This document shows, piece by piece, positions 1-64,000 of a DNA stretch of 64,000 bases. How positions within the stretch are numbered: position 1 is the first letter of the stretch; the number at the start of each line of letters is the position of its first letter. The notes beneath the pieces are model-generated. The model saw only the letters and a program-made list of their open reading frames with translations. It searched no databases and had not been told where the DNA came from. Position numbers and translations under genes: made by a program. The stretch comes from Magnolia sinica (lineage: Eukaryota > Streptophyta > Magnoliopsida > Magnoliales > Magnoliaceae). The DNA lies in contig NC_080577.1 in the NCBI RefSeq assembly GCF_029962835.1, forward strand, positions 3,472,001 to 3,536,000. Direction: 5' to 3'.

Positions 1-868
1 CTGCAAATTGTCAGAAAGAGGGTCGCCGATCCTATTTCCAGACAGGAGTGACGTCAGGCGACTAATTCATAATGGGCTAATGAGATAAACGGTGTATATC
101 ATAGAAAGGAGACCCAATCAGTACAGCCTCTCACCAAATAAAAGACGACAACTAGTTAGGTTGAGCGTTGCGTTTTTCAACCTGCATTTCAGTCTTTATG
201 AGGACTAGAGAGACGGGCATTCCGCTGCTTTTTAGATCTAGCCAAGATTTAAAAAGACAAAAATACCTAACCTAGCCTTTTATTTAAAAAAATTTAAAAA
301 TTAAAATAATAATAATAAACTCTTTTTTTTCTTTTTTTTTGACAGATTTGCTACTGTATGTTTTCATCAAGCTTGATTTCGTTTGCATCCTAGTTTGTTT
401 CATAAGCTCTCTTAAAGGGTGAAAAGCTCATACTTCGACACTAAATACATGTAGAAGTACAAGTTGGATATACCATTGGAATTATAAGTGTGATGATTTG
501 ATACACAGACACTAAGGAATCGTACACGTGGCATCAACCAACTAAAATCAAATGTCCAAATTTTGAGCCCCACCGTATATTACGTTTCACATTTTTAACA
601 GATTAAAAGATCCTAATATCTTACAAATAAACATTTGAAACGAGACCATCAACTAATTTTCATTTCGACGGTCTATTTGTATGCCACCAATCAGCCATCT
701 ATAAAATAAAACCAGTGTGATTTCCAGTTTACAAGCCATCTAGGTAGGGACCCACTGCTTGGACAGGTTTCACATAAATTTCCTTCACAATGCATGCAAT
801 TACTTGGAGCCAGTGTGTCAACCATCAACCCACGCTAGAGCAATGTCGTTTTCCCCCTGCTACAACTA
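1..868. other. Intergenic, no gene recognised
   Basis: AT-rich non-coding sequence. Around 490-540 it carries a stretch (TTGATACACAGACACTAAGG and following) that resembles the left end of the 386-bp MITE family seen whole at 23974-24359; no matching right end was found, so it is at best a partial copy. Nothing else could be supported. Confidence 0.5.
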
Positions 869-1036
869 GGGCCTGTTTGGATCGTGTGAGAATCCCAACT
901 TATTCAGATTTTTCATCTGGAAATGTTGGCCGAAGCACGCATTAACTTACGAAGGATGCATCTTACCAGTTGGTTTTCTTTCCAGCAGATGAGCGGAATC
1001 CTATTCCAATCCATTGTCCCACATGGAAACAGGCCC
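869..1036. mobile_element. Tourist-like (PIF/Harbinger) MITE
   Basis: A 168-bp element begins GGGCCTGTTTGGATCGTGTG and ends, read on the other strand, GGGCCTGTTTCCATGTGGG. It is flanked on both sides by the trinucleotide CTA (866-868 and 1037-1039). Terminal GGGCCTGTTTGG and a 3-bp target duplication are typical of PIF/Harbinger-derived MITEs, although TWA is the commoner target. No coding capacity. Confidence 0.6.
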
Positions 1037-1734
1037 CTAGAGCAAGCTCTGTGGCTGCCGAACGGTGAGGTGTGGTGAGCACAAGTACATGAACCAGGAG
1101 AAGAAAATATAACTGGTACGTGTGGTATAATACATTTGAGCCAATGTCGCAAACCAGGCAAGATTTTCACGGAATATGAGATGACACCAAAAAAGAACAA
1201 ACAAACAGCAGGTAACGTCTAGTGCCGACATCTAGCAAGCAAATGGAGGGCAAAATAGTTTCCAGGCATTTACACTCCCAAAAATGCAGGAACGCCACTA
1301 AAAGTGGAGACAAGGCAGAGGTCTTTATACATTCCATTCACGTAAAGGAGGTAATCTAAATGCTATATGCTATTTTCAATACCAATATCTAATAACCGTG
1401 GCCAAGGCTGTCAATGGGCCAAGCTGGGCGTGTTGGACTCCCATGGTCGGCCCACCACGAGGAAGGAATGAGATTTAACTTTTTATGCATGTACAAAATG
1501 GTTCAGGCAATATTTTTTGGGGCGCAAAATAATAAATGGGCTGGGTCGAGGCTTGTATTTAGCACCATCTTCTATTTGAGGCCAGCCCATGCCCAGATTG
1601 GGCCCATTCATCACTGCCATGTCCTGGGGGTTTACCTGAATTGTAGGGCCATAGCGAGGTCCAAGTGTGGGGTGATCTCAACCCAGCACAAGCCCGGCCA
1701 AAAGCGGAGTTGTTGTAATGTCAATGCTGGGGTG
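1037..1734. other. Intergenic, no gene recognised
   Basis: Non-coding sequence with no recognisable domain on either strand. Open stretches here (for example 1414-1737) are short, lack domain similarity and run into the repeat that follows. Confidence 0.45.
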
Positions 1735-1977
1735 TAGGGCTGCAACTTGGGTTCCAGCCAACCCCAACCTGACTGACCCATCAGGTTGTCAAGGTCCTCA
1801 GATTGGCTTTAGATTGGAAAATGCCAGCCCAATTTGAATCCAGGTTGAGTTCGAGTTGAGCAAATTTGGGTCGGGTTGGAATTTGGGTCTGGTCGAGTTG
1901 CGGGTTGGGTCCTCTTCAAGATAGGTTGGGCTTAAGTTGACCCTCTACCTGAACCAACCTGCCCAAGTTGCAACCTA
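1735..1977. mobile_element. hAT-like MITE with TAGGGCTGCAAC ends
   Basis: The left end TAGGGCTGCAACTTGGG is matched by the inverted right end TAGGTTGCAACTTGGGC. The inside is rich in GGGTTGGGTC/GACCCAACC-type degenerate repeats, as in the other hAT-like short elements of this window. No clear 8-bp target duplication survives. Confidence 0.5.
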
Positions 1978-2261
1978 GATCCGACCTGTACTACAAAACT
2001 TCGCAATAGCTCCAGGCAAGATCATCAATTGCCGGGCACAAAAGAGTTGGTAGAGTTAAGTGTAGCATCAAGTTTATGCAACTTTGCAAAACTTCGTACA
2101 AAGAAATAATATGTAAGGATTATAGCAATGGAGAGTATAATATCATTACCTAATATATACACGGATAATAACTAGATGACATCCCCAAGTGCAGCATGGG
2201 CACATGTTGAGCGCAGGTCAGAACAAAACCCCATTTGAGTAGGTTTGGATAGGCATTAATA

Positions 2262-2420
2262 ATATAAAAGATACTGAAAGTAACCATAGCCTACAGTTAT
2301 ATAAAAGATACTGAATATAGTACCATAGCCTACAGTTGTATAAAAGATACTGAATAGGTTCGGATTAGCCTGCAGTTAGTAATATAAAAGATACCGGATG
2401 TAGTAAAATAGCGTAGAGTT
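2262..2420. repeat. Tandem repeat, about 40-bp unit, four copies
   Basis: Four degenerate units share the pattern TATAAAAGATACTGAATA followed by CATAGCCTACAGTT. Unit starts are near 2262, 2299, 2338 and 2380. The last unit is the most diverged. No coding potential. Confidence 0.75.
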
Positions 2421-2498
2421 TAAAAATACGTACTACAATTATGTACTACAGCATACGATATTATCCACTATTATTAACAATAGAAGGTGATCTCATGT

Positions 2499-2560
2499 GA
2501 GAGACACATCTCAACCACCGTTTTCAGTTGAGGGACACATCTCAACCACCGTCTTCAGGT
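2499..2560. repeat. Tandem duplication of a 31-bp unit
   Basis: Two adjacent units contain GACACATCTCAACCACCG then TTTTCAG or TCTTCAG. The two copies differ at very few positions, so the duplication is fairly recent. Confidence 0.6.
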
Positions 2561-3061
2561 GGTCCTTGCACCTTGGGACCCATACCTACATTCTCTTGAT
2601 TTCTAAGACAGGAGCCAGGATACAAGGTCCAGGTAATTCTGAGACATTCGCATGGAATCATTTTTCTTGTCAATTAATGTAGTAGCATTGAGCTAGTAAG
2701 TACAGTACATGACACATTACACTAATATTATTGTTGTTGTTGTTGTTGTTGCAACGTAAGAGGCATAAAGATTCCTAATTATTCTACAAATGATTTATTT
2801 AGTTTCAGCTTACAGTTCTTATATAAAATTCAAATTTTAAAAGAAACATTAAAAAAAAAAAATTTTAAAAAAAAAAAAAACATGAAATACCAGCTTGTTT
2901 AGGATTAGAAATTGGTTGTAGCAGAAACCTTTTCATATGAGACTTCCAAACAAGTATGAACAAACCATTTCACAATAGTCTTTCAAATAAATATGACCTG
3001 GGAGTACAGTAGGATGGCATATAAACATCACGCTGGCCCATGAAGGACTCAGCAATGGGCA

Positions 3062-3705
3062 TGTTGTGCGGATGCCTTGGATTTTGGGCAATCTGGGAGA
3101 TGTAGTCCTGTCGGTCAGACCAAATCCAGTTCAGTGCAACCTACAGAGTGCAGGATTTCTCAGTTAGAAGTCAGTAGCAGAGCAAGACTTTGTCGGTCCG
3201 ACCGAAGGTGAGTTCATTCCAAACAAACGTTACCAACTTAGTTAAGCGGTTTTACATAAGTAGGGCTATTTAAGTCCTAATTCAATTAGTGCTTGAAGGG
3301 ACGAGTGTTTTCTCTCATAGGGTAAGAGTTTTATGGGGTGAGATGGTTTTCTACACTTATAAGGGCTTAGGATGGGATTTTTCTCAAGGGCTAGGGGTTT
3401 TCCTAGGGGTGTGCATTACAAGGAGATATCGAATTGCTTCTGTAATAGGATAAATGGGAATGGTGTAACTCGAAAGCTTCTATTATAGTGGAGATCTCTG
3501 TCACTTTGCGCCATGGTTTTTTCCCCGAAAGGATTGTTCACGTAAAATCGTGTGTTTGTGATTGCTTGATAGTTTGATTCTAAATTGATTCTTCTATCTT
3601 CATTGAAAATGCTTCTGCAAAGTGTAGGATTGACAAATGGTATTAGATCCAATTTTCTAATATCTAGAGTTGATCTGGGTTTGTTGTGGGCTTGGAATTT
3701 CAACA
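3062..3705 (+). repeat. 5' LTR of the Copia element
   Basis: The 644-bp LTR begins TGTTGTGCGGATGCC and ends TTTCAACA. It matches 8706-9351 along its whole length. The primer-binding site follows immediately. Confidence 0.9.
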
Positions 3706-5446
3706 AAGTATCAGATAAAGGTTAAGAACGTTTGGGAATTCAGGGAAGATGTTAGGGTCGAAGTTTGATATACATAAATTCGATGGAAAAAATAATTTCA
3801 GTTTGTGGCAGCGAAAGGTTAAGGATATTCTAGTATCATAAGGGTTGAGCAAGGCGTTGTTGGAGACTAAACCTGAGAAAATGTCGGAAAATGACTAGAG
3901 TAAACTCGGGAAAAAGGCTATAAGCATCATCCGTCTGTGTCTATCAAATGAAGTCATGTAAATCAGCCCTAGATATGTGGAAGAAACTAGAAGACCTATA
4001 CATGGCGACGTCCCTTACCAACAAGTTTTTTGTGAAGAAACAAGTTTACGAGCTACAGATGAAGGAAGGATCAAATCTTCTGAAGCATATGAACTCGTTT
4101 ACGAAGATAGTTGGCGAGTTGTTAAGGCTCGAAGAGACAAGCAAGGATTAAGATAAAGCGTTGCTACTTCTAGCATCGCTACACACATCATAGGACCATC
4201 TCATTACTACTTTGTTACATAGGAAGAGTACTTCGAAGACAGAGGAAATCGCTGCAATTCTCGTGTTTAACAAGATGAGGAAGAAATCAAGCAATGAGGA
4301 TTCTCAGGAGGGACTAGTTGCCAAAGAAGGTCAGGGACATGAGAGATCTGTGGAACGATCTCGGTCTGATTGGAAGAAGAAGTCTAGATTAAAATCAAAG
4401 GCTAAGGACGGATGCTTCTACTATGGTGTGAAGGGGCACTTCAAGAGAGACTAAAAGAAACGAAAGAATGACATAGAAAGCAAGAATAAAAAGAACATGA
4501 GCGAATCGGCTAGCGGCTAGCGCAGCACAAGAGAGCCCAGAAGGAGACATCATCTTGGTCTCCTCAGGCACAAGTCATCTTACAGGTACGTGGATACTCG
4601 ATTCAGGATGTTTGTATCATATGTGCCCGAATAAGACTTGGTTCGATACCTACAAGTCCTATGATGGTGGGAGTGTTCTGATGGAGAACAATGTTGCATA
4701 CAAGGCCATCGAAATTGGGACCATCAAGGTAAGGATGTTCAATAGAGTCATACGAACTCTAAGTGATGTCAGACATGTCTCGGATCTGAAGAAGAACTTG
4801 ATATCATTGGGCGTTCTAGATACAAATGGGTGCACATTCACCACATATGGCAATGTAATCAAGGTCACCAAAGGTGCAATAGTGTTAACGAATGGGCATA
4901 AGATGGCGAATTTGTATAAGTTGGTTGAGAGCATGGTTATAATAAGGCTGCTACCACCTCACCCACAGAATCCAACACAGATGACACTAATCTGTAGCAT
5001 ATGCGGCTGGGGCATGATGGAACTCCATAAACGAAAACTATTGAAGAGAGTTAAGGCATGCAAGATGGATTTCTGCGAGCTTTACATCTATGGGAAGTAA
5101 TGTAGGGTAAGGTTCAAGACCGTTACACATACTAGCAGCAGAGTGCTCGATTACATACATTCCGATATATGGGGGCCAGTGACGGTACCGTCTAAGAGAG
5201 GAGTATGATACTTTGTGAGCTTCATGGATGATTAGTCAAAGAAGGTTTAGGTCTACTTCTTAAAGCAGAAGTCTGAGGTGTTTGCCAAGTTCAAGGAATG
5301 GAATGCGAAAGTAGAGAAACAAACCGAGAAATGTGTTAAGTGTCTCAGAATAGATAACGGTACAGAGTACAGAAAGGCGGTATTTATGGAATTATGCAAG
5401 AAACAAAGCATCACAAGGCACTTCTTAACTCAAGGGACACCACAGC

Positions 5447-6013
5447 TAGAGGTGGGCATCGAGTTGAGTTTGACCAAGTTAGGTCCAACTTGACTCGATC
5501 CAGTATTGTCAAAACCCTGATCCGAACTCAATCCGACTCGGGACCGAGTCCAGCGGGCCTGACTCGATCCGAACTAAATCTTGGCTAGGCTGACCCGAAC
5601 CGAGTCCGACTCGATCAGAGATACCGAGTCAGATCGAGTTGGCTATGGTTTGGATCGGGTCAAAAGCTCAATGTTTTCTGTGGTGTGGTTCATTTAAGCT
5701 TTGGATCTGTTTCATTTTTTGGGCTCAAACCCTATAATTATCTAGTAAAATGGATGGACAGAGTGGATAAAATACATAAATTATGGTGGGCCCCAAAGAG
5801 TTTACTCAGTACGCAATCCGCATCTATATTCCACGTTTACTATTTCCTGATGGAAGTGTATCAAACATCACACGCAACCAAACTATCAAACAAGAAATGA
5901 CCCCCTTGCGTGGTACGACTAAGACCTCTCTACTTCTGTAAAAAGAGTAAACTAGGAATGGAGAACCAGTGCCAGTTTTGGCTCCCAAAGAAGAAGCGTT
6001 TCTGCAGGAATGC

Positions 6014-6057
<44 letters not shown>

Positions 6058-6378
6058 TAATCTCCAATCCTCCACACCCACATACTTTGGCGTGGTCCAT
6101 CTGCAGGTTCTATGGAAATCACAAGCCCGAATGCACCTCTCTAATTTTGTATATATAGTACCCGATTACTGGTCCAATTCGGGTTTCGGATCGGATCGAG
6201 TCCAGCTGGATCGAATTTCGGATTGAGTCAGATCGGGTTACTATGTAACCCGAACTCGACTCGGTTGGGATTCGGATTCGCGTGGGTCTACTCAATCCGA
6301 ACCCGACTCTGGCATTCAGTTCGGGTCGAGTTGGACGAGTCGAATCTGTCGGATCGAGTTGGGTCCTGCCCAGCTCTA
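5447..6378. mobile_element. hAT-like non-autonomous element nested in the Copia integrase
   Basis: The 932-bp insertion starts TAGAGGTGGGCATCGAG and ends TGCCCAGCTCTA, giving imperfect inverted ends. It splits the Copia integrase region: recognisable integrase sequence stops just before it and resumes just after. The 8-bp flanks ACCACAGC and CCCACAAT agree at only five positions, so the target duplication is degraded. The inside has repeated CCGAACTCGATCCGACTC-type motifs, a half copy of the Mutator-like MITE core near 5690-5810, and a (CT)n tract at about 6020-6050. It encodes nothing. Confidence 0.7.
6020..6050. repeat. (CT)n microsatellite
   Basis: About 15 CT units in the nested hAT-like element. 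Confidence 0.9.
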
Positions 6379-8705
6379 CCCACAATGGAACGGAGTGGCA
6401 AAGAGGATGAACAAATTCTATTAGAGAGGGTGAGAAGTATGTAGTTGCATGCAGGGCTACCTAAAAACTTGTGGGCAGAAGCAGTTAACATGGCATGCTT
6501 TATTGTGAATCAGTTACCATCTACAGCGTTGGACTTCAAAGTTGCGGAAGAAGTCTAAGCAGGCAAGGACATTGATTGCTCAGGGTTGAGGATATTCGGG
6601 TGTCCAGCATACGTTCACATGCAGAGTAAACAAATGACGAAGTTGGATCCCAAATCTAAAAAGTGCATCTTTATCGAGCATGAGAAAGGTGTTAAGGATT
6701 TTCTCAAAAGGTAGTCATTAACAGAGATGTCATCTTCGATTAGGCATCTATGTAGAAGGCCAACAAGGACGTTCAAGAAAAGTCGGAAACACATGGTGAG
6801 GTACTGAGATTGTCAGTGCGGGTGGAGCTACTTGAGCCCGTTATTGAAGGTGAAATTCAATAAGAGCAAGAAACTAACTGAAATAATCAGCGGGATACAC
6901 AAGAGAATAGAACCAGGAACGGGAAGTAACAAACCATTAGAGGTCCAATTCGATATGAGTTCGAGGACATGTTTTCTTTCGCATTGTTCACAGATGGTGA
7001 AGATCCCTACACCTTTCAAGAGGCTAAGTCTAAAACAGATGACAACAAATGAATGTTGGCCATGGCAAAGGAGATGAAATCTCTAAACACAAATTAGACA
7101 TGGAGTTGATAAAACTTTCAAAACGTCAGAGGGCTATAGGGTGCAAGTGGGTGTTCAAAAATAATGAAGCGCTAATAGAAAAAGATTACGAAAAGTTCGA
7201 GGCATGGCTTGTAGCAAAAGGGTACTCGCAAACAGAGGGAATAGATTATAACGAAGTTTCTCTCCAATTGTGAAACATACGTCAATCAGGGTGCTATTGG
7301 CTGGTAGCGGAATCCAATTTAGAATTGGAACAGCTTGATGTAAAGACGGCATCCTTCATGGTAACTTAGAGGAAGTTATTTACATGAAGTAGCCAGGAGG
7401 ATTCGATGAGCTTGGTGAGGAAGATCACATGTGAAGGCTGAATAAGTCATTGTATTGACTAAAGTCCTCTCTAAGGCAGTGGTACAAGCGGTTCGATTAC
7501 TACATGGTGGAGATTGTTCATATCAGATGTGATTACGATTGCTACATATATTACAAGGTGTGTAAGAACATGTCCTACATTCTACCGATGCTATATGCTG
7601 ATAACATGTTAATTGTTGTGAAGGACAAGAAGGAAATACTCTTACTCAAGTCTCTATTAAGCATGGAGGTTGATATGAAGGATTTAGGCGCTGCGAAGAA
7701 GATCCTTGGTATGAATATTCAAAGAGACTGAGAGTCTAGGAAGCTGTAGCTCTCAAAGGGGATATGTGCAGACGGTGCTAAGGAGGTTCCACATGGAAGG
7801 TGCTTGCTAAGCCAATTAGCACGCCTCTAGCAAGTCATTTGAAGTTGTCAGCCAAGTGATGTTCAAGCACGGAAGATGAGATTTCAGACATGTCACGGGT
7901 TTCATACGCGAGTGCAGTGGGGAGTCTCATATATGTGATGGTTTACACAAGGCCGGATATCTCACAGGCAATTAGCATGATCAACAGATATATAACAAAC
8001 ATGGAAAAGGAGCATTTGAATGTAATTAAGTGAATTCTCAGGTATCTCAAGGGCACAGTCGGCGCTAGAATCATGTTCGAGGGACATGGAGCTTCAAATG
8101 AAGTTGTAGGCTACATGAATGCGGATTATGCAGGATATCTAGACAACAGAAGGTCTGCTACGGGATATGTTTTCACATTTGCAGGCGGACCGATATGTTG
8201 GGGATATATACAACAATCTACAATAGTGTGCCTACAACAGAGGCAGAATATATGGCTATGACAGAGGTGTCAAAAGATACATTATAGTTGAAGGGTCTGA
8301 TTGGAGAACTCGGGTACGCAAGAAGCGATTCAATTGCATTGCAATAGTCAAAGCGCTATCCATCTAGCATTGAATCAAGTGTATCACGCGAGAACCAAGC
8401 ACATCGATATAAGGTTCCACAAGATACGGAAACTCGTTGCTTTGGGAGAGATTCAGTTTCAGAAGATTCACACAGACAAAGATGTCGCGGACATGTTGAC
8501 GAAGTCGGTGACCACAGACAAGTTCAAGCACTGCCTCGGCTTAATCAATCTCACCAGTTTTTGATAAGATTGGGGACAACCTTGCACAGCTGCGGGTGGA
8601 GCTGCGTTTCAGGTGGAGGATGTAGGGAGTGGTCTACGCTCAAGGTGGAGGCTAGCAGGGGAGATCTTCAGGGTGACTTGGTAGAATACAAGTTAAGGTG
8701 GAGAT

Positions 8706-9351
8706 TGTTGTGTAGATGCCTTAGATTCTGGGCATTCTGGGAGACGAAGTGGGGCGGGGGTCGAACCGAACCCAATTCAGCCCACCTACAAAGTTCAAGA
8801 TTTCTCAATCATAAGTCAAGAGCAGAGCAGGACTTTGTCGGTCCGACTGAAGCTGAGTTCGGTCCGACCGAACGTTACCAACTTAGTTACACAATTTTGA
8901 GTAAGTCGGGTTATTTAAGTCCTGATTCAATTAGGGCTTCCGTGGACGAGCGTTTTCTCTCATAGGACAAGGGTTTTATAGGGTGGAGAGGGTTTTCTAC
9001 ACTTATTAAGGGTTTGGGAATGGATTTTTCTCAAGGGCTAGGAGTTGTCCTAAGGGTGTGCATTGCAAAGGGAGATTGGATTGCTTTCGTAATAAGAGAA
9101 AGGGGAGTGGTGTAACTCGAAGGCTTCTATTATAGGGGAGATCTTTGTTGCTTTGTGCCATAGCTTTTTCCCGAAAGGGTTTTCCACATAAAATCATGTG
9201 TTTGTGATTGCTTGATAGGTTGATTCTAAATTGATTGTTCTATCTTCGCTGAATGTGCTTTCACAAAGCATAGGATTGACAAGTGGTATTACATCCAAAT
9301 TTCTGATATTTAGCATTGATCCAGGTTTGTTGTGGGCTCAGAATTACAACA
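8706..9351 (+). repeat. 3' LTR of the Copia element
   Basis: The 646-bp LTR begins TGTTGTGTAGATGCC and ends ATTACAACA, followed by the GGGCA target duplication. It is clearly diverged from the 5' LTR, with small length differences. Confidence 0.9.
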
Positions 9352-9356
9352 GGGCA

Positions 9357-10274
9357 TTTCCATCTGCATTGTTTTCCCATTCTACGGACCACTTGAGTTA
9401 TGGATCTCCCTCATGTTTGGGCTCATGTCCTAAAATGAGATGGCAAGATGGATAGATGGAGTGGATATAAAACAAACAGCGTGGATTCTTGTAGCCCCAG
9501 GTTATAGGCAAGCCACATCCAATTTCTTCCATTTTCACTGTTTTGTTTGAGTTGATATGGGTTGCTTCAATGTCTAAGTAGTGGTAGAACTGAATAACTG
9601 TGCCCAACATACTTGGGATATTAAATTCTCCAAACTAACACATATATACCTATGAACATATACATGCATGCATGCATTACATGTAGGTGTGTGTCTGTGT
9701 ATATCCGTGTGAGTGCGTGTCTGTGTACAGTCATCTGCGTGTTTGAAGGAACACCTCAAGAAGCAGCTTTGGGCCAGCTCTACCAGTGTAATGTGCAGCA
9801 TCTCAGTCATATATAAGATTCCTGTGAGATCAATAAATTACTCTTTTTATAAATCACCTGTGTTTCCATTTGCATCGCTGATAAAATCACTATAGGCCAC
9901 CAAATTTCTGAGTAAAGGAAATGTCACCGACTTGCAACTACAATCAGTCAGAAAACTCTGCTGTTGAGAGCAGTAACGGCAGCATTGTCTCGTACATCCA
10001 TTGGCGTCACAGCAGTGAAATAGGAAAAGGCACGCACGTTTTATAGATTTTGCATAATAACATCATTGGATGAAATACCATAACTTAAAATAGTGAATCT
10101 ACCAAGTCAGATCCTAGTTAGGCTTAAGTCTACTGTTACACATGTATTCTAATTGTCTTCAAGCCCCCATATGTGTATTCTAATTGTCTTCAAGCCCCAT
10201 ATGATCTAAGAAAAAGTGACAGCAAGTACATTTAAAGTATTTATAGGACTTGTAAGAAAAGATCCTGGAAATAC
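9357..10274. other. MITE remnant and 3' flank of the UBR7 gene
   Basis: 9357-9500 is the right half of the Mutator-like MITE into which the Copia element inserted (GGACCACTTGAG, then CCTAAAATGAGATGGCAAGATGG). Next come a (TG/CA)-rich stretch at about 9680-9730 and AT-rich sequence that should include the 3' UTR and polyadenylation region of the minus-strand UBR7 gene. A 30-bp motif with ATGTGTATTCTAATTGTC is duplicated at 10142-10200. No other gene is visible. Confidence 0.5.
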
Positions 10275-13200
10275 TTACTCTGTCCGTTGGCGCTTCTTGG
10301 CAAGGTTTTCAAAAATCTGCTGTACATCTGCAGATGTGACTGGCTTCGATGAGTCAAAGGACTCCTGCATGGACCAAATGCCAATGAAAAAACAATCTGA
10401 TGTGCCTAATGCAATCGGAAAGGATATAATCAAGCAGGCAACCAGAAAACCACAACAGCGAACAGGGAAATCTCATGAATTCATGAAAAGCACTGCACAT
10501 CAACATGATTGCATTTGCTAGAAATATTAGATAGTGATAGGAAATCGGCATTGAACAATCTCTACAGAGAAGACATGCACAAAAAAAAAAAAAAAAAGGA
10601 GGTTCTAAACACATAATTCCACTCTACAAGAGAACAAAGGACCATATTCCCCTCAAATCATATGGCCCAAGAGGACTAAGGCACCCTATTGGTGGGAAGC
10701 AAGGCACGACTCTGAAAAGTGCTGGGATCCAATGTGTACCCTATTTCAGCAGCAAGCGGGGCTATGGATCTTTTGGACTACCATTTGAGAGGACTGCTAA
10801 ACCAGGCTCTTCTATTTCTCAATATAAACCCTACAAGATAAAAGGTAGATCAATTGGCATCCTCTCCCTCCACTCATCCCAACCATACCCCTAGGTTCAT
10901 TGCTTGTAGATTCCACATTTTACATTGTTGGGTTGCAAAAGTTGCATTTTGTCATTGCTATCTTGAAAGATATGCGCAAAAAATACATCATGCTGATATT
11001 TTGAAAAAAAAAAAAAAAAAGACAAAAACAAAAAACAAAAGAGGAGGAATTTTATTGCTGAAATGTTGATCAAATACTGGATTTTGATTCAAGTATAGGT
11101 TAGACTTTGCAAAAAAATTGGTAGGCTTGGCTTGGCTTGCCATCAACTGTCAAGCCTATCAAAACATTGGACCATGCTAATCCTCCGGGTATAATATCTA
11201 ACATCAGACCAATGCAAAACCAGCAGATTCAACATCCTCACACTCACAAGCATCCTAAGCTACTAATATTAGGCCTACCCCTATAAAACCCTAACAAATA
11301 GAACCCGATCTAAAAATTTCAAAAAGATGTAAGTGCATTACAGGTAATCTGAAGTAATATCAAGACTGATTTCAAATCCTTGTGATCTAAAACTCCACAA
11401 ACTCTCAATACTAATTAAATGGAAGACCTAAAAATGACACTTCCCTTTTCTCACTAACTGTGCATTTGGTTGCACCCAATCACGAAATTTCATGATATTT
11501 GACGCAACCAAATGCACTCTAAACCATAAACCTATAACAAAGAAATTTCAGATGAAAGAAAATGAAATTTGTGGCCCTTCCTCATAGTAGCCCCTTAAGG
11601 ATTCAGAATTACAGACAGAATCACATATAAAAACAGGAAATTCAGAACATAGAACCCATACCATGAAGGACCGGAGCTCATTCTTCATGTCAGCAATGCC
11701 ATTCAGAATCTCAATCTTTTGGACATGACCAAGTTTGCTGAGAAAATTTAACTCCACTCCTTCCTGTTGCTCCAACTTCTCCTTCCTCTTCTCCTTTGCC
11801 ACATTTTCATATTCCTCAATTGAGTCCTCCTCATCAATTAGATAACCAATGCCCTTTTGGACATAGAATTCTGTGCAAGCATTACACCTGCAAAGAAGAT
11901 TTCTCCATTTCTTAGAAAGAAACATGGGTTTTTTCTTCTCTGAAACAAATGAGGCTTGACGTGGATCCACTCCAAGTATACAGTTGGGATTTGAAATGCT
12001 ACTGTGGGCTGCATCCTGCTTTAAAGCCACATTCTTCTCCAAATTCTCTCCAACCAGAGGATCCCTCTCACTCAGCACAGTCTCAGAGTCAACAAGGATT
12101 GTTACAGAATCCGCATTTGGATTCTTAGAAGGACAGATGCCATTCTCATCATTCACAGAGGAGGCATATGCTGATGACCCGTTTTCCACTGTATTTTCTT
12201 CTCCGCTACAGATTAATGGGGCATCACTTTGCCGAGCAGGTGCCCAAATGGTTGGAGGATACAACGTCAAGAAAGAACAAATAAGTGCACACTCCTGACA
12301 GATGAAATCCTCATATAAAGGTTCCCCTTCTTCATCTCTCGGTATCTGCAGTAGAAGCAAAGTGATCAGCATATAACAGTAACCATATTCTGTAGTATCT
12401 AAAGAAACAGAAACTTCAGTGTAGAAAATCAGTCCAGAAACATCACGTGGGGGGGGGGGGGGGGGGGGGGTGTTAATTTGCTATGATTTCAGTAAAGGCA
12501 AATGAATAACAGCCTAACTTGCAGCTGCCCGAACTATAACGAGGAATTTGCTAATTTTTTAACGAAATAGCAATGCCATGCCATGCACCAGGCCACCCAT
12601 CAAAGAACATAAACTTCAGTGTACAAATCCGTTCAGTCAGAAACATCACTAGAATTCTGTAATAATAACAAATTATTCTGATAGTTGATTTGTCTTCATG
12701 AAGGAAATTGAACAACAACCAACTTCTAACTGGCTAAATAAGACCAAGGAATTTGATCATTTTTAAATGAAACAGCGACACCAAGTGATGAGTCCAGGCC
12801 ACCCATCAAACATGCATATACAAGGAGGTCCAAAAGTGGACACCACTTATCAGCTGATAGAAGATCCAAGCCCAAGATAGCATCCAACTGGATTGAGTAG
12901 CCCACAAATCCAATCAGATGGTTCTAATGCAAGAACTAATAGGACTCCGGGGCCCACAAGTCCAATTGGATGGTTTCTAAGGTTCCCATACAAACCATAT
13001 GAATAAAAATAGGGGATTTGTACAAATCTTACAGCCCATAGGCCATACATTGTATGTGGAGAGCTATTTTAGTAGGATTTGGTCTCTCTTAGTTGTTTCT
13101 TTATTTAGTTCTCTTACCCTTCCTTTTATTACCACTTAAATGAGCCTGATTTGAGTTAAATTAGGGAATGGATTGCATTGTGTTGAGGCTTACAAATAGC

Positions 13201-16200
13201 CTACAAGGGTCATGAATATGAACCATTCTCTAGATTGATTAGTGCAATAAAGCTATGAGGTATTCTAGTTTTTAGACCTAGACAGCTGTTTCATTTGTAT
13301 CCACGGACCATTATATAGGGATTTAATTATCATTTTGTAACATCCAACAGGAGTGATTCACTCTCAAAGTGGCATTTACGCTTCTTTCAATTACATTACT
13401 ACGGGACCACTTTACAAATAACAAGAGATCAAACAATGTCCATCTACTCAAAGTGGCATATACGCTTCTTTCAATTACATTCAGTTATTCTATAAACAAC
13501 ACCATGTGACTATGGGACCACTCTACAAACGACAAGAGATCAAACAATGTCTATCTACCAAAAGACTCATAGACCTACAACTCACAGATTGAAAAACTCA
13601 AAAGTAATTAACAAGAAGTAATATAAATCAGCAAACCTCTTCAGTAGACTCAAAACCAAGATGGTTCTCATGGAACCAGTCCTCACAGATACAACACTGA
13701 ATCATCTCCACCTGTTCTTCGGAATCCGGATCAGGATAAGGGCGACCACATGTGCAATAGGAACCTTTGAAATTCTGGTTGTATGAGTTCTCTAAATTTT
13801 CTGGGTCTTTATTTGCAAAGAGCTTGCAGAAGAACTCCCCAAACTTTGCATTCCCACAGTCGCACCTGAACTTTCTCTTGGTCCACAACTCCACAATCTT
13901 AACCAAGTAGCAACAAGCAACATCACTATTTATTGTAAGTACATTTGCAGTAGTAACATAGTATTTTCCTTGGGAAAAAGTATGCAAAAGCCATAAAACG
14001 GGATAAAGTTTTGGACTGTATGTAAGAATCGTAAAATAAAAGGATAGTAGCAATCATCCAACAAGAGCAATTTGGAACTGCACAAGCTTCATTTGCTAGG
14101 GTTCCTTCCATTTGTGTGCAATAATAAAAATGCCTAGTCCACTACAATTTTGACCATGCACTAAGAAATATAAAAATAAGCAATGGCATTACCAATAGAT
14201 ATCATAGGAGAAAAATTAGGCATGTTTACACCACAGGTAGTAGGATAAAAGTGCAAATGCTTGTTTTTAAATCTTAACTACTTCGAGCCAATTCAAATGA
14301 AGTGACAATCAACCTCAATGTATTTGGTCCCCTCTCATGGAAGACAGGATCGGAGCCAATCGGGACAACGCTGGTGTTATCTACATGTCGAGGCATCGGA
14401 GAAGTAAAATGAATCCCAAAATCATACAAAAGTCCTCGTAACACAACTATCTCATTGCAGGTAGAAGATATGGCTCTATACTCAACCTCGGTGCTGGATT
14501 TGGAGACAGTCATTTGCTTCTTACACTTCCAGGAGATAACCAAAGTGCCAAGAAACAAACGATACCAGTAGTAGATCGACGAGTCGGGGCACATCTAGCC
14601 CAATCAACATTGGCATAAGCAATAAGCTTAAGGGAAGAGGTGGATGAGAAGAACAGTGACCGTTCTAAGGTGCCTTTCAAATATCGGATGATCCTTGGGA
14701 CAACGGTCATGTGCAAAGTACGGGGAGAGGCAACAAACTAGCTAACAACTTGTACAACATAGGCAACGTCGGGTCTAGTCATTCTTGGGTAAACAAAACA
14801 ACTGACTAGGCAACGAAAGAGAGCGGGCTGTTACAAGAGATCCCAATCTTGTTTATCATACTAAACATTCAATTCCATTAGTGTCTTGATGGTTCGATGA
14901 TCATAAAGTTGTATTATGTTGATAAGATCCTGCGTATATTTCCGTTGACTTACAAGAATACCTCTAGCAGTACGAGAAACCTCTAAGCCGAGAAAGTAGA
15001 TAAGCTGGCTCAAGTCTTTCATATGAAAGGATGCCTAGAGGACCTGTTGAACCTCTTTGATTCCTACTACATCCCTACCCGTCAAGAGTAAATCGTCAAC
15101 ATACACAAGCAGGATCACATTACCATGGGATGAAGATCGTGTGAATAAGGATAGATCATGACCACTTTGTTGAAATCTAGCCCTAAGCACAACGTCATGA
15201 TAACATTGAAACCAAGCACGTGGTGCCTGTTTAAGCTCATATAGCGCTTCACGAAGCCAGCATACCAAATATGCCTGTCCAATATCTCACAAATTCCCAT
15301 GTGGAAACGCATTCTTTACATCCATCTGTTGAATAGACGAATCACAAGTAGCTGCCACAGCAATAAGAGTCCAGACAGTCTTCATTTTAGCAATAGGCAT
15401 GAAGGTTTCCTCATTCTTAATACCATATTCATACTTACGACCTTGGGCAACAAGACGTGCTTTGTATCAATCAAGAGACCCGTCTGACTTAAGCCTGGCA
15501 GAGTACACACACTTACCCATTACTAGCTAGCCATGTGGGCAAGGAACAAAGTCCCATGCATGATTATCCGCCAATGCCTGTAATTCCTCCACCATGGTGT
15601 CTCCTCCAATAGTGATGTGAAGAAGCTTAAGAATAAAAGATAGGAATAGAGACAAACTCGAGACTAGAAAACATAGAGCATATGAGTCTATTTGGAGGAT
15701 GGGATGTATGGGTGTATTGACATACCTCTGGAAGAGATAGATCAGCCTCAACTTGAGTAGGAGGAGGAGAGAGTGGGGGAGATAGAAGTTCAGCCACCTC
15801 ACTATTATACATGGAAATGAATCATGCTATACATGGAAATGAGTCGTGTATTTCTAGCTGGGTGTTTTGGGCACCCTGCTATAGGGTTTAGAGTGGGTTT
15901 GCGCGATGGTTGGCTGTAGCAAGGATTGCGAAGTCAGTGTCAGCAAAGACAAAGGCCTAAGAGGATACATGGCAATGGAGATCTAGGGTTTGGAGATTGA
16001 TGATGAGTGGCAATGCGGTGATAGATCTGCCACGGAAGGCGGCAGCGGCTGCAACAGCTCTTTGGGGATGGTCAGTGTCCTAACAATGGGGATGGTGATA
16101 GGCGTCAGAAGAGATGGTTTTGGGCACCTCCTTGATGGAGATGGACTGCAAGCACGAACAATGGCAAGAATGGTGGGTTGTGGATGAGATGGTTAATGAC

Positions 16201-17291
16201 ACAGAATGGGTTACCGATATCCGACGGTGGTAATGACAGCAGGACGGTGGATCGGCAACAATATCGTTGGTGCAGCAACAGAGGATAGTCGATTGATTTC
16301 GAGGGCCAAAGTCAACAAAGATGGCACCATGGAGCAGCGGCGGCATGCGAGGGTGCTTTGGTTGCGGCAGTGGTATTCTGGATTTGGATGACAAGGATCA
16401 AACGGTGATGGTGATGGTGATGGTGATGGTGAGACAGGGCAGATGACTGTCGATGGTGGAGATGGGTGTTGCCAATGATTAGGTGGATGGGGTTTTAGGG
16501 TTTGGTGTTCTAGTGGACAGCAGATGGGGTTGGCCGGATTTGGTGTTGTGGGTTTGGACACCGCAACAACAGGGATAGGGCAGCAATGGCGGGCTGTGCG
16601 CACCAGTGAGATCTGGTCTTCGCAATGGCAATGATGAGGGCCGCGACATTTGGAAGGCTAGAGGTGAAGATGAGGGCCACGACGGAGCTCAATGAACAAT
16701 GGCCAGAGGAACTGCTCTGATACTATGATAACACCATGATTTGGAGAATTCTCTTGTGTTTTCATATGTATTGCTTTAGCCCCGAGGGGGTTTATATCCT
16801 ACACACGGAAATGAATCATACTATACATGGAAGGAAAGCAGAATCAATGGCTTTGATATAAAATGACAGGAATAAAAAGTGCCCCAAGTTGGGAAGTACA
16901 GAAAAGTGAGCACCTCGTGACCATCATGGCAGGACAGGGAGCACGCAGTGCAGACTCCAGCATTCCCATCAGGAGTACAAGTCAAGCAAGAGAAGATTGC
17001 CTGTCTCTTCATATATCCCTTGGCGTAGGTGCACTCCTTCCCCTCATCCCCTCCCAATACCAAATCAGCCGCCTACAATTTACATAAAACAAAAGAGAAT
17101 ATGACATTTCCAGCAACTACAAACCAAAATCCCATGAAAACTGAGAAATAGACCCGAAATCTATGTCAGAAAAGCGATCATTCTGAAGAAACTAAACCCT
17201 AGGCCCATACCAGCTCCTCAGCCTCGACACCCTCAATATACTCATTGATCGTCACCGTCTGCTCTGTTTCCTCATCAAACGTTTCAGCCAT
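10275..17291 (-). CDS. UBR7: UBR7-type UBR-box and PHD-finger protein (putative E3 ubiquitin ligase)
   Basis: Five coding exons on the minus strand: 17211-17291, 16914-17072, 13637-13897, 11662-12345 and 10275-10364. All introns are GT-AG and the phases agree, giving 424 residues, the usual size of the family. Exon 1 begins MAETFDEETEQTVTINEYIE. Exons 2-3 carry the UBR box (about residues 30-105) with its Cys/His ligands: ECTY, SCLTC, VCTAC, SCHDGHE, FRCDCGNAKFGEFFC. Exons 3-4 carry the PHD finger (about 125-190): GSYCTCGRPYPDPDSEEQ, QCCICEDWFHENHLG, EDFICQECALIC. After it come a Ser/Glu-rich linker and a second Cys motif, CRCNACTEFY. The last exon ends ENLAKKRQRTE. In animals UBR7 monoubiquitinates histone H2B through its PHD finger; the plant role is inferred from this. 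Introns 2, 3 and 4 are long, and intron 2 contains a Copia fragment. Confidence 0.95.
10365..11661 (-). other. UBR7 intron 4
   Basis: 1297 bp, donor GTATGG at its high-coordinate end and acceptor TGCAG just above 10364. It has poly-A runs at about 10580-10597 and 11006-11021 (poly-U in the transcript) and the small hairpin MITE at 11460-11517. No additional exon is recognised. Confidence 0.85.
11460..11517. mobile_element. 58-bp hairpin MITE in UBR7 intron 4
   Basis: The ends GTGCATTTGGTTGC and GCAACCAAATGCAC are perfect inverted complements of 14 bp around a 30-bp centre containing AAATTTCATGATATTT. A diverged relative with ends GTGTGTTTGGTTGC and GCAATCAAATGGCCAC lies at about 42688-42825 in SDE2 intron 1. 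Confidence 0.6.
12449..12470 (+). repeat. 22-G homopolymer
   Basis: An uninterrupted run of 22 G on the plus strand. In the UBR7 pre-mRNA it reads as poly-C, 103-124 nt upstream of the exon 4 acceptor. Confidence 0.95.
13366..13560. repeat. Tandem duplication, about 85-110 bp unit
   Basis: Two adjacent copies share AAGTGGCAT(T/A)TACGC, TTCTTTCAATTACATT, then GGGACCAC and ACAAGAGATCAAACAATGTC. The second unit carries about 25 extra bases in the middle. Confidence 0.75.
13898..16913 (-). other. UBR7 intron 2, expanded by a Copia fragment
   Basis: 3016 bp separating the two halves of the UBR box. The splice sites are intact (donor after CACGAG, acceptor TTAAG). Most of its length is the truncated Copia copy at 14274-16830, which lies in the same direction as the gene. 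Confidence 0.85.
14274..16830 (-). mobile_element. Truncated Ty1/Copia element (fossil) in UBR7 intron 2
   Basis: Minus-strand Copia remnant. Reverse transcriptase traces lie at about 15035-15312 (ALYELKQAPRAWF, LLVYVDDLLLTG) and RNase H traces at about 14274-14716 (YLKGT, STEVEYRAIS). At 16713-16730 an initiator-Met primer site is visible in reverse (AGTATCAGAGCAG), with a short stretch of the 5' LTR above it to about 16830. The leader and gag part holds a (GATGGT)n tract near 16404-16430. The element stops near the end of RNase H, with no 3' LTR found, and it is broken in several places. It is a different Copia family from the one at 3-9 kb. Confidence 0.82.
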
Positions 17292-17620
17292 TTCACCGAT
17301 TCCGGAGTTTTAAAGCAAGAGTGCCGCAAATGCAGCTGTATAAATAGATTTCTTCTTTCTAGGGGTAGGAAGAATCTAGATAGATGCCCTATCCCAAAAA
17401 TCCAAGGTTGTCAAAAGAAGAAGAAAAGAGGGCATCAGAGAAAGGCGAAAAGGGGAAGGTAACCCTAGAAAGGGAATAAAATCTGAAACCCTAGAAAGTT
17501 CAGGGCATGGAATAGAAGAAAAGAGGTAGGATGTTCCTTGGAATTGAAAGGGAAATGAGAGCTGAGAGACGGACAACGGAAGGCGCTCTGAAGCAGATGG
17601 TGTTGGTAAGAGGAACGGTG
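17292..17620 (-). other. UBR7 5' UTR region
   Basis: About 330 bp between the predicted transcription start and the ATG at 17291. Sequence here has several AACCCTAGAAAG-type motifs (AAACCCTA, telo-box-like) common in 5' leaders of plant housekeeping genes. Extent inferred from the TATA position. Confidence 0.45.
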
Positions 17621-17650
17621 CGAGAGCGTTTTATGTGAGTGGGCGTGGGG

Positions 17651-17693
17651 TTTTTATATGGGTATGGCCCTCTTTTAAGGACATTTTCCCGCC
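17651..17693 (-). promoter_or_regulatory. UBR7 core promoter: TATA box with upstream E2F-type site
   Basis: On the minus strand a TATA-like CATATAAAAA occupies 17660-17651, about 360 bp upstream of the ATG. About 25 bp further upstream, TTTCCCGCC (plus strand, 17685-17693) matches the plant E2F consensus TTTSSCGC. Spacing is right for a core promoter; function is inferred. Confidence 0.5.
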
Positions 17694-17699
17694 ACGAGG

Positions 17700-20571
17700 G
17701 AACCATATGAATCGCTGATGGGCTAGATCGGTTTTTCTGGTTCGTTCCCGGGAAACAGATGCTGAATGGGGGCTCCTCCATGTTAAACAATCATGGCCGT
17801 CCAAATCATGTGCCCTGGAGTGGACGTACTGTTAATGGAATTCAACGGTACAGATGGTTGAATTTGTAACCTTAAAAACGGAATTTCCTCTAAATGTCTC
17901 TTTAACTGATATTGATGAAGCTGTTTTAACGAGACCGGCTTGGAAATGACTAGCGTTGGAAGTGGGTCATGGGCCGACATGCCCAACCCTCTTTCAAAGT
18001 GGTTTGGGCCGAGCTAAGTGGGTAGTGGGTCAGGCACAGGTTAGAAAATGCACTCAATCAAGTAATCTGGCTGTGCTTGGGCTGTACTTTACACTGCTTG
18101 ACAAAAAAAAAAAAAAAAATTATCAATGGTGTGGGCTAAATGATCAAATCCAACAACCCAAAACAAAACTAATACAAAATAAATTTATGTATTGTTGTGG
18201 GGAAAATTGAGCTGACAAGTCATATAAGACACATGGTAGAGAATAGGCAAAGCAATCTTTTCGAGCTATCGATGTTTCTACCACTAAATAATTCAAGCTA
18301 AACTTCGATAAAGGATCCATTTGCCAAGCTAACCCAGTCAACCGACCATGGTAATAAGATTCATCTACTAACCTGATTATCTAGACCGAATTGTCTAACC
18401 GAGGTCTACCTCAGAAATATCCGGGGAGAATCTCACCTTGTATAAGAGCATGAACGATCCAATGAGATTTTAGCTTAAAATCACATCGATTGAGCCAAAA
18501 TTGGATATATTCTCGAAAGCATATTCTCATCTCAATATAGGTTTATCCAGCGTATCTAGTGAATCCACTCAAATACGCAAAATTGTCCAAAAGACCTGTA
18601 AATACATTACCCCGCCTGAGAAAAAATGTATCCAAAAAAATTTCCAACTATAAGCACATATACTCGGAGTTCATCTACCTGACTCGGGTATCGGATGATC
18701 ACCGGCAACAACTGACACCCTCACCATCCATTGTTTTTATATTGAGCGCAAGTATTCATGATCTATAGGTGGAGCAGTGGGTTCAACCAAATTTGAAAGA
18801 TTACACATGTCATGCATACATAGTACATGTATTGTGTATGCGTGTAGTGTAGGTGATCACTAATTAGGTCGACATGCCTTTTACGTTGTGTTCCATCTGT
18901 TAGGTCGGATTGGTTGAATCCAACCCATTTACAGTTGAATGGGTTAGGTCAAAGCTCGAGCTTGATGATTTTAAGTGGATTGCATTAGGTCTTAAAGTAG
19001 TGACCTAGTTTGGGTTATAGTCCTTTTAGTAAATGGTCAGGCCTGGACTTACCTGGCGTAAACCCAACCACCCTCACTTACACTAAGTTCAGCTAGAGCC
19101 CAACCCATTCACTTAATGTCTCACGGTAATTGGCCTGAACCCAACCTGCGACCCATAACGTTGACCCATAACGTTGTGACCCTGTCGGACCCAATTAAAA
19201 AATCATCAAGCACAATGCTGCATAATGCTGACCCAACCCAACGCATTTAGTTCCAATTGAGTTGAGCTTGGCTGTCTTCATTCAAACCAATAAAGGCCAC
19301 TTCATGTTTAAGAATGAAATATGGGGCTAAAAGCATGCCATCTCACCCAACCGGTGGATGCTTACAATGTAATATGCGTGTATCCATGTTTATATTATTT
19401 TATTTTGGGCCTGACTGAGTTAGGTCGGGTCAACAGATCGAGTCTACTATACTTTAGCCATTTTCTTAAATGAACCCTAGTTTGCGTTTTTTTTTTTTTT
19501 TTTGTTACTTCATAGGTGAACTTGGTCCAGAGCTATTATAGGAGCAGATCGACTAAGTTGACTTGCAGGGAAGAGGGTTGTCGGGTAATGTTATCATATA
19601 TACAATGAAAAGGACCGGATTCTCCTGCAACACCTGTTTTAGGCAGTGATATAAAATAGTCCAGCTCCATGGGATTACCATATTTTACACATAACGTCCA
19701 CTCCACCCATCAAGTTCTATCATCAATTCCAGGCTTTGTTGCAAAAAATCAATCACAACCACAAATCAGGGGTCCATAAATCAACCACAACCACCAATCA
19801 GGGGGTCCATTATACAGAGAACAATAAGGATAGGATTGTGTGTGAGGCCACCATGCATGTGCATGTTCTGTATTTTCAATCAAACCTGATAATCAAGAGT
19901 AACTAATTCATCCAGACGAAGTGAAAAATACAAAATTCGGGCAGGGCAAACTGCATGAACTAATGGTTCAGGAGCAAATTTACATTCCTCTTAACACCCC
20001 GTTAGTCGCCTTGAATTTAGTTGTAAATGGGTATATTTCAAATCCGAATAGCTAACCTTTGTACTTAGCAGCCTTGGATTTGGAAATAAAATGTTCGGAT
20101 TTGGCTAACTTTTGTATCTGGTGGCCTTAGATTTGGAAATAAAATGTTAGGATTCAGTGTAATCATATTTCATATCATTTTAATGCTTTAGCCTGAAAAT
20201 GAGACGATTCAAATCGCAAGTGGACCATACCACAAGAAAATAGCAGTGATCGAGCACCTACCGTTAAAACTAAATAGGGTCTATTATAATGTTTATTTGA
20301 CATCTAGCATTTTAATTAGGTCACGTAGACATGGATGAAGGGAAAACACATATCAGCTTCATTGCCCATTGGGAAGTTTTTAAGGTGGGCCTTCAATCAC
20401 TACTGTTTCTTTACATTATGGTTCACCTTATATTCGGATTTGCCTAATATTTAACTCATTTGAAAAGGAAAAAAATAAATAAATAAAATTAAATTGATGG
20501 ACAATTTGGATAGAACACATGCAGCAATGTTGGGCTCACATTACACCGTATAGTACATATGGCAGATTAGG
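17700..20571. other. Intergenic, degenerate repeats
   Basis: No gene recognised. From about 18880 to 19480 there is a diverged hAT-like stretch full of AACCCAACC/GGGTTGGGT motifs. A poly-T run lies at about 19488-19503, a poly-A run at about 18101-18117, and a short direct repeat (CACAACCACAAATCAGG) is found at 19755-19805. From about 20340 a half Mutator-like MITE precedes the cluster that follows. Confidence 0.45.
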
Positions 20572-21018
20572 TGAGCCCCTGGGTCCACCAAGGTGAGTGG
20601 GACCCTGACTGTGGGGCTCACAGTGATGTATGTGCCTTAGATCCATACCGTCCAACCATTTTGAAAGCTTAGTTGAGGGCGTGATTTAAAAAATGAAGCT
20701 AAATCAAATATTAAATGGATTACACCACACCACATGGATTCCACTGAGATATTTATTTTCCATCCAACCTGTTTATAAAGTCAAAACATGTAGACGAAAA
20801 TACCACACAAATATCATCTTGATCCAAAGTTTTTGTGGCCCACAAGAAGTTTTTAATGGTCTATCACTACTGTTTCCTATACTAGGATTTCGATCAGCTT
20901 CATTTTTTGGGCCATATCTTAAAATGATCTTTCAATATAGATGGACAGCGTGGATGTATTCAAATACATCACAATGGGCCCACCCACCTTGGTGGATCCA
21001 GTGTCTCGCCTTATCTGC
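20572..21018. mobile_element. Mutator-like MITE, GCAGATTAGGTGAGCCC ends
   Basis: About 447 bp. The left end GCAGATTAGGTGAGCCCCTG is matched in reverse by the right end, and both ends continue into TCCACCAAGGTG. The centre has the core shared across the window (GTGATGTATGTG, CCATACCGTCCA). No clear 9-bp duplication. Confidence 0.55.
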
Positions 21019-21042
21019 TCTCGGCAATAGGCGTCCCCTGTA

Positions 21043-21552
21043 GGAAACGGGTTAGCTGCTCCCCAGCTACTCCGTGCTGCCACTAGCCTGGGCCGGTGGT
21101 CGGTGCTGAATGGGCCCCATCATGATGTATGTGTTTCATCCATGCTGTCTATTTATTTTTCTATATTATTTTAGGGTATGGGACCAAAATGAGGTATATC
21201 ACAATCTCAAATGCACTGCATTACAAGAAATAGTGTTGAATGAACGTCCACCGTTAAGAACAAGCTTTGGACCAAGTTGATTTTTGTTTTTTCCCTTCAT
21301 CTCGGTCTGTATGACCCAATTAACAGATTGAATGTCAAATAATCAGCTCAGTGGGCCTTAGGATGATCTCAACGGTGAATATCCAATCACTATTATTTTT
21401 CTATGGCTTGGTCACGTGAGATTTTTATCCCTTCAATTTTATTAATAAAGCCCGAATGTGATCCGTAAGGACAAACGAACCGATTGAATGAAACACATGC
21501 ATCATAGTGGAGCCCACATAGCACCGACCACCACCTAGGCCGGTGGCTGGAT
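21043..21552. mobile_element. Mutator-like MITE, GGAAACGG family, right end lost
   Basis: The left end GGAAACGGGTTAGCTGCTCC is followed by the GGGCCCCATCATGATGTATG core and an inverted second half. The right terminus is missing; the next element of the same family begins at 21562. Confidence 0.55.
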
Positions 21553-21561
21553 AGCTAGGTA

Positions 21562-22096
21562 GGAAACGGATTGGCTACTCTCCTACCACCAGCCAATCGG
21601 TGCTATGTGCCCCCACCCTTAGCACCGATCACCACCTAGGCCGGTGGCTGGAAACCAATTGGCTACTCTACTCTCCTACCACTAGCCAATCGGTGCTATG
21701 TGCGGCCCCATTTATTTTTATTGATCATTTTATGATCGGAGACAAAAATTGAGAAATATTTTGAACTCAATTGAACCACATTACAAGGAGTGTTGAATGG
21801 ATATCAACTATTAAAAATCTTTTGGGGGCCATAAAAGTTTTGGATCAAGTTTATCTTTGTTTTTTCCTTAACCCGGGTCTGTATGACCTAATCAACAATA
21901 ATATCCAATCATTATTGTTTTCCTATGGTGTGGTCCACTTGGGATTTATATCCCTCTCATTTTTGTTGTAAGGCCTAAAATGATTTGTAAAAATGAATAA
22001 GCAGAATAGATGAAACATTTACATCATGGTGGGCCTCACAGAGAACCGACCACCAGCAATGGGGCTGGTGTAAGGGGGAGTAGCCGATCCTTTTCC
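21562..22096. mobile_element. Mutator-like MITE, GGAAACGG family, with 9-bp target duplication
   Basis: 535 bp. The left end is GGAAACGGATTGGCTACTC and the inverted right end GGAAAAGGATCGGCTACTCC. The flanks AGCTAGGTA (21553-21561) and AGCTAGGTC (22097-22105) match at 8 of 9 positions, as expected for Mutator-type insertion. Its left end is internally duplicated (CAATCGGTGCTATGTG recurs about 95 bp apart). Confidence 0.72.
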
Positions 22097-22140
22097 AGCT
22101 AGGTCTTGACGTTGAATTACCAAACCCGTGCCCAAAGCAT

Positions 22141-22668
22141 CGAACGCGGATCTCCTGCGAAAGCCTTTCGCAGGAAGTTCCTGCGCAAGGATGCTGGGTG
22201 GGGCCACCACCGTTGTTTTTGTGAAATATATCCTGTTCATCCATTTTGCAAGATAATTTTAAGACAAGCTACAAAAAACGAAGTGGATCCAAGACTCAAG
22301 TGGGCCACACAAGAGGAAACAGTAGGGATTCAGTTAGAACCGTTGAAACATTCTTATGACCATAAAAGCTTTGTTTCAGGCTAAATTTTTTGTATTTTTA
22401 CTTTATCCTTGTGTTAATAACCTTATAAACGGTTTGGATGGCATATAAACATCAAGGTGAAGTCCAAGAAGCTTTCAACGGTAGATATTTCTTTCCCTCT
22501 CGTGTGGTCCACTTTAGTTTTGGATCCACTTCGTTTTTGGTCGATTTTCCTAAAATGAGCTCACCAAACGGATGAACGGAGTACATTTCCCAAAAACATG
22601 GTGGTGGGCCCCACATAACATTCTTGCGCAAGAACTTCCTGCGAAAGGCTTTAGCAGGAAATCCGCGT
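22141..22668. mobile_element. Mutator-like MITE, CCTGCGAAAGG family, with 10-bp target duplication
   Basis: 528 bp flanked by perfect direct repeats CCCAAAGCAT (22131-22140 and 22669-22678). The inverted ends are over 60 bp long and contain ACGCGGAT, then a sub-terminal hairpin TTCCTGCGAAAG/CTTTCGCAGGAA. Towards the centre they change into the shared core (GGGGCCCACCAC, CCTAAAATGAGCTC). Confidence 0.75.
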
Positions 22669-22792
22669 CCCAAAGCATTCACGTATTTCTCCCCAGGCCC
22701 CACACAGCATTCTTGTGCAGGAACTTCCTGCGAAAGTCTTTCGCAGGAAATCCGCGTCCCAAAGCATCCACGTATTTCTCCCCACTTTTTAT
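22609..22792. repeat. 92-bp tandem duplication of a MITE end and its flank
   Basis: Two adjacent copies each contain GCCCCACA, AGGAACTTCCTGCGAAAG or close variants, AAATCCGCGTCCCAAAGCAT and CACGTATTTCTCCCC. The unit spans both the right terminus of the MITE and the flanking host sequence. Confidence 0.75.
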
Positions 22793-22915
22793 ACGTGGCA
22801 AACTTTTACGGCGCTGCCTGCACATGTTGAGAAAGGCCAAAGAGTTCGGTACTCTGCGAGCGGACTCTGGATGATCCGCACGACTTGAAAGTCAGGTACT
22901 GCCTACCTGGAACAT

Positions 22916-23252
22916 GAGCGCTTCATATTAAACACTCTAATTTATGTGTCCCCGTTTAGATCCAGAATTACAGCCATTCGATTATCTGATTATCGGACTG
23001 GCGGTCATTCGTTGGATTGTTAAGAATTATCTGATTATCGGACTCGTGGTAATTCATTGGACGGTTAAGAATGAAAAGAATCCATGGCCCATTCAAGAAA
23101 CAAGTGCTAACTAATCAAAGGTTACGATACTTCAGCCGATCTGATTTTTGGGCCGTGTATTAGCAATGGCGGGATCCACAATTTGATCGGCTTACTTTTT
23201 AGTTAATGTATCATATGTATACAATTTCTGAGTATCCGCGTATCAAGCCTCA
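22916..23252. mobile_element. Degenerate MITE abutting the SDHAF4 promoter
   Basis: The right end, GTATACAATTTCTGAGTATC then GCGTATCAAGCCTCATAC, matches the right end of the 386-bp element at 23974-24359. The left end near 22916 is only weakly similar. The element stops about 100 bp before the SDHAF4 start codon. Confidence 0.45.
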
Positions 23253-23354
23253 TACGCCGCCGCTGTATGAAATAAATCCCTCCCCTCCCAACCCCCCTTC
23301 TCCCCGTCTCCTCCATTCTAGAAGGGTTTTCAGGAAGAGAAAAGGAAAGGAGTA

Positions 23355-23717
23355 ATGGCGAACAATCTCCACCGTCAATTTTCATCGCTCATTCAAATCT
23401 GCAGAAGGAATCTAGGGTTAGATTTCGCTAGATCTTGCCCTCGTCATCTACCTACGAGAAGTATATTTCTCAGTCCTTCGCGACAGCAGCAACAAGAAAG
23501 CCCAAAAGCAGCGGTAGCAGAAGAAGAGATCTCTCATCCTCTCCCAACGGCGGAAGAAAATTCTGAAAGCTCCAGCAACCCAGACGCTGTAAGCGAGGGA
23601 GAAGAATATGATGGCATTTTCGTAAATAAGGAGACTGGCGAGATCGGCGGGCCGAGAGGGCCCGAGCCGACCCGGTACGGCGACTGGGAGCGAGGCGGCC
23701 GCTGCTCGGATTTTTAG
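23355..23717 (+). CDS. SDHAF4: Succinate dehydrogenase assembly factor 4, mitochondrial
   Basis: A single-exon gene of 120 residues. It starts [19 protein letters not shown], an Arg-rich, acid-poor leader typical of mitochondrial import. A low-complexity Gln/Glu/Ser middle follows. The C-terminal 35 or so residues carry the conserved SDHAF4 (DUF1674) block: [19 protein letters not shown], then [15 protein letters not shown] at the very end. In yeast and animals SDHAF4 (Sdh8) binds the flavinylated SDHA subunit and helps it join SDHB during complex II assembly in the matrix; the plant orthologue is expected to do the same. The ATG is the first in frame with the leader, and the context GTAATGGCG is favourable. 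The 5' leader is very CT-rich (CCCTCCCCTCCCAACCCCCC). MITE-derived sequence lies close on both sides. Confidence 0.95.
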
Positions 23718-23973
23718 CATCCACACAAAAGAAAATAAGGGTAATCCCCAGCCCCTCTCTGTCCTGGATTTCTACTTGATCGAACGCAAAGAAATCTGTT
23801 AAAACTTCGACCTAGACTCGATAGCTTTCATGAAGTCTCCTCTTTTTCTTTTTCTTTTTGTATCTTTTTTTTTTTTTTTTTCCGCTTTCGACTGTTTGAT
23901 GAAATTCGACTGCTGCCATTTCTGTTTTTTTTTTCCCTCTCTATTTTTCTTTTTTTCCCGATCACTTTCCTAA
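23718..23973 (+). other. Probable SDHAF4 3' UTR region
   Basis: T-rich sequence downstream of the SDHAF4 stop codon, with a 16-T run at about 23866-23882 followed by more T-rich tracts. Length of the UTR cannot be fixed from sequence alone. Confidence 0.4.
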
Positions 23974-24359
23974 TGATACTCTGGTTGCACATGACGCTTG
24001 ATACACAGGCACTTAGAAATTGTACACGTGGCATACATTAGCTCAAATCCAACTGACTAAATTGTAGAACCCACTTTCACTAGGTCAGGATCCCAAAATC
24101 ATATTAGGTGAATAATCCTAACCTCGTGGACGCCTGTATGTTGAAATAAGAGCATTAGATTTATTTTTTTATTTTTTTATTTTTTTCCACCGTTCAATAA
24201 ATCTCCCTCAATCTGATTGTCAGATAAGCAAGTATGCTCCCCCCCTGTACATCTGAACCGGAACCCACAGTTTGGCTGGTTTAATTTGAATTACTTATAT
24301 GGCACGTATGCAATTTCTAAGTGCCTGCATATCATCCATCATACTCTGCCAGAGTATCA
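23974..24359. mobile_element. MITE with TGATACTCTGG ends
   Basis: 386 bp. The outermost 11 bp, TGATACTCTGG, are perfectly inverted at the right end (CCAGAGTATCA). Further in, both arms share AGGCACTTAGAAATTG. Related copies occur at about 48700-49040 and, as partial copies, at about 490 and 22916-23252. Superfamily uncertain; no clear target duplication. Confidence 0.6.
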
Positions 24360-24677
24360 AAGTTGTTCTCTTTCCTGTTGAGATTGCCATGTAGGTGAAT
24401 TTAGATTATGTATCGATGGGCTAAACTCATATGTTTTGCACCATTTAAAAAATGGCAATGACTCATCTTCGCACTGGAGCATTCAAATTGTGGATGAAGC
24501 ATATCTCTAAAATTACACTGATTCAGAAATCCTAACCATCTAATTACTAGTTATCAAATGGATGGGTAGAAGTAAAATAGTGAGTGGACCAAATTTGAAG
24601 GGAAAATCAGACGGTTAAATGTTACCTTCTTAGTGTTTAGGTTCTGCTCTGTCCACAATTGGGTCAGTGATTTGGAT
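24360..24677. other. Intergenic, no gene recognised
   Basis: AT-rich sequence between the MITE and the large inverted repeat. Nothing further recognised. Confidence 0.5.
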
Positions 24678-25183
24678 TGTCACTCCCCAAAATTCGGTAC
24701 CCAAGTTGCCAAGCCTAAACTTGAATTCTAGGACCGTGAGTTGTATTTAAACAAAATATACATAGCAACACACAAAATTTTCATGCATTTTCAAGGCAAA
24801 CGGAGCCACTAAGAGGGGATTAACTAATATCATTTCAATTAATAATGTTTCATTAAATTATCATCAAGATTAAAATAAAATACATTGAATTATAATTAAT
24901 CTTCAAATAAACAAAAAAAAAAGTTTTCAATCTTGCCCAACTGGTTATTCATATACTAACACTGCAAAACAATCTATACGGGTGTGAACGCGACGGCTCG
25001 TAGGGTCACATCCTTATCAAAATTGAAAATTCTACGATAATATCAATATAACTCAATAACATAAATATGATCAATGATAAGTATTGAATTGAAATTTTAC
25101 ATGGCAATAATAGCGATTTGGTATCCATAATTTCAAAATGATATAAGACAATCATCCAAGATCTTTTTTAATTCAATTCAGGG

Positions 25184-25560
25184 TAGAGCACCCATATATG
25201 TTGATACTTTTAGGGAATGACCATCGGCAGAGCACCGGTGTCGATCCTTTTAGGTAATGACCCTTGGCTGAGCACCGGTGAATAAACTTTGAGGGTAATA
25301 CCCAGGGCAGAGCACCTGTGTGCATATCTTTTAAGGAATCATCTAGGGTGGGACACCCGTGTGTGCATATCTCTTAGGGAATCACCCCAAGGCAGAGCAC
25401 CCATGTGTGCATATCTTTTAGGGAATAACCCAGAGCAGAGCATTCGTGCTAATCCTTTCGGAAATGACCCTGGGCAGAACACCCGTACCGTGCTAATCCT
25501 TTCGGGAATGACCTTGGGCAAGACACCCATAAAAATACAATGATCCTTTTAAGGCAAAAC
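25184..25560. repeat. Minisatellite, about 42-bp unit, left arm
   Basis: About nine degenerate units of the form GGCAGAGCACCCGTGTG, ATATCTTTTAGGGAATGACC. Unit starts are spaced 36-46 bp apart. It is mirrored in the right arm at about 26985-27345. Confidence 0.85.
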
Positions 25561-26984
25561 ACTCATAACTTAAATACACAATAATCATCAAATAATTTTA
25601 TTCTTCAATATATAATAGTAAACAATTAAATTCCATTTACAAAATGTAATAATGACGAAATAATTTCAATATGTAACACATGAAAATAATAATAAATTCA
25701 ATCCACAACATGTAATTATAATGAATTAGATTCAATATACACACGTAATAAGAGTTAAACAAATCTAATCTACAACATATAAATACAATTAAAAAAATTC
25801 ATTTTACATGATGGTACATTAAGATAAGAATGTAAATTCACATGCTAACATAAGGTTATATTGTAATCGCAGGGTTTTCAACCAGGAAGATCACCTACCT
25901 GGTTTGATGCATAAATGGCCGATCTATTGCTAGAAGTACGTGTGTATGCTCTGAGGTCGGTTTTAGTTATATAGAATTCAACTCAGTTACACTTAAGTGA
26001 CTCGGTAACTTTTCTGATGTGAATCGATTAGATCCACACGCAAAACCATACTTATTAATCACACATACATTAGCTTTAAAGTTCTAGATAATATGAACTC
26101 AAATTTGATAAAAAGTATATGTTGACTCACTGAGTCAACGATATAATCAAAACTACTATTATGGTTTATTTCCGATTCAATAACTGGACAAGGGACTTAC
26201 CTGGTACTTGACGAATTTGGAATGTCCAAATGAGCCTTGAAGACAATCAATTTAGAAGAATCCTTCGACTGATTGAGTCGACCCGCTAATCCTTTAAACT
26301 GATTGTTTTCAAGGCTCATTTGGACATTCCACATTCATCGGGTATCAGGTAAGTCCCTTGTCCAGTCATTGAATCAAAAATAAACCATAGCAGTAGTTTT
26401 GATTGTATCAACTCAATGAGTTGACTTAGTAAGTCAATATGTATTTTTTTATCGAATTTGAGTTCATATTATCCAAAACTTCAAAGCTAATGGATGTGTG
26501 ATCAATAAGTATGGTTTTGCATGTAGATATAATTGATTCACGTCAGAAAAGTTACCGAGTCACTTAAGTATAATCGAGTTGAAATACGTATAACTAAAAC
26601 TGACCTTAGAGCATACACACGTACTTATAGCGATAGATCAACCATTTGTGCATCAAACTAGGTAGGTAATCTTCTCGGTTGAAAACCCTACGATTACAAT
26701 ATAACATTGTGTTAGCATGTGAATTTACATTTTTGTCTCAGTGTATCATGTAAAACGAATTTCTTTAATTATATTTATATGTTGTAGATTGAATTTGTTT
26801 AACTCTTATTACGTGTGTATATTGAATCTAATTCATTATAATTATATATTGTAGATTGAATTTATCATTATTTTCATGTGTTATAGATTGAAATTATTTT
26901 GTCATTATTACATTTTGTAAGTGGAATTTAGTTGTTTACTGTTATATATTGGAGAATGAAATTATTTGATGATTATTTGTATTT

Positions 26985-27345
26985 AAGTTATGAGTGCTCT
27001 GCCCTAAAAGGATCATTATATTTTTATGGGTGCCTTGCCCATGGTCATTCCCGAAATGATCGGCATGGTACGGGTGTTCTACCCAGGTTCATTTTCGAAA
27101 GGATCAGCACAAGTGCTCTTCCTTGGGTGATTCTTTAAAAGATATGCACACACAAGTGCTCCGGTGCTCTGCCCTGGGTGATTCCCTAAAAGATATGCAC
27201 ATGGGTGCTCTGTCGTAGGTATTACCATGAAAGTTTATTCACATGTGCTCTGCCGAGGGTTATTACCTAAAAGAACCAACATTAGTGCTCTGTCGAGGGT
27301 CATTCCCTAAAAGGATCAGCACACGGGTGCTCTGCCCTGAATTGA
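26985..27345. repeat. Minisatellite, about 42-bp unit, right arm
   Basis: Inverted counterpart of the left-arm array: units read GGGTGCTCTGCCCTGGGTG, ATTCCCTAAAAGATATGCAC. It has about eight or nine units. Confidence 0.85.
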
Positions 27346-27864
27346 ACCAAAAAGGATCTTGTATGATTGTCTTATATTATTTTGTTATTATGAATACCAA
27401 ATCGTTATTATTGCCATGTAAAATTTCAATTCAATACTTGTCATTGAATGTTTATGTTATTGATATTATCGTAAAATTTTCAATTTTGGGAAGGATGTGA
27501 CCTTACGAGTCGTCACGCCCACGCCTGCATAGATTGTTTTGCAGTGTTTGTATATGAAGAACCAATTGGGCAAGATTGAAGACTTTTCCTATTGTTTATT
27601 TGAAGATTAATTACAATTCAATGTATTTTATTTTAATGTAATTAAGACTTGATGATAATTTAATGAAACATTTGTTAATTGAAATGATATTAGTTTATCC
27701 CCTCTTAGTGGCTCTGTTTGCCTTGAAAATTTGTGGTTTGCTGTATATATTCTGTTTAAATACAACTCATGGTCCTGAAATTTCGGTTTGGGCCTAACCA
27801 ACTTGGTTACCGAATTTCAGGGCCTGACAGATGGTCTGGATTGCCTTAATTACAACCAAGCCAT

Positions 27865-28307
27865 TGTTAAAGGTTTGTTTGGATAAATGTTGAATTAGTC
27901 TTGGTCGTCCTATCCTATAGGAAGTCTGTTGAAATGGGTTAGTGTATCCCATTTCTTTAGGAGTACTCCAATCGTGGAACTAGTTGGTTCATATTTCTCT
28001 GGTTAGTTTGTTTATGCTTTTCTATTTAAGATGTAATTAGATCTTTAAGATGTAATCAGATCTTTAAATTAATAAATTGAATTTAATAAATTGAATTCAA
28101 TTTATTAATTTAAAGTTATTAATTTAAAGATCTGATTACATCTTAAATAAAAAATCATAAACAAACTAACCAGAGAAATAGGAACCAACTAGTTCCATGA
28201 TTGGAGTACTCCTAAAGAAATGGGATACACTAACCTATTTCAACAGACTTCCTATAGAATAGGACAACCAAGACTTAATCAACATTTATCCAAACAAACC
28301 TTTAACA
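27865..28307. mobile_element. 443-bp hairpin MITE
   Basis: The ends TGTTAAAGGTTTGTTTGGAT and their exact complement at the right border form arms of about 210 bp around an AT-rich centre made of TTAATTTAAAG/AATTCAATTTATTAA palindromes. The arms are over 90% identical by eye. The 5-bp flanks GCCAT and GTCAT may be a degraded duplication. Superfamily not certain. Confidence 0.75.
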
Positions 28308-31300
28308 GTCATATCATGTGTATGTTTGAAGAGTCGCTGCCATTTCTTAATTTGTAGCAGAAGTAACATAGGAGTATAGCTTATATCAATATCTGACCTC
28401 TGTTTCCCATTTTGCATTGAAGGATCTGATTTCTCAAATTTCAACATTTTGTTATTTGTGCAATGTCTCACGATGTGGATGATTATGTGGTTTGTGGAAT
28501 ACAATCTGTCATAATTTTAGTTACAATTCTTGAAATCATCAATTTGTATAGTTTGTAAAAAATAAAATAAAAAATTGCTTCTTTTTTTTTCCCGAGGAAC
28601 AATCACATGCAACCATTGCATGTTACACAGTGTTTTCCCTGCTAACTTGCTAACGTATTACAAGTGCAGGACATCAGAGATGTGCCAAAGGTGGGAACTG
28701 TCATGAAGATGAGCTGGCTAAAAAATGAGGTTGATCCACCCTTCAGGTGGGTCACGCCTGCATAATGAGTGGAAGGCTGAGAGTTTGACTCATTGTACAG
28801 CTGTCACCCACCTGATAAGTGGACCAGCTTGATTTTCATCCCATGGGATCTTTATGACGCTTAAATGTCCAACACAAATGACCCACCAGAGGGAGGAATG
28901 GTGTCATGTGGGAGCTGAGAATGTCAACTTCTACATGATTGTTCATTTTTTGATGCAACTGTTTCTATGATGGTTGCTTGTAATTACATGCTAGCATCAA
29001 TGACACATTTGCAGGAAGAATGGCGTCACATGCTAAGCTTAGCATGTCATGTTGTATGTGGCCGTTTGTTTTGGAATGCGTTCATTCTCCGCTATATATA
29101 GTTCTCTATTTTGTTTTTTTATTGTAGCTTTGATGTTTTGGTTCAGGTCCTTCATGTTTCGTTTTTCATTTATAGGAGATCAGAACCATCAAGACATTTG
29201 TCTTGACACAAGGAGTGGTTGGGATAATCTGTATTTTTATGATAGAAACAGGCTACTCTAAACAGTCATCCACAATGTTCATTTTATAGTTTATATTCCT
29301 TTCCTGGACTCTGTTTGTGCTTGTCATCTAAAATGTTGCACAGGCAGTGCATTCCGGGCTCCAGTCCACTGTTATTTCATCATTAAATCCCTAAAACATA
29401 AAGATTTCACATTTATAAAATTGCACGCATACACCCCATAGTTCGACATGCCAATATGTACCATAATGCCCACCTTCTTGAGATCGAGGTGTTATTACAG
29501 CTACGCCATTGTCATAACTAACCTTTTAAATGCACAGTAGTATAGAGTATTGATTCATAACTAACCTTTTAAATGCATAGTAGTATAGCGTATCGATTTC
29601 AAAGATTGTACACCTATATTTCAACACCAATGTTTAAAACTAGACTAGATGTCAAACCGACTGGGTTTAACCATTCCAGCCCAAGGTCTAAAGCATCATT
29701 GGAAACCAGTATGTATCACCCAATACACACCGGTCCATGAAACATACAGTCCATTGGCACACCATATGGTGGTGAATAATACCATATGCCAAAACTGGTT
29801 TTTAAACCATGTTCAGCATCTCTTGAAGTACCATAAATTAAATACAAGAAAAGTCAAGTCAAACATCCAAATTCTTTCTCGTAGTGGATAACCACGGTTG
29901 GCATTTGAATGGAGACCATGCTTAAAGTATGCGGACTGTTTTTGTATCCAGTTCCAGTTCAACCCCATCAGAACATCCGGTCCAGTTTTTAAATTGTTGC
30001 TCAATCCATGTTTGGTACATTAACTAAAGAGAAATGATCACATAAAATGATGTATGGCGTACAAAAGGGGTTCTACACCACCCAAATTCAAAGGAGGTGT
30101 GGAATCTTCTTTGGATTTGAAGAGGGAAGATCCTCTACTATGCGAGAATTTCTCATAAATAGAAGTAGCAAAGTGCAGCAGGTGTGCAAGTAGATGACCC
30201 GAATCAAATGCATCTGGTTTCATTCATGTTCTTACTTGTCTTACTTTAATCTTTTTTCTTTTTTTTTAAAAAATTCATTTACTATCAATCTATCATACCC
30301 TTGTCTTCTTTTTTTCTTCTTCTTCTTCTTCTTTTCAGGAGAAACCAACTGAGCTCTTGTATTCATCATCCAGCTTGTATAACACCTGGCATAGTCACGA
30401 TGGTTGAAGTCCTTCAAATTGTATTGGCTTGTAGGTGAAGAATACATCAGCTTACATGACTTTTCAACCTATAATTTGGGTGGAGAAGGTAATATCCAAT
30501 GCACTTGCAAGAGTGAAATATACACAATAAAAACACGGGGATTCATACTGCTAGCTGTTCTGACAACATTCCTTTTACAACAGTTCTGTGATAGAAAACA
30601 TCACATTTTCAAGTTTGATTTTTGCATGTTATACTTCTCTTCTTAGTTACTATGGTGTACTATATATTTTTTATTTTCAACATTGTCATGTATGGTCGAT
30701 CTGGTCCCTTTTTCACAGTTCTTCACAAGTCTTTTTGGTCATTTATGGGGGATCCGTGTATCAGCACCCATTCCTGTGAACTCTCACAAAACTGGACACA
30801 TTGAGCAATGGATGGTTTGTAATTCAGAATGAACACTATCCTGTGTTGGGAAATCATAGTGAGATGACAATCTTAACCATCTAAATGGTGATCTGCAAAT
30901 GGACAGTGGAAAAGACTGGTGATTCCTGCACCACTTGTCAGATTTTCAGTGCACGCCGGCTGTGATGAGTCGAGATCTTTTCCACACCATGTCTGTAGAC
31001 AGTAATCCTGTTCTGCAACTTGTGCACCATGTTCTATGTATATTTGTGGTGACCAGTGCAACAATCACCCCTATGTTATTGGGATCTATGCTAACACAGC
31101 TGTTTGATGGATGCAACATTTATGCCTTTTACCAGTTTCTAGCATGTTTAAAGTATCATTTGAAACCAGTTTATATTTTAGCCAGATATGTACCAGTATT
31201 ACCCATGAACGATTATACCAAATATGTACTAGTATTGTCATTGAACGATTGTCTGTACCAGCCCTGTAGCCCCAAAAAACGGTCCCATGGCCATAGGCTG

Positions 31301-33139
31301 CATTGGTGGTGAACAATGCCTGATGCAGTGAATTTTAACATTGTTTCTAGACTTGGTGTTGCCAAATGTAGAAAGGGCTGGGGTATATGTTTTACAAGTA
31401 ATCAGATGAGTTTTCAGTTTATACACAGGCCTAATTGGTCCAGAAATTTGATCTGATGGGGTCGGTGGACCATGCCCAAAATGCTCAGATGTGGTCCAGG
31501 CTAGCAAATCTTGGGAATTGTACGGCAATTTTTCTCAAAAACCTGCATTTTACCAAATAATGCCTCTATGAACTGAAATAGCTAGGCAGTGCTTTTTTGA
31601 GGAGAGATTATCCAAAGCACGTATTCCACCCCCACCCCCCCCCCCCCCCCCAAAAAAAAAAAAAAAAAACCCTAAATGTTTATTTTAGGTGCTAAATGAG
31701 CCCGCCCCTGCTGGGTTTATATTTCAACCTTGAAGGCCCATGGGTTGGAACTGGTCCTGAGTAGATAACCGAGCTGAACATGGGCTAGTCACTGAATATT
31801 TGGATGGCAGGAATGGCACCACTTGAAACAACTTTATGGCTAACATAAGTTTTGGATGAAGCTGATACTTGCCGTCCATCCAGGTCCGGGTTCAATGACC
31901 TATCGATATCATGTTGGGGGCCTTTATTCCCACTGTTTACTGTGGTATGGTCCATTTGAGCTTTGGACCTGCCTTGTGTCCTAAAACGAGCATAGGGCTG
32001 CAGGTAATCTGCACCCTGGCTAGATGTGTTGTGTAAACTTTGACAAACAACGTGACAAGGCCTTCCAGCACTGGCTGTGCCACATAAGTTGTAAGTTATC
32101 ATGTGATTAGAACTAACGCTGTGTCAAATGGACCTACAATTTCGGGGCTATTAATTACTTTACTAAAATCAGTGAATCAGCGAGTGCAGCTGCATGAGCA
32201 AGAACACATTAAAAAGAGCTAGAGAATGAATATGAGACGGTGGTGAATCACTCTTCTAATCTAGAAACTGGAGTAACGCCTTCATTGGGCATGCCCAGCT
32301 TCATGGATAGAATTGATCCAAGCCATTGACCAGGGTAGGGTGCATTTTAATCGTGTTCTGACTCTTGCACACTTGCCTGATAGGGGAAAGAAATGTATAT
32401 ATATAAAAAACTAAGCCCGCACATGTATGGCCTACAAACATTGGTAGAAGCCATGTTCAGTGCGGCCAACCAATGTTGCCCTTGGGCAGTGCCGTCCATT
32501 GCTTGAAGGGTAGCACACTCAACCCGTGTTTGTGCTCCACAAGAAAATGGGTTCATCTTATCTGCTTAAAATAATTATGCATTACGCCATATTTTCTTTT
32601 TGTATGGATAGAAAGTAATCTTGAATCTTGATAATCAACAAACTATAACATCTAATACAGACAACTTAAATGAGATGGAACTCAAGCGTGGCAACCAAAC
32701 ATGCATATTGATCGCACTTCCATTTCTCAGGAAAAAAGGCACCATCACGTGACCATTGTTCTATGAGCCATGTTGATCAGAAAACTTTCACAAGCACCCT
32801 CCCAAAATATATGATGGTGGGAGAACATTAAACACGTTTTCAAATTCTTCTAGATTCCCACCATCCACCGTTAAATGGAAGGTCATTGAAGTTCAGGCTG
32901 CCGTAGGTACAGAATGAGACTGCATCGTATCTCACACACACACACACACACACGCACGCACACACAGATAATATACTAACCAGTACAAGACTAATCGTTT
33001 TACAGTTAACTGGTTACTAAAAGCATATGCTATGGCCCATTCAACGGTTTTGTCTCCCCAGCATAGAGATGATCTGGTCTTGCTGATTTGGAAAAGGATA
33101 ACAGTAATGAGAGCATCATTCAGCCCATAATAAACAAAC
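28308..33139. other. Intergenic, no gene recognised
   Basis: About 4.8 kb with no domain-bearing reading frame on either strand. It holds a duplicated motif at 29515-29590 (CATAACTAACCTTTTAAATG twice), a (CTT)n tract at about 30308-30335, a C17-A18 junction at 31635-31669, a half Mutator-like MITE core at about 31850-32000, and an (AC)n microsatellite at 32934-32966. The last 200 bp probably include the SDE2 3' UTR. A splice-acceptor-like TGCTAAC...TGCAG stands at about 28640-28669 but has no coding partner. Confidence 0.5.
31635..31669 (+). repeat. Adjacent C17 and A18 homopolymers
   Basis: Seventeen C directly followed by eighteen A, preceded by CCACCCCCA. Confidence 0.9.
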
Positions 33140-33350
33140 TTAATTTCCATTGCCTCCTTTTGACTTGGCCAACAGCTTCTTGGGCAGCTTCTCAATAGGG
33201 GTTGTCTTCAGAAGGAAAAGCCTTGCGGCACGCTCTTGCAAGGTGCCCCCGCACTTCAATCCATGTGCTTGCAACTCCATCTTTAGCCTTTCCATGCCAA
33301 GAACCTGCCAGCCATAACAACAATGGTGCATTAGCAGTCAAGTGTCAAGA

Positions 33351-33382
<32 letters not shown>

Positions 33383-36300
33383 ATGGTAAAAGCACTCCCT
33401 TCTTTTTTCTATGTTTTTTACCCCATGTTTTCTTTTTTAATGAATGGAGGATTTTACTATAAAGTAAGAAAAAGCGGATACAACAAAACAGTAGACAATA
33501 CACAGCAAAACACCGCCCTGCACACAGACAACTAAAGCATTCGCAGCAGTAAACAAATCATTCCTACCCAACCCTTCTTTCACCAGCCTGTCAACAAATG
33601 CATTTGTGGAACAATCATCATGAGAAACTACAGAAGACCGGTCTGCGGAGAGGTCAAATGACGGCCAAGATTGCACCCAGAAACAAAATAGAATCATCAT
33701 ATATCAATATAATATATTATGCATAGATAGATATACAGAGAGCAAGAGATGTCCCTAAATCTTTTTAAATGACATGTGGGATGATTTATTGTCAATTTGA
33801 ACTGTTCATTTATTAATAATACTAGGATCAAGCCGTGCAAAAATCACACCAATCGGATGATCCTAAACATTCTCTCAATAACATGAAAAGTGGACAGCCA
33901 AGATTGAGCGGAGAAAAGAAATAGTATCATCATCTTGAAACATCTATTCCATAGATTCCACTTTGCATTGCTGATGATTTCAAAGTAGCATTTTGGTATG
34001 ATGATTCCAACTCCATAGATTCCACTTTGTATTGCATATGATTTCAAAGTAGCATTTTGGTATGATGATTCTAACCATGTGATGTATGGCTCAAAAACAA
34101 TAGATGGTTGTTAAGTTGTAACAAATTGGTCCCATTCAAAGGGATCGTCCGATCACCACAGATTGCTCCCAATGGTACTATTGAATGATGATCTGGATTG
34201 ATGATTGGACGACCCGCGTGTCATTTAAAAAGCTTTGGGAATGTTGCTAACCCACATGTGTGGAAATAAATCAAAAGAATCGTGTCCATTCTCTAGTGGC
34301 AGTGGGACCACCTGACAATGGATGCATGTCATCCGGCCTTGCCTCAGACTATTTCTTCCGATGATCTGATCACTCTCGCGATGGTTGGCTGCTAGGAGTG
34401 ACAAGAGGTCGAGTCGAGTTAGGTTTGGGTCATAATGAGGATGGGTCCAACCCAAACCCAACCCATTTATTAAACAAACTGGAAAGCTCAACCCAAACCA
34501 CTTGACTCTTTTAATAAAATATAAAAATATAAATAAAAAATAGTAATATAAAATTAAACCCTTATAGCAACTAAATTATAACCATCACAACCAAGTTTAG
34601 AGTTTTTAAATCTTATATTATATTATATAGTGTGTAGTTAGCATTTAACAATGAGGCAAGGAGCAAACCATATTCATGACCCATCGAGTCCAACCTAGCA
34701 AACCCAACCCATTTAATATTGAGTTGACAAAAGCTAACCCAAACCCAACCCATATGGAAAATGGGTAAACCCAAACCTTGACTTTCCAAGTTAGGTCTAG
34801 GTCCGGTTGGCAAGTTGGGTCAAGTTTTGCCACCTCCAGTGATTGCGACTTTACCAGGTTGAATGGATCCAAAAATGTCTTGATGCAGGACAATTAACCA
34901 CGTGCTCTAAAAGCTCAAACTGATAGAGCATGGCGAATTAATCCATTTATCTCATAGCCCGAGCCCCAAATTCATAGGTTAGGTCCTCGGCCGAACCCTC
35001 CTCATGGGCCCCAAATCCACGGGTTCCGCGGGCCGCCCACCCAGAGTGTGCCCTTGTATCTCACAGGCCACCCACTCGAGCCCGGTGTGAAAATGCCCCC
35101 GCATTATGTCTCACCTTGAAAAGTTCCTAATATCCCCATATAGGAAAATATCCCATCAACCTTCCAATGTGGGGCTTCAAGGCTAGTCTTGACCGTGGTC
35201 AAGTTGTGTTGGATACGAATGATATTTCCTAACCATTGCCATTTCGGTTTGAGGTCGTGGTTGGAAGAGTATGGATTTGCAGAAAAAAGTAAACGAGTGG
35301 TGGAGAACAATTTCGGTTTAGGATGGGGCCTGCTCAAACTAAAAAAAGTTGAAGTGCCTTATGAAAAAGTGGACTAAGGAACAATTTGGCTATTTGGAGG
35401 AGATCAAGGACTCCATTCTCCAAGACAATCTTGCTCTTGACCATAAAGAATAAGTGGACAGTGGAAGAAAGAATCAAAGGGGACTTGCTTAGGATTTCAA
35501 GAAAAAAGCTCGAGAAATATAATGGCACCAATGATGCAAAGCAACCTGACTAAAGGAGGGAAATCAGAATGCTAAACTCTTTCATGGTCTAGCATATACA
35601 CAGCAAAATCAAATTCATGGCCTCTTAATTGATGGGAGTTGAGGATAGATAAGGAGGAAATCGATGAAGCAGTGGTTGAGCTCTGGTCCAATCTCCTAAC
35701 CGATGGGGGATGGACCCAACCAACACTTGATAATCTACATTTTTGTTTGAAAGGTAACTAAAAACTTTTATTAAAAAGGAGGGGGGAACAAAGATAGAGG
35801 ATGATTAGGAATCATCCAACTAGTACAAAGATGAGAAAACCCCCTAAACTTTCTTAAAACAGCTCCATGAAATACCCATAAACGCTTTGGTGGAACTTGC
35901 CTGCTCCACAATCATTCTTTTGTTGAGGAACTTGCTCCAGGACACCTTTTGTGCGTGTGCATGTGTGTGATTAAAAGATCTGTTTTTGTTGCGCTCAACC
36001 TAGGTCACCCAAAGCACAACGATGAGAGAAGTGCCAAAATCATATTTTTCCTCCCGATCTAGCAAAAGTGCCCAGGGAAAGGAGATCCCCAACACTGTGA
36101 GTCATCCTGTGACTAGTACCCAATGTTCGAAGTATTGGTATCGCTACAAGTTTTGCTGGCCGGTAATACGGAAACAATATCATTATCGTCAATAATATCA
36201 TTGACACCCAAAAAAGCAGGGAAACATGGGGAAAACGGTGGAATTTTCAATGAAACTTCAGGACAAATTGGCATATTTAAGAATCAAATAATAGCGAAAA

Positions 36301-39300
36301 GACGCATATTTTCATATTTAGGAATCAAATAATAAGTTTCCCTTTAATGAGGCCTAAAAGGATGTATTGTGGGCATGGGGAAACATGGGGAAAATGGTGG
36401 ATCCATCCATCCATCCATGGATGCACATATATACTTACAAACACACATGCGTGATCCATCCATCCATCCATGTGTGCACACACACACATCCATCCAATCC
36501 ATAATCCATTAATATTATCAAAATATCACTGATACACTAGCGATACAAATGACACCTAGAATTTACACAGTAAAAAATATTGGCAATATCAATATATTGA
36601 TGATACAAGAGACACCTGGAATTTACTCAGTCGAAAATATTGGCAATACATTGACGATATCGATATATCAATAATACTTAGCGGTATATCATCAATACCT
36701 GGAATTTCTAACACTACCGTTGTTATTGGTATCACTGAGCTGGAGATACGGATAATATCGAGGATACTCTGAACAATGCCGATACCCAACAATGCGAAGA
36801 ACTTCGCCAAATCACCTTGACAATTAACATTTTGATGAGAGATGTGTGGATGGAACAGATTAACAAAGCGTCTTATGGTGGAAGGGTGAAGAGTGGGTTA
36901 CAGATATGGGTCGGGATAAGGCTCATGAACAGATGGTTTCCCCATTGCCTTTGTCCAGATTTTTTGTGAAGAGCGTTTATTAGAGAATTCCATTCAAGAG
37001 GGAGGCTATTAAAGACATTGATGCCTTCTTTGAATTGCAACCATCCCTAAGACGAAGGGGTCATATGATCTCTTAATGATTTTTAAACAATTAGCCACAT
37101 TGGTGGCCCATAAAAAATTCTCTCAAAGATTTTAGTAGAGAGTCTGAGAGCAATTGTGAGGGGTCATTTTGTTGTCTCAGGAGGCATTTCCTCATGGAAG
37201 GCATGTTATGGATGAATGCATTGACTCCAAATAGAGCAAGCAAGCCAAAGGTTGTTTGTAATTTGGATATAGAGAAGCGTATAATTTTGCCAATGGAGTT
37301 TCCCTCTTTATATCCTCTGCAAGATGGGGTTTGGTGTTAGATGGAGAAAATGGATATTGGCCATGCACATTACTCCATCCTTATAAACTCTCCACTAAAA
37401 GGTTTATTTCGTTGGTCAAGAGGAATCTGATAGTGGATCCTCTTCCTTCTCTGTTCGTGATGATTGATCAAGTCTTAAGGAAGATGATCAACACAGCTAT
37501 TGGGAGAGGTTTGTCTCATGGCTTCGAGGTATACTTGAACAGATGGCAAGTGCTATGCGTCTCATCTGCAACACGTTGATGGCACTATTGTTCTGCGAAG
37601 CAAAGTTGGATCAAGTTGCTTATCTAAAAAGGTGCTCTATTGTCTTGAAATGGTTTCTAGCAAAAGCTCAATATGCTTAAGAGTTTAAACTATATAGGGT
37701 TCAATTAGTAGATGATGGCACGTGGGCCCTGGCTTTGGAATTTGGGTGCAAGAATGAACTTTCCCTTTGGATTATAATGTAGGCCCATGGCCCACTGCAA
37801 GGCCCAGCATGTGCTGAGATCACATTTGCCATTTTTGGAAGGCGGGGTACTAATGTAGAAGATATGATTGAAGGTTCTAAGGGTATTTAATAGATTTATT
37901 TTTGCTATTTTAAGCGAAATCTTTTTTAGTGGGATTTTTATTATCTAAAAGAAATTATAAATTGATTTGAAATCAATTAAGATTAATTTGATTTGAAATC
38001 AATCTAATAGTTGAGGGGATTTTCACTAAAAATTTATACAGATTGTCTAAGGTCTATAAAGGGAAGGTGGTGTAGGAAGTAGGCATTCCACATTTTTCTA
38101 AGTTGTAAGTTTTCTTAAATATTGTAAGAAAAGAAGTTTGAACTCAATAAAGTTATTTCTCCCTCAGTCCCTCTCTACTCCAAATATTTCTTGTGGAAGT
38201 TGAGTTTATTTCTTTGCATTTAGGGGTTGAGATCTCATTGAATCGATAACCGGGTTGCATCATTTCTTCCCATATTGGTTATCCACTGATCCTTGTGGGA
38301 AGAAAGCAACAACCACACTTTTATGAATGTTTCAAAATCCAACTATGAGGTCCTTTTAAGAACTAACAGTAAAACTGTTTCAAGGGTTATGGGTTTAGGG
38401 CTGAATATTTGTAAGAGAGATAAGTGTGAGACCCTAGTTTTCCTCAATATAATTTCTAGGTTTTGGGCAGAGGAATGGGGATGGCATCTCGACACCCCTC
38501 TTTCAGTATTTCCCTTTGATTGGTTTAATGAATTTATCAGTTGAAGCAACTATCCTTGGAGGACCCTGAACCAACCATATGGAGGCAGTTGGATCTTTTT
38601 TCTCTCCTATCAACAGCATACCGAGCTCTGAGAAATATTTGATTGCTCAAGAATGGATGGGACTCTGAATTTCTTGAGTTCAAGCATGTCGTATGATTAT
38701 TTTTCTTAGAACCCAAAAGAGGTAAAGTGATATGCATTTCATCATGACACAGGTTTTAAAGAAGACTTCCACGTAAAAGTAAATTGTGACTGATACAAAT
38801 TTTATAATTTTAAAAAAAAAAAGGGAAATAAAAGTGCATCCAGTGTTCAAAATATCGGTATCGCATAATGTATCGCACAATTGGGATACAGATACGTATC
38901 GGTTATCGCACGGGATATATCGTTTGTTTCGCATAATTTATCGCACTTTTTGGGAAACATTGGGAAAATGGTTGAATTTTTCTATGAAAGTTCAGGGATG
39001 GTTAAAAAAGACTTTAATACACACTTTTAAATCATAACATCTCAAAAAAAAAGTATAGACAATAGGTTTCCTTTGTATAGGGTCATAAGCCATACGCTGT
39101 CTGATTGAATTAAGTCAACCATATTCAAATATAATGCATAACATTTATAAATGTATTAAAACATGTATGAAAACACAACTAAGTGGACCCCACCAAAAAA
39201 AAAAAAAAAAACAGCGGGGGCAGTGCCACCCGCCGTTGAAACCTTCCTTCTTCGAAACCAACATGTGTGTGGGACCCTTAGTGTGGCCCTTGCCATTATA

Positions 39301-42300
39301 TATGTGTTGTATCCACACCGTCCATCCATTTGGAGAGATCATTTTAGGTCCTGAGCCAGAGAATTAGGCCGATCCAAAGCTCAAGTGCACCCCACCATAG
39401 ATAACAATGGGGGCAATGACACCCACCAATGAAACTTGAAACCACTTTTATGGGGTCCACCATAATGTTTATTTTAGATCCAATCTGTTCATAAGTTCAT
39501 ACAAATATTTCCCAAGGTAAAACACAAATATCAGCCTGATCGAAAACTTTTATGGCCCTCACAAAGTTTTTAATGGTAGGATTTCAATCCCCATTGTTTT
39601 GTGTGGTGGGGTCCACTTGAGCTTTGGATTTGACCCATTGTCTCATGACCTAAACTAATCTCTCCAAATGGATGTACAGAATGGATATACAATACACTAC
39701 GTTCATTCATTTTTATGGATCCTTATGGAAAGTTTTTCCAAACATTAAGTACATCCAAATATCAGGTGGACCACACCACATGAAACTGTGATTATTGAAC
39801 GTTCACCATTAAAAATATATCAAGGCCTACTTTAAGTATATCCTTAATGTTTATTTGTCATTCAAATCGTTGATAAGGTCAATCAAAACCGAAAGAAGGA
39901 CATATACAAAGATTAGTGTAAACCAAAACTTTTGTAGCCCATAAAATACTTTTAACGGTCATTCACTAGTTTTTCAGGTGTGGTCCACCTGAGATCTCGA
40001 TCTGCTTAATTTTTCATATGATATCTTTAAATTATATGAAAAGATGGGTGGACGGCTTGGATAAAAAATATATTGGACCCCACAGAGCCCATTACAAAAC
40101 ATTTGTCTGCACATCAATTACAAAAGTACCAGACTGCATCCTACCACAGCTCGTCTCCAGCTAAGAACGGGTAGTACCTTTGATTGGCCACCGTGATGTA
40201 TGGGTCATATCCACACCGTCCATCCGTTTTTTCGTATCATTTTAGGTTATAAGCCTAAAAATCAGGAAGATCCAAGGCTCAAGTGGACCACACCACAGGA
40301 AGCAGCGGTGATAATGACTCTCATCGTTGAAGCTTTTCTAGGGCCCACCGTGTTGTTTATTTTCCATCCAACCTATTCATAAAGTTACGTAGACCTGGAT
40401 GAAGAGAAAACACAAATATCAGCTCCATCCAAAACTTCTATGGCCCCCAAAAAGTTTTCAACGGTAAGAGTTTAATCCCCATTGTGTAGTCCACTTGGGC
40501 CTTGGATCTGCCTATTTTTGGGTTTATACCCTATAATGATACGAAAAAAATGGATGGACGGTGTGGATAAGACCCATAAATCATGTGCAACTCACGGAAG
40601 CGAATTAGTTGGTGTACCACGCACCAGGTATATAGCTATTGTGGGTACGTGTCGTGCAAAGACGAGCGCTGACACTCCTCGAGCTCCGGATTGTACAACC
40701 AGATCAAAGGAGATCAAAATTACATGGGCCTACAATGATGTATTTATTATATCCACACCGTTAATCCATTTGGCGTGATCATTTTAGAGGATGAGGCAAA
40801 AAATGAATCATATCCAAAGCTCAAATGGACCACACCACATATAGCAGCCGTGATAATAATTTTCACTGTTAAAACATTTGTAGGCCCACCATAATGTTTA
40901 TTTTCCATCCAATATGTTCATAAGGTCAAAAAGACCTGGATTAAGAGGGAAAACAAATATCATATTGATCCAAAACTTCTGTGACCCCAAAAGGTTATCA
41001 ATGGTAAACGTTCAATCTCCCACTGCATTTTTTAGTGTGGTCCACTAGTTCTTTAGATTTGTCTTATTTTTGGGCTCAAGACTTACGACGAGCTCACCAA
41101 ATAGATGAACGGTTTGGATACAACGTATACTTCATAATGGGACCCACAGAACTTGCTAACGTCAATACAGCAACTATATAGCTGGTTTGTGCTACACTAG
41201 CTACTCCGTTTCCGCCGCTTGAAGCTGCTGCTCGTTCCCACCTTCCGAAAAAGATGGCGACTTCAAAAAAGGTCTCCGAAGCCATTCTCGCGGCAACAGG
41301 GATAGGGTTCCGGTCCTCCCGGAACCCTGAAATTTTAAAAATCTCCCCAAATCCCTGCGAGTTTTGGCAGACCTGTCCATCGAGTGGCCCCACGGTTCCA
41401 ATCACTCAATCTTCTTTCACAGGTGCCGAAATCTCCTCTTAAGAAAGATTTCCCCCCCTTTTTTTCCTGATTTTCTGGTAAATCTACGGATACAACACGA
41501 TAGTATCACTAATATCGGCGATTTCGCAAAAAAAATCGTACGATATTTGCAATATATCGCACAATAAAAAGAATTTTGGTTTTTTTTTAAATTTCCGGGG
41601 GTATCGGATGGGTTTCGTCTCGCTGGGTAGCGATAACGATAATATCGGCCGATATATCGGCCGATAGTATCGATATTAGGAACACCGAGTGCATCATCTT
41701 TCAAAATTTTAAAAAAAGAAGAAGGAAACATGTCAAGAACAGATTACAGAATCCCATGTTAAGAAAAGGCAATAAGCACAATGCAGATTCTATGTAATAA
41801 GCTAAAGAGAAGCCACTGAACAACATGCCCTATAAATTCTTCAACAAGTACAACATACCTCCATCTCTGCTGCTGAATTGAACTTTTCGAAGTTCAGGGG
41901 CCCCTCTAGACTGGAAATGCCCGTGCTTTCAGGAATTACTGATTCTGTTTCAACACAACCTTCCACTTCCCCATTAGTGCCTTTACTTCCAAAACCTTCC
42001 TCACCTGCATTTGGGGCTACGCTTCCTGAAGCTTCCCCCAATTCCAAACTACCCTCAGCACAAACTCCAGATTCAGGTTCAACAGAACCTTCCACATCAG
42101 CATTCACATCTCTGCTTCCAGAGCCTTCCCCTAATTCCGAGCCTCCCTGATCAGAGTTTCCATTTTCTTCCTCCAAATTGCTCTCCACTGAACCTCCACC
42201 AGAAGACTCTCCGTCTGATTGACCGACAGAAACCGAACCTGAACTCCCCTCATCTTGCTTGTTCCCAATAGAACAACTCCCATCATCAAGAACCACAGAT

Positions 42301-43919
42301 TTCACATCCTCATCGTTCTCATCATCATCGGTATCACTTTCAACCTCCTTTTCCTTTCCCAACCTTAAAAAACCAAACAAGCAACCATCAAAAATCACAG
42401 CCAAAACAAACACAAAAACGAAAAGACCAACAAACCCAAAGAAAAGCATGGAATATAGAATGCTCTATCAGAATCAGAGGTGTTTAATTCAGATCAACAT
42501 TTTGTACAGCTGGGGCCCACATTTCAATGGCCCAGACTGTTCGTCAGATTAGCCACGCTGTGGATGGGCAATGCTGCAACCAAGCCATCCAATGGAGCAT
42601 CCTTGCCATCTAATGCATGTCCTGCAAATTGAAGTTTCTTTTTTTTTTTTTCCTCATCTGAATATTGCCTGCAAATCAATGGTTAATGGTGTGTTTGGTT
42701 GCTCCAAATATCACAAAAATTCATGATCATGATTTTTTTTAGGGATACATGATCTTGATTAGTCAAGTCTAATTTGGTGCAAATTTAATGAAATTTCATG
42801 CTATGGTGCAATCAAATGGCCACTTTAAAAAAGAGTGAAATCTCCATATGCAACGGGAAGAAGTTCCTTGATTGGACAGCTGATACGTTCAATGGATTGA
42901 ACAAAATTTTCTATCCACAGCCCATCAAACAATCCAAACCATCTGGTTGTAGAATTTTTCTCGTTGCATATGGATTGTTAGGTGTTTTTCCTTTTCCCTG
43001 TCAATTTCCAGGCCAACAATCAAACAACCAGGATACATGCAAGGGAGCCTTTCCAAAGCATCACCTATCCACGATGGGCATCATCCAAATGCGTGGACAG
43101 AAAGGTGGGCCCGCCTGTACAAAATACTGGCATGAGCGAAAGTGCCGGTAAATTCAGGTCAATCGGTGCATAATTCACCCAAAACAAATCAAGTAACCCT
43201 AAAAACTTTAAAAGAGTAAGGGGAAATAAACAAAAACAAAACGAATCAAGAAACCCTAACCCTAAATCTTACCAAATCTTCACGCGCTTCCCTGCAGGGC
43301 CAGATGACGGCAACACCTTCCGCTTCCCGTTCTCGTACAACCCAAATGACTCCCTCACTGATGCCTCCACGACCTCCATGCACTTGGCAGAATCCTCCCT
43401 ATACTTCTCTATATACTTCTCCGTGGCAGGGCTGCCGCCGCCAGTCCCCGCTTTCTTAGCGGCCTTCGCCTTCTTCTTCAGGAAATCCTCGGCGATCTTC
43501 TCCATTTTCCGCTCCTCGGCGTCCGCCTTCCATTCCTCCAGCTTCTTCTCAGCGTTGACATGCCGCAGCCGGCGCCCGCTCATGTCCCTGCAAGCATCAA
43601 AATTGTTCGTTTTCTTCTGCCCGGCTTTCGTCGCAGCGCCGCGGAGGAGAGATCCGAAGCCGCCCTTGCCGCCGCGGAGGCGGAGGAGGAGGGCGCAGGA
43701 CGGGAAAAGGCTATCGGGTCCTGAGGCGGAGAGGAGGGTGGCATCGGAGATTTCACGGGTGCCAGAGACGAGGCGGAGGGAGTGGGGTGGAGGTATTCGG
43801 GTGGTGCTGCGGAGTAGGGTTTGTTTGAGGGCGGAGCCGGAGATGGTTGGGGTGGGGAGGTGGAGGCATTGGGTCCGTCCGTCTAGGTGCTTGATGAATA
43901 TCTGGTAGATATCAGCCAT
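33140..43919 (-). CDS. SDE2: SDE2 homologue: ubiquitin-like N-terminus, C-terminal SAP-like motif
   Basis: Three coding exons on the minus strand: 43273-43919, 41859-42363 and 33140-33304. The splice sites are GT-AG, phases agree, and the product is 438 residues. Residues 1-84 are the ubiquitin-like domain ([20 protein letters not shown]...) ending LRLRGGKGG, the conserved processing site after the second Gly of RGG. A basic block with [18 protein letters not shown] follows, then a Lys/Glu coiled-coil-like stretch. Exon 2 is acidic and Ser/Glu/Gly-rich. Exon 3 holds the conserved C-terminal motif [42 protein letters not shown]. In fission yeast, processed Sde2 enters the spliceosome and aids excision of particular introns; in humans SDE2 acts at stressed replication forks. 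The plant role is inferred. Intron 2 is 8.55 kb and separates the last 54 residues from the rest. Confidence 0.95.
33946..34075. repeat. Tandem duplication of a 64-bp unit
   Basis: CCATAGATTCCACTTTG, ATTTCAAAGTAGCATTTTGG and TATGATGATTC occur twice in a row with few differences. Confidence 0.75.
34393..34838. mobile_element. hAT-like short element
   Basis: The left end TAGGAGTGACAAGAGG is imperfectly inverted at the right end (TTTTGCCACCTCCA). The inside is rich in AACCCAAACCCAACCCAT and its complement. Flanking octamers TTGGCTGC and GTGATTGC agree at five positions, so the target duplication is uncertain. Confidence 0.5.
35225..35750 (+). mobile_element. L1-clade LINE fragment, upstream of the RT domain
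   Basis: Plus-strand sequence translates in pieces to the typical L1 spacer between endonuclease and [20 protein letters not shown] and later PTLDNLHF. Stops and frameshifts are frequent. It continues at 36787 after two insertions and lies antisense to SDE2. Confidence 0.65.
35752..36120 (-). mobile_element. L1-clade LINE 3' end, inserted antisense
   Basis: Read on the minus strand it resembles the last part of an L1 ORF2 and 3' tail, finishing in TTTTTAATAAAAGTTTTTAG and an A-rich end near 35752. It interrupts the plus-strand LINE. Similarity is judged by eye and is weak. Confidence 0.4.
36121..36778. mobile_element. hAT-like element, CAATGTTCGAAGTAT ends
   Basis: 658 bp. The left end CAATGTTCGAAGTATTGG and the inverted right end CATTGTTCAGAGTATCC match well. 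The flanks CTAGTACC and CCGATACC agree at five of eight. The inside is full of GATATCGATATATC-like motifs and shares AAACATGGGGAAAACGGTGG with the larger relative at 38841-41687. Confidence 0.62.
36787..37650 (+). mobile_element. L1-clade LINE fragment, reverse transcriptase
   Basis: Continuation of the LINE at 35225. Visible RT motifs in several frames are [12 protein letters not shown] (about 37243-37280), [11 protein letters not shown] and [17 protein letters not shown] (37430-37490), typical of L1 RT domains 2-4. It has many stops and frameshifts, and the YADD-type motif is degraded. Confidence 0.7.
37854..38290 (+). repeat. Possible solo LTR (fossil)
   Basis: A region starting TGTAGAAGATATGATTG has a TATA-like CTATAAAGGG and a polyadenylation-type CTCAATAAAGTTATTTC about 110 bp later, as in LTRs. 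No target duplication or internal domain could be tied to it, so the call is tentative. Confidence 0.3.
38841..41687. mobile_element. Composite hAT-like element with perfect 8-bp target duplication
   Basis: 2847 bp. It begins CAGTGTTCAAAATATCGG and ends in the inverted complement of CGGTGTTCCTAATATCG. The octamer AGTGCATC flanks it exactly on both sides (38833-38840 and 41688-41695), the hAT hallmark. Its outer parts share sequence with the 658-bp relative at 36121-36778 (GGGAAAATGGTTGAATTTT). The middle, about 39200-41170, consists of four Mutator-like MITE copies inserted one after another. No transposase is encoded. Confidence 0.8.
39200..41170. mobile_element. Four consecutive Mutator-like MITE copies
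   Basis: Approximate extents are 39200-39700, 39700-40130, 40190-40610 and 40705-41170. Each has the quasi-palindromic core: ATCCACACCGTCCATCC, then TCATTTTAGG, AAGTGGACCACACCAC and the inverted counterparts (GTGTGGTCCACTTGAG, CCTAAAATGATC, GGATGGACGG). The last copy ends GGACCCACAGAACTTGCTAACG, which recurs at 46840-46861. Confidence 0.65.
42364..43272 (-). other. SDE2 intron 1
   Basis: 909 bp, donor GTAAGA and acceptor TTAAG. It contains a hairpin-type short repeat at about 42688-42825 related to the 58-bp MITE in UBR7. No other exon is seen. Confidence 0.85.
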
Positions 43920-44210
43920 TGATCGATAGATCGAGAATTCGACAGACGAATGACTGAATTGATGGGAATGGAGAGGAGAACGAGCGGTTTTGCGCGCCTT
44001 TCCGTTTTTTTTTTCTTTTTCAGGTCGGAGTGAGTTGAAGTCGGTGGGAGTTTTTAAGGAACCGCAGCCAGCGTAACTCGCGCTACGCTACTTTCTCGGT
44101 TACTTTCGCTAATCGAGAGCCACGTAACGGATATTTCATGCGATCCCATCGCATGCTGCTTGATATTGTCACCTGCGGACGCGGATAGCGTCCTACCCCC
44201 GCCCGGACAG
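43920..44210 (-). promoter_or_regulatory. SDE2 5' flank and presumed promoter
   Basis: Upstream of the ATG on the minus strand are a CT-rich leader, GGCGCGCAAAACC, a purine-rich AAAAAGAAAAAAAAAA stretch and a weak TATA-like TTAAAAAC near 44050. The promoter must lie within about 300 bp because a MITE starts at about 44187. Inferred from position. Confidence 0.35.
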
Positions 44211-44675
44211 TAATCCGTCCGGGTAGGGATCTGTGGGGTCCACCGTGATTTAAGTGATTTATCCACACCGTTCAATGCTTTTTGCAGATAATTTTAATAT
44301 ATGAAACAAAAAACGAGACAGGTCCAAGGCTTAAGTCGACCACAAAGTGGGGATTGAACTTTCACCATTAAAAACTTATTAGAGCCGGAGAAGTTTCGGA
44401 TTAAGCTGATATTTGTGTTTTCACTTCATCCACGTCTACGTGACCTTATACATAGGTTTCATGGTAAAAAAACATCACGTTGACCCTTAGAAAGGTTTCA
44501 ACTGTAGATCCCATTATCAGTGAAGGTTCCTTTAGTGTGGTTCACTTAAGCCCTGGACCTGCCCCATTTTTTGGTTCACATGTTAAATTTACGCGAGAAA
44601 AAATCATTAATTGGGGTGGATAAAACAATTATATCACGGTAGATCTCACATAGCTCTGCCCGGACAGATAGGCGT
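44187..44675. mobile_element. Mutator-like MITE, CCGTCCGGG ends
   Basis: The left part CCGTCCGGGTAGGGATCTGTG is matched in reverse by the right part (CACATAGCTCTGCCCGGACA). The shared core (TTTATCCACACCGTTCA, CCATTTTTTGGTTCACATG) lies inside. It sits between the SDE2 promoter and the next MITE. Confidence 0.55.
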
Positions 44676-44692
44676 CGAGGCAACCCAAAAAT

Positions 44693-45222
44693 GGAAACGA
44701 ATTGGCTACTCCACCTGCCACCGACCAATGGCTGGTGATCGGTGCTCTGTGGGCCCCACCATGATGTATGTGTTTCATCCATACCATCCATCTATTTTTT
44801 TAGATCATTTTATGACATGAGACCAAAAATTCATTATATTCCACTCTCATGTGGACCACGTTACAGGAAACAGTGTTGAATGAACGTCAACCATAGAAAA
44901 CTTTTTGGGCTATAAAAGTTTTCGGTCAAGCTGATATTTTCCTTCTCCCCTTCATCTGGGTCTGTATGTCCTAATCAATAGATTGTATGTCAAGTAAAAA
45001 GTACAGTGGGCCTTAAGAGGATTTTAATGATGGATATCCAATCACTATTGTTTTTCTGTGGTGTGGTCCACCTAAGATTTATATTCATCTAAGCTTTGGG
45101 AACAATACCTAAAATGATCTGTAAAAAATTGGATAAACGAAATGGATGAAACACATACATCATGTTGGAGCCCACAGACCACCAGCCACCAGCTGGTGGT
45201 AGGGAGTAGCCAAGCCATTTCC
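44693..45222. mobile_element. Mutator-like MITE, GGAAACGA family, perfect 9-bp target duplication
   Basis: 530 bp flanked by CCCAAAAAT at 44684-44692 and 45223-45231. The left end GGAAACGAATTGGCTACTCC matches the inverted right end GGAAATGGCTTGGCTACTCC at 17 of 20 positions. It holds the full core GGGCCCCACCATGATGTATG and its inverted half. Best-defined member of the family in the window. Confidence 0.85.
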
Positions 45223-45318
45223 CCCAAAAATCACGGTGACCAAAATTCGCCACCAAAAGCAACGGATGCGAATTTGGTACTACTCCACCAATACGGAAGC
45301 AGATTGGGTGGTGTTACA

Positions 45319-45715
45319 GAGCTGGGCATCGGACCGAGTCGGACCGGATTGTGTCCTACTCGACCAGGACCGAAATATGGAGGGCCGAACCCGAACCCGA
45401 TCAGATCCGAAGCCGAGTCGGGGTCATCTGACCCGAACAGATCCTAATCCCTCCTGGCCTGAGTCGATCCGAGTCCATTTCGGTCAAGACAACCGAGTCG
45501 GATCAGATTTGTCAGAGGTCGGATTGTCGTTCTTTTCAACGGTGTGAAAATCATTATTCATACTGTTTCGTATGATGTGATCTACTTAATTATTAGAAAT
45601 ATTTAAAATTTAGCATTAATCCTTAAAATCATCTGAAAAAACTAATGGACGGTTTGGATAAACCAAAAAATTCAAGATGGGCCACATAGTTTACTCGGCT
45701 AACACGGTACGAAAT
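45319..45715. mobile_element. hAT-like element related to the one in the Copia element
   Basis: It begins ACAGAGCTGGGCATCGGACC, like the 5447-6378 element, and shares its GAGTCGG/CCGACTC repeats and the following half MITE (ATGGACGGTTTGGATAAACC). The right end is not defined. Confidence 0.45.
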
Positions 45716-45833
45716 CTACTTTTAATTTTACAAGTACTCTTATATTGGCTATAACTATAGGCTATAGCTCTTGCTGTCCTGTCTTAGAGGATATAGCTCC
45801 TACCAGGCTAGTTACCAGCTATAAAGCTACTCT

Positions 45834-46870
45834 ATGTACAGTGCGAACGGACTAGCTACTCCGGTCGATGATCTGTGGGCCCCACCAAGATGTACGTGTT
45901 TCATCCATACCGTTCATCAATTTTTACAGATCATTTTAGGGCTTGGTACAAAAAATGATAGGGATAAAAATCTTAAATGGGCCATACCACAAGATAAATA
46001 TAATGAAGGGATATTCACAATTAAAATCCTCGTAAGGCCCACTGTACTGCTTATTTGACATACAATCTGTTGATTTGGTCATAAAGACCCAGATGAAGGG
46101 AAAAAATAAATATCAGCTTGATCCAAAACTTTTATGGCTACCAAAACATTTTTAACGGTCAAAATTCATTCAACACTGTTTCCTGTAATGTGGTCCACTT
46201 GATATTGAGATATAATTCATTTTTTTTATCATATCATAAAATGATATATAAAAATAGATGAACGGCATGGATGACACACATACATCATGGTGGGCCCCAC
46301 AGAGCACCGACGACTAGCCATACAAAGTTTCTTCGAGAAGCTATTGCTATTGTAACCGGTGTAAAGCTTCTTCAAGAAGCTATCTACCAAGCTTCTCTAG
46401 GAATCAAAGGAGATCAAAGCTACATGGCCCACAGTTATGTATTTAGTAAATCTATACCATTCATCTGTTTTTAGAGTTCATTTTAGAGCACTATCCAAAA
46501 AATGAATCATATCCGAAGATCATCTGGACCACACCATAAATAAAAGCGGAGATAATGATTTTCACCGTTGAACAATTTGTATGGCCCACCATAGCGTTTA
46601 TTTTCATCCAATCTGTTCGTAAGGTCACAAAGACCTCAGTGAAGAGGAAAAACAAATTTCATATTGATCCAAAACCCCTGTGAACCCAATAAGGGTTTCA
46701 ATGGTGGACGTTCAATCCCCCACTACTTTCTGTAGTGTAGTCCACTTGATAGTTAGATATGTCTTAATTTTGGTCTCAAGCGTTAATACGATATTGCCAA
46801 ATGAATAGACAGTTTGGATATAATACATACCTCGTAATCGGACCCACAGAGCTTGCTAACGTTACACCGG
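45834..46870. mobile_element. Two further Mutator-like MITE copies
   Basis: The first (about 45846-46325) begins GCGAACGGACTAGCTACTCC. The second (about 46405-46870) begins ATCAAAGGAGATCAAAGC and ends CAGAGCTTGCTAACG, the same ends as the copy at 40705-41170. Both have the quasi-palindromic core. Confidence 0.55.
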
Positions 46871-49800
46871 CAGATCCACTTTGTACACCAGCCAATATGC
46901 TTCCGAAAACCAGCAGCTAAATCACTGTATGCCAACCATGCCTGCTACTACTCTCTCTCTGTTTCCCTCTCCAGCGTAGAAATTGAGCCCCAAAACCCAA
47001 CAGCTCTCCCTGTATATTTCTCTCCACCAGAGAAATCCTATAAAAATTCCAAAACCCACCGCAAGACATCTGGCTAACCTTCTTCTTACCTTCTTCTTCA
47101 ACAAAAAGGGAGCGACAAAGAGACAGATATAAAGAGAGATAGAGAAATAGAGTTAGGGCTCAGGTGTACATTGGGCGGAGTTTTTTGGCGCCAAACAAAA
47201 AGCCAAAGATGCATGGAGAAAGAATTTTACAAAAATGAGGGATATTTATATCCCGGGTCGGGTCGGGTCGGCTCGGACCCTTTCGGTCCGGGTTTCGAAT
47301 CGGTTCTGTTCGGATACACCCCTATCCGAATCCGATCAGCAAAATGACCGGACCTCGATGGACAGATTCGATCATGGCCGATCTAGACCATTGGTTCTGT
47401 TTGGAACGGTATCGAGTCGGGTCGGATCGGGTCGGATCCACCGGATCGGATCCAACTTGCCCACCTCTAGTGGTGTACCATACACCACAAGTTCTATGGC
47501 CCCACGGTGAGGTATGTGTTATATCTAAACCATCCATCAATTAAGCAACATCGTTGTAAGGTTTCAGCCAAAAAATAATAATGATATAGATCCAAAACTA
47601 AAATACCCACGGACTGCGTAAAGTAGTGGTGTCTATCGTTGAAACCTTTTTGAGTCATAGGAGTTTTGGATCATTCTATTTGTTTTTTTTCCCAACATCC
47701 AAGCTTATGTGACCTTATGGACAAGTTGGATGGAAAATAAATATTTTGGCGGGCCTTATGAATGTTTTAATGGTGAGAATCATTATCCACTGTTATTTGT
47801 GGTGTGGTTCACTTGAAATTAAGATATTACTCTTTTTTTTGGCTAATACTCTAAAATTATCTAACCAAATGGGCAGAGGGTGTGGATATAACAAAAACAT
47901 CAGTGGAAAGCCATGAAAGTCTTAGATCAAGCCAATACGATATTCATGTTTTCATTTTCAATGGTAGGAGCTCAATTCCTATTCCCTAATGCGGTACACA
48001 TGAGCTTTTTACTTCTCTAATCTATGCATTCTTTTTTAGTATCCTTACCGTTGTACCGACCTCCTTAAAGGTCGACTTGTCTTCAGATGTAGACGCCCCT
48101 CGTGGCCCAAACCTCATTGGGTTCATGCTGATTTGTAGAGTTGCTCCATTCCATAAGTTAACCTATTGACTTATTTATTTTTTCCCCAACAAGCCATAAG
48201 TTTTTTTATTAAATTAATACCTACGTGGTATCTTCATCCAGGTCTTTGTAACCTCATAAACTGGTTGGATGTAAAATTAATTTACCAGTGGCCCTAATAA
48301 GTTTTTAATGGGAGTGTTCAATGACCACGTTTTATGTGGCATGGCTTGCCTAAGATTTGAATTGCTTCAATTTTGAAATCATGTGTTAAAATAAGCTATT
48401 AGAATTGATGGACCACATGAATGTAAGGCACACACATCACAGTAGGCCCCATGATAAGGGATCCACTAAGGTCATGTCAATGGCTACCATTGTGAAACTC
48501 CTTCATTCTCTGGTTATGATAATTGTTTTCCGTAAGTGTGCAAATCCATCCCATCCATGATGTGGGGTTACCACGTGGATGCCGGGGCATGAAAATTAGG
48601 CCACTCAGGTCACCACGGGATGTGGGTCCAACCCATGACATACTTTGGCCCTGGACCATGTGCGTCTTTAAGTGGTCAATGGACACGCCGGTAACTTATG
48701 TCCCTTCATTCTGATAGTAAGAAATTGTACATGTCACATGCATGAACTCAAATTAAACTTATTAGACTGTGGAACTTAACATCGTTAGGCTATATTCCTA
48801 AAATTAGGTTGGTTGAACAATCTTAACTTCTGATTATGGCCCATTGAATGGTTTTCATCTATAACCCTTCAATAAATGCTCGCCTATCCAATAATCAGAT
48901 AATTATACAAGTAGGATCCTTTGATTATGTCTACTCTTGGACCAATAATTGCAACAATTTATAATTTGAATTATTTGTATTCCACCTATGCATTTTCTAA
49001 TTAATAATCATTTATGTACTGTCCATCATCTTCTACCAAAGCATGGATTTATCCATTGTGATGTGTGGATTTTATCTACATCGTCCATCCATTTTCACGT
49101 CTCATTTTAGGTCGTGAGCATAAAAATGAGGTAAATCCCGGGCTCAAGTGAGCTGCTCCATAAGTAATTGTGTTAGAAACTGCCATTGTAGAAATCTTCT
49201 TTTGAGTTTGGTGTGATATTTATTTGCCATCAAATCTCTTCATAAGGTCTTATATGACTAGGCCAACGAGAAACACACACATCGCTTGATACTGATGTGG
49301 GCCCAAGAAGTTTTCAATTGTAAGAAATCACTTGTTACCATAGATTTGGATGAATTTGGGGATTTTAAATCCCCTTATATGTTTGGCACCGTGAAGTAAT
49401 TGGGGTTTCAAATCTAGGAGATTTCAAATCCTTTCAAATAAGGGGTTTGAATTCAATCTAAAAGTTAGGATTACATTTTAAAATGTTACAAGAATTGCAC
49501 GTGCAATATGTGTGTCACTAGGCTACTAATTTATTGGGCACATGAGCCATTAAAGATATTCCAAAATTGTTTGATTACCAACTACATCACTAAAAATACT
49601 TTAATACGGCGACTCCATCCAAATATCATACATGTAAATCAAAGGTTAAATTGATTAGTCACTTGATATAAGCCTATGCTTGTGGCCATCCAAGACTTAG
49701 AATTTCATCATTTTTGCCCAAAGTGTATGTTCCATCCAAATTATTACAACCACCCTGTCAAACATGACATAAGTAAACTAATTAGAGATATTAAAGTTCA

Positions 49801-50551
49801 TTTAGTAATTGAATTCAAACTCTTAGGTATTCCAAATCTAGGGAATTTTTAATCCACCGTGCTAAACAGGCCTAAGAGTTTGATCCCCACCGTGTGGTCC
49901 ACTTAAACCATGGATTTGTCTCATTTTTTGGGCTCATAATCTATAATGACACGGCAAAGTGGACGGACGGTGGGGATAAAAACCCATAGATTACGGTGGC
50001 CCCTCAGAGCCAAGCCTGTCCCCATTTGTCCCTAGCTGGGGACAGGTGGGGCAGCGCCCAAGCCACGTCCGTCCGACAGCGGGGTTCCTCGTTGATTATA
50101 TTCCTCTGGGCCCAAGTAGGACATTCACATCCACAAGATCTACCCCTTTATTCCCGCCCGCGTGCAACGTCTGTAGGAAATCCGATCCTTGTAATAGGTG
50201 GGCGCTATCATCAAGATCATTTTCCACAAAATCCAAAGCGATCCATTTATCAGGTGGGCCACACTCCTACATAAGTCATAGAGTCGGTTGTCTATTGCTT
50301 CCGATGTTATTTCCCCACCTGATGAATGAATCTGCCAAAAATTTGAAATAGCTGATCATCCCGGTGTCAGTTACTCTTTTTCACGGCTGTGATATTCTAC
50401 ACATATATTTGGCCGGAAAGAAAGGGTTGTATGTGGAAGTTCACCTGCAGGGGATGTATCTTCTTGCTGTAATTTCAGAAGTGATTGTCTTCCCCAATGG
50501 CAGTCTCTCTTCCCTTTCTCTCCCGTCTTCCCTCCAAAACCAGTTAGAAGA

Positions 50552-50555
<4 letters not shown>
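46871..50555. other. MITE field and ATG6 upstream region, no gene recognised
   Basis: No coding domain seen. It holds a hAT-like remnant at about 47245-47476 (GGGTCGGGTCGGGTCGG to TTGCCCACCTCTAG), a Mutator-like MITE at about 47490-47900 with a further half copy to about 48450, and a copy of the TGATACTCTGG-type MITE at about 48700-49040. Next is a MITE whose halves (49040-49330 and 49875-50010) are split by an AT-rich, Tourist-like insertion ending GCTAAACAGGCC and bounded by TAAG. The stretch 50010-50555 should contain the ATG6 promoter and leader. Confidence 0.5.

Positions 50556-50590
<35 letters not shown>
50556..50590 (+). repeat. (GA)n directly upstream of the ATG6 start codon
   Basis: 35 nt of GA repeat ending exactly at the base before the ATG. 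GA repeats in 5' leaders are bound by plant GAGA-binding BPC proteins; a role here is inferred. Confidence 0.9.
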
Positions 50591-50594
<4 letters not shown>

Positions 50595-53500
50595 AGACGG
50601 AGGATCCTTGTACTGCAGCAGATAAAGGCCGCGGCAGTTTTCCTGTAGACCCGAATCTCCCTCGATGGGTTTGCCAGAACTGTCGCCACTCCCTCTGCGT
50701 CGCTGGCGTTGATTCCTACGCGGACAAGTTCTTCAATGACTCCTCTTCTCGCTCCGGTTAGGGTTTCGATTCCCCTCTCTCTCTCTCTCTCTCTCTCGAA
50801 TTTCTCGTTGCTTATCCGGTTAGGGTTTTGATTCCCCTCTTTCTTGAATTTCTCGTTGATTACACCCATTTTTATTAAAAATGTTGAATTGATGATCGCC
50901 TTCATCCAATGATCCACTTCAGACGATTTTTTCTTCCAAAGAAATGGATCCCTCGATCTTGTATATTGTCCTACTTCAATAGTTGGGTGCCGAATACTAC
51001 TTTTTGCATGAGCGGTGGGGCTGTGGATCCAGACCATCGACGGCCATCAAAAGGATAGTGAAAATTTACACAGGCCCTTTGAACAACATAAGGGCCTGTT
51101 TGGTAGCCACTTAAAAAAATGAGTTCATCTCATTTTATTTAATATCAATTATGTATTAGAGATTATGTACATTGCCAGTTCTCAGGATTATTTTAATCCC
51201 TAGCAAAAAGAGAGATATCTAATACATTATCATGATTAACTAAAAATGAGTTGGAACTCATTTTTAAGTCAGTACACCTCATTTTTAAGTCACCACACGC
51301 CTGAAGATGGTTCATCTCAGTTTTGTTAACTATAATAATGTATTAGAGATCATGCTTTAAGATACATAATCATGATGAACTAAAATGAGAATAACCCATT
51401 TTCAGGCGTCTAACAACATGCCCTAAGTTGTTCAATCTAAATTATCTATTTAGATATCTTTGCAAGAACATCTCCGAATGGTGATCCCTGTGGATTGTGC
51501 CATTTAATAAGTGCACAATCATCTCACTGGGCATTTAATACACTATTGTTGATCACCATAATTGCGGAACAACCAACAAATGAAGTTTGAAATTACTGAA
51601 TATGGAAATGTGAAGGGAAAAACTGAATTTCTATTCAATGGCTAAGAGGTTTAATCAAGGAATTACATCCTTTACGGAGGATAAGCCTAGTCAAAACATT
51701 CTTCCAGATTTTATGATCTTTCATCAAACTTTTTAGATTATCATCATAAAAGCCTTTAGATGAATCACTACAGTCAACAGCCACCACTCTACAACCAAAC
51801 CCTTATTCGTTTCTCCATCCAAGAAATAGAACAAATAAACCTTGTGAAACAACTAAACCCTTGTTCTTTATCGATGTAGCACACATGGTGAGGCACATTT
51901 TTGTTACAAATGGGCACATCTGCAAGACGTGATAGGGCTTGATGTGTGTGATTTGGCAATGACACGTGGTTGGAAAATTAAAGACTCTAAAGAGAGTCAA
52001 GCCATTCTTCACTGTCCATATTCTCAATTTCTTCCATTTTCACCTTGGAATCCAAGTATCTTGGTTGAAATCCATTTCCATGTATCAAAGTCACCCATAT
52101 ACATGGATTTTCACTTATTTTATAGCTAATCTATTGAAAAAATGAATCCAGAAAAAAAGAAAGGAAAAGAAAAGAAAAGATTTTGCTCACATTTAGGGTT
52201 CTGGCCAGAAATCCCTCCCAGATAATGATTTTTCACCAAATTTATGTTTTGTATGGGAAACAACTCTAGTGGAGTTGTTAAAACACAATTATGGATGGGA
52301 CTAAACAAAATATTTTGAAAAAAGAAAACTGTATTGGTGGTTAACTACCTCATCTCTTGTGTGTAAGGTATTAACTGAGTATTGAGCAAGTGGTTCAGGA
52401 CAAGCACACTGGCTTATATCAAGTTTCACTTCTGAAGTTAATTCTCATATTTGTTTCAAATAAGCTTGCAACTCATTCAATCTTTATATGGCCACAACTA
52501 AGTGTGTGCATTAACACCACTAAGACTAAAAGTCAAACTATCTGTCACCTCCCACCATTTAAAGGCATCGGAGGGAATTTAATGAGCATTCATCAACCCT
52601 TTTTAAAATTTTGGAGGCAGACATGCACACGGTGCTTGCAAACATGTCCCCTTCTATTTTAGTTTCTGCTGTGAACATAGAATTCATATTACTTCATCAT
52701 CATCATAATTATAACCTTGTTCCAACAGTTTGGGGTCAGATTGATTCTATCACAATTGCTTTAAAGAAGTTCAATGATTGGCTGCCTACTGAACATCAAC
52801 CCTCTTTTACCCGGGATGGGGACCAGCCGGCATATCATCACCAGGCAAAGCTGTACATAGAATTCATATTATTTGAAGGAAAATTTTCAGATAGCAGTTT
52901 TCTATTTCAGCTTTGTACTGCATTATTTTTAATAATTTCTTTTGGGGTTTGTAAGTTGGAAATATTTAGAGCATATTGATCAATGCTGTTACAATTCCAT
53001 CACTATTTTGTTGCAGAATTTTCATTTTCTTCTTTCGTTATTTCTTCTTATGTGGTATGTTCAGATCTTGAACATTTGAGAACATAAATGTTATTGGTTT
53101 CAATTTCTTTGAATTTTGTGCATGTTGCTATTGTTTTGTCTCTCTCACATGCATTAGCTATGGATGAGTATTTATGCAGGTATGCAGGCCTCCTCGGTAC
53201 ATGGGGCAGGAAGTGTGTTGGGTTCGACCCGGATGGACCATTCGTTTGTTGTGCTGCCGAAGCAAAGAAGTCAGCCTCATGGGGTCCCCCCTCGTCCTCG
53301 CACCGGAGCTGCACAGCCTGATGCTAGCCAGTCTGGGAAGACGATGGAAGAGTCATTTGTGGTATTGCCTCCTGCTGCTGCTTCCATGTACAAGCCTGCA
53401 TCTGAAGGGGGTGGTACCCATTTACTGACTCCTGGCGGAAGCCCCAGTGGTCCTTTGCAGGCGAACAATTCTGGGTTCCACTCGAGTATAACTGTATTGA

Positions 53501-56500
53501 AGCGTGCATTCGATATCGCCACTGCCCAAACACAGGTGTGAATTGCTTCCAGGTTTCATCTGCAAATTTTAAAGGTCATTTTTTGGCATCCTTGCTTGGG
53601 CTGTAGATAAAATTTCAGCCTCTGAGCATTTTATGTTTATGCGCATGAGCTTGTGCATGTCTTTTCAGGTTGATCAACCTTTATGTTTGGAATGTATGCG
53701 TGTGTTGTCTGATAAACTCGATAAAGAGGTCGAAGACGTGAACAGGGACATTAAAGCATATGAAGCCTGTCTTCAACGACTTGAGCTGGAGTCCCGTGAT
53801 GCTCTTAGCGAAGCTGATTTCCTTCGCGAAAAAAAGAAGGTGCCTGTTTGATGAATGCTGCTTTCATTTTATTTGAATTTGGTAAATGCTTGGTCATGGC
53901 TAGTTCATCATTAGAAACAAATGCTTTCCTTCTGTTATTAGTAGACAAGCTCATCTGTTTATTTGAAAATGCAACAGACTCCGTAATGAACAACTTGAGG
54001 CTACATACACCTTGATATTTTTATTAAGCTATGGGATTTGAAGGGAATATTTTATCCTTAACTCAGAGTGAAAAGATCTGCAGTTTCCTGATTATTGATG
54101 ATTTCATTCCTCTGTCGTTGTTAGAAGCTCTGGAGTACCCCATCTGAACAACACTTGTAGAGATGTCATGGAAATCACATGCTTTTAGAAATTTACTTTT
54201 TGTGTATAGTTGTGGTCCATTGCTCTAACTATAACTAAATACTCAAACTTGAGTGAGAAAAACTGTATAAGATAGACATCTATTCTTCTCAACATCTTTG
54301 CCAAGTAACACGAGCTTAAGCATCTCTATGCACCCCCATTCCAAGATCTTTAGTTTATTTATTTTTTATGCTACTGAAGGTTGAAGAAGAAGAAAGGAGG
54401 CTTGAAGCAGCCATTGAAGAAGCTGAGAAACAGTGTGCATCAGTAGATACTGAGCGAATGGAATTAGAATTAAAATCAAAGCGCTTCAAAGAACTGGAGG
54501 AACGGTGGGTGCTCAACATTTTTATGGTTATGCATGAGTCATGCCTTTGCATTAACTGTTTCATGGACTTGATGACAATGAGCACTTCCAGTGACTGCAG
54601 ATTTGTGGAACTTTTTACGTAAAGTGGATTAGAATGATCATCTTTTCACAACATTCTTCCTGTTTACAAATTTGCATATCGGAGGATACTTCATTATTGC
54701 TTTGTTTTAAAAGTACTTTTCATGGATTTCTTTTTCATTTTCTTTTAAAATTTGTGAACATGTATTTTGTTTTTATCAATCCATCATATGGAAGTCTTAG
54801 ATGCTAAATAGTTACCTCTATGAGTTCAAATGTTGCAGGTACTGGCATGAATTCAACAATTTTCAGTTTCAGTTAACTTCACATCAGGTGTGTTTCTTAT
54901 CATAGTTCCTCACCACCCCCCCTCTCTTTATACATTCCTTATTCACTTCCAAAAGTCTCTTGTAACTCCTTCAATTCATGGACCCAGCATTCTTCTTCCG
55001 GAACAGAGGATAAATTTGACAGAAATGCTATAAGTTTTGAGTCCTTACTGTTTCGGTTGGTGTATAGCATTTGTAGTATGTTGCTATACCTAAGATGTAC
55101 ATAATTTTGTGATAATTTTCCATGTTGTTTACGACCATTCTTGGAGGACGTGATAATCATCATAATCTAAGCCTTATCCCAACTAATTGGGGTTAGCTAC
55201 TCGAATCCTGTAATTGCTATTCCACTCTATCACGGACCATATTCCCAGTTAAACCATGTCCCATAGTCTTTCTTACTACCTCCTTGCATCCTTTGGATTT
55301 TCCTCTTGCCCCTTTTGAGCCTTCAACTTCAACTCACTCCTAGCTGGTGCAGTTCTTGCCTCTCGATGTCTCCATCGCACATAGCCAAACCATCCAAGTC
55401 TACTTACATCATCTTATTACCTATTGGTGCTACTACTAGGTACCTTTAGCGCATTCATTTCTAATTGTACCCTTACTCGTTTTGCCACAAATCCATCTCA
55501 ACATCGTCATTGCAGTTATGCTCATCCTATGAGCATGCTGTTCCTAACTGCGCAACATTCTGTCCCATAAAGCATGGCCGGTCTAATAGCTATCCTATAA
55601 GATTTCTCCTTAAGTTTGATTGGTACGTGACGATCACATAAAACTTCAGTTCGGAGGGCCTGATAATCATGAAAACAAAGACATTATGATGTGAATGCAA
55701 ACATATGAGTGTGTGAGTATGGATATGTGGTTTGTGTGGCTTTATGCACTAGTGTAAGAATAAAACAATCTTAAGTAATTAAAACATGTACAGATTCCTT
55801 AATGAACCCCAAATGGGTGGGACAAGGTTATGATGATGACAATGAAGCAATAAAATGCTAACCAAAAACTTGATAATGGCTTTTACTAATTTCAAGCAGT
55901 GTTTAAATTGTCAGCGAAATTATTGAATTGTCGTCGATAATTTTGCTATTGTTGGCCCTTCAAAACCGAAAACTCCAAATTTCTCTCCCGGATATCGGCG
56001 AGATTTCGTCGATTTTTTCGAATTTCATGGATTTTTTTTTTCTTTCAAATTTTCGCCGATAAAATCGAGTGAGGGTAGAGCATAAATACTAGAAAAAAAT
56101 AGAAATACCTCTTTTCGGAAGATGAGAAGTGATTGGATTGCGTGCCAGTCTTCTAAAGTATGAAATAACACCCAAAAAAAAAAATCCAGGAATTTCGGTG
56201 AGCTTTTCCTAAATTTGTTGGGGTTTTCCATCAAAACTTCCTCCCATGCAATATTCTCATTCATGGAAAGAATCGGCGTTGGGAAGATGCTTTCTAACGT
56301 GATTTGAGGGTGAAAAAAAATCAGGATTTTATTCCCCTTTTGTTTACGAACGCAAAACAAACTTTAGGGGTTAAAAGACATCTTGGGTTCCTACTTTCCC
56401 TTTGCACGGAACTTAAGTTGCGCTTCGTGATTGTGCGTGACTCTGTTGTGTCCACCTCAATGCATGCTTTTCATTTCTCCATGTCATTTTAGGGCATTGG

Positions 56501-59500
56501 ACAAAAAACTAAAGTAGATCTAGGTTTTAGGTGGACCACACCACAAGAAACAATGGTCATTAAATACCCACAATTAAAAACATCCCAAGGTCCACCATAA
56601 TGTTTATTTGCCATCTAAACTGTTCTCACAGTTTTCATTGCCTGATGGGAATTCTTCCGACAACGTTTGTTGGTCTTCCTTTATGCATTGGGAAACCCCA
56701 AAAATGCTTATGGGACAAAGTTATCGAGAGATTTGAGAAATACCTGGCCAGATGGAAGTGCAGATATTTATCCCTGGGAGGTCGTCTCACTTTGATAAAA
56801 TCAGCATTGTCTAACCTCCCCTTGTATTTCATGTCCTTATTCAAATGTCTAGCGTCGATCTTGGTAACTCTCGAAAGATTAAGAAGAGATTTCTTGTGGC
56901 ATGGAAAGTATGACAAGAAATTCCATTTGGTTGAATGGAAGGAGGTATGCAAGCAGTTTAAAGAAGGTGGTGCAAGGGTCAGAGATCTAAAAATTATGAA
57001 CAGGGCCCTTCCAGGCAAATGGACGGGGAGGCTGGGAATAGAAAATGGGACTTTGCGGAACTCGCTTATCAAAAGCAAGTATGGTAGTTCAGAGGGAGGT
57101 TGGTGGCCTAAAGATTCCTCTGCTTACAAAGCTTCGGCTCTTTGGAGAGGTATTCTATCCTCAAAGAGGGAGGTTCTAAAGGGGATTGACATTGCAATTG
57201 GTAAAGGTAAAAAACTCGCTTCTGGAAAGATATATGGGTGGGGGACTCATCTCTTAAAGAAGACTTCCCAAATATGTATCGACTCATTCTGAACCTTTCC
57301 ATCCTGGTGGCTGACTGCTACACTAAAGTTGGGGACGAAAATGTCTGAAACACCTTTTGCAGAAGAAATCTTCATGACTGGGAGATCGACGAATTTGTGG
57401 CCCTTCAACGTCGCATCACCACTTGTAAGCTAGGTCAGACGTGTGAAGATAGACTAGTTTGGAGGTGCGATAGATCAATTCCGTTCTCGGTCAAATCTCT
57501 TTACATATTTATAGATACAAACATCTCAGCGGTGGAAAAGTTCATGACAGGGAAAGTGTGGAAATTCAAAGTCCCCCCAAAAGTTTCGGTTTTCGCTTGG
57601 CTAGTTGGAAAGAAGAAAGTGTTGACTGTTGACAAGTTGAGGAAGAGGGGAATGCTAATCACAAACATCTGTCTCTGCTACATGGCCGAGGAGGAATCGA
57701 TGGATCACCTATTCGTTCATTGTCCCTACACTGCTCGGGTGTGGACAACTATCCTGAGTTTCTTCAACATTTCCTGGTGTCTCCCGAACTCTTCTGATGG
57801 TCTGTTAAAAGCCTGGTATGGGCCTAATATAGGAAAACAAAGAACCACGATATGGAGAATGTGCTTGTTGGCTGGTTGGTGGTCAGTACGGGAAGAAAGA
57901 AATGGGAGATGCTTCAATGGCATTTCAAAACTGCCGGGATTAGCAATCCAGAAAGTTCAGCAATACTTAGCAGAGTGGGCTTCTAATTTGGTTAATATAA
58001 AGGATTGTAATTTGTTTTACTTCGGAGGTCTTCCCTCTCACTAGCTTAGCGGGAGGATCCTCTCTTTTTGTACTTCGTTTTCTATCAATATAGTTCCTGT
58101 TATCTTTTTTTTTTATAAAAAGGTCACATCAACTTGGATGAAGGGAAAACACAAATATCAACTTAATCCAAAACTTTTCTGGCCCACAAAATGTTCTTAA
58201 TGGTCAACAACTATTGTTTCTGGTGGTATGGTCAATGGTCCACCTGAGATTAGGATTTGTTTCATTTTTTGACCCATACCTTAAAATGAGCTAGCAAAAC
58301 AGATGGATGGTGCATATATACAACACATTTATTGAGGTGGGCCCCATGGCTAGGTCCCACCCACATCGCTGGTTAGGGGCGACTTGCGAAAGCCTTTGAT
58401 AGGAACTTCTTGCGACAGGAAGCTAGGTGGGGCCGCGAGGGCCACCGTGATGTTTGTTAGAAATCCACCCCATTGGTTTGATTTTTCTAATGATGTTAGG
58501 ACATGGGCCAAAAAAAGAGGCATATCCAAAACTCAAGTTGGCTGCATGACAGGAAAAAAGTGGGTAGTTAAATGGCTATTGTTGAAACCACCCTGGGCTC
58601 CATTGTGATGTTTATATGCCATCTAAACCATTCATAAGGTCATCTTTTTTGGGATCAACTAAAAACACAAAAATATTAGCCTGGTTGGATATACTTATGT
58701 GGCCCCACAAATGTTTCAACGATGGACATTCAATCATCACTATTTTCTATTGTTTGGCCACTTGAGTTTTGGATTTGCCTCATTTTTGGGCCCATCTCCT
58801 AACATGGTTTGGCAAAACGGATGGATGGAGTGGATATCTCACAAACATCATGATGAGCCCCATAGTTTCCTGTTGTAGGATGTTCGTGTCGCGTGTGCAA
58901 AACTTTAGGGTTGTGTAAGTCTAAGCGACAAGAACCAACGATTTCGGTGGGACCTCGATAGTAGGGCCCACCTCAATGTATGTATTGTATATCTACGCCA
59001 TCCATATGGTTTGCTAGCTTATTTTAGGGAATGGTCCCAAAAATGAAGCAAACACAAATTTCAGGTGGACCACATGGTCCACATTGTAGGAAACAATGAT
59101 TATTGACCATTCGAAACCTTTTGTGGGACACAAAAGTTTTGGATCAAGCTAATATTTGTTTTTTCCTTTCATTCAGGTCTGTGTAACCGTATCAACAGGT
59201 TGGGTGGTCAATAAACATTATGGTGGACCCTAAGAAGTTTTCAATGACAGGCGTTCAATGACCATTATTTCTTGTTGTGTGGTGCACCTGAAATTTGTAT
59301 GTGCTTCATTTTTGAGACCATGCCCTAAAATAAGCTGGCAAAACATATGAACGGTGTGGATTGATGTGATGGTTGGATGGCTGTGATGGTTGGTTGGATG
59401 GATGGATAGATTAGATGGTTCAATGGATTGGCACGAGTAGAGGGGATGACTTGTGAACAATATTGCCACCATGGTAAGCAGTGCCAAACAGGTGTATATT

Positions 59501-61484
59501 TTAAATTTCATTTATTTTTACATGTCTTAGTTATTGTGTGATAGCTGCATTTATATTATATAATTCATTTTGGTTGCAATTGAAGTGATTTCATACGACA
59601 TTACATGCTTTTAGCCCCCATTAAATGAAAAGCCATATGTATGCCTTCCTTTTGCAATTTTTTTTTCCTTTTAATTTTTAATTTCTTAAATATGCAAATA
59701 TGTGTAGTTAGGCATCCGTTGAAGTTTCACTGAAAAATTCCATCATATTTCCATGTTTTCCTCTGTTTCTCTTGCACTTCCGGTTATTGGCGATAATGAT
59801 GTTATATCTTTATCCCCGGACAGTGAAACTTGTAGCGATACCGGCAACTCAAACACTGATTTCAAGTATAACAAAATTGATATTGTGTCCTATAAAGGGG
59901 GTTTCTATGAATTGTTATGTGTATGCATCTTTTATTCTTATATTTTATTTTGGAAGCCCTGGAGTTTCTAATTCTTAATTATTAGCCATGTGTACTTTTG
60001 AATTAGGCAGTTGAGCACAGTATGGTATAAATTCTTGAGATCGGTATGATTCTACTTTTGACGGTTTGCGTTTCTTCCTGTTTTCATGTGTTCATCTTTG
60101 TCTGTTTGTGACACTTCCGTCAAACAGGTAGACTAATAATTTTGATTAGATGAATTGTCACATTTTTATCCCAGCACTTGATCTGTTTCGTAATATCTAC
60201 GGCTTGATGTTTCAGTTGTGACTTCGGAATAGTTAGAGGATGATTTACCTCCACAGGAGTATCCTCTTGTGAGGTGTATGTTCTTTTATTCGAGTCATAT
60301 AAATCTGATTTGACACAACTTGAAAGTAATGGACCAGGATAGGTTAGTTACTGATGTGAACAAGACAAGTATTTCTAGGCAATCCTACTTCTATTTCATG
60401 GCATAATAGGATGGGGCACTTATTCAATCAAAAGTCTCATAATATTCATTCGTAATAGTTCTGTACGTAGGCTGTGTATATCTAGCCTTCTCTTTGATGT
60501 TCCTTATTACATGTAAAAGGGCCTATAAAGACTTGAAATAATAAGGGAAATCAAATAATGGCTAAATGCTCCTCTTGTCCAACCGTATGGCCTTTGTAGC
60601 TTACATTGTTGTACATAACACCCCAAACTGCCACCCTCCATAGAGAAAGCCCTGAAAGAAACAGCTGATTAGATCTGTGGGTTCCACAGTCCAGCCGATT
60701 ATTAATATGGCCATTCGATTAGATTTGTAGGTCTTGTAGTCCAATTGGACCTTTTATCTGAAATGACTGTCCGGAACTTTTGATCTGACCCATATAGTTA
60801 TGTCAATCTGGCCTCGATGTGGCAGTTGGATGGTGCAGATGTTCGATCCAGACGTTGGATTGGCCCAATCCATATTTTGGATCCTTGGATGGATCTGATC
60901 TGTGCCTTACATGCAATCTGAACACTCAATTGAGCCTGATCACACAATTGGCCACATGTGGTCCTTGATCAGATGGCCTTAGTGCAGTAAAACATAAGGG
61001 TGGCAGTGGGATGGGTCAGGTTAGGCCCGTGCCTGGCCCGATGCTTAAGACCCAATGACTGAGCCCGCCACAGGCCTAGCACAGAAGGCCCAAGCTCGAG
61101 TGCAGAAATTGGTTTAACCTGGGCCATACCCAACCCATCTTGGCCTGAAAATGATGAAATCTCTGTGTCCCGCTTGAATGTTCCTAATCTAATCATTGGT
61201 CAACTGGGTCACATACATCATCATCTAAGCCTGATCCCAACTAATTGGGGTTGGCTACATGAATCCTTGTCTGCCATCCACTCTTGTCATTTGCATTGAC
61301 ATATTATTCGGATTCATGTTGGAAGTTATGCTATAAGTTTGGCGCGACTCCCAACCTTACACAACCCTGCTTCATTTGGGCCGGGGACTGACAATGAGAG
61401 CACACAACTCTACCACATGCACAATGTAATTGACTATTATGTAGGTTGATTACAAGCAAGCACAATCTAATAGTGTGTGTGTGT

Positions 61485-61552
<68 letters not shown>

Positions 61553-61918
61553 AAAAGGTACTATGCGCTCGACCTCACGATAAGCTCCCGTTAGGTCGAG
61601 CTGTGTGGGCCCCACCGTGATGCGTGTCGACCATCAACACCGTGCATTTGATGGTTCCCCTCTAAATTATGGGATATCCCAAAAATCAGCCGTATACGGA
61701 ACTCAGGTGGGCCATACCATCTAAAATCATGTGAAGACACCGTTAAAACATATAAAAGCACTTGGTGGGGCCCACCTGAGTTTTGAATGCTGCTGAAACT
61801 TGGTCTGAACCCTCATGCAAGTGGGACACACATAATGGATGGGCTGGATTTGCAAAACACATCTCGGTGGGCCCAAATGGGATGGACTCGTGAGGTCGAG
61901 CGCATAGTACCTTTTCCC

Positions 61919-61950
<32 letters not shown>

Positions 61951-63158
61951 GACAACAGGGTATCCCCACCCATTTTTAAGGGCAGACTAATCCCTGCGGA
62001 TGCACACAATCACCCGCATACCACGTGCATTGGATAAATCAAGGGGAGGGGAATCAAAGTCGCATCTGTGGGGAGCAAACCCACGACGCTAGCCATTCAC
62101 CCAAACCCCGGGCGGTTCTAATAGTCTATTACATAGGCTGATTACAATCAACAAGTTGATAACAATCAATGAGTTAAGTGGATCACATATGCGCAAAGAA
62201 ATAAACATTTTAGAGGAATAAAACCAACAGTCTACATTAAGATGGATGGGTTGCCCAACTGAGGATTGGAATGGCATATTTGTAGGATATAACACATGCG
62301 CTGCGTCAGGCTAAAATGACTTGAGACCAAGCTCTGCCCGGCCCATGGGCCAAGTAGTAGGTCCAAGCCAGGCCCAAAGCCAGGTTAGGTGGGCTACCCC
62401 AGCCTGTTGCCACCCTTTAAAAAAAACATTTTTTTAAAAACCTATTGGGTGGTGGAATGAATCCTGCCTGACTTCCAATTTTCTTTTGCTTGACATAGCC
62501 AGAAGTGTTATTTCAATTTATTTGAAAGTTTATAAATGTCAAGAAGAGTGGCAGTTGTCAGTATTATTGTTTCGAAACTGTGCAGCTTGTGCTTGACCAA
62601 GCTGCTGCCAGGATGTTGCTTCCCCAATGCAGTGTGCAGGGATTCTCGGCTGGGCACTGCATGGAAATGCCTTTTGATGCGCACCTGATTTTGACTCCCA
62701 AATGCCATTTTGCTGCAAAATCTGCATGAAGCCACAAGTTATAATGAAGAATTTTCTCTGATTAATAGGAAGAAAGAGATGCAATCTTGTCCAAGATAGA
62801 AGTTTTACAAGCACATCTGGAATTGTTGAAGCGCACCAATGTTCTGAATGATGCCTTTCCAATTTGGCATGATGGAGAATTCGGAACCATTAACAATTTT
62901 CGACTTGGCCGTCTTCCTAAGATACCGGTATGCTCAGTGTCAAAACTAGCCCTACGCAGATGAATAAACTTGCTATTTGTTTGCAAAGCTCTAGTGTCAC
63001 TATTGCTCATTCTTTTTCCATTTTTCGATTGGGTTTGGATTCTCACATATGATTTGGCATCTCTCTCTTTAGGTTGAGTGGGATGAGGTAAATGCTGCTT
63101 GGGGTCAGGCATGCCTTCTCCTCCACACGATGGCTCAATATTTCCGGCCAAAGTTCCC
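50591..63158 (+). CDS. ATG6: ATG6/Beclin 1 autophagy protein, exons 1-7 (3' part beyond the window)
   Basis: Seven coding exons: 50591-50756, 53180-53535, 53669-53839, 54380-54504, 54839-54887, 62769-62927 and 63073-63158. Splice sites are GT-AG and phases agree. They encode about 370 of the usual 515-520 residues, and the open phase at 63158 shows that exons follow. N-terminus: [15 protein letters not shown], with WVCQNC (CxxC, residues 28-31). Exon 2 carries the plant-conserved [13 protein letters not shown] and MEESFVVLP. Exons 3-5 begin VDQPLCLEC (second CxxC, 180-183) and form the coiled coil (about 190-275), ending with [13 protein letters not shown]. Exons 6-7 start the BARA domain: [51 protein letters not shown]. 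The protein is a subunit of the class III PI3-kinase complex (VPS34, VPS15) that makes PI3P for autophagosome formation and vacuolar sorting. Introns 1 and 5 are long and transposon-filled. Confidence 0.96.
50753..50862 (+). repeat. Tandem duplication across the ATG6 exon 1 donor site
   Basis: TCCGGTTAGGGTTT(C/T)GATTC, then CCCCTCT and GAATTTCTCGTTG, occur twice about 62 bp apart. The first copy holds the real exon 1 donor; the second donor-like GT is at 50819-50820. Confidence 0.8.
51092..51423. mobile_element. Tourist-like (PIF/Harbinger) MITE
   Basis: 332 bp flanked by TAA on both sides (51089-51091 and 51424-51426). The left end GGGCCTGTTTGGTAGCC and the inverted right end GGGCATGTTGTTAGACGCC are typical. 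The interior has repeated TAATGTATTAGAGAT and AAAATGAGT motifs in inverted arrangement. Confidence 0.75.
52692..52854 (-). mobile_element. SINE with RTE-like tail, 17-bp target duplication
   Basis: A 163-bp insertion flanked by perfect 17-bp direct repeats ACATAGAATTCATATTA (52675-52691 and 52855-52871). Read on the minus strand it starts with GCCGGCTGGTCCCCATCCCG a few bases in and ends with CCCCAAACTGTTGGAACAAG, GTTATAATTATGATGATG. This tail resembles the tail of the RTE LINE at 55161-55670. A longer relative lies at about 61213-61400. Confidence 0.75.
55161..55670 (-). mobile_element. RTE-clade LINE, 5'-truncated
   Basis: About 510 bp. Read on the minus strand it ends CCCCAATTAGTTGGGATAAG then GCTTAGATTATGATG, the common tail of plant RTE LINEs, preceded by the degraded end of the ORF (endonuclease-RT C-terminus, AAGAGGAAAATCCAAAGGAT). 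Flanking direct repeats TGATAATCAT (55151-55160 and 55671-55680) look like its target duplication. Confidence 0.75.
55897..56100. mobile_element. Possible hAT-like remnant, CAGTGTTTAAATTG start
   Basis: It starts CAGTGTTTAAATTGTCAGCG and is rich in ATATCGGCGAGATTTCGTCG-type motifs, like other CAGTGTT elements. The right end was not found. Confidence 0.35.
56430..58360. mobile_element. Mutator-like MITE split by an L1 LINE
   Basis: The left half, 56430-56626, ends GTTTATTTGCCATCTAAACT then GTTC. The right half resumes at about 58118 with ATAAAAAGGTCACATC and continues with AACTTGGATGAAGGGAAAAC. In intact copies these sequences are contiguous. Confidence 0.65.
56627..58117 (+). mobile_element. 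L1-clade LINE, 5'-truncated, inserted in a MITE
   Basis: It encodes the C-terminal part of L1 ORF2. The first piece has the post-RT region ([73 protein letters not shown]). The second, 57397-58044, has the zf-RVT domain ([45 protein letters not shown]). A frameshift near 57220 and a stop near 57345 (GAAAATGTCTGAAAC, where a Trp codon is usual) separate them, so damage is light. The end is CTATCAATATAGTTCCTG then a T-rich tail. It is in the same sense as ATG6. Confidence 0.85.
58380..59380. mobile_element. Two Mutator-like MITE copies
   Basis: The first, about 58380-58900, starts GCGACTTGCGAAAGCCTTTG and AACTTCTTGCG, related to the family at 22141. The second, about 58970-59370, has GGGCCCACCTCAATGTATG and the inverted half GCTGGCAAAACATATGAACG. 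The end is followed by a (GATG)-rich tract to about 59420. Confidence 0.55.
61213..61400 (-). mobile_element. SINE-like repeat with RTE-type tail
   Basis: Minus-strand copy: tail CCCCAATTAGTTGGGATCAG then GCTTAGATGATGATG at 61213-61250, and a head with CAGTCCCCGGCCCAAATG at about 61370. Head and tail resemble the SINE at 52692-52854. Confidence 0.5.
61488..61549. repeat. (AT)n microsatellite, left of the MITE
   Basis: About 30 AT units; the tract continues at 61919-61946 on the other side of the inserted MITE. Confidence 0.95.
61550..61918. mobile_element. Young MITE with 31-bp perfect inverted ends, in an AT microsatellite
   Basis: 369 bp. The end GGGAAAAGGTACTATGCGCT continues CGACCTCACGA and is repeated without a mismatch, inverted, at 61888-61918. 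Inside is the same GGGCCCCACCGTGATGCG core found in the larger MITEs. The target duplication cannot be read because both flanks are AT repeats. Confidence 0.85.
61945..62112 (-). mobile_element. Possible tRNA-derived SINE
   Basis: On the minus strand GAATGGCTAGCGTCGTGGG resembles a pol III A box and ACTTTGATTCCC a B box about 35 nt later, as in tRNA-derived SINEs. The start is near CCCGGGGTTTGGGTG. The call rests on these motifs only. Confidence 0.4.
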
Positions 63159-64000
63159 GTATCCTTTGTAGCTTTATACCTTGTTCCTTGCTTTGGTACT
63201 TTGCCTTAATTTTGTTTCTTCAAAGGACTCCTTACTGATTAGTCTGTGCATTTACTCTTCAGCCGAATAACCTCAAATAAGTTGTGAATAAGTACACCTT
63301 GGCTCGAGCACTAACAACCTTGCTTTACACAATGATTTAAAAGTATTCACTCTTCAAACTGGTTACACGGTTCCATGTATCATATATTTTAAGAATACAA
63401 CCTTACATTGAAGCAATGTGTATGGTGTTTCACAAAGCTAATGCTTCACATGAACGGGCTAATCACTGATAATTTTTTATGGAAGAGTTTTTCTTTTCAT
63501 TATGCATTTGCATTTTTGTCTCAATGAGAAATTTACCCCACAATTGACCAGGAAATGTAAAAATCAGAAAGATTTTGGTCTTTCAACAAAAAATCTTCCC
63601 ATAATTGACAAAGAAGAATCACTACTCCAAAAGCTGTGATCTGTTGGAAATGAATCAAAATGTGGTGGAACTTCTTTATGTGAAATCTGTAGATATAATG
63701 TTTTAAGAATTTTGGCATTGACGGAAATTTCTATGTTTTTTAGGGTACATGAAAATGTAATTTTCCAGCATTCTTTAGGAGAATAGTCGCTTGTTTGCAC
63801 TTGCAGTCAGATCTAAGTCAAGCTTTTCCAATGGTCATAGTTTTGTGCTTCATATTGCTGGTTTTCCATTTAATTTTTGAGATACTTTTGTCATTATTTT
63901 TTCATGACTGTTGCAATTTTGAAACAAAATCAGCTGTCTTTTCAGCTTATCTGATCTGATATGTTGGATTTGAGTCTTTTAACACCAATCAAGATCCTAT
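63159..64000 (+). other. ATG6 intron 7 (start)
   Basis: It follows the GTATCC donor at 63159. No further ATG6 exon (expected next: the BARA continuation with an MGSYPRI-type motif) is found before the edge of the window, and no transposon is recognised. Confidence 0.75.

Follow-up and report, generated by a model that had tools for sequence, protein, structure and literature searches.

A palindrome in the Magnolia sinica genome that is probably an inverted pair of LTRs

The palindrome at positions 24678-27829 of the window (the whole 64,000-nucleotide stretch of Magnolia sinica DNA analysed here, contig NC_080577.1, positions 3,472,001 to 3,536,000) very probably consists of two LTRs in inverted orientation that belong to a single LTR-retrotransposon family. 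The two would have their 3' (U5) ends outside and, having lost their 5' parts, would meet head to head in U3, at a microhomology of 3 bp. The minisatellites carried by the arms would be native to the LTR and older than the pair. A long near-spacerless palindrome with mirrored minisatellites can derive from LTRs and mimic a foldback transposon when a single copy is read.

Structure and divergence of the arms

BLAST pairs the interval with its own inverse (E=0), which confirms the existence and the coordinates of the palindrome as given in a preliminary description made from the sequence alone. The features of the palindrome and of its immediate flanks are listed below.

24673..24677: TGGAT, adjoining the left end of the palindrome; possible target-site duplication
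24678..26256, - strand: left arm, probable LTR truncated on its 5' (U3) side, with the 3' end (TGACA on the - strand) at the outer border
25207..25545: ~42-bp minisatellite of the left LTR, 8 full units
25595..25812: second, weaker ~33-34-bp tandem array of the left LTR, borders approximate
26254..26256: AGA, 3-bp microhomology at the LTR-LTR join
26254..27829, + strand: right arm, probable LTR truncated on its 5' (U3) side, with the 3' end (TGACA) at the outer border
26265..26281: short palindrome TCGACT-GATTG-AGTCGA
26745..26962: second, weaker ~33-34-bp tandem array of the right LTR, borders approximate
27011..27313: ~42-bp minisatellite of the right LTR, 7 full units
27830..27836: GATGGTC, between the right LTR end and TGGAT
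27837..27841: TGGAT again, 7 bp away from the end of the right LTR; possible target-site duplication, expected by chance at about 1%

Similarity between the arms ends abruptly at the outer borders, with 29 of 40 bases matching inside and 13 of 40 outside. The spacer measures 30 bp with the repeat finder (between 26259 and 26290), close to the earlier estimate of under about 40 bp, and about 43 bp in LTR terms.

A roughly nine-unit, 42-bp array had been assigned to each arm. The mirrored arrays are indeed present, with 8 full units in the left arm and 7 in the right, plus partial flanking units. The units (40-51 bp) were delimited by eye. Each of the seven right units has a left unit as its reciprocal best partner, and the order is kept (L1-R1, L2-R2, L3-R3, L5-R4, L6-R5, L7-R6, L8-R7), L4 being unpaired. 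Partner units are 78-91% identical, as compared with a mean of 68% (maximum 84%) within an arm. The array is therefore older than the separation of the arms. The weaker ~33-34-bp array adjoins the ~42-bp array in both arms. A search of the prokaryote and viral collections with the minisatellite pattern returned 0 matches.

In the MAFFT alignment, the arms are 87.7% identical over 1,528 ungapped columns. The 188 differences comprise 150 transitions and 38 transversions, to which 13 gap events are added. The K2P distance is 0.138, and 0.093 without CG and CHG sites. The arms, about 12% diverged, therefore do not match closely, and the recent origin that had been proposed for them finds no support. 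Using substitution rates of 1.3e-8 and 2e-9, the K2P of 0.138 translates into an age of about 5 Myr to about 34 Myr, respectively, so that the palindrome, though genuine, is old rather than recent.

Ongoing arm-to-arm conversion, the other explanation put forward earlier, is not supported either. Outside the minisatellite array (n=1,093) differences are evenly spread (variance p=0.39, longest run p=0.36), and thus no conversion tract is seen. Evenness over the whole arm is borderline (variance p=0.08, longest run p=0.17). A test counting gap columns showed strong heterogeneity of arm identity, which was disregarded because the gaps produced it.

Transitions affect 33 of 81 CG sites, 33 of 82 CHG sites and 84 of 439 CHH sites, about equally in both arms (Fisher p versus CHH: 7e-5 for CG and 8e-5 for CHG). 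Transversions at the same classes of sites number 4, 3 and 26. In four other inverted repeats of the window, where counts are small, CHG is not significantly raised and CG is raised only in a MITE (3 sites, p=0.02). The pair has decayed fastest at its CG and CHG sites, and this excess of transitions would fit long CG and CHG methylation of the palindrome, as on silenced transposons.

Copies of the arms in the genome

The host genome (1.84 Gb, 127 contigs; the window lies on contig C5) was searched with each arm. The left arm gave at least 61 matches (40 scored of 818 first-look candidates) and the right arm at least 49 (40 scored of 785). Thirty-eight stretches, L009 to L046, were fetched, of which 37 are loci with arm matches (5-10 kb each). 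In none of these 37 loci do arm matches occur on both strands, and the palindromic unit does not recur among them. With a longer query, L009 gave a 45-bp match on the opposite strand, which corresponds to the short central palindrome. No inverted repeat was found in L046.

Two loci carry arm-like sequence as a direct pair, 1.6 kb and 86% alike in L010, at least 1.7 kb and 92% alike in L011. A 12-base primer-site motif, which we take to be that of a tRNA primer, adjoins the outer end TGACA with 1 error in 3 of 22 copy ends (L010, L011 and L018). A fourth end, having only a 3-error match, was taken as chance. The three ends with a primer site were excluded from a solo-LTR test, carried out on the remaining 19. 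Six of these 19 end in TTACA (TGTAA on the LTR strand) at 1.7-3.0 kb, have an exact 5-bp duplication and are interpreted as solo LTRs. Some exact CA+5-mer match was obtained for 12 of the 19 ends, which makes the test noisy unless TTACA is also required. One more TTACA match, the seventh, falls in the internal region of L011 and was disregarded. The paired LTRs of L010 start with TGTAAC, consistent with the TTACA end of the solo LTRs.

The inner part of the palindrome is shared by L009 and L046, both solo-LTR-like by eye. L009 measures about 2.9 kb and has TAAAT on both sides if its end changed from TTACA to TTATA; L046 measures 2.8 kb with a flank duplication of 4/5. Taken together, the direct pairs, the primer site, the 5-bp duplications and the single orientation of the copies argue that the arms are LTRs whose 3' ends point outward. 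By comparison with the ~2.9-kb solo LTR of L009, each LTR of the palindrome would have lost a 5' part of about 1.3 kb.

A Pfam scan of 10 of the 51 listed internal ORFs of L010 and L011 gave no significant match and no pol domain (best E=0.25, below the cut-off). Since none of the scanned ORFs has a pol domain, the family looks non-autonomous or decayed. Plant solo LTRs and non-autonomous LTR retrotransposons, presumably those called LARD-like, are comparable in their LTR ends, in their 5-bp duplications, in the primer site seen here in relatives and in the lack of a coding domain among the ORFs scanned. Unlike them, the palindrome has two LTRs placed head to head, both cut on the U3 side.

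The internal regions of L010 (2859-6032) and L011 (1694-6781) contain His/Asn/Thr-rich ORF fragments that, by eye, look like degenerate tandem repeats. The outer part of the L009 solo LTR (3935-6836) groups with L034 (support 0.71), then with L011, while its inner part matches the palindrome. This mismatch suggests recombination between LTR subfamilies. The 42-bp array of L009 also contains an 81-bp duplication, 95% identical.

Junction and origin of the pair

The microhomology AGA was located by reading both LTRs through the centre against the single-orientation copy L009. Followed from its outer border towards the middle, the right LTR remains collinear with L009 as far as AGGATTC.TCT, a stretch that takes in the apparent centre and the short palindrome. 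Its left counterpart departs from L009 at TTTAGA, about 43 bp earlier, so that the right LTR extends about 43 bp further than the left one. The short palindrome is native to the LTR, L009 having TCGACT-TGATG-AGTCGA. A 5-bp centre of the large palindrome was dropped because this central short palindrome belongs to the LTR.

One event is the most likely origin of the pair, although far from an assured one. Over most of its length, the inner 376 bp is found at 4 places in the genome, two of which are these arms, plus one 117-bp piece (4 first-look candidates, all scored). The rarity of this inner variant and the equivalence of the two breakpoints, which fall within about 43 bp of each other in a ~2.9-kb LTR, make a chance meeting of two copies unlikely. 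Arms were further compared in four blocks and in quartets with 12 relatives of our own choice. The arms are nearest each other in the outer block (0.115 versus 0.134 for the next relative) and in the middle block (0.090 versus 0.106). In the array block, the left arm is as near to L014 (0.160) as to the right arm (0.164). In the inner block, the right arm is slightly nearer to L009 (0.107; 36/343) than to the left arm (0.125; 42/340). Quartets favour the two arms together in 55 of 66 and 36 of 43 cases. A state private to both arms occurs in only 1 of 856 columns, and FastTree gives weak support to their grouping (0.574) in a tree of 39 sequences, the two arms among them, built on just the outer 529 bp.

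Two separate insertions of LTRs of the same family, in opposite orientation, are a real though lesser possibility. The inner parts would then have been lost in one deletion, perhaps guided by an LTR-LTR hairpin, and the arms would still be LTRs. A 3-bp microhomology is as in end joining, and in the inner block the arms are nearly as distant from each other as from L009. The absence of a target duplication shared by the outer flanks also favours two insertions: no 5-bp duplication abutting both ends was found (TGGAT on the left versus GATGG on the right). Against this reading, an inner variant seen at four places over most of its length, among first-look candidates, has two of them here, and the breakpoints are equivalent; neighbourhood by chance is unlikely.

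The flanks were examined beyond the two TGGAT motifs. The possible 9-bp flank repeat that had been noted was not recovered. No such repeat adjoins the ends, where the strict 9-mers agree in 4 of 9 positions, and 9-mers like the off-register pair TTTGGATTG/TCTGGATTG (at most 1 mismatch) occur in 63 of 1,000 random 35-bp pairs. The local score of the two 300-bp flanks was equalled or passed by 14 of 277 random pairs. The left flank gave no match in the 5 kb on the right side, and an inverted duplication, made in situ, of an LTR together with its flank was rejected on this ground. The left flank matches dispersed repeats in L020, L028 and L045, which by our reading are placed outside the LTRs of these loci.

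For the single event, the favoured form is snap-back reverse transcription. Minus-strand cDNA would halt in U3, fold back at AGA/TCT beside the native 6-bp hairpin and prime itself. Copying would then proceed back across U5 and on into the primer tRNA, with GATGGTC as its trace. This last step is a conjecture, based on a loose resemblance of GATGGTC to GATTGGTATC, with which the primer site following the 5' LTR of L011 begins. The snap-back product would enter the chromosome as an LTR-LTR palindrome, with TGGAT as its 5-bp duplication. That the palindrome is a natural fossil of this whole series, from the U3 stop to integration, is proposed tentatively and is in itself rather unlikely. If the single-event origin is true, the palindrome records aberrant retrotransposon cDNA making palindromes, which are possible seeds of hairpin RNA. 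Among the papers retrieved on inverted-LTR palindromes, no title or abstract opening describes one.

Hairpin, foldback and artefact readings

The very long duplex that a transcript was expected to form is borne out by folding. The predicted MFE is -2045 kcal/mol with 1,407 arm-to-arm pairs, as compared with -668 to -684 kcal/mol for 5 mononucleotide shuffles and -914 kcal/mol for a control stretch of the window. Hairpin siRNAs are thus possible if the palindrome is transcribed. A stronger reading, in which the palindrome is an active hairpin-siRNA locus silencing a retrotransposon family in the manner of Mu killer of maize, is improbable. Besides the stability of the predicted fold, it can draw on unbroken helices of at least 21 bp, G-U allowed, that cover 735 (+) and 716 (-) of about 1,620 columns. 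The palindrome also lies about 960 bp downstream of a + strand ORF that encodes a DUF1674 domain. This ORF (23322-23717) is a likely gene, which we take to be SDHAF4. However, the arms decay evenly and symmetrically, and a search of the window with Rfam found no RNA family. Excerpts of PMC3440606 describe Mu killer as an inverted duplication of transposon sequence, for which a read-through hairpin RNA of about 4 kb is proposed. The likeness stops at the inverted duplication of transposon sequence: Mu killer comes from the MuDR DNA transposon, whereas the palindrome here would consist of LTRs and its hairpin is only predicted.

The reading initially favoured was a DNA transposon of foldback or Mutator type, non-autonomous and mobilised in trans, whose long inverted repeats contain sub-repeats. 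SoFT of tomato, a foldback transposon, reportedly lacks a transposase and has tandem repeats inside its long inverted arms. The same is described for Tetris of Drosophila virilis in excerpts of PMC4079207, and FARE of Arabidopsis is cited as a foldback transposon there and in PMC4486113. The palindrome resembles such foldback elements, Tetris among them, in having sub-repeats arranged in tandem within long arms and hardly any middle part. The earlier statement that it carries no recognisable transposase also holds, for a Pfam scan of 10 arm ORFs, out of 33 listed for 24678-28700, gave no match. A gene captured in the arms was rejected on the same result. Across the window, no transposase was found in the 28 scanned of 35 ORFs of at least 110 aa.

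Membership of this class was dropped after the genome search with one arm, where the copies present the arm as a single-orientation LTR, an outcome that the preliminary description had itself named as refuting its reading. We now consider this membership very improbable. The arm is found alone or in direct pairs, with a primer site and 5-bp duplications, and never on both strands of a fetched locus. Unlike Tetris, FARE and SoFT, the palindrome has no 8-9-bp duplication (nor one of up to 11 bp), does not recur among the fetched loci and has LTRs as arms. MuTAnT, a Mutator-like element of Medicago, shares the foldback shape according to excerpts of PMC4486113, but has 9-nt duplications, which are lacking here. 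By title, no paper related to the end motif of the arms was found. An assembly artefact deserves almost no credence: inverted chimeric reads can give palindromes, but would leave near-identical arms, not arms with 188 differences in 1,528 columns and 13 gaps besides.

Several further elements are present in the window. A second palindrome (27865-28307) lies 35 bp to the right of the first. It has 184-bp arms, 95% complementary, with ends AAAGGTTTGTTTGG and TTA-like flanking bases, and looks like a MITE, presumably of the type named Tourist. An inverted repeat at 44728-46321 has arms of about 454 bp, 81% identical, about 690 bp apart. At 22144-22757, inverted repeats of 176 and 62 bp overlap an 89-bp tandem duplication. 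Retrotransposon pieces comprise a Pol_BBD domain at 4501-5100 and a zf-RVT domain at 57349-58044. Just downstream of a zf-RVT-domain ORF, a near-spacerless palindrome of about 1.05 kb (58132-59178) is only 69% identical between its arms. A likely gene with an SDE2 domain is located at 43269-44087.
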